From: Hesseltinella vesiculosa
Taxonomy: Eukaryota > Mucoromycota > Mucoromycetes > Mucorales > Cunninghamellaceae
Reading direction: 5' to 3'
NCBI GenBank assembly: GCA_002104935.1
Contig: MCGT01000005.1
Location: 682,001 to 746,000 of the forward strand
Length of the DNA stretch: 64,000 bases
Shown: in pieces, positions 1 to 64,000 of the stretch
Layout of the letters: each line of letters starts with the position of its first letter
Position numbering within the stretch: the first letter of the stretch is position 1
The notes under the pieces: model-generated
The model's database searches: none
What the model was told of the DNA's origin: nothing
The model's input: only the letters and a program-made list of their open reading frames with translations
Position numbers and translations under genes: made by a program

Positions 1-360
1 AAGTTTATGTGAAAATTGCACGAGCTTCAAGCATGGGCATGGCGTTATAGTTTAATCTTTGTCACAACAACCTGAAACTTAATAAAAATAGGAGCAACAC
101 CGAGGGAGACTACTGAGGAGTTCGAGTCAACGATAGGGGTCCAGCCTTTTTTTTTTCCCCATCCTCTCAATCTCAACATCCAAAGGGATGCTTTTTTTTT
201 AGTATTCCAAAACAGGTTATCACGTCTGTACGTCCTCCTATTTTTTTTTTTTTTACAGCAAACATATATAAGAAAGCAAGATTTTTTCATTGTTCCCATT
301 TCATAATTATTACTGTCAATTCTTTTTTTTTTTTTTTTTGTTCTGTCCCGAGACTCGCCA
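1..360. other. Upstream region of the Myb-like gene, no gene seen
   Basis: AT-rich sequence with several T runs of 8-17 bases. The minus-strand open frame across it is lysine-rich only because it reads through these T tracts, and it is not credible. The region probably contains the promoter and 5' UTR of the gene starting at 361. Confidence 0.5.
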
Positions 361-966
361 ATGGATTTAAAATCACTCCTATGCAATGCTGACTCAACGA
401 TGATGGAGCAAGATTTTTGTCCTCAATCGCCACTTTCTGTTGCTAGTTATTCGAGTTTATCAGATGGTAGCCGGCCGTCAACCCCATCTCTATCCACAAG
501 CTCACTACTGAGCTCGCCATCGTCTCTGTACCTGTCACACGCCGGTGCCAGCGAGCCGTCGTGCCTGACCAATCGCAATGTGTCAGGCCCAATGCCTCTT
601 TCAAACTCATCTACGCAATCACGCACCCCTTGGACCCCTGAGGAAGATTTTTTACTGCAAAAGGGGTACTCGCAAGGGCTGTCATGGGCCATGATCTCAA
701 CTACCTATCTGGCTCACCGCTCTCGTGGTTGCTGCTGGGGCCGCTTCAAGACGCTGCAAGCCAAGATGTCCGAGCACCGAGAATGGACAGACACAGAGGA
801 TCATGTTTTGCTGCTAGCCATCAAGAAGCACGACCGCCTTTTCAAGCAGGCCTGGAAAGCTGTTGCCAAGGAGTTAAACGATGATCGTTCATGGCGTGAA
901 TGCGATGCGCGTGCCAACAAGCTTACCCGGAGTATCCTTCGAAAACAGCGCCGCTGTTTTTACTAA
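361..966 (+). CDS. Myb/SANT-like DNA-binding protein
   Basis: Single-exon frame of 201 aa. The first 80 residues are Ser/Thr/Pro-rich and look disordered. From about residue 88 there are two Myb-like repeats with the expected spaced tryptophans: TPWTPEEDFLL followed by LSWAMIS, then REWTDTEDHVLLLAI followed by QAWKAVAKEL and a final W in DDRSWRECDAR. The basic end (RSILRKQRR) could be a nuclear localisation signal. Fungal proteins of this layout are usually small transcription or chromatin factors, but the target cannot be read from sequence. The start is the first ATG after a T-rich leader. The stop is followed by a pyrimidine-rich 3' region. Confidence 0.75.
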   Translation: MDLKSLLCNADSTMMEQDFCPQSPLSVASYSSLSDGSRPSTPSLSTSSLLSSPSSLYLSHAGASEPSCLTNRNVSGPMPLSNSSTQSRTPWTPEEDFLLQKGYSQGLSWAMISTTYLAHRSRGCCWGRFKTLQAKMSEHREWTDTEDHVLLLAIKKHDRLFKQAWKAVAKELNDDRSWRECDARANKLTRSILRKQRRCFY

Positions 967-1249
967 AACCACCCCACCACCCCACTTTTTTACTCAATAT
1001 TTAATTTTTAATCCTATTCCCCCTCCCTTCATAGATTTTTGTAAAAAAAACATGCCGTATTTTTATTCCATTCGATTTAATCTCAGATCAGTACGCTCAT
1101 GATCCTGTACTAGACTAGAACCAATAGGGAATTTTTTCCTCCCCCCTCCTTCAAAATTAAAAAACTACACGCTATTTTTTTTTTTTTAGTTCTTCGCTGC
1201 CTCATTTTAATTTTGTTTTCAAGCTAAAAAAAAAAGGAAAAAGGAGATT

Positions 1250-4200
1250 ATGCTCCTTCATGTGATCTTGCTCCTGCTCAGGTTTATATCCCTTCTGCAT
1301 GGGGCGCAGTCCAATAATAGCTACAGTCATAACACAACAATTGACCTAGCGAATGACACCATCATCCAAATTCAAGCTCCTTCTCTACTGCCATCCTGCA
1401 GCATATCTCCTACAGGGATTAACCGAAAACCCCGCATCGCCGTTTTCTCTCACACCGAGGCGAATGAAGCCAGTTTTTATCATCACCCTGAGCAAGGTGC
1501 TTTAGATGCAGCTACTATTGTGGATGTGCAGATCGAATGGAATCGACATTTGTTAACTACCGGAGTTAAAATGAGCGATGACATTCGCACTGCCGTCGAT
1601 CAGGTAAGGCGTTGAAAAAAAAAAATGGCGGAGAAATTAAGGAGACTTTTTTTTTTTTTTTCGAGGGCGTGGATGGGATCATTCTGACCATACCCGACCA
1701 AACTGTGTTTGAGGCAGCTCAGTACGCCTTGGAAAAGGAGATCCCCATGATTGTGTATAATGTAGGAGAAGAATATGCAAAAAGACTTGGTGTTACTAGA
1801 GTGCTTCAGGATAATCGCAAAGGTGGTGAGCTCCTTGGAAGGCAGCTGAGTGAGCGAGGCTACAGCCGCCCTTTGCTCATCCAGTTCTCACCTGCGGATG
1901 ACATTGCCTGCCGAGACCGACTGGCCGGTATTGATGTTTATATGGATACCTCACAACCTGTCATTTTTGTCAAGGACACAAACATCTCCTTGGATCCTGC
2001 AGCCGAGATCCTGCAGCTTTATCTGAACGGTGACTACGATTCCATCATCTCGCTTACAGGATCGGTAAGAGAAGAGCCGAGTGCACTCCATCTACTTTCC
2101 AAAACTCATTGCTCTCATACGTTGTGTCCATGCTCAGACGTCGGTCGATCTGGTAAGCAACGTTGTGCACAACATGATCAGTTTCGACCCCGACTTGGAT
2201 ATCGGAGTCGGGTTTTTTGATTTGAGCGGCCGAAACATGACCAGCTTATTTCGAAGGCATGCCGACGTTTTTGCTATATCCCATCTTCCTTATTACGAGG
2301 TTGCTTTACCAGTCTTTTACATGTATTTAAGGGTAAATCTTCGGAACTATAAAAAAAGTGGGGCACCGAGTCTAACCATGTTTCCTTCCTCACAAAGCTG
2401 CTTACTGAGAGAGAGGTGTACGTCAATCAAACCATCGGCACTGGACCGACGCTTGTGACTAATGCCACCTTGGAACGCGTGCTTGATAATGAAAGGTCGT
2501 CGATGATTCCATTGAACGATAACAATGGTTACGTGGGCACGATGGGAAGTAAAGTGATCATCCTTCCCTACGATTTTTTTCTCCACTGACGAGACTGGCC
2601 ACGGCCATCCCCCCTATTTTTTTGCTTCTGCCTAGTTCCAATGTATGGGGGTGACTCTTTTAGCTCTGCCATGATGCGCGGGACACATGATTTGGCCCAG
2701 AAGCTTAACTGGACTGTGCTAAATACCGTCGAGGTTCGCTAAAAAAAACCAAACATCTGTAAAGTTATTGAAATCACTTTTTTTAAGCATGGGCCAATAG
2801 GTAAATGAAGAAATAATCGTCGACCAGCATGGCATAACTTTCCCCCCCTTTAGAGAACAAACACCAACTTCGATCTCAGCTGCAGTCGTACTCGAAGCGA
2901 GGTAATCAAAGCGAGTTGTATTTTTATGAGCTGCCTCCCCAAGGGACTGATGCATTTGTCAACGCCAAGGGGTGAGCGGCCTTATTGTCGAATCAAGTGA
3001 CCCCATGTTGGCAACTTACAGCCGTACCAATCGTACCAAGAAAATGAACATGATTCAGGTCGGCTCTTTTTTTGAAAAGGTGCACACCACCATTCCTAAT
3101 GTGGCTATCAATTTTGATGATCTCGCTGAGTCCCTAGCCCTGGCGATGATGGAAGACAGTGTCTTATTTCCTTTGTGTCTTGCAGAGCAAACCAGCCTCG
3201 AAACAGATTCTTTTTGCCAAGATTTTTATGTCGCCTACCAGCGTAAGCGTGAGCTCCAGATCTCTTACCTAAAAAACGTGCTAGCTATCGACCCCAATGG
3301 CGACCCTATGGCTCTCCCACCAGCAGTGCCATCTTTGACCCAAGTGGTGCATTATATCAATGTCACATCACCAGACACAATGGAGACACAGTATCAAAAC
3401 ATAATGGCTACTTTGAGCTCTTCGCAATATGAGCCTGATGCTTTTATTACGTTTTCTGACCACATTTTTGATATACTCAATTCGGTGAATGCAGCCCTGG
3501 ACCAAATATTTACTCCGCCGAGCTGACTTTTCTTTTCTTTTTCCTTCTTCCAGCGTGTGCTGAAAGGCTACCTAAGCAATGATACTGTCATTTATACAGC
3601 AAGTGACTTATTTGATCAGGTGCAAGCATTCATCAATGGTCGCATTCGTCGCTTTTGGTAACCATCCTACAATCAGTCCTGTTTGAAAAAAGCATTTTGT
3701 GCCTCAATTCCCATCTACAATCAGGTATCTCAATCTCTTTGCCCTTGGCTTTCTGGCTTTGTTAACAGTGCTCTTGGCCAACAAAATCTCACATCAGCCC
3801 TGGATGCACACACAACTATCATCGCCAATCGTCAACCATATTTGTGCACCAGGAAGCTTTTACAATCAATTGGCATCCGACTACTTTTGCATGGACAGCA
3901 GCCAACAACGCACGCGACTCGCCATTCAGTGCTTGCCATGCCCTTCCAACACCTATTCCGATCAATTCGATCAGCATCAATGCATTCCCTGCGGATACGG
4001 GACCTATGCAGTACCTGGATCCTCATCTTGTCTTCCGTGTGTCGAAGGCAGCGGCAACACCCACTGCCATGCTTACGAGCTCGATCAAAATGAGACCAGG
4101 CGAAAAACGATGGTGGCCATCCTGGTTCCCGTGTGCATATTTTTAACCATGGCCGTTTGTGGTTTGCTGGTTTGGCGTGTACGAAAATACCTATTGCGCC

Positions 4201-7200
4201 GACAACGCCTTCGTGATGAGAACTGGCTTCTCACGTTTGATGAGCTCATCAATGAAAAAATCAGCCACATTGACTGCGAAGAAGACACATCCGATCTCAA
4301 GAGTGAGTTGCCCCTAACCGGAAAATACGACCCCGACGAAACCACCCTGGACGGTCATGAAGAAAAAACCAGATCTGCTCTCGCTCTTGCTCCTCTGTCG
4401 GAAGGCAATATTGCTGATACAACCGAAACAAGTCAGCACGCTGCCAACGTGGAAAGCGATAACAAGTCATTGGATTTGGGCGCAGATTCCAATTTGCTGG
4501 TCATCACCTCACCGGACCTACACAGTGTTCAGCTCATGGAAGCGCCTATTTGGAAGCGATCTTTAGATGTGCACCTCTCCCAGCCTATGGTTCCCATCAC
4601 CAAGCCCACCCGGAAGAGGTATTGCTGCATGGTAGTGAATTTGTGTTGACTCGCTTTTTTTTTTTTTTTCAACAGCAATCAACAACGCGTGACAATACAG
4701 GACATGCGAGAAAGGTCTGATCTTGTGCATACCAAATGCTACAGGTAAACAAGGAAAATTTAGCATATTGAGGATGAGTTGCAGCTTGAGCCTTTCTTGT
4801 TACCCTTAGGCATAATCTTCCAGTTTTTGTAAAGCAGCTGGGCAATCGGCGTATTCGAATTGATGAAGTCATCCGGGCCGAGGCTGCCCTAATGAAAGAA
4901 ACGCGGCATCAGAACCTGGTGGAATTTGTGGGTCTGATAGTTGAGCCTCAGCGTGTATTCATCGTGGAAGGTAATACGAAAAAAACAACAAAAGTAAAGC
5001 GCAATCCACTACCCCCCTTTTTTTTCAATTGAAGAGTACTGTGCGAAAGGCTGTCTTGCTGACGTGTTAGCTGATCCAGATATTGATTTAACATGGATCT
5101 TTCGCTTCTCATTGATCAACGACCTAATCCAAGGCATGGCTTTTCTGCATCGATCCAAGTTCATTGTGCATGGCAGGTTGACCTCCAGCTCGTGTTTTAT
5201 ATCCAATAAGTGGGAGCTGAAGATCTCTGATTATGGACTTCACCGTCTTCGGCTATCACAAGTGGATCCCTGCACCCTACCACCCACCGGGAAATACAAC
5301 TATTTGGGCGTGAGTGGTGGAGGTGGCAATACCGCTAGCAACTTGTTAGACTTTGGCAGTCACTTCGCTATCAATGAAACCAACATTATCAGGTACACCA
5401 AGTCATTGCTCTGGATGGCCCCTGAATCTATCAACCGGTTGCCCTCTGGAATATTTATCTCCCGCCCCTCCAAGGCTGCTGATGTCTATAGGTACAAAAA
5501 AAAAAAATGACGGCTAGCGTCCCGACCCAGTGATACTTTTTTTTTTGTAGTGCTGGCATCGTCATGAACGAGATCATCACTCGTGAATTCCCGTACCAAT
5601 CGCTGCTGGATGAGAAAATGGACGCCGAAGGGATATTTGAATTTCTCCAGAAGAAGATACAGTATCCCTCCATGTCAAGAAAAGATGACTACGCTGAGCA
5701 TTTCAACTTTATCATTCTTGCTTGCCTACAACGCAATCCCTCTGCAAGACCCACCTTTTCTACCATCAGCGTAAGGTGTCTGATAATATGAATTGCCCTG
5801 GTGCTAAAACAACAACGTCTAATTTTTATAGAATCGCGTCAAAACCATTGACCCCAATCTATTCAGGTCGGACAATGTCGTAGATAACATGGCCATTCTT
5901 GTAAGTAGGTGTTTTTTTTCTAGAGGGGGAAGAGGGGTGTGAAATAGCATAAAAAAGTAGCCACTGCCACTCAGTTTTTTTGTAGCTTGAAAAATATGCC
6001 AACAACATGGAGAAACTGGTGAGAAAACGAACAGAAAATCTGGTGCTGAGGACCAAGGAATTGGAATCTGAACGAGCAAGAACCCAGAAACTCCTGAAAG
6101 GTAATAACTAATACCCAGTGTCAATTTACCAATACCCGGTTTTTTTTTTAAAAGATCTGTCGGCAGCAAAAGAAATCGCTGAAACAGCGGCTGTGTCAAA
6201 GCAAAATTTCCTGGCAAACATGTCCCATGGTATGGGAGAGGGAGAGAAATCAGGGATTTGGACACACTCAATCTGTGCCTCTCGAATCAATAGAAATCCG
6301 TACCCCAATGAATGCAGTGATTGGTATGTCACGCATGCTCATGGAAAGTGACCTGCCTCCAGATCTTTATGAATGTGCCGAAACCATCGAGTCATCAGGC
6401 AAGAACATAGTTGTAAAAAATCGACACCTCTAATTAGTTCTGTCATGTAGGCAACCATTTGATCGCATTGATTGATGACATTTTGGATTATTCGAAAATC
6501 GAATCTGGCCGTTTAACTCTGGAGCGCAGCAAACTCGATTTAGTATGCAAGGAAAAAAAAAAAAAGATGGCTGACTGACTCGTGATTTTTTGTGAATGTG
6601 GTTACCACCTCTAGACCTTTGTGATCGAGAGCGCAATGAAGCTCATGTCGTCTAATTACTTGAGCAAGGGCCTTGTACTGTATTACAGCATTGATCCTGA
6701 CACGCCTATCCAAGTGTATGGTGACTTGGTCCGATTGCGCCAAATCATCCTGAATTTGTAAAAACTCGGCGGGTGTAAAAGAACAGCCTTTCACTGACAA
6801 CATTTCTATCTCTCTCAAGGCTCTCTAATGCATTCAAATTCACCGAACGTGGCTCGGTGTCGGTGTGCATCAGTCTAAAAAACCCACTTTCTGAGGGTGG
6901 TCATGACGTTGTGGACGAAGATGTGGATGAGTACCAGCCAAGGTTGATGACCATGACGCCCAGTGCTGACTTGGATGTGAATCCTATGGATCTGATGTTC
7001 ATTTACTTTTCTGTCTGTGACACTGGCATCGGTATCCCCAAATCCAAATGTAAGAAGCTTTTCAAGTCATTCTCCCAAGTCGATGCATCCACCACTCGTA
7101 ATTTCGGAGGCACTGGTCTTGGATTGGCGATTAGCCGACAGCTATGTCGCATGATGGGTGGTGATATGGTAAGGAAAGAAACTTTTTTAAAGCTCCATGT

Positions 7201-8833
7201 TGCTCATCCTCTTCTTCTCTCACTTGATAAAAGTGGGTCGAGTCTGAAGAAAACCAAGGATCAACGTTTTGTTTCCGAGTCAAACTTCAAGTCCAAGAGG
7301 ACAGTCCCACCTATGGCGAGCAATATCAGCTAGTGGACTTGACAAAAGCCAATGCTAGTCCTTGGGTCATTTGCGGAAGAGCAGAGGTCCGACGGCAATG
7401 GCACGACCTGTTAGTTAACATTGGTATGAACCCTACAACCATGACCTATCAAGAGGCATTTTCAAAGCTGAAAGCCATGGACCGCTCAAAAAAGAAAAGT
7501 GTTATTACCAGCCTGGTCGTGGACATGGATCTGGAGGTGGTTGATCACGACTCCTTGTCAACTGCCTCTTTTGGCGCTCACAACAGTAACAAGCAATCCC
7601 CAACAACAACCACTCGACCCATCACCAGCCAGCTCATTCTCGAAACATTGCACCAGCACACGGATATCTTTTCGTGGCTGCCTACTCTGTGTGTCACTGA
7701 CGTGCGCCTCCGTGCAAAAAACATGCAATTTGCCCAGAACCACCCGCCTGTGTTCTCCTCTATCCCCCCCTCCTACCGTACCACACCTTGTTGCCCAGAC
7801 GCTGTAATCACGTATCCCCGGTCATCTAAAGGAAATCGTACCGATTCAGCGGCACCTGATCCGTCCTATCATTCGTCACCTGTCGAGCAGGCAATTGCCA
7901 ATCACTGTCAGCTCATCAAACCGTTTAAAAACTCAAAGCTCATTCACAGCCTCAATATTTTGTCCTCAACCGTTCAACAGCAGCAGCCTTGGCACCCAGT
8001 CACTGCGCTAAATTATGGCTATGATGATGCCTACACTCACAACAATTTACCAATGCCACTTTGTGGCATTCCCATCGTCAACTGCCCTCGCCATCGCCGA
8101 GTCACTTCTGCCTCACCTTCCTGCTATCATTCGTCCTCACCGTCCTCGACAACCCATCCTTCGGTCTTGACAACGAAGCCGACCAGCTTGATCCCCGCCG
8201 GTGTTAGAGTCCTATCACCCATCTATGCCACTGGATCGCCTGTTTTGACTGAACTCGGTGCCACCAACATCACACCTAGCCAACCAACGCCATCGTCAGC
8301 AGCTAGCGCAGGTGCCGGTTCGACATGGGATGAGCTTGCTTCTGTGCGCGCACTCCTTGTGGACGACAATCCGGTTAATCAAAAGGTGCTTAATATGATG
8401 CTCCGGCGCATGGGCTTGACATGCCAGGTGGCGCAAAATGGACGCGAAGCTTTAGAAGCCTGGATCGACTCGACCAAGAAAAACCAGCCAATCCAGCTCA
8501 TCTTCATGGACGTCTTTATGCCTGAAATGGATGGTCTGGAAGCCACAGCAAAAATACGTTCGGATACAAATGCTACTCACACGATTCCATATATTATTGC
8601 AATGACAGCATGTGTCATGGCTGGCGACAAAGAAAAATGCCTCGACGCCGGTAAGTGTTTAAAACTTAAAACGTCGGCAGGATGTTTTAACCTTATTTTA
8701 CATGATAGGTATGAATGGATATGTTAGCAAACCTGTACGAAAAGAGGAATTGGAAGCTTCCGTCCACACATTTACGCAAACCTGCTTAGCTTCCAAGACC
8801 AAAAAAGACGACGACGCCTCCGCAGCTCATTAG
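1250..8833 (+). CDS. Receptor hybrid histidine kinase with guanylyl-cyclase-receptor-like ectodomain and pseudokinase domain
   Basis: Multi-exon gene; introns inferred from GT-AG sites and frame. Order: signal peptide (1250-1310); two periplasmic-binding-protein-like lobes (about 1430-2560 with [10 protein letters not shown], and 2640-3660); a GCC2/GCC3-type Cys-rich segment with CxxC pairs (3930-4080); one membrane helix (4110-4175); a kinase-homology domain (about 4800-5780) whose catalytic loop reads VHGRL instead of HRD, with DYG for DFG, so a pseudokinase; a helix [12 protein letters not shown] as in receptor guanylyl cyclases (about 5985-6030); HisKA with [15 protein letters not shown] after splicing (6155-6560); HATPase with DTGIGIP and [10 protein letters not shown] (6610-7330); a Ser/Pro-rich linker; and a receiver (8340-8820) with [18 protein letters not shown] and SKP. 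Phosphorelay residues are present. Ligand unknown. I infer that the output is phosphotransfer to an Hpt protein. Confidence 0.88.
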
Positions 8834-8927
8834 ATTTTAACAAGATGTTCAAATTCCGCATGGTAATGCACGCTCATACCTAATGGCATTTTGTAAAAAT
8901 AAAAAATAAAACTGGCCATTTTGTCAG

Positions 8928-9310
8928 AAATTTTATTTGGCAGTGACGTAGCAAGAGGTCAAAGCAAAGAGGTAACATACGTATGGTTATGATGATGAGT
9001 GATGGAGAAGGTGGGCCTCGTCGTGCAGGAGTTGGATGGACTTGTTGACGGTGGCTAGGACGTCGGTGGAGGGGACTTCGTCAAAAATATGACGACAGTG
9101 GGCTGAACAAATGGCGGGGCTGACGGAGCTGAAGACGAGGGAGGACGAAAGAGATGGGGTGCCAGGATGTAGCGGATGCCAAGACCAGGAGATGACCACA
9201 GACTTGATGGAATCTAAAGCAAAGTTTTGTTGCCAAGCCAGTCGCCATACACGGAGCTTGATCGGGCAGGAGAAGAGTAGGTGGTCACTATATCGCAAGC
9301 CCAATCGCTC
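8928..9310 (-). mobile_element. 5'-truncated LINE-like 3' end (copy 1)
   Basis: Read on the minus strand, a frame ends in a segment like the C-terminal zinc-binding region of non-LTR reverse transcriptases (DHLLFSCPIKLRVWRLAWQQ, then CRHIFDEVP). It is followed by a short tail containing AATAAAAT. A similar sequence lies at 48862-49216 on the same strand. The shared 3' end and different 5' ends are typical of truncated LINE insertions. No reverse transcriptase core is present. Confidence 0.6.
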
Positions 9311-9373
9311 GAGGCCATTTTAGCCGTATCAAAAAAGAGCGTGGCAAATATCCGCAGGCAGAATTGGTTGCGG

Positions 9374-10380
9374 TGACAATTTTAACATCGGTGTTTAAAA
9401 CCCCCCCAAAAAAGATGTCAGATCTATGAACTACCCGCGCGCAGAAAAAAACATGGCGATGGTATACAAAGGAACAGAAGGTTTCGAAAAAAAAATTGAA
9501 GGCGCAAAATATACTGTACTCTCCCAGAAAAAATCTGAAAGGAAAAATGATATACAAAAAAAAAAAAACTGTTCTAATTCACTTGGATTAGGCTTATGAA
9601 TGTTGTTTTGAGGACAGAGTGCGCTCATCTCGAAAAAAAAATTGGTCTCCAGGACACGCGTGAAAACCGTCAAAGTCTGAAAAAGCAATTGCGGGGACGG
9701 AAACCAAGTCATCGGTCCCGGGTTCGAAAAAAAACCCATATTTAGACATGGCAAGAAAAGTGTCATGTTTAAGCAAATACTTGCCTTCAAAGGGAATGAA
9801 AATAATTGTGAGCGATATATTTTTCTTTATATGGGTGATGGATTTTTTGAAAAAATACTTTCTAAAAAAGTAGCAATTATACTTTTTTAGAAAGTATATT
9901 TTCAAAAAATCCATCTCCCATATAAAGAAAAATATATCGCTCACAATTATTTAAATTACCATTGAAGGCAAGTATTTGCTTAAACATGACACTTTTCTTG
10001 GTATGTCTAAATATGGGTTTTTTTTCGAACCCGGGATGACTTGGTTTCTGTCCCCGCAATTGTTTTTTCAGACTTTGACGGTTTTCACGCGTGTCCTGGA
10101 GACCAATTTTTTTTTCGAGATGAGCGTACTCTGCCCTTAAAACAACATTCCCAAGCTTAATCCAAGTGAAATAGAGCAGTTTTTTTTTTATGTGCATCAG
10201 TTTTCCTTTAAGATTTTTTCTAGGAGAGTATTTGCGCCTCTAATTTTTTTTTCGAAATCTTCTGTATCTTTGTATACCGCTGCCGTGTTTTTTTTATTTT
10301 CTGCGCGCAGGTAGTTGACTAGATGGTTCATACGATCTAACATCAATTTTGGGTTTTAAACACCGATGTTAAAATTGTCA
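9374..10380. repeat. 1-kb imperfect palindrome (foldback or MITE-like element)
   Basis: The left end TGACAATTTTAACATCGGTG is the exact reverse complement of the right end (10361-10380). The two arms pair along almost their whole length and meet at a perfect 11-bp inverted pair (9862-9872 with 9880-9890) around a 7-base loop. Arm differences are scattered substitutions and changes in A/T run length. The open frames inside are mirror shadows of each other, so the element seems noncoding. No clear target-site duplication was seen. Confidence 0.9.
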
Positions 10381-10885
10381 GGCCTTGATTTCTCCACAGC
10401 CAATGCGGATGCCCAAGGATGCACCATGGATAATGTTAATCGATGAATCTGGTCGCATCGCAACTAGCTTTTCTTCATCACCGACAGATGACTAGTAATT
10501 TTTTTTTCAAGCTGTTAGATTTCTTGTCATTCTAAACAAAGATCTTACCAACGAAACATAGTATCTTTGTCAAGATCTTCAAACAAAGGTGGAAATGATG
10601 TTTCGAGGAATCTTGTGATCAACTCGGTTTCCTTTGGTCCATCCGAAGCCAAATGGCGCGGTAGTTTTTCAATCCTAGTGATGTTTTTAGTTTTAGTTTT
10701 TTTTTTATTTTTTCTTTTACCACATCCGAAGAAGTTTCAAATTTGAATCAAATCAGATACTCGACGCTAAAGTGACGCACAAGATGGAATATCTTGGTCG
10801 TCGCCATTGTCCTACAGTATCACAAAATGCAATAAGTCAGATGCCGATCCAGTCAGTTAAAACTGTATTACCAATTGCTGCATGA
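10381..10885. other. Intergenic, no gene seen
   Basis: AT-rich sequence between the palindrome and the minus-strand locus. A short plus-strand frame near 10409 (about 28 codons) has no recognisable features. Confidence 0.5.
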
Positions 10886-13495
10886 TCAAATCAAGTTCCT
10901 GCTTAATTGAAGGTAGAATCGTTGTCGACTTGTCTGAATCCCAGATATAAAATCACGTCGCAAACCTTCGCATGTTTCAACATCAATAAACTGGTCAAGG
11001 TCAATATGTGTTCTACCGGGCTTGATGAGCAAGATGGAAGACAAGCTGAGCAGATGTTGAATTTGATCTTCGATAGTGAGAGTCTCGTCTTGGAGTTTGT
11101 TGATGACATATTGCTGAAAACGATAAAAGTTTTCCGAGACATCGACACCCATGAGTGTTAAGCGCTGGTCTGATGATGGAAGCGATATATCCAAATCCAC
11201 AAGTATATTCGACCTGGACGAGCTTGATAATGAAGTGGGTGACGACAAAATTGAAGTGGCAGAGCCAGTTGGAGAGATGGGTGCCTGGACGTCAGAAGCG
11301 GATGCAGACTTTGTACGTCCATTTTTCATCAATTGAGACAAATCGGTCGCTGCAGTCTGCCTGCTGTGCGAATTTGCGGAAACGATTTGCCTCGAAAGTC
11401 TTGCATTCAAAAGATCCGTCGCCAACGCATACGATGATGAACTATTCGTTGGTGGGTCGGATGGCAAGACTGTTTTCGTCATTTACTAACATAAAAAAAA
11501 ATAAATAAGCATGCTTGTGCCATCATCCAGAGCCTGTATCCACATACGTGACTGGGGACAAGGCGGTGGCTGAGGGTAGTGTCTGGTGTTGAGTTGCAGG
11601 AACCACAAGGAGTGGGGTGTCGTTAGGCTCGATCTCCATACCATCGTCCTCGGTGTCCACCGAGGGAGAGTTGCACTTTGCCCCGCCTGACAAGAGCATG
11701 TTCACCATTTCATTGTCCATTTTTTGCATTTCGACTGGCTTGGGTATTGACAATAGCACCTTGCGATCCAAAAATATCCGGACAACTACCATTGACGGGT
11801 ACAAGCACTTCGTTGACCCCAGGGCCAACATCCCAGAAGCAGCATTCTTGAAGGTCGGCAAGTGCAAGGTCACCCGGCGTGAAAAATGGAGCAGGTACAG
11901 ATCTTTTTGGTTTCTTGAAGGTAAAGGAGATGGCAAAGCCGTCTGTCAAAAATCTATTCTCGAAGGCCCCATGCCTTCAGTCCGAAAATATTTAATCATC
12001 TGTTATGCTTTTTTTTTGTTTGGTGATTAACTTGTGGAACTTGGCCAGAGGGGAGGGAGGTTCTCCGATCGACTTTCAATTTTCTTAGCCCGTAGTCGCA
12101 CGTTGGCTTTCTGACTGAGTATCAGCATCTGCACGACTGGCCCGATTCGACGCAAATGAGTTGCTTGGCAGAGGAAGATGTTTCGAGAGATCAAAATAAT
12201 TCAGTACCGTCGTTATAACGGCCTTGCCAAAACGAACGTAACGCCGCTTAAAGGTGGGAAGTGGCGAGCTCGGGGCTTGATAAAAATCATCGGTAGTTTG
12301 AATGTTCCAGCAGCGATCTGGTGCTTTGGCCGACTCAACTTTTTGAGTGGTGGCATCCAATGACTGTGGCGAGAATTGGGGTGGAATTGTCGTTGATCAT
12401 CTTAGGCAGCATAAAGGTCAGGCGACTTCTCTTTTACTTGCGTAGCTTCTTCCATTCTGGCAGCTCAGCTAAAAAAGGGCGCGTCCATGCGTGCGGGTAA
12501 TGCTCGCTGCTGAGGCGTAGGCTCTTGCTCTTGGTCTGATGAATTCCATGCCTCCAAAATTTTCAGCATGGTTGCCATGACGGTGAATAAAAGGTGAGGG
12601 AATCGTGTAAGAGTGGCAGTGGTGATGGTAAATCGGTCAGATCGAGGGTCTCCAGTGGCATCATTCTCTCCAATGTCGGCAGCAGTCATCCCCAAGGTCA
12701 CAATGGTGGCATTTGTGTTGGTGTTCATGGACATGGTATCGTTGTCGGTATCCTGAGTGGCATTCAGAAAATCGTGGGAGGAGGAGGTGGAAGTGGGAGG
12801 CATGGGCACAACGGATTCGAATGAGGATAAAGAAGTGTGAGCAGCTGAATTCATTTATCCGACGACGTCCTGCTTCTTTTCGCTGTTCACGTTCAAGTCG
12901 GAGGTCTCGGTCGATCAAATCGAAGGCATGCTGCAATAGTCGTCGAAAGTCGGTAATGATACTAGCATTCATCTTCATTCAGGTTGGCAGTTAGTTCAGC
13001 GATGTTGTCATCAGGGCTGGTAAGGACAGGCGGCTTGATAAGGTTGGCAAGGCCGTGCTTCAAGGTATAGGATTTTGTTACGCCAAGAAATGCCTTGGTT
13101 TTTACACGCTGTGGATCCACATGTGTCTTGGCAAGTCGGCAGCGTTCTTCGGCGGTTAAGGGTTCGCTATTGTGTTAAAGGGCAGGTTGGGCAGTCAGAC
13201 GTTGGCTTTGTGCTTTTCCAGTTGGCGATGGAATGAATCTCAAACAGCTTGCTTTTCTTGCATTTCATCAGCGTTTTGTTTGCCTTTAGACGTTGTATTT
13301 GATGTCCCCATTCGTTGTCTTTTGGGGATTATCGCATTGAAAAGCGTGAGTGTTTCTGTTTTTAAAGAGTCACGCGTTTCTTTGGTTTTTTTTTTTTTTT
13401 GACATCATACCAGGTGCTTGATCGAAATGCGAACGATGTTCATGTTGTTGTTTCTGGTCTTCAATAAGTTGCCTCAAACCGATCTTGAAGGTATG
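10886..13495 (-). pseudogene. Unrecognised multi-segment locus, possibly decayed
   Basis: Several minus-strand segments look protein-coding but do not join cleanly. A start MALAVHTFKIGLRQLIEDQ lies at about 13490. Further segments follow at about 13300-13180, 13150-12970, 12960-12860 (FRRLLQHAFDLIDRDLRLE), 12854-12465, 12360-12085, 11949-11523 and 11482-10886. The last has a Ser-rich half and a helical end (YRFQQYVINKLQDETLTIED). Between 11949 and 11523 coding character moves from one frame to another without credible splice sites, and other joins also lack GT donors. I do not recognise the protein. It could be a real multi-exon gene with introns I misplaced, two adjacent genes, or a pseudogene. 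Confidence 0.35.
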
Positions 13496-14143
13496 GACAG
13501 CGAGAGCCATTGTCAATCAAGCATAAATGGGAGGGGGAGGAAGAAAGGAAAAAGAAGTAATAAAAAAAAACCTCCACCAGCTGAGTTATTCCATTGGCCA
13601 ACTGAAAGCTGAGATTTTTTTCACGTGGATTCTTTCACAACAGCTCTTCTCCCTGACTCGTTGCAGCTGTCCTATGCTGTTCGAGAATGATGCAGAGATA
13701 CTGTACTTTGTCACTAGTTTGGCAATTTACTTGACCTATGCGCATATCGTCCTGTAGCGTGTTTACATCCTTCGTTTGGATATCTTCTCTTTTTAGCCTT
13801 GTTTTATCAGCATCGGGCACACGCAGTAGCTCATGTTAAAAATGTGAAATTGATTTTAATTGGCCTGCGACTATCATTTCAATTTCCCAGTGTCATCAAT
13901 TTCAATTGGCTGCAACATTGTGAAGCACGGTATTTTCTGTCAGAGAGAGAGATTTTGCACATTTGCTCCGGAAAAAAATATCCCGAGAAGGAAGGGTCAC
14001 GTCATTGTTTGGCCCATTCCGGGTCTCCTGGTTCATAAATTAGGGCAAAGGTGATCAAAAGAAAAAGGAAAGATTTATAATTTTGTAGAGCACAATTAGG
14101 GTATGAAAGGGGATGGATTGGTATCTATAAAAAAGGAAGAGCG
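13496..14143. other. Intergenic, no confident gene
   Basis: No convincing coding region. A 61-codon minus frame at 13635-13820 is hydrophilic and helical in character and could be an upstream exon of the locus at 10886-13495. I could not find a supported join. Confidence 0.35.
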
Positions 14144-15305
14144 TCATGAAACAAGGGTGGGTTGAAGAGGATGGCATGAGCTTTTTTCATAAGAGGGCAG
14201 GCGCGTGCTATCGTAAGGGGGTAAAAAATCGCCGTGGGACTGCTGTTCACGTATAAAGAAAGGAGGGGGTAACAATGGCCGAGTGTCGGAGGAGGTCGAA
14301 TTCTGGCCATCAAAAGCAGTGCGAAAAACGCTGTAAACTTGCAAGTCTTGGGGAGAGCGTATGCCATAGCCCAAGGTGCCGATATGGATGGGCAGATCAA
14401 ACAATTGACGGAAGCTGTAGCCGAGCAGACGACGCTCTTTGATGCGGACCAAGAGGCGGTAAGAGACGGTGACGATGTCGCTGTAGCTTACAGAGGGCGT
14501 GGCGTCGTCTGGGATGAGCAGCTGGAGAGACAAGGCTATCGAGGAAGGCGGCTGAGAGAGTGGCCATTGGTCAGAGGCGAGGATGGATTGTGCCTGAGCA
14601 CCACTGGTGGTGCGGATGGTTTGTTGAAGCTGAAGCTGGATGCCAGAAACAGAAAGGGGTTGGTCGGTGGATAAGAAAAAATTAATGGGGATGGTGTCGT
14701 TGGGGACATAATCCAGGGATGGCGTGGACAGGCTGAATTTGCCCTGCCGCTGGCAGATAGGGGACTTTGACCGGCTGGTTTCTATCAGGGGCATCAGAAG
14801 GATGGGGCAGTTTATCTCGGGCTTTGATGCGTGGCAACCACTCTGGTCCAGGAAGAGGGAGATGGTATATAGGCATCGGTATTGACAAATGTCCATGCTA
14901 GGAGGGAATTGAATCATGGGTATTTCAATGTAAAAAGGAAACGTGTACTCGGTGTTCAAAAGCAACGGGTACTTGTTTGCCCAGAGTTTTGATTGCGATC
15001 CAAACAGCTGTCGCCGCTGGAGGACTTCATTTGTGTCGTCTTGGATGCGCTCTGTGCCATGAAAGACGAGGCGGATTTGATCGAGGCTTTTGAGCCATTG
15101 TGCATCGAAGACTTGTAAAAGCACTTGGCCTGTTTAAAGGAATGAGCATTGGACAGATAGGAAACACCGCTTTTTTTTTTTTTTTTTTTTTTTTTTTACC
15201 TTGGATGACAGAGCCAGGGCCATACACAGGCTGACCGTGGATTCGCCAGTCAATGTCAGATTGTATTGAAGCGGTTAGATGATACTGATCTGTGCGGAGA
15301 GTCAT
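14144..15305 (-). CDS. Arrestin-like protein (paralogue A)
   Basis: Two exons (15305-15200 and 15129-14144) give 363 aa. The intron has a GT donor, an AG acceptor and a very long T/A tract. Joining them makes GPGSVIQGQVLLQVF, the N-terminal arrestin strand pattern. The C-terminal half (SVSGIQLQLQQTI, then VSYRLLVRIKE) fits an arrestin C domain. The end contains LPPYDST and LPSYEKS, PPxY-like tails that in fungal alpha-arrestins recruit Rsp5-type ubiquitin ligases to membrane cargo. The first lacks the exact PPxY consensus apart from PPYD, so this role is inferred. The next gene, on the same strand, is a paralogue. Confidence 0.78.
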
Positions 15306-15971
15306 TTTCAAAAGTGAAGGAGGAAAAGAAATGGTCGCTTCAATATGATCCCTTTTTTTTATAATTTTGTGGCTGCGGTACAATCCAGAAAAAAATGGGG
15401 GGGGGTGAGCAGAAGGATCAGGTCTTGGTAGGAGGCAATTGTCTGATATGGAGGATCTACAGTGTGTGTGACAGCGACGAGGCTCATTCAACCGGGAATT
15501 TGGTCCGAGTGTCGGCAAGACCACCTACTGGCAGCCAATCAAAACCTTCAATGAAGTGCTTGGCATTCCTTCTTGGCCAGGTCAACTGTCAAACAATGAC
15601 CCCCTTGAATTCACTGGGCAGACCAAACAAGAGAATGTTAACGATTGGCTAGTTTTTGATATTGATGTGTTATTGTTTACCACAGCTCTGTCATGTTTCA
15701 TCGATTTTTCCGGGAAAACAAAAGCGTGATAGGATACCGCAGCAAAAAAAAAAAAAACAATGTAACCAGGGACAGTTGACAAAAAAAAAATGAGCCAAAG
15801 AATAAAAAAGAACAATAGAAAAAAGTGTCCAGGTGCCGCAGCAAATAAAGAATTAAAAAAAGTGTACTTTAATTTTTCATTGATGCAGGCTGGGAATGAA
15901 AGGCGATGAAAATGCAAAAAGACGGAGAGATGTATAGAAAGATGGATTGAGAGAGAGAGAGAGAGAGATGA
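15306..15971. other. Spacer between the arrestin paralogues
   Basis: Contains a G run, A runs and a GA dinucleotide repeat near 15950-15967 just downstream of the next gene's stop. No gene seen. Confidence 0.5.
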
Positions 15972-17154
15972 TCACGTGTCGGGTAGCACCAAGAGGTTAT
16001 TCAGCGTGTAATCTGGCAGTTTAATGGGTTCGTATAACGGCAAGGCGTCTTCATATTCAATAGCCTTCATAAACCTGGGACGCTGCTGCTGGGCTGTTTC
16101 TTTGGGCAGGGTTGTGTATATGTGAAGGTCGATGGGGACGTGCAGACCTAAGCCCAAGGTGCCAAGGGTGACAGGGACTTCTTTGGTCCATTCGTAAGCC
16201 CACATTCCTAAGGGACCATTGCGTTTAATGGTCATGACAAGGCGATAGGTGATGGCGGCCAGGCGGCCATAGGTGAATGTGGGTGGTAGATGCTCAGGTA
16301 CAGCAAGTTGAAAGTCCGTTTCATAGGAGGCGACCAGCACAGTTTTGTTTTTTTTGGAGTCGTCGTCTGGTTGGGTGTTGCGGCCAGGCAAGAGTTTTCC
16401 AACAAGACTGGCAACGTCCCGAGTATGAGGGTCCAGGTCTTCATCGAGAGGTGTCATGCATTGCTGTAGCCTTAGCACGTATTCCAGGGGTTTGGGCTTG
16501 TTTGTTGTGGTGTGGCATACCTGCAGCTGACCACGAAGCTCTTCACCGAGTAGGACATCCAGTGTCGGCATAGCAACCGTGACGACCATGTCGTCTTGCT
16601 TTTGCTGGATCTGAAAGGGTAATTTGTTTAGACTTGTTTCGACAAAAGGCATGTACATGAGGGGTTCTTCGTGAAGCAGCAAGGTGCGAAAGCCACCGGC
16701 AGGCAAGGCTCTTTCGGCCACGGCAATCAGCTTAAAGGTGCATTTGTAGAAGTCTTGATCGACAGTGGGGGGAAATTGAACCATGGGCATTTGTATGGTA
16801 AAAGCTAGTTCGTGATGGCCAGGGTCCAGCTGGCGATTGCCTTGTTTGCTCTCCCATAGGGTTTGCTGGACAGCAAAGAGCAGGCCAGCTTTGTTTTCGT
16901 CGACACCGTTGGCAGTCTGGCAATAGTGAAGTCGCTCACGGGCTTGGAAGACGAGTCGGACTCGATCCAGCAGGAGACGTTTGCAGAGGTTCAAGTCAAC
17001 ATGGCCTGGAAGGGAAAAAATAAAGTTGACAGTCAAGATGTACCAAGAAAAATTGGCAATGCATACCCTGGAAGACACTTCCAGGACCAAACACGGGCTT
17101 ATTTTGTATCGTCCACCCAAACTCTGGCAAGAGGACAAGATTGAGTTGATCCAT
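15972..17154 (-). CDS. Arrestin-like protein (paralogue B)
   Basis: Two exons (17154-17067 and 17005-15972) give 373 aa. The start MDQLNLVLLPEFGWTI and the joined GPGSVFQGHVDLNL match paralogue A in layout, and the intron sits at the same codon (the Gly after GSVxQ). This indicates tandem duplication. The C-terminal half has ITYRLVMTIKRNGPLG, and the tail has ALPLYEPIKLPDY, a weaker PY-like end than in paralogue A. Arrestin-fold proteins in fungi act as endocytic adaptors or pH/nutrient signalling scaffolds; the partner is not readable here. An alternative frame runs through the intron. Confidence 0.78.
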
Positions 17155-17446
17155 GCGTGTTTTTTTTTTGAAAGAAAGGGTGGGGGGAGAAGATCTGATG
17201 TCGGGTTTTTTTAAACAGAAATCCAAAAAAAAAAAAAACCTTAATTGATTTCGGCACGTTTCTGTCCATTGTTTGGTGTCTATGGCGCAGTTCATCACGT
17301 TGACCAGGTATGCCAACCCTCTTGGCCACCAGAAAAGGAAACGCCAGCATGATTAAAAATAACGAACCCCCCCCCCCTGCTCTTCCATTTGCCGCAGGTA
17401 GCATTGCCCCACACTGGTTTCATGTCATCCGAAAATGAGATTGAGT

Positions 17447-18466
17447 TTATTGCACGTATTTGTGCAGGAATCGACGGTGGAAATCTGAGCGAAGCATATC
17501 GTTGACAAAGCGTTTGTTGGGCCGTTCATCATCGCCACGGGCTTGGTTCTTGAAGATCACATCGTCATCCCATCTAGGTGAAAAGGGTTAATTCAGCCAA
17601 CGCAATCTGACTCCTTAAATTCGTGGGCCAATAAGCCCTTTGCACTACCTTCGCTTGACTTGGAAATCGGATTTTTGTTCACCAATGTTCAGCAAGGGAT
17701 TTCCCGTCATTGATTCTTGTTGTCGTTGGTCTTCTTGTTCTTGCTGGCGTTCCAGTTCTTGACGTTCACGTTCCTCGGCTCGTTCTTGTCGAATTCGGGC
17801 CAAGGTTGCCATAAGTTCTTCTGTGTCGTCATCATCGTCTTCTTCGTCGCTTTCATCCTCGTCACTATAAAGGGGGAAGAAAGGGTGAGAGGTCCTGTCG
17901 GGGAGGAAATACATCTGTTTGTTCTACCTGCTGTCGTCTTCATCGTCGCTATCCTCCTTGTCAAGCGCTGCTAATTTTTCAGCCTCGGCCATGGCCCTCT
18001 GCTGGATTTCGTCGATTGTGCCACCCTCGTCCCCGTCCGCACCTGTCAATAATCGATCCGAAGCAGCTTGCTTGTTTTTCGATTGGTAGTACTCTTCTTC
18101 GGCTAGTCGTAATTCTTCCTTGAGTCTTTCACGATCACCGATTTCTGAAGCTGTGCCTTGGCCAGGCTGTCTATTAACAACGGATGAGTATTCACCGAAA
18201 CATGGGTGCAGAGCATTTACCTGAATTTGAGTTTGGTATGAGAAGCAAGATCACGAGCACTGTAGATAAAGCTTGGTGCATTGTTGTCCTTTCCTCGAGC
18301 AGGATCAAAAGTAGGTCTGGCAGCAGTTGTCTATTCAAAACATTGTCAATCGAAATAAAGCAGGGTGGGATGCAAGATGAGCAAAAGAAGCAAGCGCAAA
18401 GGTAGAGGAGGAAAAGATAGTAAGTTGCCGATCATACTTGGTCTCAAGCTCTCATTGATTTACCAT
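17447..18466 (-). CDS. CWC15: Pre-mRNA-splicing factor CWC15
   Basis: The gene appears as several short exons. Exon 2 (18330-18221) reads [16 protein letters not shown], then [14 protein letters not shown], the conserved CWC15 N-terminus. The middle is acidic ([10 protein letters not shown], then [10 protein letters not shown]) with a coiled stretch rich in E, R and Q. The last exons give [16 protein letters not shown] and [20 protein letters not shown], the conserved C-terminus, ending at a TAA at 17447. CWC15 is a component of the Prp19-associated active spliceosome in the nucleus. The start codon appears to be a separate exon of only three bases (18466-18464) directly before a GTAAAT donor, because the family protein begins with Met directly before TTAARP. 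Confidence 0.9.
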
Positions 18467-18650
18467 TTTTTTTTTTTTTGGTTGAAGAAACAAAAGAAAA
18501 AAAAAATAAAACTGCCAGCCAACAGGCTGGCCAAAAGGAAGGCGACATTTTTGAAGTCCGTCAATGGCAGTTTTTTTTTAATTCACATTTTGTTCCCCGA
18601 GGCGGACGAGGTAAGTAGATGGAGGTAGGTGAGAAGGAAGAACAACGGGG

Positions 18651-19579
18651 TCATTCAGTGGAACCGTTGGCATTTGCTTGGGCAGCAGCAAGGCGTCGCA
18701 GCTTCTTCGCTCGAGCATTGCCGTCGTAGATTTCCACAGCACGCATGCCCATGCGCTGAGCACCTTGAGCAAGAGAGCCTGAAAGCACCAGGTTGACAGC
18801 AAAGTGGACATCATGGTCGAGCACTGTTTTTCTTTTGGTTCTCTGGGTCACCAAGTTGCTGGCTTCAGTCGTGACACGGCTCATACAATCATTCAAAAGG
18901 CTGTCCACGTCCTTTATGGATTGCGCACTGTATTTGATAATGCCAGAGTTGCTGCTTTTGAGGGCACGGCGGATGGTTGCTTCGTAGCCATGAGTCAGTT
19001 TTTCTTTCTTGACCATTTGCTTCTGGACTGGAGCAGAGAGCTGTGGTTGGATGCTGCTAGAAGATGGAGAGGAGCCTAAAAGGCGTTCAGTAAAAAAGAG
19101 CTTTGTGAACGGGTTCTCTTGATTTACCATCGGATGGGCTTGCCGAGGTGCCTTCAGAGGGATCAGTCGAGTCAGTGTCCATCATGTCATTCAAGTGGTC
19201 GTTATCAGTCTGGCTGTCGCTGTCGATTTCGTTTTGGCTTGGAACGTGACCATCATCTTGGCCAATATCACTTTCCAACTCCATATCGACGCTATCCACA
19301 TATTCCTCAGAAGCTAAAAGAAAAAAGGGGTCATCCAGCAACGTCGCTTCTATTCTTTTTTTTTTTTTTTTGGTTACTTTGGCTTCCAGAACTGTGGTCA
19401 GTGGGGTGTTCAGCGCTGCTGCTTTCACTTTCCTGGGAGAGAAAGGCTTGGACCCCTTGATCCACAGACAAAGAGATCGTTTGGCTGGAACTATGAGTAG
19501 GTGGAGAAGAGAGCAAACCGATGGCTTGATCAGCTAGAGCAAGGTCTCTAGCTTGAGGAGAAGGCGTATAATCAGCCAT
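18651..19579 (-). CDS. Divergent histone H2B-like protein with long acidic N-terminal extension
   Basis: Three exons (19579-19378, 19313-19128, 19075-18651) give 270 aa. The last ~100 residues follow H2B: LTHGYEATIRRALKSS, SAQSIKDVDSLLNDCMSRV, TEASNLVTQRTKRKTVLD, then AVNLVLSGSLAQGAQRMGMR where H2B has the LLPGELAKHAVSEGT region. The N-terminal ~160 residues are Ser/Asp/Glu-rich, not the short Lys-rich tail of canonical H2B. The gene is divergent from an H2A-like gene 263 bp away, the usual arrangement of H2A-H2B pairs. I infer that the two proteins dimerise. Alternatives are an H2B-fold transcription subunit or a histone-like chaperone. Canonical replication H2B is ruled out by sequence. Confidence 0.78.
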
Positions 19580-19842
19580 GAGATAAAGGTGAGAAAAAAA
19601 AGGATGGAAAAGAAAGAAAGAAAAAAAAAGACACTGCGAGAGAATTTATTAAAACCAGCTCATTGTTGTTAATTGGTAAAGACAATGAAACAGACGGACC
19701 GTCATGATTGTGTAGAGGTTAGGGCTAATAAAAAAAATTCATTGTTTGACGTGGATCTGGTCCTCCCTATTCTGCATAAAAAAAGTGCCGCTCTCATTTT
19801 TCTCTTTCTCTTTCCTCCTCCTCACCTCCATTTATCAATTTG
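19580..19842. promoter_or_regulatory. Shared bidirectional promoter of the H2B-like/H2A-like pair
   Basis: The 263 bp between the two divergent start codons must hold both promoters. It is AT-rich with an inverted CCAAT (ATTGG near 19670) and a CT-rich leader before the H2A-like ATG. No element specific to the histone cell cycle was recognised. Confidence 0.55.
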
Positions 19843-20175
19843 ATGGCTCCAACGAAATACTCTTTGACGCCCACTCAAAGAACGGAAGCTGGGATGCATT
19901 TTCCTATTGCGCGAGTTCATAGGGATATGAAGCAGCATACTGAAGTGCCCAAGACGTCGAAAAAGGCAGCTGTGTACATGACAGGTGTGATGGAGTTCTT
20001 GACTATGGAAATCTTCGAAATGTCGTCTAATCACGTTGCTGGTTTGGGAAAAGTCGTCGTCAAGCCTGATCATGTCAAGACGGTTCTCAATCGTGATGCT
20101 GAGTTTAGAACCTATCTTCACGCCAAGGAAAATCGAAGCCTGACCAATGCAGGTCCAAAGTGGTACATCCGTTAA
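19843..20175 (+). CDS. Divergent histone H2A-like protein
   Basis: Intronless, 110 aa. It aligns by eye with the H2A core: AGMHFPIARVHRDMKQ (canonical AGLQFPVGRVHR), AAVYMTGVMEFLTMEIFEM (canonical VYLAAVLEYLTAEILEL), VVVKPDHVKTVLNRDAEF (canonical RIIPRHLQLAIRNDEEL). Acidic-patch positions are mostly kept: the three Glu of MEFL and MEIFEM are present, and the NDEE motif has become RDAE. The N-terminal tail is short and poor in Lys and Gly. The C-terminal docking region is cut to NAGPKWYIR, with no SQ motif and no H2A.Z-type sequence. I used the ATG at 19843. It probably partners the adjacent H2B-like protein. Confidence 0.8.
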   Translation: MAPTKYSLTPTQRTEAGMHFPIARVHRDMKQHTEVPKTSKKAAVYMTGVMEFLTMEIFEMSSNHVAGLGKVVVKPDHVKTVLNRDAEFRTYLHAKENRSLTNAGPKWYIR

Positions 20176-20374
20176 TCCCTCTCCATTTTTTAGTTCAAAA
20201 AAATACGTTCGCAGTATTGTTAATAAAAGCAAACAACCAGTAGCTTCTCGATTTTATTACTTATTTATGGGGCTACTGAAAGCCATGGCAATGCAGTAAA
20301 AAAAAAAAAAAACGAAACATGGGGGAATGGACGGTATCTACAAAAAAAAAGAAATGGATGGGAAATGAAGGGAA

Positions 20375-21493
20375 TTAAAAAATAAACCCTTGCTGGCTAG
20401 CCCACAGGGTGGCCAATTGGGTTAATATGGGAACGGCTTGCTGAGGGATGTCACACACAAGAATGTGTTCCATGATCTGCTCCTGCTGTGCTGACCAGGA
20501 ATCGGCTAGGATAATTTCAGGCTCCGTCAGCTCCATGGCATACTTTTCAAAACTCATCAACAGATCAGGATAAGTGTCTTGACAACGGTTGGCTTTGGCA
20601 AACGTGGAGAGGGCGTCAAAGGACACAGTGACGTGGGGAGCAAACGGAAAGAGGCCGTCGTATTCCACGCCAGTTTCCAGAGGCATGCGCTGCAAGCATT
20701 CGTTTAAGAACAAGGTCTGGCACCAAGTTGGCAACCGCCCTCCACGGATCATCACGTCCCGAGATTGATACGGATTGGTAAACCGGGCACCAAATGTGTA
20801 ACTGAATGGCAAAAAATCATTCACTTCCATTTGTTGGTGTAATCGTGACTGTAACATGAATTGCTGCATGTTCCCAAAGTGGAAGGTGTCCACTGCGGCT
20901 GTGTCTATTGTGAAAAAATGAGTCTCGGTCCTTTTTTTCTTCTTCACCAAACGGTCTTTTTGCTTACCATCCAATGACAAATCGCTCATGTCATTCAAAT
21001 CCAAACTTGGAAGAGGTGGGCTGTGAGAAGCGTTGCTGTGAAGTTTGTTTGCGACAAAGACGCCTTTTGTGATACGCATCAGAGACGTGGGATCCACATC
21101 CACCTTGGCCACGCAGCAGTTCAGCATCCGGTAGAGAATGTTTTCGGCGCGAAGCTGACGGTATACAAACACATCGTTCAATTCAAGTAGGGCATCGTTG
21201 AAAAAAAAAATAGGGTCGGTATCTGGGCGGATACCAGCTCGTTTGTGTTGTGACATGTACCGTGCTGGTGATGGTAACGTCGCGCCAGTGGTGTTGAACA
21301 TGGTCTTTTTGATATTGGACATGATGTCGTTCCAATCAAAATGCTCGTCCGTCATGGTTGTCAGGGTCAAGGAGCTTGACGTTGTCGGTGAAGAGCCGGT
21401 GGACGAGCTGGAGGAGGGTATAGGCTCAGTCGAATACGAGCTGCTTCCATAAGGGAAAAATAAGAGTGGGTCGTGAATGATATCTGTGGTCAT
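20375..21493 (-). CDS. Conserved-looking protein of unknown function
   Basis: About 370 aa, starting MTTDIIHDPLLFFPYG. A probable 73-base intron with GTAAGC donor lies near 20970-20907; its removal joins LDLNDMSDLSLD to TAAVDTFHFGN, although the frame also stays open through it. Residues 15-45 are Ser/Thr-rich. The rest looks globular, with many aromatic residues (TFHFGNMQQFM, YTFGARFTNPYQSRDV, YDGLFPFAPHVTVSFDAL). There is no signal peptide or membrane helix. I do not recognise the family. Confidence 0.6.
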   Translation of the reverse strand: MTTDIIHDPLLFFPYGSSSYSTEPIPSSSSSTGSSPTTSSSLTLTTMTDEHFDWNDIMSNIKKTMFNTTGATLPSPARYMSQHKRAGIRPDTDPIFFFNDALLELNDVFVYRQLRAENILYRMLNCCVAKVDVDPTSLMRITKGVFVANKLHSNASHSPPLPSLDLNDMSDLSLDGKQKDRLVKKKKRTETHFFTIDTAAVDTFHFGNMQQFMLQSRLHQQMEVNDFLPFSYTFGARFTNPYQSRDVMIRGGRLPTWCQTLFLNECLQRMPLETGVEYDGLFPFAPHVTVSFDALSTFAKANRCQDTYPDLLMSFEKYAMELTEPEIILADSWSAQQEQIMEHILVCDIPQQAVPILTQLATLWASQQGFIF

Positions 21494-21633
21494 GGCAATT
21501 TTATAAAACAGAAAAGAAAGAAGATTTTTTTTTTCAGAAAAAAAAAAAAGGATCAGCATGACCTTTATATTTGTCAGCCAGGGTTTTCTGGTTCTAATTT
21601 TTTTTGAATCATAATTTTCCACCGATCCGCCGA

Positions 21634-21738
21634 ATGCCCGCGCAAAAGTTCTTCCTTCCCGAAATTGATTTATCAGATTTCTCTGAGCCCAATGAGTGGT
21701 ACATGATCCCTCGGGATCCCAGGCTGCGTTACTGCTAG
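21634..21738 (+). CDS. Possible 34-aa small protein
   Basis: An open frame from ATG to TAG, rich in Pro, acidic and aromatic residues (FFLPEIDLSDFSEPNEWYM). It lies between two minus-strand genes that point away from it and toward it. The composition is more protein-like than the surrounding AT-rich sequence, but there is no other support. It could be an exon of a larger unrecognised gene. Confidence 0.25.
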   Translation: MPAQKFFLPEIDLSDFSEPNEWYMIPRDPRLRYC

Positions 21739-21961
21739 CCAGTTAAAACGCTCTGTCATTGAGATGAATATGAACGGACCCTCGCTTTTTTTTTTTTTTT
21801 TGATTTTTCAGTGCAAGCATGTGTTTTGAAACATTTTGTGATTTACTGAACATGGCTGATTCGTCATTGCTGCCCAAAAGTGGAAAGCCCGTGTGTCGCT
21901 GCTGCTCTTTATTGGGCAGTTTAAGGCTTGGGCAAAATATTCCAATGTGCAACCTTTTTTT

Positions 21962-22603
21962 TTAATGATCATGAACAGGCAGTGACAATGCGTATATTTG
22001 ACCAGCCTCGTCAACAGCTACGAAATGCTTTTCTGCAACACCATCCGAAGCATGATGGTTGACCGCCTCGGCGGCGGAGTCCAAAACTAGATGCCGAATG
22101 TTGCCCTGATCGTCCATGCCTACCATGGTTCTTTGCAGCCGTGTGGGAACATTGCCAGGCTGCACCATTTTTTTGTGTGGGGCATTTGGGCGCACAATGG
22201 GTACAACCATGATGGGCATATCTTTGACGTGATTGGCTGGTTTGTGTTGATAATATCCTGCCCCAGTGCTGCTCTTTTTTACTCGATCGGGAGAAGCTGC
22301 CCACAACTGAAGCAGTTGCTCCTCGTCTTCAGGGTCTATATCTTCCGTCACCGGATATTCTGACGTTTCATGGCCTCCGCCCTCCAATATCTGGTAGGGG
22401 ACGATGTGTTTGAGCAGATCAAAGTTGATAAAGGGGATGCTAGCTTCGGCTTGGGTGCCGGTTCTGCGTTGCTCGGTGGCTAGATCAGCGGTCTTTTCCA
22501 ACTTGGTGTTTGATTCAACAGAGGTTAAATCGACTTCCACAGGCACCGAATGAACTGTGGCGCACGCAGTCAAAAAAAGCACACTTGCAAAGATACAGCG
22601 CAT
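21962..22603 (-). CDS. Secreted protein of unknown function
   Basis: Single exon of 213 aa. The N-terminus MRCIFASVLFLTACATVHSV is a clear signal peptide. The mature part is hydrophilic with an acidic stretch (TEDIDPEDEEQ) and a Pro-rich patch (MVVPIVRPNAPHKK). No Cys-rich scaffold, GPI signal or catalytic motif is visible. The Cys in the signal peptide resembles a bacterial lipobox, but this is not meaningful in a fungus. Probably a cell-wall or secreted protein; function unknown. Confidence 0.6.
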   Translation of the reverse strand: MRCIFASVLFLTACATVHSVPVEVDLTSVESNTKLEKTADLATEQRRTGTQAEASIPFINFDLLKHIVPYQILEGGGHETSEYPVTEDIDPEDEEQLLQLWAASPDRVKKSSTGAGYYQHKPANHVKDMPIMVVPIVRPNAPHKKMVQPGNVPTRLQRTMVGMDDQGNIRHLVLDSAAEAVNHHASDGVAEKHFVAVDEAGQIYALSLPVHDH

Positions 22604-23514
22604 GCTCCAGTAGGAAAAAAAAAACCGAATAAAAAAAAAACGAGGAATAAAAAAAATGGCTCAGCCAAAAAATGAGAAGAGAAATGTCCGGCAGTTCAAA
22701 ACGGTTGGAATGGTTCCTCGCCCCTTGACATTCCCCACTTGCTTGCTTGAACAAAGTCAATATAAAATCGGGTGTGTTTCATGGCCCTGTCGGTTTACAT
22801 CAAGTCCGAGTGCACCAACGTTCAGTGCAAATGAAAGAAATGAAGTGCGTTCATCTAAAAAAAAAAAAAAGTCAGCACTTTGTTTGGCTACTTGATTTAT
22901 CGTCAGCATGCCAGGAAGTAATGGTCAATCATGAACAAGAAAAGAAGATCTGAAAGAAGTCAACGTCTGCCCCAAGCCGCCAAGATGACGATTTTTTTTA
23001 CCATGTGCCGACTATGCAAGTGTTGAGAAGAATCAATCTTTGGTAGGGGTAAAAATGGCCTAAACACATGCATTGCTTTTGAGCTACTACAAATCAACGC
23101 GTGGACGCTGTGTCACATGAGTGATGTTGGAGCTGCATAAAGTCAATCGGTGATCGTTTTTCATTTTGAGCATCGATCTCCCTGCCAAAAAAAAAGGCAG
23201 CAAAAACAAGCTAGTATTTGACCATTACTGACTGGCACCAGAACATAAAAGCACAGCTAGCACACAATGATGGACGATATTAGCAAAAGCCCAAACCAAC
23301 CTAGGTTTCCTGGAGCGGAATTCTGCCGCTTGCTAGACCTGTGCTGTGAAACCCAGCTGCCTCACTCCACCACCTGAAGAGGCTGATAAGTTAAAATAAA
23401 ATCGTCCGTGCTAAAGGTGAATCGCTACATGTCAGTGATTGACAATGAGAAAGGCTGCCTACCCCCAAATGAGAAAAAAAGGTTGCACAAGGAGGTCACG
23501 AAATAAAAAAAAAT
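22604..23514. other. Intergenic, no gene seen
   Basis: About 900 bp of AT-rich sequence upstream of the P450 gene and of the secreted-protein gene. Short frames here are read through A and T runs. Confidence 0.5.
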
Positions 23515-23593
23515 CCTATTGACGTTTTAGGCCAATCAAGTTCACGCTTTCCTGTGAATTCTGCGCCTGTGATTGGCCTAGAACGTCAATAGG
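23515..23593. promoter_or_regulatory. Inverted repeat with paired TGACGT and CCAAT motifs upstream of the P450 gene
   Basis: A 24-bp arm (23515-23538) is matched in reverse complement at 23570-23593 with one mismatch. Each arm carries TGACGT (in the right arm as its complement ACGTCA) and GCCAATCA (or TGATTGGC), spaced identically. TGACGT is the core of CRE/ATF-type bZIP sites and CCAAT binds the HAP/NF-Y complex. The element ends 26 bp before a TATA box, so it probably regulates the P450 gene. Confidence 0.7.
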
Positions 23594-23618
23594 AAAAGGG
23601 GAATACCACGATCCATTG

Positions 23619-23626
23619 TATAAAAG
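23619..23626 (+). promoter_or_regulatory. TATA box of the P450 gene
   Basis: TATAAAAG lies 45 bases before the P450 start codon and directly downstream of the palindromic element. This is a normal core-promoter spacing for a short leader. Confidence 0.6.
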
Positions 23627-23670
23627 TACGCTCGTTTTTCTTTTAAGAATGAAATGACATTTAAAAAAAA

Positions 23671-25363
23671 ATGATGAGCCAGGTATTAAAAGGTCTTGGG
23701 GCCTTGGCAACCGTACTTTTGATCAATTATGTGTACCGTCGTTTCAGCTCTCCGTTGATTGGTAGGCCTCAACCTAAGCGTGGCAGCTTTTGGATCACTA
23801 GGCTGGGCCTGGTTCCTCCTCCGCATGACGGTGACGATATGCTATCCGAATTTTTAATTGAAGTGGGCCAAGACCAACATCAATCACCCATCAGTGTATG
23901 CCACTCGATCTTTGGTACCCCTCTGGTTTTGGTCAACACCCTCAAAGGAATCAAGGACGTTTTGATTGACGGTCAAGCAAAACATAAGACGCTTGGTCCT
24001 CGGGTACAGCGCGGTGAAATGATTAGGAGAATCCAAAACTTGGTGTTTGGTGGCCCGAGCATTAACAATGCTGTTGGTGATGTATGTGGGGAAAAAGAAA
24101 AAAAAACGGGAAAATGAGAGGCAGGTTTCTAATTTTTAAAATTAGGATTGGCGTTGGCGACGACACGTCCTTTTACCTCCATTCCAGCCAAGACAATTGG
24201 TACCTAACCTGCTGCCTTATGTAGCTGAGCAGGCACTTGAAGCCATGTCATTGTTTGCTAACCATGACTCAAATGGTTCACCTATCGAAGTAGATGATGT
24301 GTTCACGGACCTGACGATGAACGTGATCAATTATTATCTTTATGGCACAAAGGATCTCAATTTTGGGCTAGTAGGTGGTCGCAAAAACCTAAAAGTAATA
24401 CCATCTCTCTTCCAATACCTCCCGTGTCAACCTCATGGCCATGATTTTTTTTAGATCGAACACTTGCAGCTGGGACTGGGCTTCCAATCTTTTGAAACTT
24501 GGCTGCCATTTGGTATCAATGAAACAAGCTGGGCCCAGCGTGGTTATCGACCTTCCCGGGAGCGTTTAAAGGATTTTATACGCGATGCCTTGGCCATTGC
24601 TGAGAAATCTCACCAAGATCGAGACGACAAGAAAACCTATGACTGTGTAGCAGCGGCTGCGCTGGCTAGTGGCAAATACGATCATGATCGTGAAGAGCTT
24701 GTGAATGACATGCTTTCCTTGACGTTTGCTGGTTATGACACCACCGCACACACTCTGTCCTTTTGCTTTTCAGAGCTGGCTCGCAACCCTGATTTACAAG
24801 ACCGCCTCTTTGAACAAATCAGGCAAGTCCTTGGCCCACCCCCTGTTGCCCCCGACGCCATCACACCTGAAAAACTTGCCCAATTACCTTTGGTGACTGC
24901 CGTGTATCGCGAAACGTTGCGAAAGTATCCAGCTGTGGTGTTCATCCCTGTCCATGTGAACCGTGACACTGTGGTGGATGGTGCTGTGGTGCCTGGTGGG
25001 TCCGAAATCTGGTGCAACATCCGTGGGCTGCAGATGAATCCTGACATCTTCCCTGATCCTGAAAAGTTCAACATTGACCGATGGATTCCTCCAGCTACCT
25101 TTGTTCCTGGTGACGAAAACTCGCAAGACGATATCTCTTGGACACCCGAAAATCAGCATCGATTTCCTGACGTCTCCTTCACTCTTGGCCAGCATTCTTG
25201 CCTCGGCAAACATTTGGCTATTCTTGAGCTCCGCACTGTGATCGCTAGCGCCATCAACCAATACCGCATGACCCTGGCTCCTTGGAACAAGATCGAAACC
25301 AAAATTGTGTTGACAACCAAGCCTAAAAATGGAGTTTGGGTCCATTTTGACAAGCGTGAGTAA
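23671..25363 (+). CDS. Cytochrome P450 monooxygenase
   Basis: Three exons (23671-24081, 24146-24394, 24455-25363) encode 522 aa, normal for the family. An N-terminal hydrophobic segment (VLKGLGALATVLLINYVY) is the usual ER anchor. Signature motifs are present in order: C-helix DWRWRRH, I-helix AGYDTTAH, K-helix ETLRKYP, PEKFNIDRW, and the haem loop FTLGQHSCLGKHLAI with the ligand Cys. The reaction is a haem-thiolate mono-oxygenation needing a P450 reductase; substrate and CYP family cannot be assigned. The promoter has a TATA box and a CRE/CCAAT palindrome, suggesting regulated expression. There is no secondary-metabolite cluster around it. Confidence 0.93.
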
Positions 25364-25550
25364 TTCAAAAATAAAAGACTCTGCCGTTTCCAATTTTAAA
25401 AGGCGCTCGTCATTCTTTCTTTCCCTTTTTTTTCCCTTTCTTTCTTTGGCTTGGTTCATTGAACATCCATTGTAACGACCAGTTTTACTTTTCAATGTAG
25501 CAAAGTGATTTATTTTCCCTTCTTTATGGAAATAGAGAACGTCATCAGCA

Positions 25551-26465
25551 ATGGAAGGAACAAATCAACGACGGAAATCAGTAACGAAGCAACAGTACCA
25601 CCAAGGCAACAATAGCTCGTTTGCGCCTATTGCTGGCGTTCCTTCGAGCAATCCCAAGGTGGCCGACAACAAAAAATCGATGGAATGGATGATTGGCCGT
25701 CGCATCAAAATCAAAACATCTTCAGATGAAGAGATCGAAGGCCTGATTTACACGTTTGATCGCATTACCAACTGTATTGCACTTGATATCCTTTTTATTA
25801 TTTTATTTGTGCGCATTGGGCTCATCCCGTTTATTCCTTGACTCGCATTTTTTAAAACACATTGTTCGACAGGTTCTCGCCATTCTCGCAAAAGCCTTGC
25901 TTTCCGTATCATCAAGATCTCGCACATCAAGGACATCGTAACTGTTACATCCGATGAAGCTGCTGCCCCACTGCAAGATCCTGCCATCGCCCACACATCG
26001 AAACTGACAAGCTACCTCCCAGTGAACATGGTACATCTCGATCGCATTGTTGCTAGGGAAAACGAGGCTGCCAAGGCCATGCGACAACAGGCCGCAAAAA
26101 TTGGCGTTGGTGTTACCAAGGAAGGTCAAGACATATTTGACGCTTTGACAAAGACGTAAGGAATCTCAATCTTATTCACGAGCACAAAAAAAAAAAGATA
26201 CAATGACTGATATCCCCTCCCTATTGATAGACTGCCTTGCCGCTGGGCTAATGACTCCATTGTGGTGATGGATGAAGTCATCATCACACCTCCTTACGAC
26301 GTGGACAGCTGCAAAGCCAATGCTTCTGCTGCTCCTTCATTGGCTCGAGTCAAAAAGGTCGTAAGTATTATTCTTGCTCCTGTTGCCTTTTTTTTTCGGG
26401 CTCTCACATTCTTTTCCTGGTAGCTGGAAGGCGAACGAAGACGTTTGAAGATTGGTAGCACATGA
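25551..26465 (+). CDS. LSM12: LSM12-like RNA-binding protein
   Basis: Four exons (25551-25785, 25861-26155, 26231-26360, 26424-26465) give 233 aa. An LSM-like domain (GRRIKIKTSSDEEIEG, then ITNCIALDCSTGSRHS after splicing) is followed by the anticodon-binding-type domain (IVVMDEVIITPPYDVD), which is diagnostic of LSM12. Family members associate with ataxin-2/Pbp1 and polysomes in the cytoplasm. The first intron is U12-type AT-AC and is described separately. The 3' end is uncertain: a donor-like GTAGCA sits just before the stop, and splicing there would replace the last residues. Confidence 0.85.
25786..25860 (+). other. U12-type AT-AC intron in LSM12
   Basis: Donor ATATCCTTTTT matches the minor-spliceosome consensus. 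TTCCTTGAC at 25834-25842 matches the U12 branch site, and the intron ends in AC 18 bases after that motif. Removing these 75 bases restores the LSM12 frame, with the Asp codon split G/AT. No GT-AG alternative restores the frame. Confidence 0.82.
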
Positions 26466-26989
26466 TTCTTTCATTTATTGTTTGCTACCATTGTATTCCC
26501 CTTTTCTGTTTCTTGATAGCATTAAAAGCAAGGACAAAACTAGCAGGGACAGGGCCAATCATGATGAGTTTAAGTAATAGGACTGGATGCGTCAAAATCA
26601 GACTGTATATAAACTTAAAAAATGGAATACATGGACAGAAGAGGGGGCGGAAAAAGGCAAACAAACCCCACTGCTTCCAAAAAGTCTATAACAGGAATGG
26701 CACGTTTGTATGCCTGGAACTCGACATCATGACTTTAGAGAGCCACACACACTTTCTGATTTCACCTAGCCGCCCTAGCGGCTGATGATGCCTAGTAGTT
26801 GATATGCTCTCAGCTCCGCACCATGTCAGAGACGCGTGTTGTTGTCCGAATAGACTATGCCCTTCATACGCCGTCTTTGCGTAAAATTTGAGGTAGACTG
26901 ATGGAGGCAGGATTTAGGGCCAGATCCATGCATGAGTCGCCTCATTTTGCTTTTGGAAAAAAAAAAGTAAAATAAAGGCTGGACAAATA
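26466..26989. other. Intergenic, no gene seen
   Basis: Sequence downstream of LSM12. A 107-codon plus frame crosses the putative last intron of LSM12 and has no recognisable domain. Confidence 0.45.
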
Positions 26990-27356
26990 TTTTGATCTTA
27001 TGGATCGAGGTAAAATTTACATGAATGCAGATACTTGCTTAAAGACATTGGCATTGAGAAATTTTTTCTTTATGGTGTCAGGTTAGCTAGGCGGCTTTCA
27101 CCAAGCATCCTGAAAAATCGCAGGCAGAAATCGATTCAAAATCCGATTCCAAAACTTGTGATTGGCTGATGCCGTTCAATGCTTTGTTGACAAGGACATT
27201 TTTTTTTTTTTTGCTGGAGAACCGTAAGTGAAAAAAACAAAACGGATGACAAGTTAGCTGGGCGACTTGCACAGATAATCCTGAAATTTTCTGTACCAAT
27301 ACTTTCGACAAGTATTTACATCCATGTATAGTTTTACCTCAATCCATTAGATCAAA
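26990..27356. repeat. Short terminal-inverted-repeat element (MITE-like)
   Basis: The ends form an imperfect inverted repeat of about 25-45 bp: TTTTGATCTTATGGATCGAGG on the left against the complement of the 27336-27356 end. Inside, two segments at about 27083-27122 and 27251-27290 are also related to each other as direct repeats. There is no coding capacity. Confidence 0.5.
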
Positions 27357-28238
27357 CGATCTGTGCAGCATTCATTTTAATTTTCAGGATCACCATTTTC
27401 CCAAGGGGACCTCCAGGTGATCTGGCCAAAAAATCATTAAAAATTAAACATCGACATATTCATTTCGAATTTTGTACAAAGCTAGTACATGTGCAAAATT
27501 CCATATATTTACTACGATTTAGCTCTTTGATGGCATGGTGAAGAGCTAGGTGCATACCAAAATATTATGCTCCGCACAAAAACGAGAAAGCAGGCTAGCT
27601 TTCCGGTGACATTTGACCACACCTTTTTAGCCTTTTTTTATGGTTGATGAGACATACTTTAACGTTATAATTCAAGATAGTTTGGTGCATCTAGCAGTAA
27701 CAGAAGGAATAGAATAATAACTTTCAAAAGTGATGGAAAAATGTCAATGCGCAGATTCGAAGCATGCTCTGCTGGGATCTGAAATACAGTAATTGCTGCC
27801 CTTCTTCATCACATAGGATAATCATTGACAGCCTGCGGACCTAACAGCAAGTACTGCCCGGCCAGCCAGTGAACTCATCCAGGTTGTTTGACAGGCAAAA
27901 TCAAACTCAAACCCTAGCCTCCCGCGACTGGTCTGGAGTACCGCGAGAAGGTAAAGAACCCGCCATTGACAATCTTTCTACTATAAAGCAGAAACAGCTT
28001 GGACACCATAAGATAGTGTAAAATTCGTCAGTGATCGGTTTGTGCGTGGATCGGACGAAGCTGAAAATTAGCTGTAGTGGCATGAAAATTGAATCATACT
28101 GTCTCATTTTTTTTTTTTTTTGGTCGTAACCAGGATTATTGGGCTTTTTTTTTTCAAGAAAAAAAAAAGCTATCTTGTCCTCGAGTGAAACGCATAGCTG
28201 CCATGGAAGGGGAGTGAATAAATTGTGATTATGCACAT
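27357..28238. other. Intergenic, no gene seen
   Basis: AT-rich sequence up to the start of homology between the two Fanzor-like copies. The minus frame at 27907-28236 crosses T runs and is not convincing. Confidence 0.45.
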
Positions 28239-28411
28239 TTATTTCTAAATCGAGAAAAAAAGCGGAGTGAGCACAAACTGAATCAAATGGAACGAGAGGC
28301 TCACCTTTTTTCTAAAAAAAAAATAAACGAGACCCTGCGCTAGCCAGACTTGCATCGGTCGGTACATTCAGAGCTATCCAACAAGAGCCGACCACGCAGT
28401 ATGGCACGGTT

Positions 28412-31400
28412 TCAGTCCGGCCAAGAGGGGGGGGGGAGTTGCGGGGGTGAGACGTTGCCTGGGCGGGTGAAGACGGTAGGACGGCGCCCCAAGATGATGT
28501 TCCAGGCAATGGCAAGTATGTTTCGAGAGGCATTTTGGTCGTGGTGCCAGTCTGTGTTGCACGTATTGCAGTGCTTGACAGAGTACAACTTTTGATCAGC
28601 CTCTTGACTTGCAGGGATCGTCGTCGTCGTCATGGTGTTGGTTGTGACAGTTTTGTGTGTGGCGTTGGGCCCCTCGTACGTGATGGTCGTTTTCTCAACG
28701 TGGGAATGGCGGTTGTGGGAAGCGGAGGTGGAGGAGCCATGATCCACTGAAGTGATACCGCTTTGGCGGCCGGGATCATCAGATGCAGGCACATTCGTCA
28801 CAAGTGTAGTTGTGGTTGTAGTGGTGACGATGGTGCTGTCAGGGGTGGTCGTGGTCGTGGTCGTTTTCTTCTCCTTGGAGAGCCCGTCACGGGAAAGAGG
28901 GCGGGTAAATTCGACGGAGGTCACTTCTGGGAACTGCATGTTTTGGGGAACAGGGCCTGCTGGAGGGAGCGGTCGCCGCAGGCCGAACATATTTGGCTAG
29001 TCATGTATTCATCGACGTCAACCATAAGCAGGCGACACTGGGCATCTGCTTTTTCAAAGAGTTGCCGGGTCCTTTTGGCCAGGCCAGGCCATGCTGAGTT
29101 TTTCGGCCACGGAATACGGACGATCCAACATTCGCAGCACCATAAAATACAACCGGAAGCTTGGTGGCATCATTTCGCGTTGGGGCTCGCCTCCATTTGT
29201 TCCTTCTACAAAAAAATGTTTGCTGTGAGCTACCTGTGCCAGTAAGCCACACCCTTTCCTTTTTACCTTGGCATGGGCTCGGTCTCGGTGATGCGGCCAA
29301 CAGGATCAGCCTTGTATTTCGACCCACCCGTCAGGAAGATATTGACCAGTTCAGAGTCTTGAATTTGCTGCCATCGCCAAATTTGGAATCTTGCCTTGGC
29401 CATTCGAACCCCAGCATAGAAAGACAGGAACGTGTCAGCATGCGCGTCCATGTATCGTAAATACACATCCAATTCCACGGGGTCAACGGTTCGGTAGGTA
29501 GGTATGCTCGACTCAAGGCTTGCGATGCCACTCTTCGTTCTCCATTTTTGGAGCTTCCGGTGGAGAGAATCGGATTTGGCGCGATACTCGGAAGAGAAAA
29601 AGTTGCGTACCTGATGAGGGCGCTTGTAGGCGGCATACTGCCGGGGGACTTGTAGGCTGGGGTATTGGCGAGACAAGTCTTGAAGCTGCTCTCCAGTCAG
29701 GTAATTGGGGGCGTCGTAGATCAATGGGTCGCAATTGTCAACAGCCACGACTAGGTCACGATCGCCAGGGTCCAGGCCCCACGGTGAAAAATACGGCCAT
29801 TCCCATGGCTCAATGTCACTCAGGGTGACGCGCGGAAGCGGCTTGGACGGCTTGGATTTGACATAGATAGCTGTCATTGAGTACCCATCTGTGGTGATCA
29901 TGCAGGTAAACATATTCTTGCCTGTGTGAGTGGTGACAGTATTGTTGAATGAGAGTTTGTCAATGTGAGAAAAATTTGGAGCCGAAAAAAAAAATAGGGG
30001 GCCACCGTCTTTTTCTACCGCTACTTACTTTCGGAGTGAGCCTGCGTTGACAAAGTAGCCAGGTTTGAGGATGGCATTTGTGCAGCCAGGCTTTGCAAAT
30101 TGGGAACGGAGACCAGCCGAGATCAGGAGAGGGTGCAGTGCACTGTCATCGAGAGTTAAGTGGATGCTTCGGAAGGATGGTGTAGGATAGGCACCGAGGA
30201 GGCGTATGGTTGGTGGTCGAATGTGCTCATGCGGATAAAAGCAGCGAGCCAAAAACGAAGGTGCATTGGCTCGTCGTTGATTGCATTTTTTCGACCAGGC
30301 GATTTGTTTGCTTGTGACTGACACAAGTCGGGAGAGGGCATGCTTGGTTACTTCAGTCAAACTCGGCCACCGATCACTGTCAAAAAGGGCACCCGTGTTG
30401 ACGGCCTGAGCCAGGGCACGGACAAGGAGACTGCGAACTCTTCGCTTCAAGCATTTGCACTCTTTCAGCTTTGATAATTCATAATACGCCCATGATTTGC
30501 TCGCCATTTCTTGTGGTTCTGAGGCAGCTTTGATGGTGTCAGCATTGGCATCTGCGGCAAACTTGTCCATGACGAGCATCAAGTGGAGAAAGAGATGTCG
30601 GTGTGTGGTGATGTATTTTTCCTTGATCGGGAGCAGAGGCGGCCCGTCCGAAGCGTTGGTCGTGTAACCGCGGCATTGCAAGTGGCGGGCAATGGCCAAC
30701 AGGGTATCCAAGGTATCTCTACAGCCCAACTTGGTGTGGCAGGCCCATACCAGCATGGCACTGTCAACATGGCCTCTTCTTTCATCAGTGGATGGCTGGC
30801 CTGGAGAGCATTTGCCTATGGCGACCACTGCAGCAAGGCTCTTCAAATCCACCGAAATATCTTCTTTCAGCTGGTTCATAGTTGTCGGCAAATCACCAGT
30901 GATTTCATACTCAATGGTTCTAATGGCTTCTTCCTCTTCAATTTTGATAACGGAGTTGACGATGAACTTGGCAATGGACAGCACGTCGGAGGTTTTGAGG
31001 CCCTGGAAATAAAAAAAAAATAGTGAGAGGGGATGATGAGGAGTGTCAAATCGGCTACGGGCATTGATGTTTACCTTGATAACCATCTCCAATCGTTTTT
31101 GGGTGATATACCACAGCCGCTCCACAAAATTTTCAACGACAAAGTTTTGAAAGTCCACGACTTCTTTCTTGATTTGCCATGTATTCTTGAATTTGCCCAT
31201 ACTTTTTGCCTTGATGGGCACCACCAAGGGGTGTGATGTTGAGATGCGGGTAAGCATGGGAGAAGAGGTCGTACATGGCTGTCAGGGTAGGAGCAAACGC
31301 ACCAATCACTGGCTGGTTGGTGATGGGCTGGCCAAGGAAGAGCTGCGAGATACTTGTGAATAACCGCGGGTGAAAGAGACATTTGGGGAAGGGTGTGGCA

Positions 31401-31900
31401 TCGTCGAAAAGTTTGACAATCACAAACTTCAAAAACAGAGAGTGTAAGAATCGGAGCCGTGTTGCCCATCGCACAACATCACGTGTCACGCCAATGAAGC
31501 TCTGCTTTTGTCCATGAGTAAGGCTGAGACCATTGGCGAGCTTGCCTTTTCTCGAGAACCGCCGGAATGGCCCAAGCTCGGCATGGAATATAGCATCTTT
31601 TCTGGTGTAGGAGCGTCTTGAGGGACCAACCTTGTCCTTGTCCACCATATCCATTTCAGCCTCAAGCTTCGCAAGTTTCTTGGACTGCTTCACCGCCAGC
31701 GATTGCTTCTTTTTGACTGTGCGTTTGGTATTAATAAAATGGGTTGACGGCCTGGCTTCTTCATCGTCAACAATGTCTTCATCGCTCCCAGAATCATGGT
31801 CATGATCGCTGTCATCAGTACTGGCGTGATCATCACCGTCTTCTTCAGGATCATCTACAGCGATCAAAAACAAACGCTTTTCAGGAACCAAGCGCAACAT
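28412..31900 (-). pseudogene. Fanzor-like (eukaryotic TnpB homologue) nuclease gene, copy A, frame-disrupted
   Basis: Reading from 31900 (MLRLVPEKRLFLIA): an acidic region with Lys-rich stretch, an alpha-helical middle part, then FTCMITTDGYSM and GLDPGDRDLVVAVD (RuvC-I). Next come an intron near 29267-29190, VVFYGAANVGSS, VDEYMTSQICSACGDR (Glu of RuvC-II and first zinc CxxC), a Thr-rich insert, then HCNTCNTDWHHDQNASRNI (second CxxC and RuvC-III Asp). This order is specific to Fanzor/TnpB, RNA-guided DNA nucleases of transposons. The frame is broken at least three times: near 31165, near 29075 (apparent GGCCT duplication) and near 28960. A TATATAA box lies at about 31954. The conserved Arg before the RuvC-III Asp is His here. 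Confidence 0.72.
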
Positions 31901-32082
31901 TTTTTTTTTCGGAAAGTTTACCTTGTCCCTGAAAATGCTCAACCTTTTTCTTCTTATATAAGGCTATTTCATGGGGGGCCATACCCCTATAGTGCGTGCG
32001 ATTATAAGTAGCATGTAGCATTGTTGTTGAGACAAGCAGGAAGAAGAAGCGCAGAGGTCTCTTTGCTGAGAAAACCTTAAAT

Positions 32083-32660
32083 TTGAAACCTGATTTCCAT
32101 TTTTATTTGCCAAAGAGGTTGGTGCAGATTATGCAGCATTTTTCTTCAGAAATGATTCAACCACAAACTTTTGAAAACCCAGGAGCTCATGCTTGGCCAT
32201 ATCTTTTTGAATCTGTCCATATTTTTCCATCGATGGACACCACCAAGAGGGGTGATATTGAGATGTGGGTAGGCGCGGGAGAAGAGACTGTATTTGTCTG
32301 TCAGAGTAGGAGCAAACACGCCGATCACAGGGTGTTTGGTGATTGGCAAACCTCAAAAGACGGGGAGGGCAGGAAGCATAGTTGCTCCTGCTCCTGCTTG
32401 ACTGTGCTTTGCTATTGATAAAATGGATGGATGGCCTAGCTACTTCATCGTTATCATCTTCTTGTTTGGACTCGCCTACATCGGTCAAAAGTAAACGTTC
32501 TGTCAAGAACGTGATTCAAGCGCTACGTATTTTTTTTTGGAAAAGTTTACCCTGTCGCTGAAAGTACCCAATCTTTCGCTTCTTATATAAGGCTATTCAT
32601 GAGAGGCCAACCTCTATAGTGAGTGCGATCAAAAGTGGCGTGTAGCGTTGTTGAAGCTAA
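32083..32660 (-). pseudogene. Fanzor-like copy B, 5' fragment
   Basis: Homologous to the 5' part of copy A. It has the same TATATAAGGC promoter region (about 32583), an equivalent acidic start, and PVIGVFAPTLTDKYSLFSRA matching PVIGAFAPTLTAMYDLFSHA, then YGQIQKDMA. Frame changes and loss of the ATG (ATACG in its place) show decay. It lies just upstream of copy A in the same orientation. Confidence 0.6.
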
Positions 32661-32882
32661 AGAGAAAAAGCATGTTGAATCGCTTTTACTCGACTTTTTC
32701 GTTTTAGAATTGGATGAGAAAATAGAATTAGGAGTGGAAGAGCGAGAGGCAAGAGTGGAAGCAGAGAGGAACAGGGTTGGAGATGGCGGTTGACGGATGG
32801 CATGTGTAGTAAAGCTGGAAGGAGTGATTTCGCACCGCACGTTTTGATAAGGGCACACTCTGAAGGAGGTTGGCGACATTTT

Positions 32883-33443
32883 TCTCCAAACTTGCAGTTC
32901 CCGGAAGTGGCGTCCGTCGAATTTACCTGTCCTCTTTCCCGCAATGGACTCTCCACCTCCGCTTCCCACAACCGCCACTCCCACGTTGAGAAAACGACCA
33001 TCACGTATGACGGGCTCAACGCCACACACAAAACTGTCACAACCAACACCATGACGACGACGACGATCCCTGCAAGTCAAGAGGCTGATCAAAAGTTGTA
33101 CTCTGTCAAGCACTGCAATACGTGCAACACAGACTGGCACCGCGACCAAAATGCCTCTCGAAACATACTTGCCATTGCCTGGAACATCATCTTGGGGCGC
33201 CGTCCTACCGTCTTCACCCGCCCAGGCAACATCTCACCCCCGCAACTCCCCCCCCCTCTTGGCCGGACTGAAACCGTGCCATACTGCGTAGTCGGCTCTT
33301 GTTGGATAGCTCTGAATGTACCGATGCAAGTCTGGCTAGCGCAGGGTCTCGTTTATTTTTTTTTTAGAAAAAAGGTGAGCCTCTCGTTCCATTTGATTCA
33401 GTTTGTGCTCACTCCGCTTTTTTTCTCGATTTAGAAATAAAAC
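32883..33443 (+). pseudogene. Fanzor-like copy B, inverted 3' fragment
   Basis: A plus-strand frame matches the C-terminal part of copy A nearly residue for residue: VEKTTITYDGLNATHKTV, then HCNTCNTDWHRDQNASRNI with the RuvC-III Asp and its preceding Arg kept. It lacks the long Thr-rich insert of copy A. Homology ends at about 33443, matching 28239 of copy A. It is inverted relative to the 5' fragment at 32083-32660, so copy B has lost its middle and been rearranged. Confidence 0.65.
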
Positions 33444-33493
33444 TCCAAAAGTTTTTCTTCCGTTGTCTTTTTTCTTCACCTCCCCCTTTTTAT

Positions 33494-35223
33494 ATGGCTT
33501 GCGTGCATCGTCTATTATCAAGGAAGCCTCAGCAAACACTACGATCCATTTCTTCATCTGCACATTGTTTTTATAAAGATTACTACCTCACAAAATCATT
33601 TCATGGTAAAAAGAAAAAAAAAAGTGCAGCATAATCTTGGTATTCAGGGTTTTTTTTCATGTAGGGGATCAACTACTTCGGCTCAATCTATCCAAGTCTA
33701 AGCAATTGATTGGTAAGATGGAGTTATGCATGTTTGAATATGGGTAATTAAAATGCTGACGCTGTACTGATTCTTGTTATTTTACCTGCTTTCTTGTGTA
33801 AAAGGTGCATATAGTTCACGAGGTACAAGGGCAGAAAATGAAGACCGATACAGAGCTGTGACATTGGAATTGCCTGTTGGAAAGCAATTACCAACGATGA
33901 AACGTGAAGCAAATCGCGCGTATTTTGGCATATTTGATGGGTAAAAGCAAAAGGAAAGAGATGTTATCCAGGTTTCTGACAGCAATTTTTTTTTTTTTTT
34001 TGGAAAAAGTCATGGTGGTTCTATTGTGTCAGACTGGCTGTCAGCCAGGCTACATGAAAAAATTGAAACCGTTTCACTGAACGATTTACCTGATATCATG
34101 TCAACACTGCGAACTTACCGTGGCTATTTTCGTCGATTCCAAATCCCTCCAGTGTTACGTGATCTCGTGGATGAACATGGTCAGCCTCTTGCGTCGGTGG
34201 ATCCAACCGATTTGACGATCGAACAGCGCCTGACCCTGGGATTTTTGCAGGCCGATATTGAGTGTCTGCAATCGCTACGCAAAGAAAAGAACGACGCCCA
34301 TCACGCCAACGAAGGCTCCACTGGCTCAGTTGCTATTGTTGAACCACACGATGGAAAGCCTTTTTGGGACAGCGATCAGTATGATATCATCATTGGCCAT
34401 GTGGGCGACACACGGTAAGATAACAAACCTAGGGATGGAAAAGCCCCCCCCCCAAAAAAAAAAAAAAAGAAAGGGAAAAGGGGAGACTCAAGAATGGGAT
34501 TGTGGAATGGTGTCTTAAACAAATCAACTTTTTTTTATAAAGGATTCTCCTGTGTGACGCAAACTCTGGAGAGGCCGTCATGCTGACAAGTGGTGATCAT
34601 CATCCTGGCAACCCAACGGAGCAGGAACGATTGCGGCGATATGCAGGGTTTGTAACGACCGATTCCTGGGGCGATGATCGCATTTTAGGTATGCTGGCAA
34701 CTAGTCGTGCCTTCGGTGATGCAAGATTGAAAAGCTACGGTGTCTCTGCAGAGCCTGATGTCATCCGATACTCTGTCACAAAAGAAAACCCTGCAGCTTT
34801 CATTGTAAGCCAAGTCATTGGATTGCCGGAATGTTACTATTCATGGAAACAATACGAAATGAAACATTTTTTCATTCTCACACTTTATCTCCTAGGTACT
34901 TGTCACAGATGGAGTCACCTCTACTATGTCTGACCAAGAAATTGTTGATTTTGTAAGTGTCTTGACTGGGGAACAATAACAAAAAGATAAAATGCTGAGC
35001 TCCCCCCCTCTTTTTTTTTTCTCTCTAGGTCAAAGAAAAAAAGGACCCAACATCATCTGTACTGCGGCTGGTTGATGCGGGAGATCAGCTGGATGCTGAT
35101 GACAACGTCAGTGCGATGGTGGTGCGGTTGAAGTCGTGGGGGACTCGCATGCACGACTTCACCTCGGATTTGAGAAAATATCGACTGGAGAATTCAGGCA
35201 TGAGCAATAGACAATCTTGGTGA
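33494..35223 (+). CDS. PP2C-family Ser/Thr phosphatase, probably mitochondrial
   Basis: Multi-exon gene. The first exon MACVHRLLSRKPQQTLRSIS is basic and hydroxylated, like a mitochondrial presequence. After splicing, PP2C motifs appear in order: RGTRAENEDRYRAV, FGIFDGHGGS (intron between FDG and HGG), IGHVGDTR, SGDHHPGN, MLATSRAFGD, VLVTDGVTSTMSD and DADDNVSAMVV. The metal-binding Asp residues are all present, so it should be active with Mg or Mn. Yeast relatives with targeting signals (Ptc5-7 type) act on mitochondrial substrates; which subtype this is cannot be decided here. The start was chosen as the first ATG whose spliced product enters the PP2C domain. Confidence 0.82.
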
Positions 35224-35393
35224 ATCGGCTTTATTGTAATTTAATGTAGTAAAGATTCAAGTTTGAACTACCACATGACATTTGTCTGTTAATGACTTTA
35301 TGCCCGCTGCATTTTTTTTTCCTTTTCTTTTCTTTTTTCAGTTCCTTCACTCCCTGATCACCCATATTCCTTGTGCTGTTAGTACTTTCTAAT

Positions 35394-38116
35394 ATGGTTT
35401 TGATATGGCCAATTTTAGTTATTTTCATGAGCCAAATCGAAGCCCTCCCAGGTCCCATCGAAAAACGTAACGCTGATGACACCCCACTGCCGACCGTGTT
35501 TCCTGTGGTATCTCACCCTTTTCAACCCAACTATACTAGCTTGGAAAAGATTGCACCAACCAATGCCTGGATCACAAATCTGTTCTTTTCCAGCGTCAAC
35601 AACCAAGCCCCCACCTCACCTGACCCTTACATTCTCCGTGTCTTGGACACCGTGGCTGGAGGACCATTGGGCCTGACTGTGCGACAATCTCAGCAAAAAA
35701 CGGTCGGTAGCTATCCTTCTATGAATGATTTGCCTGCCGCCAGCGCTGGATTTATGATCAACGACCCCGTGGTGGACATGCGGTTCAGTGCCAAAGAGTG
35801 GGTCGGTCATGATGCTGACGTTCGTCCACAGGTTACCGATTGGGACCATCTTAGCGCCCAACTTCGTCTTTCCATTTCTAACGACGGCGGCCACGTGGAT
35901 TTTCCGCTGACAAGAGGCATGGTATACATCACCTCACAGTACCATGCCTTGACCCCACTCTTTTTTTCTCAACGCGCCATCCTCTCTGTCACTTCTGAAC
36001 ATGGCTCCATGACTGGGCAGCAATTCACGGTCTCATTGAACGACGGCTCTGTTTACAGGCTGTACTCCCTGGGGAGCCCAATCACATGGCAGCTAGTCGA
36101 TGAAAATCAATTCGAAGCCATCAGTCCTTTCACTGGCACAATACGCCTCGCAAAGCTACCTGATCCCTCTCATTTATCACTTTTGGATGCGCACGTATCT
36201 GTTTGGCCGGTGCATGGCAAGATCACCTATACTGCAAAGTAAAAAAAAAAAAAAAATAGGCAGAGGAGAAAATGACCGGAAGGCTCACCTTTCTACTATC
36301 TCTCCAGTTCCTACAGAATTGATTGGAATACTGAAGGCAGCGACACTGTTGACCCTTTGATATATGCTTACCCTCACCACCAGCACTCCATGATCAACAT
36401 GAGGTCGACAGATTTGCAATTAAATTCCTCGACAAAAGGCGCCATGCGCGCCATTATAGGAAAGTCCTGGACGATGAATGAGGCCGTAGATCAAACTAAT
36501 CAGGTCACGTGGTTTCCGCCAAATAGCCATCCAGAGCCATCTGCTGTTCATGACATCTTGGAAACCCTTGCAGATGAAATCGACAATTCTGACTATGATC
36601 AGGACACCAACAAAACTGACAACTACTTTTCGGGCAAAGCTTTGCAGAAATATGCCTTGATGGCCATGATTCTGAACCGCCCAGATCTCACCGATCTGCG
36701 CAACCCTGAGCTAGCAAAAACTAGCCTGGACCGTCTCAAGCTTGCCTTTTCTCCTTTTTTGGACAACCGACAACAGCACCCCTATGTTTTTGATACGGAG
36801 TATCATGGTGTTGTTGCCCTGAGCGGCCTACCTCAATCGCTAGGTGGATCAGGAGATCCAAGTGCAGACTTTGGTCACTCATACTACAATGATCATCACT
36901 ATCATCATGGTTACCTTGTCGTCACAGGTTAGCAGGATCGCGGCGGCAAATGTTAAATATACTAACGGCTTTCTCACTTCAGCGGCCATTATCCACTGGT
37001 TGGATCCAGCCTGGCGTGCTGACGAAATTATTCCTTGGACGAATGCTCTCATCCGAGATGTAAATGCACCAGAAGATGACCTTCTCTTTGCACCATTTCG
37101 AAACTGGGATTGGTTCGCTGGCCATTCTTGGGCTGGTAGGAAAAGCAGTCTATCAAATATCATACGATTCCCGACATTGGTTTTTTTTTTTTTGTAGGTG
37201 GATTGAAAATAGATGGTGCACTGGATGGAAAAGATCAAGAGTCCATACCTGAGGCGGTCAATTTTTATTGGGGTGCAAAGCTCTGGGGGATTGCAACTGA
37301 CAATGTGGCATTGCAGGAATTGACAAATCTGCAATTGAGCATCCTGAAGCGAGCCACCTACGAATATTTTTGGCTCTTGGATTCCAATCAAAATTACCCA
37401 CCTGGATTCGTTGAAAACAAGGTCGTTGGTGTTTATTTTGAGCAGAAGATTGATTATGTAAGTCTCCGGTTTGGTGCGGGAAAGATATGGCTGACGACCT
37501 TTTTCAATAGACCACCTATTTTGGTCGGCATGCGGAATATATACATGGCATCCAGCAATTACCGATGACACCAATGCTTGCTGATGGGTTTAAAACAATA
37601 GATTTTGTAAGTGGAGGTTGTTCAGTTGTTTCGAGGCCAATTTTTTGACGGTTATACGTGGCGGGTAGGTTCAAGAAGAATGGGATCAAAAGTTGGCCAG
37701 TGTGGCGTCAGGTATTCAAAACAGATGGGCTGGCGTAGTATATTTGAATTATGCCCTGATCAACCCCACTGATGCGTACCAAGCTCTGCGAAAAGTTGAC
37801 CTTGACGATGGCCAGTCTCGCTCGTACTCACTTTATATAGCCTCTACCCGCTCTGGTTTCCAGAGACGAGGTAAGAAAAAAAATTAGCTAACAACCGAAA
37901 AACTTACCACCGCTACTTTTTTAAACATCAGCCCTATCCAAAATGGTATCTGGATCATCGGCAGCAGACGAAATGGATGAAGAGAATGATACATATGGTG
38001 AAACCTCTGATCTTTCTGACCATTTCATTGAAACGTGGGATGACGATCAAACCTCCCAGAGAAGAATTATCGATATTACTCGCAACCATCATGACGACCG
38101 ATTCAATGGCTACTGA
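35394..38116 (+). CDS. GH81 endo-1,3-beta-glucanase
   Basis: Seven or more exons. The ATG at 35394 gives a signal peptide ([16 protein letters not shown]). The N-terminal beta-sandwich part contains [11 protein letters not shown], typical of GH81. The catalytic (alpha/alpha) region has [16 protein letters not shown] and [17 protein letters not shown] with the expected acidic residues, then [15 protein letters not shown] after splicing. Relatives (yeast Eng1/Eng2) cut beta-1,3-glucan during cell separation or sporangium opening. The protein should be secreted. The C-terminal tail is acidic ([13 protein letters not shown]) and extends past the usual domain end. Confidence 0.88.
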
Positions 38117-38577
38117 AAAGTTTAAATGTGCGCTTGCTTTGCTTCAAATGTATTTTTTTTTTTTACCAAAATTTTTTTTTCGGTCCAACTTGTTTTTAAT
38201 TGAGGAAAACTCAAAGTAATCTCAGCCAATGATGATGAGCTCCCTCTGTATTGTATTTCTTAGCCGACAAATATATGAGGTATTATCGCAACAGTCGTGG
38301 TAAGGAGGAATCAAATTACCTAGGAAAGTGGCCGGCTTTGCCAGAAATTGTCGAGAAAAAATGCCTGTCAAAAAACGGCGGGGTTTTATTTCGGCGTTTT
38401 AAAGCGATAGTTTTCTTGTGGACTTCAGAGACTTGGACTTGGAAGGGAAGCCCACCACCCACCCATCACCAAAAGGTGATATTGAAGGGATAAAGCCAGC
38501 AAGAAGGATTTGATGCATGTTTAAGAAGATGGGGTGTAAGATAAGAAGCATGGTTTTTTTGGACTTACCAAAGACTT
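38117..38577. other. Spacer between GH81 gene and repeat array
   Basis: No gene seen. Includes a first degenerate piece of the repeat array near 38450-38490 (CCCACCACCCACCCATCACC). Confidence 0.4.
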
Positions 38578-39940
38578 GGTCGGACAGCCCCCTTTCCCAC
38601 CGCCCGCCCTCACCAAAAGGCTACCCTGAAAGCCAAGCAGGATAGTCCAAAGCCAAGAAACTTGCCAGAGAAGGTGTTGCTGCTCATCAGTAGATTAGGT
38701 CGTTTTTTTTTTTTTCTTTTTTTTTCAATTGCTTACATTACCCACCTTGCCCGCCGCCCATCCCTCACCAAAAGGCTACCCTGGGAGCCACCAGGAGAGT
38801 CCAAAGCCAAGAAGCTTGCCAGAGAAGGTGTTACTGCTCATCAGTAGATTAGGTCGTTTTTTTTTTCTTTTTTTTTCAATTGCTTACCATACCCACCTGT
38901 CCCGCCGCCCACCCTCACCGGAAGGCTACTCTGGAGAGAGCCAAGAGCCACCCATGCGACAAGCCAATAGCCGCATGGTCCAAACTTGGAAGAATTAGTT
39001 TTTTTTTTTTTTTAGCTTACCTCAATCCCACCACCCACCCTCACCGGAAGGCTACTCTGGAGAGAGCCAAGAGCCACCCATGCGACAAGCCAATAGCCAC
39101 ATGGTCCAAACTTGGAAGGATTAGTTTTTTTGTTTGATTTTCTTACCTCAATCCCACCACCCACCCTCACCGGAAGGCTACTCTGGAGAGAGCCAAGAGC
39201 CACCCATGCGACAAGCCAATAGCCACATGGTCCAAACTTGGAAGAATTAGTTTTTTTTTTTTTTTAGCTTACCTCAATCCCACCACCCATCCCTCACCAA
39301 AAGGCTACCCTGGGAGCCACCAGGGGAGTCCAGAGCCAAGAAGCTTGCCAGAGAAGGTGTTGCTGCTCATCAGTAGATTAGCTCGTTTTTTTTTTTTTCT
39401 TTTTTTTTCAATTGCTTACATTACCCACCTTTCCCGCCGCCCATCCCTCACCAAAAGGCTACCCTGGGAGCCACCAGGAGTGTCCAGAGCCAAGAGCCAC
39501 ACTGAAAAAAGGCATTGGACACCAAGCATACATATCAAACAAGATGGGGTATAAGAAGCAGGTTTCTTTTTTTTTTTTTTTTTTGGACTTACCAAAGACT
39601 TGGTCGGATAGCCACCTTGCCCGCCGCCCATCCCTCACCAAAAGGCTACCCTGAAAGCCAAGCAGGATAGTCCAAAGCCAAGAAACTTGCCAGAGAAGGT
39701 GTTGCTGCTCATCAGTAGATTAGGTCGTTTTTTTTTTTTTCTTTTTTTTTCAATTGCTTACATTACCCACCTTGCCCGCCGCCCATCCCTCACCAAAAGG
39801 CTACCCTGGGAGCCACCAGGAGTGTCCAGAGCCAAGAGCCACACTGAAAAAAGGCATTGAAAAAAGGCATTGGAGAGCAAGCATACATATCAAAACAAGA
39901 TGGGGTGTAAGAAGCAGGTTTTTTTTTTCTTTTTTTTTTG
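38578..39940. repeat. Degenerate tandem repeat array with 126-bp core period
   Basis: About ten related units. Three consecutive units are exactly 126 bp apart (CTCACCGGAAGG blocks at about 38914, 39040, 39166). Neighbouring units are variants with CTCACCAAAAGG and longer spacers. Each unit combines a C-rich block, a shared CCAAGAGCCA or AGTCCAAAGCC block and a long T tract. On the minus strand every unit contains GTAAG-like donors next to A tracts and a G-rich block (GGGTGGGTGGTGGG). Short frames repeat (SLQSSLPVRVGGGIE) but no continuous gene is seen. Confidence 0.85.
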
Positions 39941-40682
39941 ACTTACCAATGACTTGAAGTCAAAAAAATGCCCACCGGCTGCCCATCACCCTAAAAGGTG
40001 ATGCTGAAGGCCATCCAATTCATGCTTACAGTATAAAGCCATAGTGAGCAGGCTTTTCAACTAAAGCAGCACACCAAGAGCAGCATACCGAGAACACCAC
40101 ACCAAGAAAACAGCATCACCGCTAAAATAATCCAGATTAGGTGCTAAAAGTCGAGCTTTCCTTTTTTTTTGATGGTAACTTACAGATACTTGAGGTTGGA
40201 AGGACTGCACAACGCCCTCCTATCATACGCTGTTGAGTCAAAAGACCACAGGCCAACAGACGGTGGGTATTAAAAAAGCAAGGATAAGCTTGGTATGCGT
40301 CAGCCAATTAAAAGAGAGCGGGTGATAAAATGCACCCTTTCTTCGGGTGTGACTTGGATCCTTCGATCATGATCGGTTATTTAAAAGACCGCCAGGTTTT
40401 GCGGGGAACCTTCTTTTTTTTTGGGTTTGGCTTCTAATGACTTGTCCTCGGTGGTGTTGAAGACCAGGTGCGTGGTTTGAAGGCGGAAAAGGCCTATGAG
40501 AGAAGTAGCGGATCCATTCCATGGCATAGACATACAACTACAAGAATTGTATTCTAATAACGACCTTTTTTTGATGTAATAGATGATTCTGTGACTTCTT
40601 TTTGCTTGTTTTTAGCATGTTTGAAGACAAGTCTTCCAAATGAACTGTTAACATGATTTCGTTAATATCATTCAGCATTATA

Positions 40683-40737
40683 ATTAGCATTCATCTTTAC
40701 CATTAGGCATTCATCTTTGCCATTAGCATTCATCTTT
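40683..40737. repeat. Short tandem repeat of a CATTAGCATTCATCTTT unit
   Basis: About three copies of a 16-20 bp unit (GCATTCATCTTT plus GCCATTA or ACCATTAG). Confidence 0.7.
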
Positions 40738-41091
40738 AAAATGTATCAGAGATGACGAAATAAATACAACAACAAATACGAGCAAAAATGGAAAAACAAA
40801 TCAAAAAAATAGGTGAAAAGGCGGGAGGGAAAAAAAAAGGAAAAAAAAAGGAAATGAAAAAAAAGGTCGGTTTGACCCTGTTTTTTGTCGGACATTGGGG
40901 CGGACTGTGAATGGCCTTTGGCAGTGCTGATCTGAAATAAAGTATGAAGGCAAACTGACGTTGAGGATACAAAAATATACTGAAGCAAATCATTTTTTTT
41001 CCAATACGGAATTTACTCCCAGGATTTGTTGAGTGGGTGATCTTCCTATAAGAAGGGGATGAATGAAAAAAAATAAATTAAATTGTCGCCG

Positions 41092-41370
41092 TTAGCCAAT
41101 GGGAAGCACTCCGGTATGTGGGGTAGGTGTCCGTGCGCGGTGCTTCCCTTTTGCAATGAAGATCATCGTCCGAAATGAAAACTACACACATGATGATGAT
41201 AACAACGTACATATGCGAAGAAAATAGGCATCCTTCTTCGAATATCTAATGGTTATCAATGTTTAGTCGAGGCTTTTGTTCGATAATGAAAAAAAAATAT
41301 CAAAAAATGAACCGCTTCATTTAGCCAATGGGAAGCATTCCTAGGTTGTGCCAACGACCGTGCGCACTAC
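41092..41370. repeat. Pair of CCAAT-containing repeat motifs, one with a hairpin
   Basis: TTAGCCAATGGGAAGCA occurs at 41092-41108 and 41321-41337. About 20-30 bp downstream of each is CCGTGCGC. In the first copy GGGAAGCAC (41101-41109) pairs with GTGCTTCCC (41140-41148). Confidence 0.6.
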
Positions 41371-41724
41371 TTTTTGCTGGCCAGAACGTTTTTAGAAATG
41401 AAAAACTTAAATGGTAACAATACAAGAAATGACGAAAAATTTGCTACCAATTTAAAGGGATGCCAGGATTTTTGTCGCTAGGGCCAGTAGTGTATATGAA
41501 AAAAAAGTGAACGTACGGCCTCCTGTTTGTCCAGAAGCCAGAAACTTTTTTATTTCTTGATGTGCCTGGCACTGATAGTTACAGTAGAACGAGCTCAGTA
41601 AAACAAGCTCAGCCTCTTATCAACTACATGTTCCTATTTTCAGGTTGAGCTTACAGCTGGCCAGTCTCCAACAACAAGGTAAAACTAAAGCTATACCTGC
41701 TGGCATCTTTGTTCCTGATCTCTG

Positions 41725-42360
41725 CTATTGACGCTCCACCTCATCTGCGTTCATCCATATTTTACCAGCAGAAACATCATCGTATACCCTGTGCTGTGTT
41801 ACCAGATAAACTTGCAAAGAGAGATCGATTGCACCGAAAAGCAGATGTGACCGAATGTGTTCAAACACGGAATTATGGAAGACATGAGACCAAAAATAAG
41901 TTTCATTTCTGATATCAGAATTGATTTTATTTAAAAAAAAAATGAGTTGATGGAAGTGGTTCAACGGTGATGTCACACAACTTGGCATCGCAGTGTCAGC
42001 AAAAGTTCTGAACAGAGACGCCTTATCACGTGCTGTTTGTGTATGAATTTTGGTGGCTATGCAATAGTTCATGGCAAAACCTTGATGGGCCATTGCTTTG
42101 AACAAAAAAACGTGAATGCGTTGACATTCTTTTTGTATAGGTCCGATTAAACTTTTGTAGGGGACCAAGTTCTTGTGAAAGAAGGAGGCTTGTTGCTAAA
42201 AAAAAACATGTTGACTGATAATGATTTCGCAGCCAGCATGTGAACGATATATGCTTGACACCTCAGATCGCCCTTAGTTAGTATGGCGGGAAAATAAAAT
42301 AAAAAAAAGCCGGGTGTGGATGCAAGCCTGCTGGCATGAGAGCTGTGTTGTTGCAAGCCG
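41725..42360 (-). CDS. Doubtful two-exon frame, unknown
   Basis: Minus-strand frames at 42356-42147 and 42168-41725 could be two exons of one gene (the first has LTKGDLRCQAYIVHMLAAK, the second GFAMNYCIATKIHTQTARD). No domain was recognised and no splice join was confirmed. It may equally be relic sequence of a mobile element. Confidence 0.2.
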
Positions 42361-42891
42361 AAAATCCAAGACCAACCTCCACCAATCTACTCTAAACTGT
42401 GCATCCTGCTAGTCCTTGGTGACCTTTGGGGCTAGTATCCAAAATCGTAACCTTGCTCGATATGTGGCTACAGGATCATACCAGAGTCTGGCGGTCTCTC
42501 AGCCTTTCTTTTTTTGGAATGTGTCTCTTCTCTTTGCACGGAAAAGCCCTGATGTCGCTTTTCCTCTCTTCCGATGGCACCATTAGAAAGCCAACATTCA
42601 CAGCTACCCATAGATCCAAAGAATATGAAAAACAGAGCAATATTGAAGGTGATATGGGAGAATCACTATCGGGGAAGGGATGAGCTTTATTTTTTTTGTA
42701 AAAAAAAACTTCAACCATGACCTGAATGTTCCGCTACCCTTCAAGAAAACCCCAAAGCTGCTAATTTTGGATGGAAGGGAGTTAGTATCGATAATATACG
42801 GTGCACATCGAGTTTCCATTCTTGAATGCTTGGAAAAAGCTATGCTCTTTCCCTGACGAGTAAATTGCTGCCCATGGTATAGACGCCCCTG
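42361..42891. other. Gene-poor stretch
   Basis: Opposing frames at 42426-42683 and 42476-42718 are shadows of each other. No domain was recognised on either strand. Confidence 0.35.
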
Positions 42892-43444
42892 TCAACCCAG
42901 CGGTTTCCTTGTGAAGCTGAACACGCTCGCTGGCAAAAGCCCATTGGTCATGCTGGAGAGTCTGGCTGTCGTGGGGAGCCAGTGATGGCGATGTGGTATA
43001 TGGGTTGGCGTGCTTAGTGACGCAGATTCTCTTTGCCTTTCTTGGAGTGCCATGAGAATAGACAGCTTTTCTTCCACCCGCTGCCTCGTAGTGTTGTCAT
43101 GCACGTCCTGCATTAGACAACGGAAGCAGCATTGTTGGGTCTTGATTCAGAGGATGAGAGGCAAGCGATCGATGACATCGGGATAAAAAAAGCAGACAGG
43201 GCCACAAGCGGCGGCAAAGGGAGAGCCTCCTAGACTGTTGCTGACAGATTTGGAAGTCGATGATGTAGCACGTTTCTGCCGAAACCTCTTTTCTGTGTTC
43301 GAGCATAAAGGGATGGCGTCGAGATGGCTTGCAATATGAAGAGATGTTGTACGTAATGCTGGAGATAACGATGATCAGGACGACAGGAATGGACTTCATA
43401 AGATCACGTCTGCGATCTTTCCTGTTCTTGTCTCCGTTGGCCAT
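42892..43444 (-). CDS. Possible small membrane protein, unknown
   Basis: The start MANGDKNRKDRRRDLMKSIP is basic, then comes one hydrophobic segment (VVLIIVISSITYNISSY). A second frame (43113-42892) follows an AATGCAG acceptor and begins with a coiled-coil-like QDVHDNTTRQRVEEKLSIL. A donor for this join was not found. It would be a type II single-pass protein of unknown role. The second half could also be noncoding. Confidence 0.3.
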
Positions 43445-45288
43445 GGTTGGAGGGTGTCATGCGCACTTGTTCTTTTTTTTTAAAAAAAAACATGATTAGA
43501 TCATTACCAGGTAAGCAATGCACTGCCAATTCGAAGAGGGCAAGGTCTGCCGCTTGTTCTGCCATGAGTGAAGAAAAAAAAAGTGAAAGTGAAAAAAAAA
43601 AACCAGGCCAGTCATGCTCTCGCTTTTTGTGTAACCGCCATCATCCAAAGCCTGTAACCAATAGCAGCAGCCTACTGACTTGCCACTTTTTGAAAGTGGA
43701 GTAGAGATCTGTTTTCCTATTCAAGTTCTCTTTTTCTCTTTGCCAATCTGAAAAGGCAGCCATTTTCTGCAGAGCACTTCAATATCAATGAACCGACGTA
43801 AAATTACGCATGGGTAGAAAGCGAACTGCGGTTGTTGCTCTGATCGCTTGGGGACCCCCTGGTGAAAATGGCCGATTTTTTCATTTTTTAAGCTGGTGGA
43901 TCAGAGGAGTCGACACGAAACTGATCAAATATTGGCTGAGCAACCTTCTCCAATCGACGTCATTTTTTCAGGGTCATCATCATTTATTGCTTTGAGTGTT
44001 TTTACAAAATACCACATCGCCCTGACCACCCAAAAGTGCTGTGCAGTGTTTCCTTTTTTTTTTTTTTTTTTTACAAAACGTAGAGATTGTTCATTTTCAA
44101 CTCCCGCGCATTTGCTTTCTTTTTTTTTCAGGTCTGTCGTCTTTTCCCATGGGCGCCTAATCTTTTGCTTTTGTCTTTGTCATCCATCCACCAGTGACTT
44201 GCAACGATCTGTGAAAAGGTACATGAAATGCCTTACGTTCGACTCATACCTCATTACTTTTCACGAAGCCGCAAGGACACCATTGCCAAACGCAAGGACG
44301 CAGTCCAACCTTGGCTGAAGGCTGGTGTCGACTTTATGCATAATTGCGTCGTCGTTGACAAGTCAATAGCCTAGCCTCCTACTCTCCATCACATAGAAAA
44401 CAGAACATTGGACTTGTGCTTACAATTCAAACTCTAAGCCTACCTTTTTTTAACCAGCATGTTGCTTCAAGGAATCTTAATGTGCTCCAGCTAGTTTTTT
44501 AAAAATTTATTTTCAAAAATCAATATGGCACCATTCATTATCGTAGTCACTAGAATCAGCCCTTGAATCCCTGTCGAAGGCACTTGGAACGAGACCTTGG
44601 AGACCAATGTTGAAGGAGATGTGAGAAAAAGAAGAATGAAAAATGTGTGGCGGGAGCTAATGACTTTTCTTTGATGACGACAGGCGAAAAGCACAATTCC
44701 CGATTTGGAAAGAAATGGTCAACAGAAAAATGGCAGAGTGAGTGAATGACGAGAGGTAAAAAGGATTTTATGGGTTGTCAACATAGAGGCATGGTGAATG
44801 TGTAAAATCATAGTTTACCAAGGCTGTGCAATGACTGATTGAGAAGATATGGCAAGGAAAGTTTATGAGCTTGTAAGCGGAGGAAAGAGCCGTATAGGTA
44901 GGTCAGAGAAGGTGAGTGTCTGAGGTTGAGCATGATCTTGGCGTGGTTCTGGTTTCGCAAAAGCTTGAGGTTATGGACGACAATATCATCACCTAGCCTG
45001 CTGCGACAGATAACTATCTGCTTTGCAACCGACCCCCTCACTTTGTCTTGGAGATCGTCATGATATTGTCGCTGATGAGCCGCGCAAGTTTTGGTGTCAA
45101 AATCGCGGTTGTTCCACCCGTTTCCTCGAAGATGAAGTACATTTGTCATCAGGCTCGTTTCGATCGCAAAATATTGCTGCCAGATAATGACACCTGCGTA
45201 AAAAAAAAAAAGCTGAACAGCCATTTTAATCCACGTCTTTTTTTTCCAACAGTGATGATGTTATTGACAGATACTGCCCCTTGTTCGT
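43445..45288. other. Gene-poor region
   Basis: Frames here are short, cross A or T runs, and show no recognisable domain. The opposing frames at 44808-45224 (minus) and 45048-45290 (plus) overlap and neither stands out. Confidence 0.4.
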
Positions 45289-46610
45289 GATGGCAACCAC
45301 ACTTTATTTACTGACATTTGCCAAGCTAGCCGTCTGGCCACCACTGCGGTATACAGCACGCCGCAGATGGCGACGATCAACCGGGTGCCGTTCAGCGACC
45401 TGCGTTCTCCGGTGGAGAAGCTGTATCCATGTGAAAGATGAAACTGAGTGAGGACCTGCCCAAGCCAATGGTGTTTCTGACGACGCCTCGTCCGCTGGCG
45501 TTGGAACAGTCTGTGGCTACTCCTACCTAAACCATCCGTCCAATCGCTTTGGCGACCATCAGCAATTGGTGTTAGGTGTTTTCTTGGAAAACCCGCTGAT
45601 CAAGCAACGCATCACTCAACCTGCTGGCCCATGGAACAAGGTTTTTGTCAAGGAATGGTTCGCCCATGCGTTTTCTCTTCTCAGCATGCTTTTCACCCTC
45701 ATGCACTAGTCATATGATGAACCTGCCCGCGTCGAGGAGAACCCCTGCTTCAAGTGCGCCATCACCGCTGCCAACCGCATCACCTTCTACCCGCGAAACC
45801 TGTTCTGGATGAACAGTGCTTTGACGCTGGAACCTTTCCATCAAAGGAGCCGCACGAACCGGCACATGGACAAGTTCATTGCGAGGTTTCTGCCCCGTAA
45901 AGTCGCTGAGCTGGTCACGCAGTATCTCGCCCTCATCCACCACAGTGGATATGTAAGAAAAAAAAAAAAAAAAGCGGATGCTCAATATTTTTATCCAGCT
46001 TCTGGTCAATGATTGTCCTCGGCAATCACTTGTGAATTCATTTGGCACGCACCTGTTTGTGAACCAACATGGCAAGGCGACCTCTGGCCTTCGCCGCGGT
46101 TTCATGCAGTGGTTAACCACGGCCAGCATCGTCTCCCTCACTCTCTGTTAGTATCACCAGATATTGCCTTTGCCCGGAGAAAGCTTGGCCAAGGTCAAGT
46201 TGCAAGCATGAGCAGCACCACCCAGATCATGGACTTGCAACCTGGTCACTCGACTAACTCGCAGGTCCGTTCTATGGAGTCACCTACGCCGATCCATCAA
46301 TCATATGCTCTGATTTTGTGGGATTCTCTTACTATGTTTCCATCGCATGACATCGTTTGCTTGGTACAGCAACGGATAAAAAGAAAAGGTGGTGGCTCAC
46401 TTTTTTTTTTTTTCTGTGTGCGTAGATGACGATTGCTATCGAGGAAAGCGGTCTGATTCAGCCATTGTTCCCTTTGCCTCGACTGACTCGGGTAATGCCA
46501 ATGTCACCACCACTGCCTCGACTACTCCTGCCGTCACTGCAAAACTCGCTTTTGCGGGACCGTCTCCTGAAAAAAAAAAAAAAAAAGGTCTCTAAATCGT
46601 CAATGAGACT
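45289..46610 (+). pseudogene. Decayed mobile-element or subtelomeric-type ORF remnant
   Basis: Plus-strand segments in changing frames form a degraded protein: VCGYSYLNHPSNRFGDHQQL, then NRITFYPRNLFWMNSALTLE, MDKFIARFLPRKVAELVTQY, an intron-like A tract, LVNSFGTHLFVNQHGK, and MDLQPGHSTNSQVR. The succession (RFLP...V..L...YL, then D-L-Q-x-GHST) resembles a domain found in fungal helicase-associated repeat proteins and relatives. In-frame stops interrupt it, for example around 45440 and 46205. The identification rests on pattern memory and is uncertain. Confidence 0.35.
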
Positions 46611-47544
46611 GTGAAAAACTGTTCGCTGGGACTAAGTCAATGAAGAGCGAGACCGAAAAAAAAAAAGACTGTTCAATTCTGAAAATCAGATTAATGGGAA
46701 GAGAGATAGTGTAACGCGGGTAGAGAATATATAGGAGAGACGGATATTGCAATCTACAAGGTGATGAGCGGGAAGAGAGGACCGATGATGTCCCAGTAAA
46801 TGAGTGATACCTCTTTTGTTTGTTTTTATTTGTATTTGCCGTAACAGAGACAATGGATCAACGTCTTCACGGCAGCAAGGCGTCGTGAATGAGCATCAGT
46901 GGGCTTTGAGGCCACCTTTTTGAAAAAAATCAGCCAATCGGAAGGCCGCCTTTGTCTGCGAGCCACCCAGCCATGCTACTTGGCACCAAATTGCCTGACC
47001 AGCCTTCATGGATTGACCAGTTATTTTGCCACTCATGTGCCCCACAACGACTCCACCCCACACAAAACCCAACGTTGATTCATTCCTTCAGAATTGCAAT
47101 AGCCCCCTTTTTGACTGTCCCCTTCCTTCCTCTTGCAAAACGCAAAATGGCCACCCAGCTATTTCGCAACGGAGCCCTACCCACTTGCTTACCCTAATTC
47201 TGCACCAATGCATCCAACATATGAATCCTTTTCCCCATCACGATCCACAACTTTTACCGACATGCATCCTTTGGCACCCGCCGTGCCGTTCTCTCTCATC
47301 CACACCCAGTGTGTCTGCACACGTCAAGTCCTGCCTTTTGCAAAAAAAAAAAAAACGACTATAAGCCGAACCAAAAAAAAAACCGTGCCCTCTCCCCCCA
47401 CCCCCTCAAAAAATACATGCTTGCTTCGAGCTTTTGCAAAAAAAAAAAACGACATAAACCTCTCCCCCTAAAAAAATACAGCCCCACCTGCCTCTTTTGG
47501 ACAATCCCTGCCCCCAAAAAGCAACGCCCCGCAAGCAAAAAAGT
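46611..47544. other. Intergenic, strand-biased low-complexity sequence
   Basis: From about 47020 to 47520 the plus strand is C- and A-rich and poor in G, with repeated TTTTGCAAAAAAAAA-CGAC segments (47336 and 47432). No gene seen. Confidence 0.45.
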
Positions 47545-47617
47545 GGGCTTCTCCGGGAATCGAACCCGGGACCACCCGCACCCTAAGCGGGTATTATACC
47601 ACTAAACCAAGAAGCCC
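47545..47617 (-). tRNA. tRNA-Pro (AGG anticodon)
   Basis: On the minus strand a 73-base cloverleaf: acceptor GGGCTTC pairs with GAAGCCC. The anticodon stem CCCGC/GCGGG holds the loop TTAGGGT, with AGG at the anticodon. The T arm has GGTTCGATTCC (B box), and TGGTTTAGTGG forms the A box. No intron. A run of six T follows the 3' end on this strand, consistent with a Pol III terminator. AGG reads CCU and, after A34 editing, other Pro codons. Confidence 0.96.
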
Positions 47618-47639
47618 TTGATATTCAAAGGACTTCGCC

Positions 47640-48000
47640 GCACGCTGTCAGCTCCCGGGGACGTTTTCTGCGCGCTGATTGGCTGGCGGGGTGTCATTTC
47701 TGCTGGATTTGTGGGCGGTGCGGGGCCGGCACCGCTTGGCTGCCGGCGCAGCCCGGCGACGACGTCCGGCGTAGGCCGGGGCAGTCCGGTGCCGGGGGTC
47801 GTCGCGGTGCGGGTGATCGTGAACCCAAAGCTGGTGCTAATAGCAGCACTATGATTGGGGCAGCCGGACAGGATCGGACCCTGCCGGGCCAATGCGCAGC
47901 TCCGGTGCCGGCACGGTGCGAGTGGCTATGAAAAGCAAAATTGCAGCCTGCTGATTGGACAGGCGGGTCGGAGCTGGCCGGGCTGCTTTTAAATGCCGGA
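47640..48000. other. GC-rich island next to the tRNA
   Basis: Markedly G+C-rich compared with flanks, with repeated CCGG, GCCGG and CTGATTGG motifs (near 47677 and 47949). Open frames on both strands are a by-product of composition. No gene assigned. Confidence 0.55.
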
Positions 48001-48337
48001 CTTGAATGCCAGCGCTTAGAACAGCTGTGCGGGATTTTGGTGCGCTGTAAAAAAAAAGATCATCTGTTTCATGATGGTGAATCCTGAATTTGGGCATTGC
48101 GATCTCTCGCGCAAGTCATGGTCATTCAGATGACAGAAAAGAAACGGCTATTGCTAGAGTCGTGAGTTCCAAGAATGAGATGATCGATTCCATGGCCGAA
48201 AGAATCAGGGCAGGGATTAGGAAAAGGGCGATTCAAGTAGATGCTGCCGCCGGGCTGTCGTTCTGATACGATAGCATGTCAATACCACGTTGACAGAAGC
48301 GAGCGTGCTGAAAAAAAACGATAGATACTGGAGCCGT

Positions 48338-48760
48338 TGCGGGCAAAAACGACGCTTGCTGGGACCACCGCCAGCGTCAACGGCTTTTTTTTTTTTTTTT
48401 TTGGACAGTGGGGCCAAAATGGCATTGCCATGTCGTTTTGGCAGCCATGCACATCACCATCCCCACCCATTGACCTTTGTCCATCTCGGATTCCTTGCTG
48501 CAATAACGCTGCGTCAGCCGACTTTCTTTTTTTTTTTTTTTTTTTCTGCAGAGTGTAAGTTGCGGCCAAAATGACATTGTCCAAAGTTGCGGCCATGCAC
48601 ATCACCATCCCCGCCCGTTGATCATTGCTCATCTCGGATTCCTTGTAAATTCTCTGCCACGGACAAAAACGCGCTTGCCGGACACAACGCCAGCGTCAGC
48701 CGTCTTTTTTTTTTTTTTGCAGAGCAGTAGTTGCGGCCAAAATGGCATCCCCTCCTGCAA
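48338..48760. repeat. Degenerate tandem repeat, about 150-170 bp units
   Basis: Three related units share CGCCAGCGTCA or GCGTCAGCCG, a long T tract, GGCCAAAATG(G/A)CAT and, in the first two, GCCATGCACATCACCATCCC plus CATCTCGGATTCCTTG. No coding capacity. Confidence 0.7.
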
Positions 48761-48861
48761 AGATCTGGCAAGCGTGCGGCCGCGGCATTTGAAAATAGCA
48801 AGTTCATTTTTTCGATTTTTAAGTGGGGGGTCGGAGGCGGCACCCATCCTAGACTTTTTTT

Positions 48862-49216
48862 TCAGAAATTTTATTTGGCTGTGACGTAGCAGAGCAAGAG
48901 GTCAAAGCAAAGAGGTAGCAGAAGGACGGTTATAGGGATGAGTGTGGGAGAAGGCGGGCTTCGTCGTGTAGTACTGGATAGACTTTATTGACGGTGGCAA
49001 GTACGTTGGTGACGGTGAAGGGGACTTCGTCAAAGATATGGCGCCAATGGACTGACCAGATGGCGGCGAGGACGGAACCGAAGACAAGAGGGGACGAAAG
49101 AGACGAGGTGCCCAGACGTAGCGGTGGGCAAGACGAGGAGGTGACGGAGGTGGTCACTGACTCGATGGAGTCGAAAGGGGTGGCAAAGTGTTGTTGCCAA
49201 GCCAGGCGATCCAGAC
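48862..49216 (-). mobile_element. 5'-truncated LINE-like 3' end (copy 2)
   Basis: Second copy of the sequence at 8928-9310, on the same strand. The encoded fragment contains RLAWQQHFATPFDSIES, then WRHIFDEVPF and VLHDEARLLPHSS, and the 3' tail has AATAAAATTTC. Only the C-terminal end of the element remains. Confidence 0.6.
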
Positions 49217-49232
49217 AAAAAGTACCAGCTTC

Positions 49233-49492
49233 AACCAAAATTCAACCTCCGCCAGTGCTCCCAATTTGGCATGCGGCCAGCAGTAGCAAGCTGGAAGTGC
49301 AGCAAGCCACGGCAGCTCAGTTACTTTGCTATTACTTCACGCACTGTTATACCCGTCGTGGGCTAGTTTGTGACACAGTTTGGCAGTTTTTTCCAGGATT
49401 GATCATCTCTCCTCGTGATGAGCTGAACCAGCTATGCAGTGCTGGTTTTTGATTGAACCGTTCAAAGGAAAAAAAAAAAAAAGTGGAAACAC
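49233..49492 (+). repeat. 260-bp direct repeat, left copy
   Basis: Nearly identical to 55714-55974 in the same orientation. Both carry a short frame ending PRDELNQLCSxGF, then TTGAACCGTTCAAAG, an A run and GTGGAAACAC. The frame looks like the C-terminal end of a mobile-element ORF (HCYTRRGLVCDTVWQFF). Confidence 0.8.
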
Positions 49493-51200
49493 ACCGCTCT
49501 TCTCTTTTTTTTTTTTTAAAGAACTTTTCCCTGCTGCGTTTTCATCCGTTGAAAGATGAGTTAGCGGACTGGGATGGTGACCATCAATACCAATGGCTGC
49601 GTGATGGGATATCAGTGCATGATACGGTAGATTTGGAGCCGATCGCGTTCTTTTTTATAGATGCATTGGGAAAAAAAAAAAGTCGCACGGTAACGTGGAT
49701 GACAATAGTATAGTGATGGCGATGCATTGCTTCTTTGGCGGTGGGTCGATGGCTGCTGTCACATTAGGTACGCTGTTGGAGCCGGCCATTTTGCGCACTT
49801 GTATAGGTTTGACGATGGACTGGGTGGCTGCTTGGTTTCGATTGGCCGTTGGGAGCCAAAATGAGGCAACCCCCCCTTTTCTCATTATTTTCCTGTTGCT
49901 CTAGGATTTGTTCTGGACCCAGCCTCTAGCCAGAAAACGTCGATGGATGTCATGTCATTAGCACGAAATCATCACCGTGGGCCACCATGAACTTTGACAA
50001 GGGACCTAACATTCTTGGCGGATGCAGCACTCAGCTCGACCAACCATTTGGCACGCCGCACGTTTCCACTCTCAGAAGCCACGGTGGTGCGCTATGGATG
50101 AAGCGACAGCAATAGACGATGAAGGCGCTGTGGCGTTGACAGGGGTGGAAGCCGGGGCAATGACGCAAAGTCAAATGCTGATGGGGCTCTACAGTTTGGA
50201 GGTTTGTCCATGTGTGCATCGACGGTTCCCTGCGACGGAGGGTGCCACACGCAGATAGAGCTTCGTCAACGATCATAACAAAAGAAAATGCAAAGAGAAG
50301 CCTCATAGGTCTTATCGCTGAATAAAGAATAGCCGTGCTAAGAAAAAATCTCTGTTTGAGCCTCACGCACATCGCAGTATTTGAATTTTTATTTTCTTTG
50401 TGTTTGATCGGCTTTTAAGCGGGGGAGTCTGAGGTGATCCAACGCCAAGTGGCATGGTATTTTCTGCATCAATGCATTAGAGATGATTGGTCACATCAAT
50501 ACAATCACTCAGCAGCGCGTTGGGTCATTTCCAGTTTAAAGACGGCAGGAAACCTAGACAAAAAACATCGGCTGCCCAAGCTATTCTGCTATTTTTCGTC
50601 GCTTGCCCTCCCTTTAGTTCTTACAGTTTTTCGCATCATTGTTTCTCATCGTGCACTAGTTTTAGATGCCATTTGGCGGTCAGACCAGTTTCCATGGTCC
50701 TTCCATAAACTGAATCAGCCATGCTAGCCAAACAAAGAAAATAAAAAGGAACCGCCGCTCCCTCCTTTTGTCTTTTTTTTTTTTTTTTTACTTTTCCTTG
50801 CTGCGTCTTCATCCGCTGGGGATATGGTTGATGGGTAGGGATGGGCAGCGTCATTACCAATGGTAGTGTGAGAGGCTGTTGGTACGTGATGGGATGGCCA
50901 ATGGACATTTGGGATTGAAGCTGATCGTGCTCTTTTTATAGATGCTTTCGAAGTAAAACATGAGGTTTGCCGCGATCGGCCAGCAAATGTCCAGAATGGG
51001 TGCTGGTGGTCAGTGCTGTACAGGAAGAGGCCATGCGTTTAGCAATGGTGCAGCCTGAATGGGCAGGCAAGAATGCTTGGCTCTAATGGCGTCCGGCTGC
51101 TTTTTGAAATCTCATGCAGGTGAGGCTGAGGCAGGTGGAAAAATGAACTTGGATGAAAACGATTGGCACACACAGAAAAGAGATGGACGACCTTGGAAGC
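49493..51200. other. Degenerate mobile-element-like region
   Basis: Two segments, about 49505-49690 and 50765-50960, are related to each other (T tract, CTGCTGCGTTTTCATCCG-like block, a final TTTTTATAGATGC). Fragments of frames (VIQRQVAWYFLHQCIRDDWS at about 50434) look like decayed coding sequence. No intact gene. Confidence 0.4.
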
Positions 51201-51225
51201 TCTAGGACAAACTGGTTTTTTTTTT

Positions 51226-51310
51226 GGTAGGACAAGTAGAAAGCCGCCAGTTTGGGGAGAGGTTCTTTTGGTAGGTCAAGTAGAAAGCCGCCAGTTTGGG
51301 GAGAGGTTCT
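51226..51310. repeat. Tandem duplication, 44-bp period, two copies
   Basis: GGTAGGACAAGTAGAAAGCC is repeated with one base change, each copy ending GGGGAGAGGTTCT. Confidence 0.9.
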
Positions 51311-51665
51311 AATTGGCAGTGGGTGTTGGCTCGATTAATAAAGCTCTCATGTGCTTGGATATCAATTTAACAGCAACGGATCATCGCAGGATATCGACCA
51401 ATGGAGTGACTGGACAAGAGTCGAAATGGGCGGGGAAAAAAAAGGGTACGGATGTGAACAATGAAATCAACGCTCATAGACGTAATAAAGTACTTTGTGA
51501 TTTGGTTAGTTCTTAATGAGACGATGGGGTGCTGAGGCAATGAGACATTGAGAAAGGAGCAAGGAGAGGCCAAGATGAAGAACAATGAAATAGAGGAAGC
51601 TTTAAAAGAGATGGTCTTCACGTTTTGAATGACGCTTCTTTCCCCATCTCCCTTCTTTTTTCTGT

Positions 51666-52097
51666 ATGGCTGCGAACGCACAACTCCACTCGCTTTTGCA
51701 AACAATGCAATCACGGTTTGCAACATTGCATCTCCGCCACGATGATTTGACAGTGGAGCACTTGGCTATCCTGTTTGACCCCCAGCAGATGCCGGCCCTC
51801 CAGCTCCAAGACCAGATCATGAATGCGCACTATGACGTGGATGACCACACGTTAATGACGGCCATGCAGCTGCAGTTGGCAGGCCAGACGCCTGTGCCGA
51901 CCGGTGCCATTAATTACTACATCCGCAGCTGGTCCATTCCTGTTGTCACGTTGGGCGCACTGCTGGAGTTTTTGAGCCAGCAATATGAGGACTTGTATAC
52001 AATGGATGAGGTGGCGCCCTGGATTCAGTTTGTCAACGAGAACCAAAACCAGCCAACAGCTCGGTTTCACATGAGGTAAAAAGTCCGCTCTTTTTCT

Positions 52098-52129
<32 letters not shown>

Positions 52130-54777
52130 TCAAGAGACTCACGTTATTTATGCTGTGATAGGTACGTTGGCATGTGTACTGGACCGGTACGGCCGATCGA
52201 CAGACATCTCCAAGATAACAGGGAGCGTCCGTTTGGCATCCTTGGCCTGTTTTTGCAAGGATTGAGTACGTTGGATGAGGCGGTGTTTGACGCTGCGACA
52301 GTTTGGGTGGTTGGCCGTGCGGCGTGGCATCAACATCCGGGCGACCAGCGCTTGGTGGATGTGCGCGAGCAGGTTCTCATCAACTTCTTTGGCCTGGACA
52401 ACTTAGTAAACCAACAGCTTGGAGGGCTGCTTCCCTGGTACCAGCCTGCTGCAGCAACACTGCACGCACACGCCCACGACTACCCCACGTCATTTGCCAC
52501 GGTGTTCAACAACGCTGGTGCACCACCCAATGCAGTGCTGGCTGAAAATATTGGTGTATGGATGGGCCGAGTGGAACAAGTCGCCCGGGACAATGCTCGC
52601 AACACTCGCTTGGACGAATTCCCATTTACGCCTGCTTACCGTGCCCTTGTTCTCCGGCAAGCAACCCCACTACTCACGGTGAATGGCTACACACTCATGG
52701 CAACCATTGGCCTTGACGTGACGCAAGACTGTCTTGCCAATGCCACCCCCTTTTTCTCGTCTGGGTCATATGCTGGCCACGTCGCTTGCACCTCGATCTC
52801 CCGAATGCTCGGCCAACCTGTGTCGGATACAACTATCTTTACTACATTCGTGGATCTGTTCCCTTGGGCTGGTGTGGTTGGTACGTTGGATGCTGGTATC
52901 CAACAGCTGCGTGACTATTTGCACTTGGTGTGCCCTCTGGTGTGTGTGAGCTTGTCAAGAACGACGACGTCTGTAGCCATGGCCAATTTCTTCCATCACG
53001 TGGGCCTCAGCAGCACCCTCTCCTTCCTCGACCATGTTGGTCTCCCACAACACACCCACTATCCAACCAACCAATGGGTGCACGACATCAACAATGACGC
53101 TATGCCGCCCTCCCATGCCACCATCCTGATTCCTCATGTGCACCCGGGAAACCAGAAACACATGTCACACTCTGAGGCCCTGTCCAGAGTGATGGACTTG
53201 TCGTGGAAGGTGACCCTCCTTGTTGGCGAGCTTGTGGTGCAGCATCTTCAGACCTCGGCCGGCCAGCAGCAAGACAACGGTGCCATCATCCATGCAGTGT
53301 GGCCATCTATCCAGCCGCCGACTGCTGCCTTTTACAACGACCACCTGGACCCACGACTGCGCCTCGCCTATCAAGCCCTTGCTACCGCCAAAGCCGACCA
53401 TCAAGCATTTGCACAACAGCGCCTTACTCGTGTGCGAAACGTGACTCAAGTGCAGCAATCGTTCTCTGAAACAATGCGCTTTGCCAGCCACCGCCGAATT
53501 GCCCAAGCTGGTTATGCCACTGGAGCTGCTTTTGGTGCTGAGCGGTAAAAAAAAAAAAAAAAATAGGCGGACCGAAAAGATTGACTTATTTTCTCTTGCT
53601 CTCTGATAGCCATGTCCAAGCTTGCATGCTGTGGAAGACGAACCATCCCGACCGGCACCACCATATTGCACACCACGACCGCGCTGCATGGATGCAGTGG
53701 GCAATGAGTTTGGACGAAGGGGCGTCCTTCTATGCAAGCTCGTTACGCAATACAGCCTTTGCAATGGATAGCCGCCATCGCAACCACAATGTCCTAGTGC
53801 GATACGCACCAGCTGGAGCCATGGACAACACATGGATGGAAGATGATGGTGAGGTGTTTGCCGCGCATGGCCGGTGGAATGCCGACATGTTGACCCGCTT
53901 GTCCCCGACGCACTTTTCGCCGGCGAATCAACAGCGTCGCGTGATGGGCCGCTGGCAGCAAGTCCGACCGGAGACTTTGGAGCTTGGCATCTACCAGCAT
54001 CACCCCGTGGTCCACAACCGAGCGGTGTATGTATCCCCATCCAACCCACTCCGCATTTACTGGCGCGACGGCGAACGGAACGTGGATATTCACTCCAACG
54101 TCCCTTTCTCTGCTTTACAACACTTTGACGAGCAACACCGTACCTTCACGATCCAGATCCTCAGCGACGGTCTTGGATTCACTACGCCGAATGGTCAGCC
54201 TGTGTTGCATAATGGTAGCGCCACTGTCGTCCCTTTGCTGAACATGCAAGCTGGTGGGTATGGTCTTGAAATGATGCGTATGTGGCGGTCTGAACGCCGC
54301 CGTCTTGGTTTTGATGCGCCCGAGCCAGCCATGGCCAATGTCCCCCGAAATCAGCGCCGGCAATGCTTCAAGCGGAATACAAGGCAGGCAACCCTGGACA
54401 ACTTCTCGATGCCAATCTATCCCACCGACTCCATTGCTCTTCTCCGCCAATTTTTGCTTCAAGACCGTTTTGCGAATGGCGGGTCCTTCAACACCGCCCC
54501 TGAAGATCTCGTTGCCTTTCTGTCCGCAGAAGAGCGTGAAGGAAGAGTGCAACCACTGCTTTCAGCCTTTTTGGATCGCCATGCCGACCATCCCTGTGTG
54601 AGCGACTGGCTCATGATGTGTAGCAACATGGCTGTGCACGGGCCAGATCTTTACAGGAATGTGCAGTTCCTTCGCGACAATGTCAGCAAGCGCCATATCC
54701 GACGCGAAACCAACAATGGCCATATCCGAACGTTCCAGGTGATCTCCTTTGGTGCCCCCATCACCGAGCGGCATTAA
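51666..54777 (+). CDS. 986-aa protein with GIY-YIG-like N-terminal region
   Basis: Three exons (51666-52075, 52162-53544, 53610-54777), all in frame. Around the first intron the product reads FHMRYVGMCTGPVRPIDRHL, then VDVREQVLINFFGLDNLVNQ, followed by GG. This matches the GIY-YIG nuclease order of YIG, Arg and His, catalytic Glu, then Asn. The GIY strand itself is not clear. The rest (about 750 aa, rich in His, Gln, Asn) has no motif I recognise, and there is no signal peptide or membrane helix. The gene is more GC-rich than its surroundings and is bracketed by 260-bp direct repeats. It may be a mobile-element-associated or lineage-expanded protein; function is inferred only weakly. Confidence 0.6.
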
Positions 54778-55713
54778 TGCTGGTGATTTTTTTTTTTGTT
54801 CCCTCCTCTCGAATTTATTATAGACTCCTCCCTTTTTTTTTTGTTGCTTGAAGTCCCCCCCTCTCTCGAATATACTTAGATTCCCCTTTAATAAACCATG
54901 CTGTTGCTTACCATAAGCATAGCCCCCCTTTTTTTTCAGATCGAAAGAGAGCTGACATTAGTTTCACGGATGACGGCAGCATTGCTGTATTATAGTATGG
55001 AGGAAAAAGTGCAGTACTACACATGTGGCTGGTTGACAGCAACCCCAGTGGCAATCAGTTAAAGTGGATTCATGTGGCAAAATGATGCTCACAGCAGCGT
55101 GTAAGCCAACTGGCATCAGAAAAGAGGCGGCTATTTTTGGTCACGCATTCCCAAATTCGTGTTTCGACAGGCGCAAAAAGTGTCAAGAGCCATTCGCTGC
55201 ATAAGTGGTTCCCCTCTGGTGATGATCATAACGAATGCATGGTGAGCAAAGGTTTGGCCGGCGCGTGCACCTGCGGCATTTGAATGTGTCATTTCCATTT
55301 TTTTTTTTGATCGGTTTTACATGGCCCCGCTCCCTTGCTCTACTTGGTTAACAAGCATATCTGTCCGGTGTGGCTTGACCTGTGTTACCCTCACATCTCG
55401 CTTGTTTAGCATTATTTCTGGCACGTTGAACAATGATCACACTTGAATAAACTTCTAGGACGCCGGCTATGAGCCTTCTGAACAAAAAAAATGGATCGAT
55501 TTTCAAGAGGGGGATGGGAGGCGGCAAAAGGACGTGAGTGGCAAGTAGGCTGACCAGCCGTCGCCAATCGACTTTATATTTTCAGTATCCATGCATTTAA
55601 GAATATTTCGCCCCCATGCAAAGTATTTCGTCGATTGAATCACTCAACAAGACGGTGGATCATCACCTTTTTTCCAGGTTGGCCAGGCACCATCCCCCAG
55701 GCGATCTAACTTT
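54778..55713. other. Intergenic, no gene seen
   Basis: Downstream of the GIY-YIG-like gene, with T runs. No coding region stands out. Confidence 0.45.
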
Positions 55714-55974
55714 AACCAAAATTCGACCTCCGCCAGTGCTCCCAATTTGGCATGCGGCCAGCAGTGGCAAGCTAGAAGTGTGGCAAGCCACGGCAGCTCA
55801 GTTACTTTGCCATTACTTCACGCACTGTTATACCCGTCGTGGGCTAGTTTGTGACACAGTTTGGCAGTTTTTTCAAGGATTGATCACCTCTCCTCGTGAT
55901 GAGCTGAACCAGCTATGCAGTGGTGGTTTTTGATTGAACCGTTCAAAGAAAAAAAAAAAAAAAAGTGGAAACAC
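55714..55974 (+). repeat. 260-bp direct repeat, right copy
   Basis: Matches 49233-49492 in the same orientation with few differences, including the frame ending PRDELNQLCSGGF and the A run. Confidence 0.8.
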
Positions 55975-57024
55975 GCTCCAACTGCTGGTGCTGCAAAGAT
56001 TCAGCCGATTGATCAGGGTCGCCCAGCCAACTTTTGGTCAGACTCGTCTTTCTGTCCCCTTCACCAGCTAAAATAGCCTACTTTTGATCCCTATTTTTTA
56101 TTTTATTTTATTTTTTTTTGTAATATGGTTCTTACTAGCAAAGCACCATTGTCATACCATAGTAGCATACCCTCAAGACACGTTTAAAGCAAAAAGTAGC
56201 ATTGCAACCAACTTCAATGTCACTCACGCGCAAACACTGCCTTGGTTGGTATCAACCCAGGTATTTTATTTTTTTAAGAGCCATGCTGGTAGTTCAAGAA
56301 TGTGACCTTGGCCAGGTAAGAGGGTAGAATCTAAAACTGACTCACTGCAGCTCGATGGGACATGGCGGCCAGTTGTAGCCGAAGAGGCTGAAGTTTCAGC
56401 CCGTGAGCACTTGATCAGAAGAGCGATCCCAAGCAGCAGAGTCATGGAAGTCTCTCAGTCAAACGTGGCGAAAAAGGGCTTACAGTTGGCTGGTGCGAGA
56501 GGATGAATTAAGGTTTGGTGGAAAATGGGGTGCATTTGACTCGCGTTTTTTTGACTTCCTCAAAAAGGTTTATGATGTTGTACAATGGCCAAGTTTGAAA
56601 GCAAGGTGAAAGCTTGTTTCAGGGCAAGAAAGGAAAGTGAAAAAAAAATAGGGGGTGATTGTGGCAGGATGCAAACCACATGTGGGAAGCGGGCCAGTCT
56701 TTCAACAGCAAAAAAGAGAGGTGTCTGTTGTATGAGCAGCTGGATGCTACCGCACAAAAAGAGAGGAAGAAAGGAGAGGAGGTCAAATAGGGGGGAAAAA
56801 GTGGGGAGGAAAAAAAAAAGGCGATTCATATTAATGGAATCAAATACGAGGACATCTTATGATGGTGGGTTGTTGATGCTCTGGGAGTCCGGTTTTGGCA
56901 ATCTTTTTTTTTTTTTTTTCTTGCCTCCTTTTATTTGCATTTCTTCCCCCTCTTTCACCTATTTTTTTTTTCCCATTCTTTCCCCAATCTCACCCACTTT
57001 TGTATTAAGCATTAATTATATACG
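55975..57024. other. Intergenic upstream of the G-beta gene
   Basis: No gene seen. Overlapping frames at about 56560-57028 are shadows through A- and T-rich sequence. The CT-rich leader before 57025 probably belongs to the G-beta transcript. Confidence 0.45.
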
Positions 57025-58194
57025 ATGAGTAACAATGACAATGACATTCAAGAACGCATTGCTGCTGCGCGAAGAGAGGCCGAGGCGCTGAAAGACCGTA
57101 TCAAGCAACGAAAAGAGGCTCTGGCGGATACAACACGTAAGGGCATGAAAGGAAAAAGACGGTAAAAATAACACTGCCTCCTATTTTTTTTGTAGTACAA
57201 GAAATGGCTCAAGAAGTGGAGGTGCTGCCGAGAATAGTGATGCGGGCTCGGCGCACGCTAAAGGGACATTTGGCGAAGATTTACTCGATGAACTGGGCGC
57301 AAGATAAACGGCATTTGGTGTCTGCCTCTCAAGACGGTAAGCTGATCGTGTGGGATGCTTACACGGCCAACAAGGTGCATGCGATTCCGTTGCGGTCGTC
57401 GTGGGTGATGACGTGCGCATACTCTACGACGGGAAACTTGGTGGCGTGTGGTGGTCTTGATAATATTTGTTCGATTTACAATCTACGAGCGCGCGATGGG
57501 CCCATCCGTCCAACGCGTGAGTTGTCAGCACATACGGGCTACCTCAGCTGCTGTCGATTTATCAGCGACCGTCAGATCTTGACGTCTTCGGGCGACATGT
57601 CCTGTATGCTTTGGGACATTGATGCTGGGGTGAAGATTGAAGAATTTTTGGATCATACGGGCGATGTCATGAGGCAAGTGAGCAGGGAAAAAAAAAAAAA
57701 AAAAAAAAAAAAAGGGTCTAACTTGCGTTTTATGTAGTCTGTCGTTGGGGGACAATCCACACGTGTTTGTGAGTGGGGCTTGTGATGCGACAGCCAAGGT
57801 GTGGGACACAAGAAGTCGGAAATGCGTACAGACATTTGTAGGCCATGAAATGGATATCAATGCGGTGCAGTTCTTTCCCAATGGTCAGGCATTTGCAACA
57901 GGCTCGGACGATGCCAGCTGCCGATTGTATGATCTACGGGCCGATTGTGAACTCAGCAGCTATGCCAGTGAAGCGGTGTTGTGTGGCATCACTTCGATTG
58001 CGTTTTCGGTGTCCGGCCGATTGCTGTTTGGTGGCTACGATGATTGCAACTGTCACATCTGGGACACTTTGAAGGGCGAGCGTTTGGGAACGCTGTCGGC
58101 GCATGAAAACCGGGTGTCCTGTCTTGGCGTGGCGACCGATGGCATGGCTCTTTGCACTGGTAGTTGGGACGCCTCTCTGAAAGTATGGGCCTAG
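57025..58194 (+). CDS. Heterotrimeric G protein beta subunit
   Basis: Three exons (57025-57136, 57196-57673, 57738-58194) encode 348 aa, the usual length. An N-terminal coiled helix ([20 protein letters not shown]) binds G-gamma, and seven WD repeats follow ([93 protein letters not shown]), ending [10 protein letters not shown]. With G-gamma it anchors G-alpha at the plasma membrane for pheromone, nutrient and cAMP signalling. The second intron uses a GC donor. Confidence 0.96.
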
Positions 58195-58445
58195 TCGTTT
58201 TTTTTTTTTCTTTTTTCTTCGCATTAGATTCTGTCTTTCCCCTTTGGATACCCTATTTTATTTTACTCCTATCAATGTTTTTGAAATGGTGATCTCTCCT
58301 TTTTTGACGCCTCCTTTTTTTTTTCCCCATAGTCTTATTGTTTGATATATCTTTCACCCCCCCCCCCTACATCGTTTGAAAGAAATAAAATAAAAAAAAA
58401 AAAGAGGGAAACCGTTTTTTTAAAAAAAAGAACTGGAGGGGGTAT

Positions 58446-59174
58446 CTACCGATGATGTTTGATAGAGGGAGGAGGAGGAGGTAAGGAAGGTTTAAACCAC
58501 CGGTTGAAGATGGAGGCATGGGATCTTTCTAAAATGGCGGAATGGGCCGAGGAGGAAGAGTTGCGGCGATCCGGATAGCGTAGCATTAGATCAGAGGCTC
58601 GGCGCTGTAAAAGGGGATGCTGGTAGGGTTGGTGGGGGTCCGACCAAAGGACGGATGGGAAAGGTGAAGAGGCAGCAGAGGAGATGGAAGAAGAGGAAGA
58701 GGTGGAGAGGTCTTGGGGGAGAAAAGGAGAAGTGCTGGTATGGGTGGGCGGAGCAGGCGGCGGTGGGGACATGACACGGAGGAAAGATTCCACCAGCGGA
58801 TCTTCATACATGCGCAAGCAGCGATATTCTCGATTGACTCGATCGATTTCCTTTGTCAGGCGCTTCATATTGGCAGGGTGGTCGACGTGGTGCTTATCGT
58901 CAGCTAGGAAGCTTTGGCGCTGAAGCAGGAGCTTGTGTTGGGTGCGCGTGGGTGTCTTGTCGAGAGAGAGGGCGAGAGGCGAGGTGGCTTTGGGCTGCTT
59001 GGAACGGCTGTTGGAAGAATAAGGCTGGGCTTGGGCATGGCCTAAAAAGACATGGGTGCTGGCTTGCGATCGTAGCAATGGTTGACTTTGCCAATGACGT
59101 AGTGTGCGCGGCTGCTCGAGTCTCGGCGGTGCTTGAGGATTCGGGGTGCGAGTCACTGGGGCCGATTGGAACAT
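58446..59174 (-). CDS. Ser/Pro-rich protein of unknown function
   Basis: Start MFQSAPVTRTPNPQAPPRLE, about 242 aa, single exon. Mostly low-complexity Ser/Pro/Gln sequence that looks disordered. One short structured-looking segment (NMKRLTKEIDRVNREYRCLR) with basic and acidic heptads may be a coiled coil, and a second (RSHASIFNRWFKP) is near the C-terminus before a poly-Pro run. No known domain recognised. It lies just downstream of the ACBD5-like gene on the same strand, separated by about 210 bp, and could also be read as extra 3' exons of that gene. Confidence 0.5.
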   Translation of the reverse strand: MFQSAPVTRTPNPQAPPRLEQPRTLRHWQSQPLLRSQASTHVFLGHAQAQPYSSNSRSKQPKATSPLALSLDKTPTRTQHKLLLQRQSFLADDKHHVDHPANMKRLTKEIDRVNREYRCLRMYEDPLVESFLRVMSPPPPAPPTHTSTSPFLPQDLSTSSSSSISSAASSPFPSVLWSDPHQPYQHPLLQRRASDLMLRYPDRRNSSSSAHSAILERSHASIFNRWFKPSLPPPPPSIKHHR

Positions 59175-59384
59175 GAATCGACAATGAATGTATGCAGCAA
59201 GAAATGGGTCACAGGTAAGAGAAAGAAGGAAAATGGCCAAATTTGAGAAAAAAAAGGAGACATGTTTTTTTTGGGAACACACACGCACTTGCCACATGAC
59301 AAGCGTGGATTTTCACACAGTCCAAGTGATGGGCCTTTTTTATTCCAGCAACTGACAGAGGGAGGACAGAGGGAGGAAGCGAAT

Positions 59385-61098
59385 CTATGATGAGCCAAGT
59401 TTCCGCTGGTTTTTAAATATGGAGTTGACAATGGCAAAGGCAATAGGGCTTTTGCGTTGGTAAAGAATGAAGAAGAGGATCAGCAGGGTAAAGATGTTGA
59501 CAGATGCATGCTTCAGCGCAGCCTGTTGATCAGAGGATGAAAAAAAGTGAGCTTCGGCAGCAACAGGCCAGTGGTGACTTACTTTGAGCACCCATTGCCA
59601 GCCAGAGAGATCTTTTTCGCGCATCAAGACTTTGTTTTGCTTTTGCTGGTGGATCAGTTCCTGCCGTAATCCGTCGATGCGTTCGTTGAGGGCAATGATT
59701 TCTGATTGAAGGGTCTCCAGGGCACGTTTGGTTGCCGGGCCAAGAGCGACGACGGAGGTGTACTGCTGTTCAGTCAGGTAGCGACCACGCATGTGAGGGT
59801 CGCCCAGAGAGGCGGGGGGAGGTGGAGCATGGGCTGGGCCGGTGGCGGTGACGGAGGAAGTGGTGGAATCCATTAGGGGAGAGTCGATGGGCAGGGTACG
59901 CAAAGGTCGTTGGTGGGGATGGGAGGCCGAGGAAGTAGAAGGCCGGCGGCTGCTGTTGGAAAAGTAGCGTTGCTGCAAGGTGGAGCGAGTGTTGGTGCTT
60001 TCGTTGTCACTGTCAAAGTGGTGGTCTTGGTGGGGTTGATGGCGGATGTGTTGTTGTGGGGGCAGGGCGGGCACTTGGGTGGTAGCCCAGGGATTGATGG
60101 TATTATTCACGATGGATTCATCGACAAACGGTTGGACACGGAGGTCCTGGGAAGTGCTGGAGGGAGGTCGTCTGGGCGGCTGTGAGGGCCGGCGGTGAAA
60201 AGGGCTGGACAGGGCGGTCATCATGGACGGCGTGGATTCGACAGAGGGCGCACGGGGTACTGCCGATCGAGGTTGTTTTTCATGCCAGGAACGTCGATTG
60301 TATTGCCGTGAACGGTTCGACGTGCGGCTCTGCATAGATCGTGAAGGGGTCAGAGTCGGCACGCTATTCTGGATATCTCGAAGGTAGGCCTTTTCTTCCG
60401 CGTCGCCAGAGGATTCACCAGAGTCTGCAGCCGGCCGAATAGAAAGTGAAGTGAGTGAGGTAGATTGCCAATGTGGGTGTTTACCGCTGATATCTTGGTC
60501 GGTGGTTGTGTCGCTGTCTTGGTCGTCTTCTGATTCATCCCGGTCAGGTTGGATGGATGCAAAGGACTGAATGATTTGTTGCACCTGGGTTTTGGCTTGG
60601 GGTTTCCGATAAGCCTGTGACATCGTATAAAAGTTGGCGAGGTTGGTTGGCTTCGTGGGTTGCTTACCTCAGTACAGACAGCCAACAAGGTTTCTACGTA
60701 TTTGTGCTTGGCTTCCAATGAGGACATGCCTTCTAGTTTTTTCCAAGCATCCCTAAAAAATAGAAAAGCCAGTTAGTCATATTTTATTTTTTTTGCAAGG
60801 CTGAGTGCGGGGGATTGCCATTTAGCGCGCCCAACAACGTCAAAGATGCCTGGCCTTGGCGTATCGACATTGCCATGAGATACTTGTTTATACAAGGAGT
60901 AGAGCTATGATAATGATTAAAAGGACGTGTTGGAAAAAAGTGATGGCCGGCGGTTTTGTTTTTATTACTCACTTCTAGCTTTTGATCTTTTGTGGGCTGG
61001 AAGGCAGATGAAGACGGAAGATTTTGTACTGTTTGAAGTGCTTTGTGGTAGCGCTGGCTTATATATCGTTCCGAATAATGTGAAGGAATGGTTGACAT
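59385..61098 (-). CDS. Acyl-CoA-binding, C-terminally membrane-anchored protein (ACBD5/Atg37-like)
   Basis: Several exons. The N-terminal acyl-CoA-binding domain appears after splicing: RYISQRYHKALQTVQNL, DQKLELYSLYKQVSHGNV, GRAKWDAWKKLEGM, then AKHKYVETLLAV. These include the conserved YxLYKQ, KW-AW and Lys-Tyr ligand-binding positions. A long disordered Ser/Pro/Gln middle follows, then a coiled coil (ALETLQSEIIALNERIDGLR) and a C-terminal hydrophobic helix (VNIFTLLILFFILY) with a basic end. This layout matches peroxisomal tail-anchored ACBD5 and fungal Atg37, which act in very-long-chain acyl-CoA handling and pexophagy. The membrane is inferred. One intron near 60830 appears to use a GC donor. 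Confidence 0.78.
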
Positions 61099-61458
61099 GA
61101 AAAAAAAAAGTGATCAATAAAAGGGAGAGAAAGAAAAAAAAAAGGGGGGGGGGAGCGGGATTTTTTGAAAAAGTGACCAGCGGGGATCTGTCATTTGTTC
61201 TCATTTCCGTTGTCAACTATGAAAAGCAGGGCAGGTTGGCCTGGCCTGGCTCGGTTTTGCTCTTCTGTTTTACGCCCTCTCGTTTTTCGAAAAGTTTCCT
61301 ACCATCCTTCTCAAAGGCGGGGAAAAAGCAAGGAGGACCCATCCTTTTTTTCTAAAAGTGGACCAGAGCCATGTGATTCTGAAATCAATCTTGAATGGTT
61401 CAGCTTTTACTGCCAAAAAATCTAGCCAATAAAGTGTATAACTGTTTTTTGTTGTCAT

Positions 61459-62788
<1,330 letters not shown>

Positions 62789-62906
62789 TAGATGGAGGGG
62801 GGAAAAAGGGGGAAAGAAGAAAAAAAGGGAAAAATTATTTTTTTTTCCTGCCATCCACCAATGAAAAAACCCCGCATTTCCTATTCTTTTTTCTTTTTTA
62901 ACTGTC
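62789..62906. promoter_or_regulatory. Bidirectional promoter between ArfGAP and mitochondrial kinase genes
   Basis: Only 118 bp separate the divergent start codons. The interval is A- and T-run-rich. No specific transcription-factor site was recognised. Confidence 0.5.
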
Positions 62907-64000
62907 ATGCTACGTTCTCATGGTGTTGCTCGATATCTCACTCGCTCATTGACCACCGTCACTAAAACGTCAGAAAAACCGTTAGGACAAGCGTTTTATG
63001 ATGACAAGATTTTAACTGTAAACTATTCCATTTTGCAGAACCAAAGGCACCAAAAACTAATCGTTTTTTTTTAATCTTAGTATGCCAACAAACCCGTTCA
63101 GCCAGTGTCTTTACATCAGCTCATTCGTTTTGGCCAAACGCCTTCGTCCAATCAAAGTGCTCAATACGCTCGAACGGAACTACCTGTGCGTTTAGCAAGA
63201 CGAGTGCGCGCGTTTCAAACGCTCCCTTTCATCGTTGGCACCAATCCCTACATTCGAGAAATCTACCGGCTCTATTATGACTCGTTTGAATCGCTTGAAC
63301 CGTTTGTTCAGATGAAGCAATTTGATCCAGTAACCTATGCTGACAAGCTCAAGGATTTGGTAGAACGGCACACGGATAACATTCCTACTCTTGCTAGAGG
63401 TAATGGTTTGTTTGTACTGTCCAGCATCTGACGCGGGCAAACCTGTTTAGGCTTCCTTGAATGCAAACAATATATGGATCCTCATGATATGGCTATTTTT
63501 TTGGATGAAGTGATCAAGGCTCGCATTGGGATCCGTTTGATAGCCGAACAATGCATTGTGCTGACAGAGCAAGACCAACCACAGCAACAGCCTCGGCATT
63601 TTGGCATCATTGACACCAAGCTGCAGCCCAGTCAGCTTGTGCAACATTGTGCGGAATTTGTCGCCGAATTGTGTGATTTCAACTATGGTGTCAGTCCTGA
63701 AACCATTGTCAATGGCCACGTCGACACCAGCTTTACATATGTACCAGTGCATCTGGAATACATCCTGACCGAGCTCTTGAAAAACTCGCATCGTGCCACC
63801 GTCGAGCATTCACGCAAACAGCAGCTCGTGGACGTCCCTCCCATCGAAGTCACCATTAGCCACAGCCAAGAGGAGATTGGTATCCGCATCCGTGACCAAG
63901 GCGGCGGCATTAATGAAGACAGCCTGGCCAAGGTCTTTGATTACTCCTATACCACAGTGAAAAAGCCGGGCGAAGACGATGATCAGCTTAGCATATTCAA
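62907..64000 (+). CDS. Mitochondrial dehydrogenase kinase (BCKDK/PDK family), truncated by window end
   Basis: The start MLRSHGVARYLTRSLTTVTK is a mitochondrial presequence. Introns near 63018-63078 and 63402-63450 join KILT to YANKPVQPVSLHQL, and ARG to FLECKQY. The helical domain has ELPVRLARRVRAFQTLPFIV, and the GHKL ATPase part has ELLKNSHRATVEH (N box) and IRDQGGGI (G1 box). The protein is cut after QLSIF at the end of the window. NGHV and PFIVGTNP point more to the branched-chain 2-oxoacid dehydrogenase kinase side than to pyruvate dehydrogenase kinase. It phosphorylates the E1 component and switches the complex off. Confidence 0.88.

Follow-up and report, generated by a model that had tools for sequence, protein, structure and literature searches.

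Receptor guanylyl cyclases such as GC-A (ANPR1) and GC-C carry an extracellular ectodomain of the type-I PBP fold, a single membrane helix and a dead kinase-homology domain (KHD) with HG instead of HR. In bacterial PBP-linked sensor kinases such as XylFII-LytS, a sugar-binding-protein fold feeds a histidine kinase, and Bacteroides hybrid systems such as BT1754 are PBP-linked sensor kinases as well. Neither bacterial sensor kinases of the XylFII-LytS or BT1754 type nor Sln1-type kinases are known to have a KHD. Parts of a 2006 survey of S-helices place the helix before HisKA in Sln1-type (group VI) membrane sensors, which carry a HAMP domain after the membrane helix and ahead of HisKA, and behind a kinase domain in animal receptor cyclases only (PMC1592074). 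Group X hybrid histidine kinases of fungi (Chk1) also have a kinase-type domain ahead of the histidine kinase; for Chk1 a passage of another study lists S_Tkc, AAA and GAF domains (PMC9069115). Fungi are described in a section of a comparative study as lacking receptor-kinase architectures except for hybrid histidine kinases (PMC6733946), and for most fungal hybrid histidine kinases the cell surface is not the predicted location, according to a passage of a review (PMC4965123).

Here we describe a locus in Hesseltinella vesiculosa whose product, hereafter the sensor, is probably a Mucoromycota hybrid histidine kinase that spans the membrane and has a PBP input, a receptor-guanylyl-cyclase (RGC)-type relay and a phosphorelay output. 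H. vesiculosa is a soil fungus, and the window analyzed is a 64,000-nt stretch of its contig MCGT01000005.1. A preliminary description had placed one gene at 1250..8833 (+), and these coordinates are correct: they give a single spliced frame of 22 exons encoding 2066 aa, from an ATG at 1250 to a TAG at 8831-8833, with no internal stop. The 21 introns are 52-87 nt long; intron 17 is of the GC-AG type and intron 5 has a weak donor (gttcgc). Searching the spliced protein with PBP, kinase, HisKA, HATPase and REC profiles, as had been suggested, matched all of them in order (Peripla_BP_4, 2.4e-10; kinase, 6.9e-33; HisKA, 1.8e-20; HATPase_c, 1.1e-25; Response_reg, 6.2e-24). The full layout comprises a signal peptide, two PBP folds, a Cys-rich segment, one membrane helix, a pseudokinase, a signalling helix, HisKA, HATPase and receiver.

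Features of the sensor gene and protein (positions in the window)
Feature	Position	Strand	Basis
Whole gene, exons 1-11	1250-1603, 1666-2064, 2138-2332, 2398-2548, 2636-2733, 2801-2901, 2977-3484, 3554-3657, 3725-4618, 4676-4744, 4810-4970	+	
Whole gene, exons 12-22	5035-5491, 5551-5770, 5832-5900, 5986-6100, 6155-6229, 6294-6398, 6451-6542, 6615-6757, 6820-7168, 7234-8650, 8709-8833	+	
Signal peptide, predicted (aa 1-19)	1250..1306	+	hydropathy scan, hydrophobic N-terminus
PBP1, cyclitol/monosaccharide-binding-protein type (aa 59-345)	1424..2484	+	PF13407; NF052284, 64 bits end to end
PBP1 candidate pocket residues R203, D279	1918-1920, 2219-2221	+	each in 78/79 rows
PBP2, divergent second PBP fold (aa 358-660)	2521..3794	+	hhalign; model of relative P0022
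Cys-rich segment (aa 673-743)	3831..4043	+	weak Ephrin_rec_like/NCD3G match
Transmembrane helix (aa 764-788)	4104..4178	+	hydropathy scan; P0022 model
Kinase-homology (pseudokinase) domain (aa 951-1240)	4722..5840	+	K966; R1059 replaces HRD Asp; D1077 of DYG
Signalling helix (aa 1250-1300)	5868..6159	+	alignment, helix profile, spacing
HisKA/DHp (aa 1307-1382)	6178..6521	+	phospho-acceptor H1323 at 6226-6228
HATPase_c (aa 1395-1574)	6630..7296	+	Pfam; alignment
Receiver (aa 1921-2045)	8335..8767	+	phospho-acceptor D1979 at 8509-8511

Public annotation divides the locus, with two separate models, DM01DRAFT_1190375 (P0133, 368 aa) and DM01DRAFT_1190365 (P0138, 799 aa), covering parts of it at 100% identity to sensor residues 664-1011 and 1268-2066. 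Taken at face value, these models would mean two or three genes, with the histidine kinase encoded apart from a receptor-like protein, and other genomes hold ectodomain-only models (P0142-P0145) and a P0022 model that stops within the KHD. We regard such a division as very improbable. The end of the P0133 model is a read-through into the intron after 4970, the P0138 model starts at an internal Met within the conserved signalling helix, and between the receptor and kinase domains the sensor frame has no stop and introns of 54-85 nt. Relatives and an H. vesiculosa paralogue carry the receptor-kinase junction in one frame, and an alignment of sensor residues 560-800 with 13 relatives backs the gene model over that stretch. 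The search for relatives was limited to ~1136-3615 aa and hence biased toward fused models; in a search for shorter proteins, 12 of 15 family matches still unite KHD and helix with all of HisKA or at least its beginning. We reject the two-gene reading on the combined evidence of the relatives, the paralogue and the splicing.

The single-gene sensor has close relatives, at least 102 database proteins, all from Mucorales or Mortierellomycotina by name, and the same domain order does occur in other Mucoromycota, where the preliminary description had proposed to look for it. The PBP-to-receiver order is kept in 90/102 relatives (91/103 with the sensor included) and the pseudokinase-helix-HisKA order in 101/102 (102/103). 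The paralogue, on contig C19, has the same order at 35% identity, and its introns at the KHD-helix-HisKA junction share the sensor's phases (0,0,1,1). No relative from Rhizopus, Umbelopsis, Glomeromycotina or other fungi was among the matches listed in the word-based search with its length limits.

A hydropathy scan of the sensor flagged three segments (the signal peptide, ~636 and ~767), and 80 of the 103 proteins (sensor and 102 relatives) have a single one. The claim of one membrane helix is upheld because segment ~636 is unflagged in relatives P0003, P0010, P0024 and P0051, aligns with orthologous sequence and corresponds to a confidently predicted PBP2 helix in the P0022 model. A second membrane helix at aa 636-657 was considered, with extension of an intron to near 3770 as the other option, and rejected, since the exon is kept in relatives and the model places this segment inside PBP2. 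The Cys-rich segment is likewise present; its assignment to the GCC2/3 type found only a weak PF07699 match (0.0043), below that profile's cut-off.

Inside the cell, the reported HGR for HRD and the DYG are both found in the KHD. None of the 103 proteins has the HRD and DFG aspartates together, and a reading as an active protein kinase was discarded. By sequence, the pseudokinase is of the receptor-guanylyl-cyclase type. A six-sequence KHD profile without the helix ranked GC-A (184 bits) and GC-C (138) above CTR1 (105), B-Raf (101) and ABL1 (95) in the PDB, while a control query with the metagenomic kinase P0137 put CTR1 and B-Raf on top, with no cyclase among the best 60 shown. In a 19-row tree, fungal and receptor-cyclase KHDs group at 100/99 against six other kinases, and a second tree of 18 rows gives this grouping 99/98, with 91/87 for the animal and 100/98 for the fungal rows; both trees leave out tyrosine kinases and sample four animal sequences. 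An earlier 29-row tree that included fragmentary and very long rows did not resolve the topology; for the 19-row tree P0115 and P0141 were dropped and fungal rows reduced from 17 to 9. The P0022 structure model has pLDDT <50 over much of the KHD.

The sensor thus combines two features of receptor cyclases, an RGC-type KHD without the catalytic Asp and a signalling helix directly after it. As the preliminary description had proposed, this helix resembles the dimerisation helix of animal receptor guanylyl cyclases: a 17-residue segment aligns with MEQYANNLEELVEERT of GC-A, sharing YANN-x-E-x-LV-xx-RT. The fungal helix model scores 29.1 bits with GC-A, of which a 37-residue piece was scored, and 9.4 and 7.0 bits with the two other animal cyclases of the three tried. 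By eye, the sensor helix has one extra heptad compared with animal cyclase P0135.

These likenesses could also be convergent, an unrelated tyrosine-kinase-like pseudokinase standing before an ordinary histidine-kinase S-helix. Helices of bacterial histidine kinases reach 16.9 bits with the helix model; they exceed two animal cyclases of the three tried and so overlap in score with cyclases other than GC-A, and the absence of tyrosine kinases from the tree leaves room for such a reading. We consider it improbable given the KHD-only ranking with GC-A and GC-C on top, the 100/99 support, the motif HG-x-L-x-S-x-x-C common to fungal KHD and receptor cyclases, and the fit of GC-A along helix positions 1-28, where the SxNxxDN lead-in is matched too. 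Slightly less probable still is lateral transfer of the KHD from an animal, which would fit the observation that, among the matches listed outside the family in the word-based search, two animal receptor cyclases are closest. The fungal KHD clade lies beside the animal sequences, not inside them (second tree, four animal sequences), and the domain is common to two fungal subphyla; in the small tree the fungal KHDs make up a separate clade, with no sign that they derive from an animal receptor.

Directly behind the RGC-type helix, the two-component output announced earlier is present in sensor and family. HisKA with H1323, the HATPase N, G1 and G2 boxes and the receiver with D1979 stand in one chain, as in a hybrid histidine kinase. 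From the helix RT to the phospho-His, 100 of 102 proteins measured (of 104) have 47 residues and the remaining two 61 and 64; by contrast, the linkers between membrane helix and KHD (75-215) and between HATPase and receiver (81-698) vary. The alignment keeps the phospho-His in 102/102 rows, the N-box Asn in 97/99 and the receiver Asp in 89/92, the remaining rows of the latter two being gaps. Pfam found neither the HAMP that Sln1 has nor the AAA and GAF that Chk1 has. Unlike group X, the sensor is a membrane receptor, and its KHD apparently belongs to a different kinase subfamily: the KHD model gives 12 bits to the P0115 kinase, from a protein that carries GAF as well; Chk1 enters the comparison through its published domain list.

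The ectodomain was described as binding-protein-like, and two PBP folds were found (hhalign between PBP1 and PBP2: probability 95%, E 4e-8; P0022 model). Unlike that of receptor cyclases, it belongs to another PBP family and is doubled: animal cyclases P0135 and P0136 list PF01094 (ANF-receptor), whereas Pfam matched PF13407/PF00532 in the sensor and not PF01094. Of the proposed animal-like input joined to two-component output, the RGC-type KHD and helix in one gene with that output are supported, and an animal-like ectodomain is not. Judged from its profile matches, the ectodomain is not animal-like, and PBP1 is of the bacterial cyclitol/monosaccharide-binding type, closest to actinobacterial proteins (4ru1; NF052284), which, unlike PBP1, are free-standing transport proteins. 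NF052284 (rhizopine substrate-binding protein) was the best of 18950 models for PBP1, end to end at 64 bits against a curated cut-off of 420, which points to relationship rather than membership and makes ligand identity a guess. A fold-similarity list, mainly testing PBP1, contains XylFII and XylFII-LytSN and no animal receptor ectodomain among its 50 rows, which does not by itself speak against one. A Peripla_BP_4 genome scan gave no single-exon match, the sensor locus itself included, and is therefore uninformative; among 8000 scored candidates an ectodomain search outside the family found six Mucorales proteins only.

Small-molecule binding by PBP1 is suggested by its end-to-end alignment to binding proteins encoded in gene clusters of the inositol type and by the near-invariance of R203 and D279. 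The PBP units could instead be structural or bind peptides or proteins, a reading we find doubtful, if clearly less so than convergence of the KHD. It would account for the divergence of PBP2, whose best match is no better than E 1.7 in 80 bacterial loci matching PBP1 and whose counterpart of R203 is Phe, and for Asn150 of PBP1, kept in just 34/79 rows (Tyr in 42/79). The aromatic pair 76-77 of PBP1 is a gap in 46/79 rows.

In a small-molecule-sensing receptor, the ligand on which PBP1 closes would be a small polyol or sugar, with an inositol-like cyclitol or a monosaccharide as the likeliest candidate, as its relationship and two conserved pocket-type residues suggest. The change would be carried via PBP2 and the Cys-rich stalk to the membrane helix. 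The dead KHD may then relay the signal allosterically and brace the dimer, possibly in an ATP-bound state (K966, E982 and D1077 are present). At the fixed register observed, a rotation or clamp motion of the signalling helix would reach the HisKA dimer; H1323 would autophosphorylate and signal through D1979 to an HPt protein and response regulators, for which the genome offers candidates (one HPt match; 15 receiver matches, several weak or single exons). More tentatively, KHD and helix may be an old output-neutral relay cassette, serving a cyclase in animals and a histidine kinase in Mucoromycota, which together with a bacterial-type cyclitol-binding domain possibly makes a class of cell-surface receptors for inositol-like compounds of plant or soil-bacterial origin.

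Such a family would call for amending the statements in PMC6733946, PMC4965123 and PMC1592074. That no fungal guanylate cyclases have been described, as part of another paper has it (PMC8778642), still holds, because family members resemble the receptor half of a cyclase and lack the cyclase. The family would provide a natural swap experiment on how signals pass through the cyclase pseudokinase, with the same relay and a different enzyme. For many sensors of soil and plant-associated fungi that lack an assignment, it would also supply a specific guess at the ligand.

No family name for this domain order was found in the databases and papers searched, as the preliminary description had supposed, and the titles and abstract openings returned by a full-text search do not describe the family. 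Its "new class of fungal sensor" is new in lacking a name; the proteins themselves are already in databases, unnamed or misnamed "guanylate cyclase" or "RGC protein kinase" despite having no listed cyclase domain, and these names can now be corrected. The sensor's output is HisKA-HATPase-receiver, unlike that of receptor cyclases, and the class III cyclase domain PF00211 is absent from it (Pfam) and from the Pfam lists of the 102 relatives. Elsewhere in the H. vesiculosa genome there are two PF00211 matches, both on other contigs.

We report that the product of the sensor gene belongs to a sizeable class of predicted fungal membrane hybrid histidine kinases for which we found no name. The preliminary description, of a receptor with a kinase-homology domain (KHD), a signalling helix and a two-component output, was right and its central idea stands; the animal-like ectodomain was not borne out, the ectodomain being of bacterial type. 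Pfam recovers Peripla_BP_4, protein kinase, HisKA, HATPase_c and Response_reg in that order, all above their respective cut-offs, and gives the Cys-rich segment only a weak Ephrin_rec_like/NCD3G match.

Sensor gene, genomic paralogue and neighbouring features
Feature	Location	Strand	Description
Short reading frame	window 361-966	+	directly upstream of sensor gene; two Trp-rich repeats
Sensor gene	window 1250-8833	+	single spliced frame; 22 exons, 6201 nt, 2066 aa
Long inverted repeat (fold-back element)	window 9374-10380		~1 kb; just downstream of sensor gene
Paralogue L015	G000:C19:195500-205000		spliced from genome; 21 exons, 1980 aa; domain order as in window protein

The gene model, with introns of 52-87 nt, predicts one gene, not two. 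Transcripts splitting the locus had been named as the refuting result, and the public models come close to it by dividing the locus: two Hesseltinella vesiculosa proteins (DM01DRAFT_1190375 and DM01DRAFT_1190365) match residues 664-1011 and 1268-2066 at 100% identity in protein searches, which places the window in this species or a very close relative, and agree there with our own splices, a GC-AG intron included. However, the first ends C-terminally in the translated intron after base 4970, the second takes as its start an internal methionine midway through the signalling helix, and the paralogue has the same domain order, on which grounds we reject the two-gene reading. Over 2085 alignment columns, the paralogue and the window protein are 35% identical. 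Introns in the KHD, helix and first HisKA parts of the paralogue match those of the sensor gene in position and phase; it lacks the sensor gene's GC-AG intron within HisKA and has two GC-AG introns of its own.

A KHD-to-HisKA query matched 102 proteins with E values no higher than 2e-61, the next level being 3e-11, among the best 120 of 7999 scored candidates; only long proteins were searched, so fused models are favoured. By genus name we assigned 23 to Mucorales and 79 to Mortierellomycotina. By profiles made on the window protein, the span from binding-protein fold to receiver is complete in 90 of the 102, and the order KHD-helix-HisKA is kept in 101, the exception (P0022) ending within the KHD. 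A search for shorter proteins gave 21 matches: 15 family members, including the two split pieces of the window locus itself, two animal receptor cyclases (E 3e-22 and 7e-18) and four other kinases. In 12 of these 15 members, one of them (P0130) scrambled, the KHD and helix are joined to HisKA or at least its beginning. Two further proteins, P0115 and P0119 (unnamed or Deinococcota), join a kinase domain, GAF and a histidine kinase in their Pfam lists, an arrangement similar to fungal Chk1.

In the output part, the alignment shows the acceptor histidine in 102/102, the N-box Asn in 97/99 and the receiver Asp in 89/92, the remainders being alignment gaps. The genome (27.05 Mb assembly) has six HisKA matches, two belonging to this family, 15 receiver matches, some weak, and one HPt match.

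The KHD, by its residues, is a predicted dead kinase. Among the 103 domains aligned, no row has the HRD and DFG aspartates together: the 24 Mucorales rows carry one of C, S, L, R, N and F at the HRD-Asp position; of the 79 Mortierellomycotina rows 46 carry D there, but all 79 have G (73) or S (6) in place of the DFG aspartate. In the window protein the kinase positions are occupied by K966, R1059 and D1077, a pattern identical to that of the receptor cyclase GC-A except for R where GC-A has N.

Kinship to receptor guanylyl cyclases emerges from several comparisons. Against PDB, the window KHD plus helix matches GC-A (1.4e-42) and GC-C (1e-22), then CTR1 (7e-20); a helix-free profile of six members ranks GC-A (184 bits), GC-C (138), CTR1 (105), B-Raf (101) and ABL1 (95) among the best 60 of 1986 matched sequences. 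With a control query, P0137 (a kinase of metagenomic origin next to a similar Cys-rich segment), CTR1 and B-Raf came out on top and no cyclase was among the best 60. A 19-row maximum-likelihood tree, its panel lacking tyrosine kinases, separated nine fungal KHDs and those of four animal cyclases from six other kinases with support 100/99 (99/98, on the same panel, minus the long nematode row). The fungal rows formed a separate clade in both trees; an earlier 29-row tree that included fragments did not resolve the grouping. No cyclase domain is listed for any of the 102 relatives. Five (P0009, P0015, P0022, P0038 and P0093) are named 'guanylate cyclase', 'gcy-13' or 'RGC protein kinase' without such a domain, likely misannotations via the KHD. 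The genome has two class III cyclase matches, both at other loci (G000:C2:674369-674884 and G000:C1:1361210-1361695).

The helix motif, E-[KR]-Y-[AG]-N-[DN]-M-E-x-L-V-x-x-R-T, is almost invariant in the family. A GC-A piece scores 29.1 bits to the first 28 profile positions, SxNxxDN lead-in included; bacterial histidine-kinase helices reach 16.9 bits, and the scores of two further animal cyclases are 9.4 and 7.0. We therefore assign the helix to the common S-helix type; GC-A alone stands out. The distance from the RT motif to the phospho-histidine could be measured in 102 of 104 proteins and is 47 residues in 100 of them, 61 and 64 in the other two. Because this spacing is nearly constant, unlike the family's other linkers, whose length is very variable, we read the helix as continuous into HisKA in a fixed register.

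Full-text literature searches, judged by titles and abstract openings, returned no description of the family. PMC5285503, whose survey included Mortierella elongata, describes hybrid kinases of early diverging fungi that have membrane helices and that it calls 'unprecedented', and a figure there may depict members; a word check of its text found neither 'guanyl' nor 'protein kinase'.

Actinobacterial loci matching the first ectodomain unit (L021, L033 and L044) encode binding proteins beside IolG/IolE/levoglucosan-dehydrogenase-like neighbours, which could aid naming of the ligand class. The Trp-rich repeats upstream of the sensor gene presumably resemble Myb/SANT domains, and a short frame adjoining the paralogue encodes what we take to resemble a secreted barwin/expansin-like protein. 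The arms of the inverted repeat are 86-100% complementary, piece by piece; one arm has at least 81 genome matches, most at 92-97% identity and many as facing pairs, so the element is probably a member of a young repeat family.
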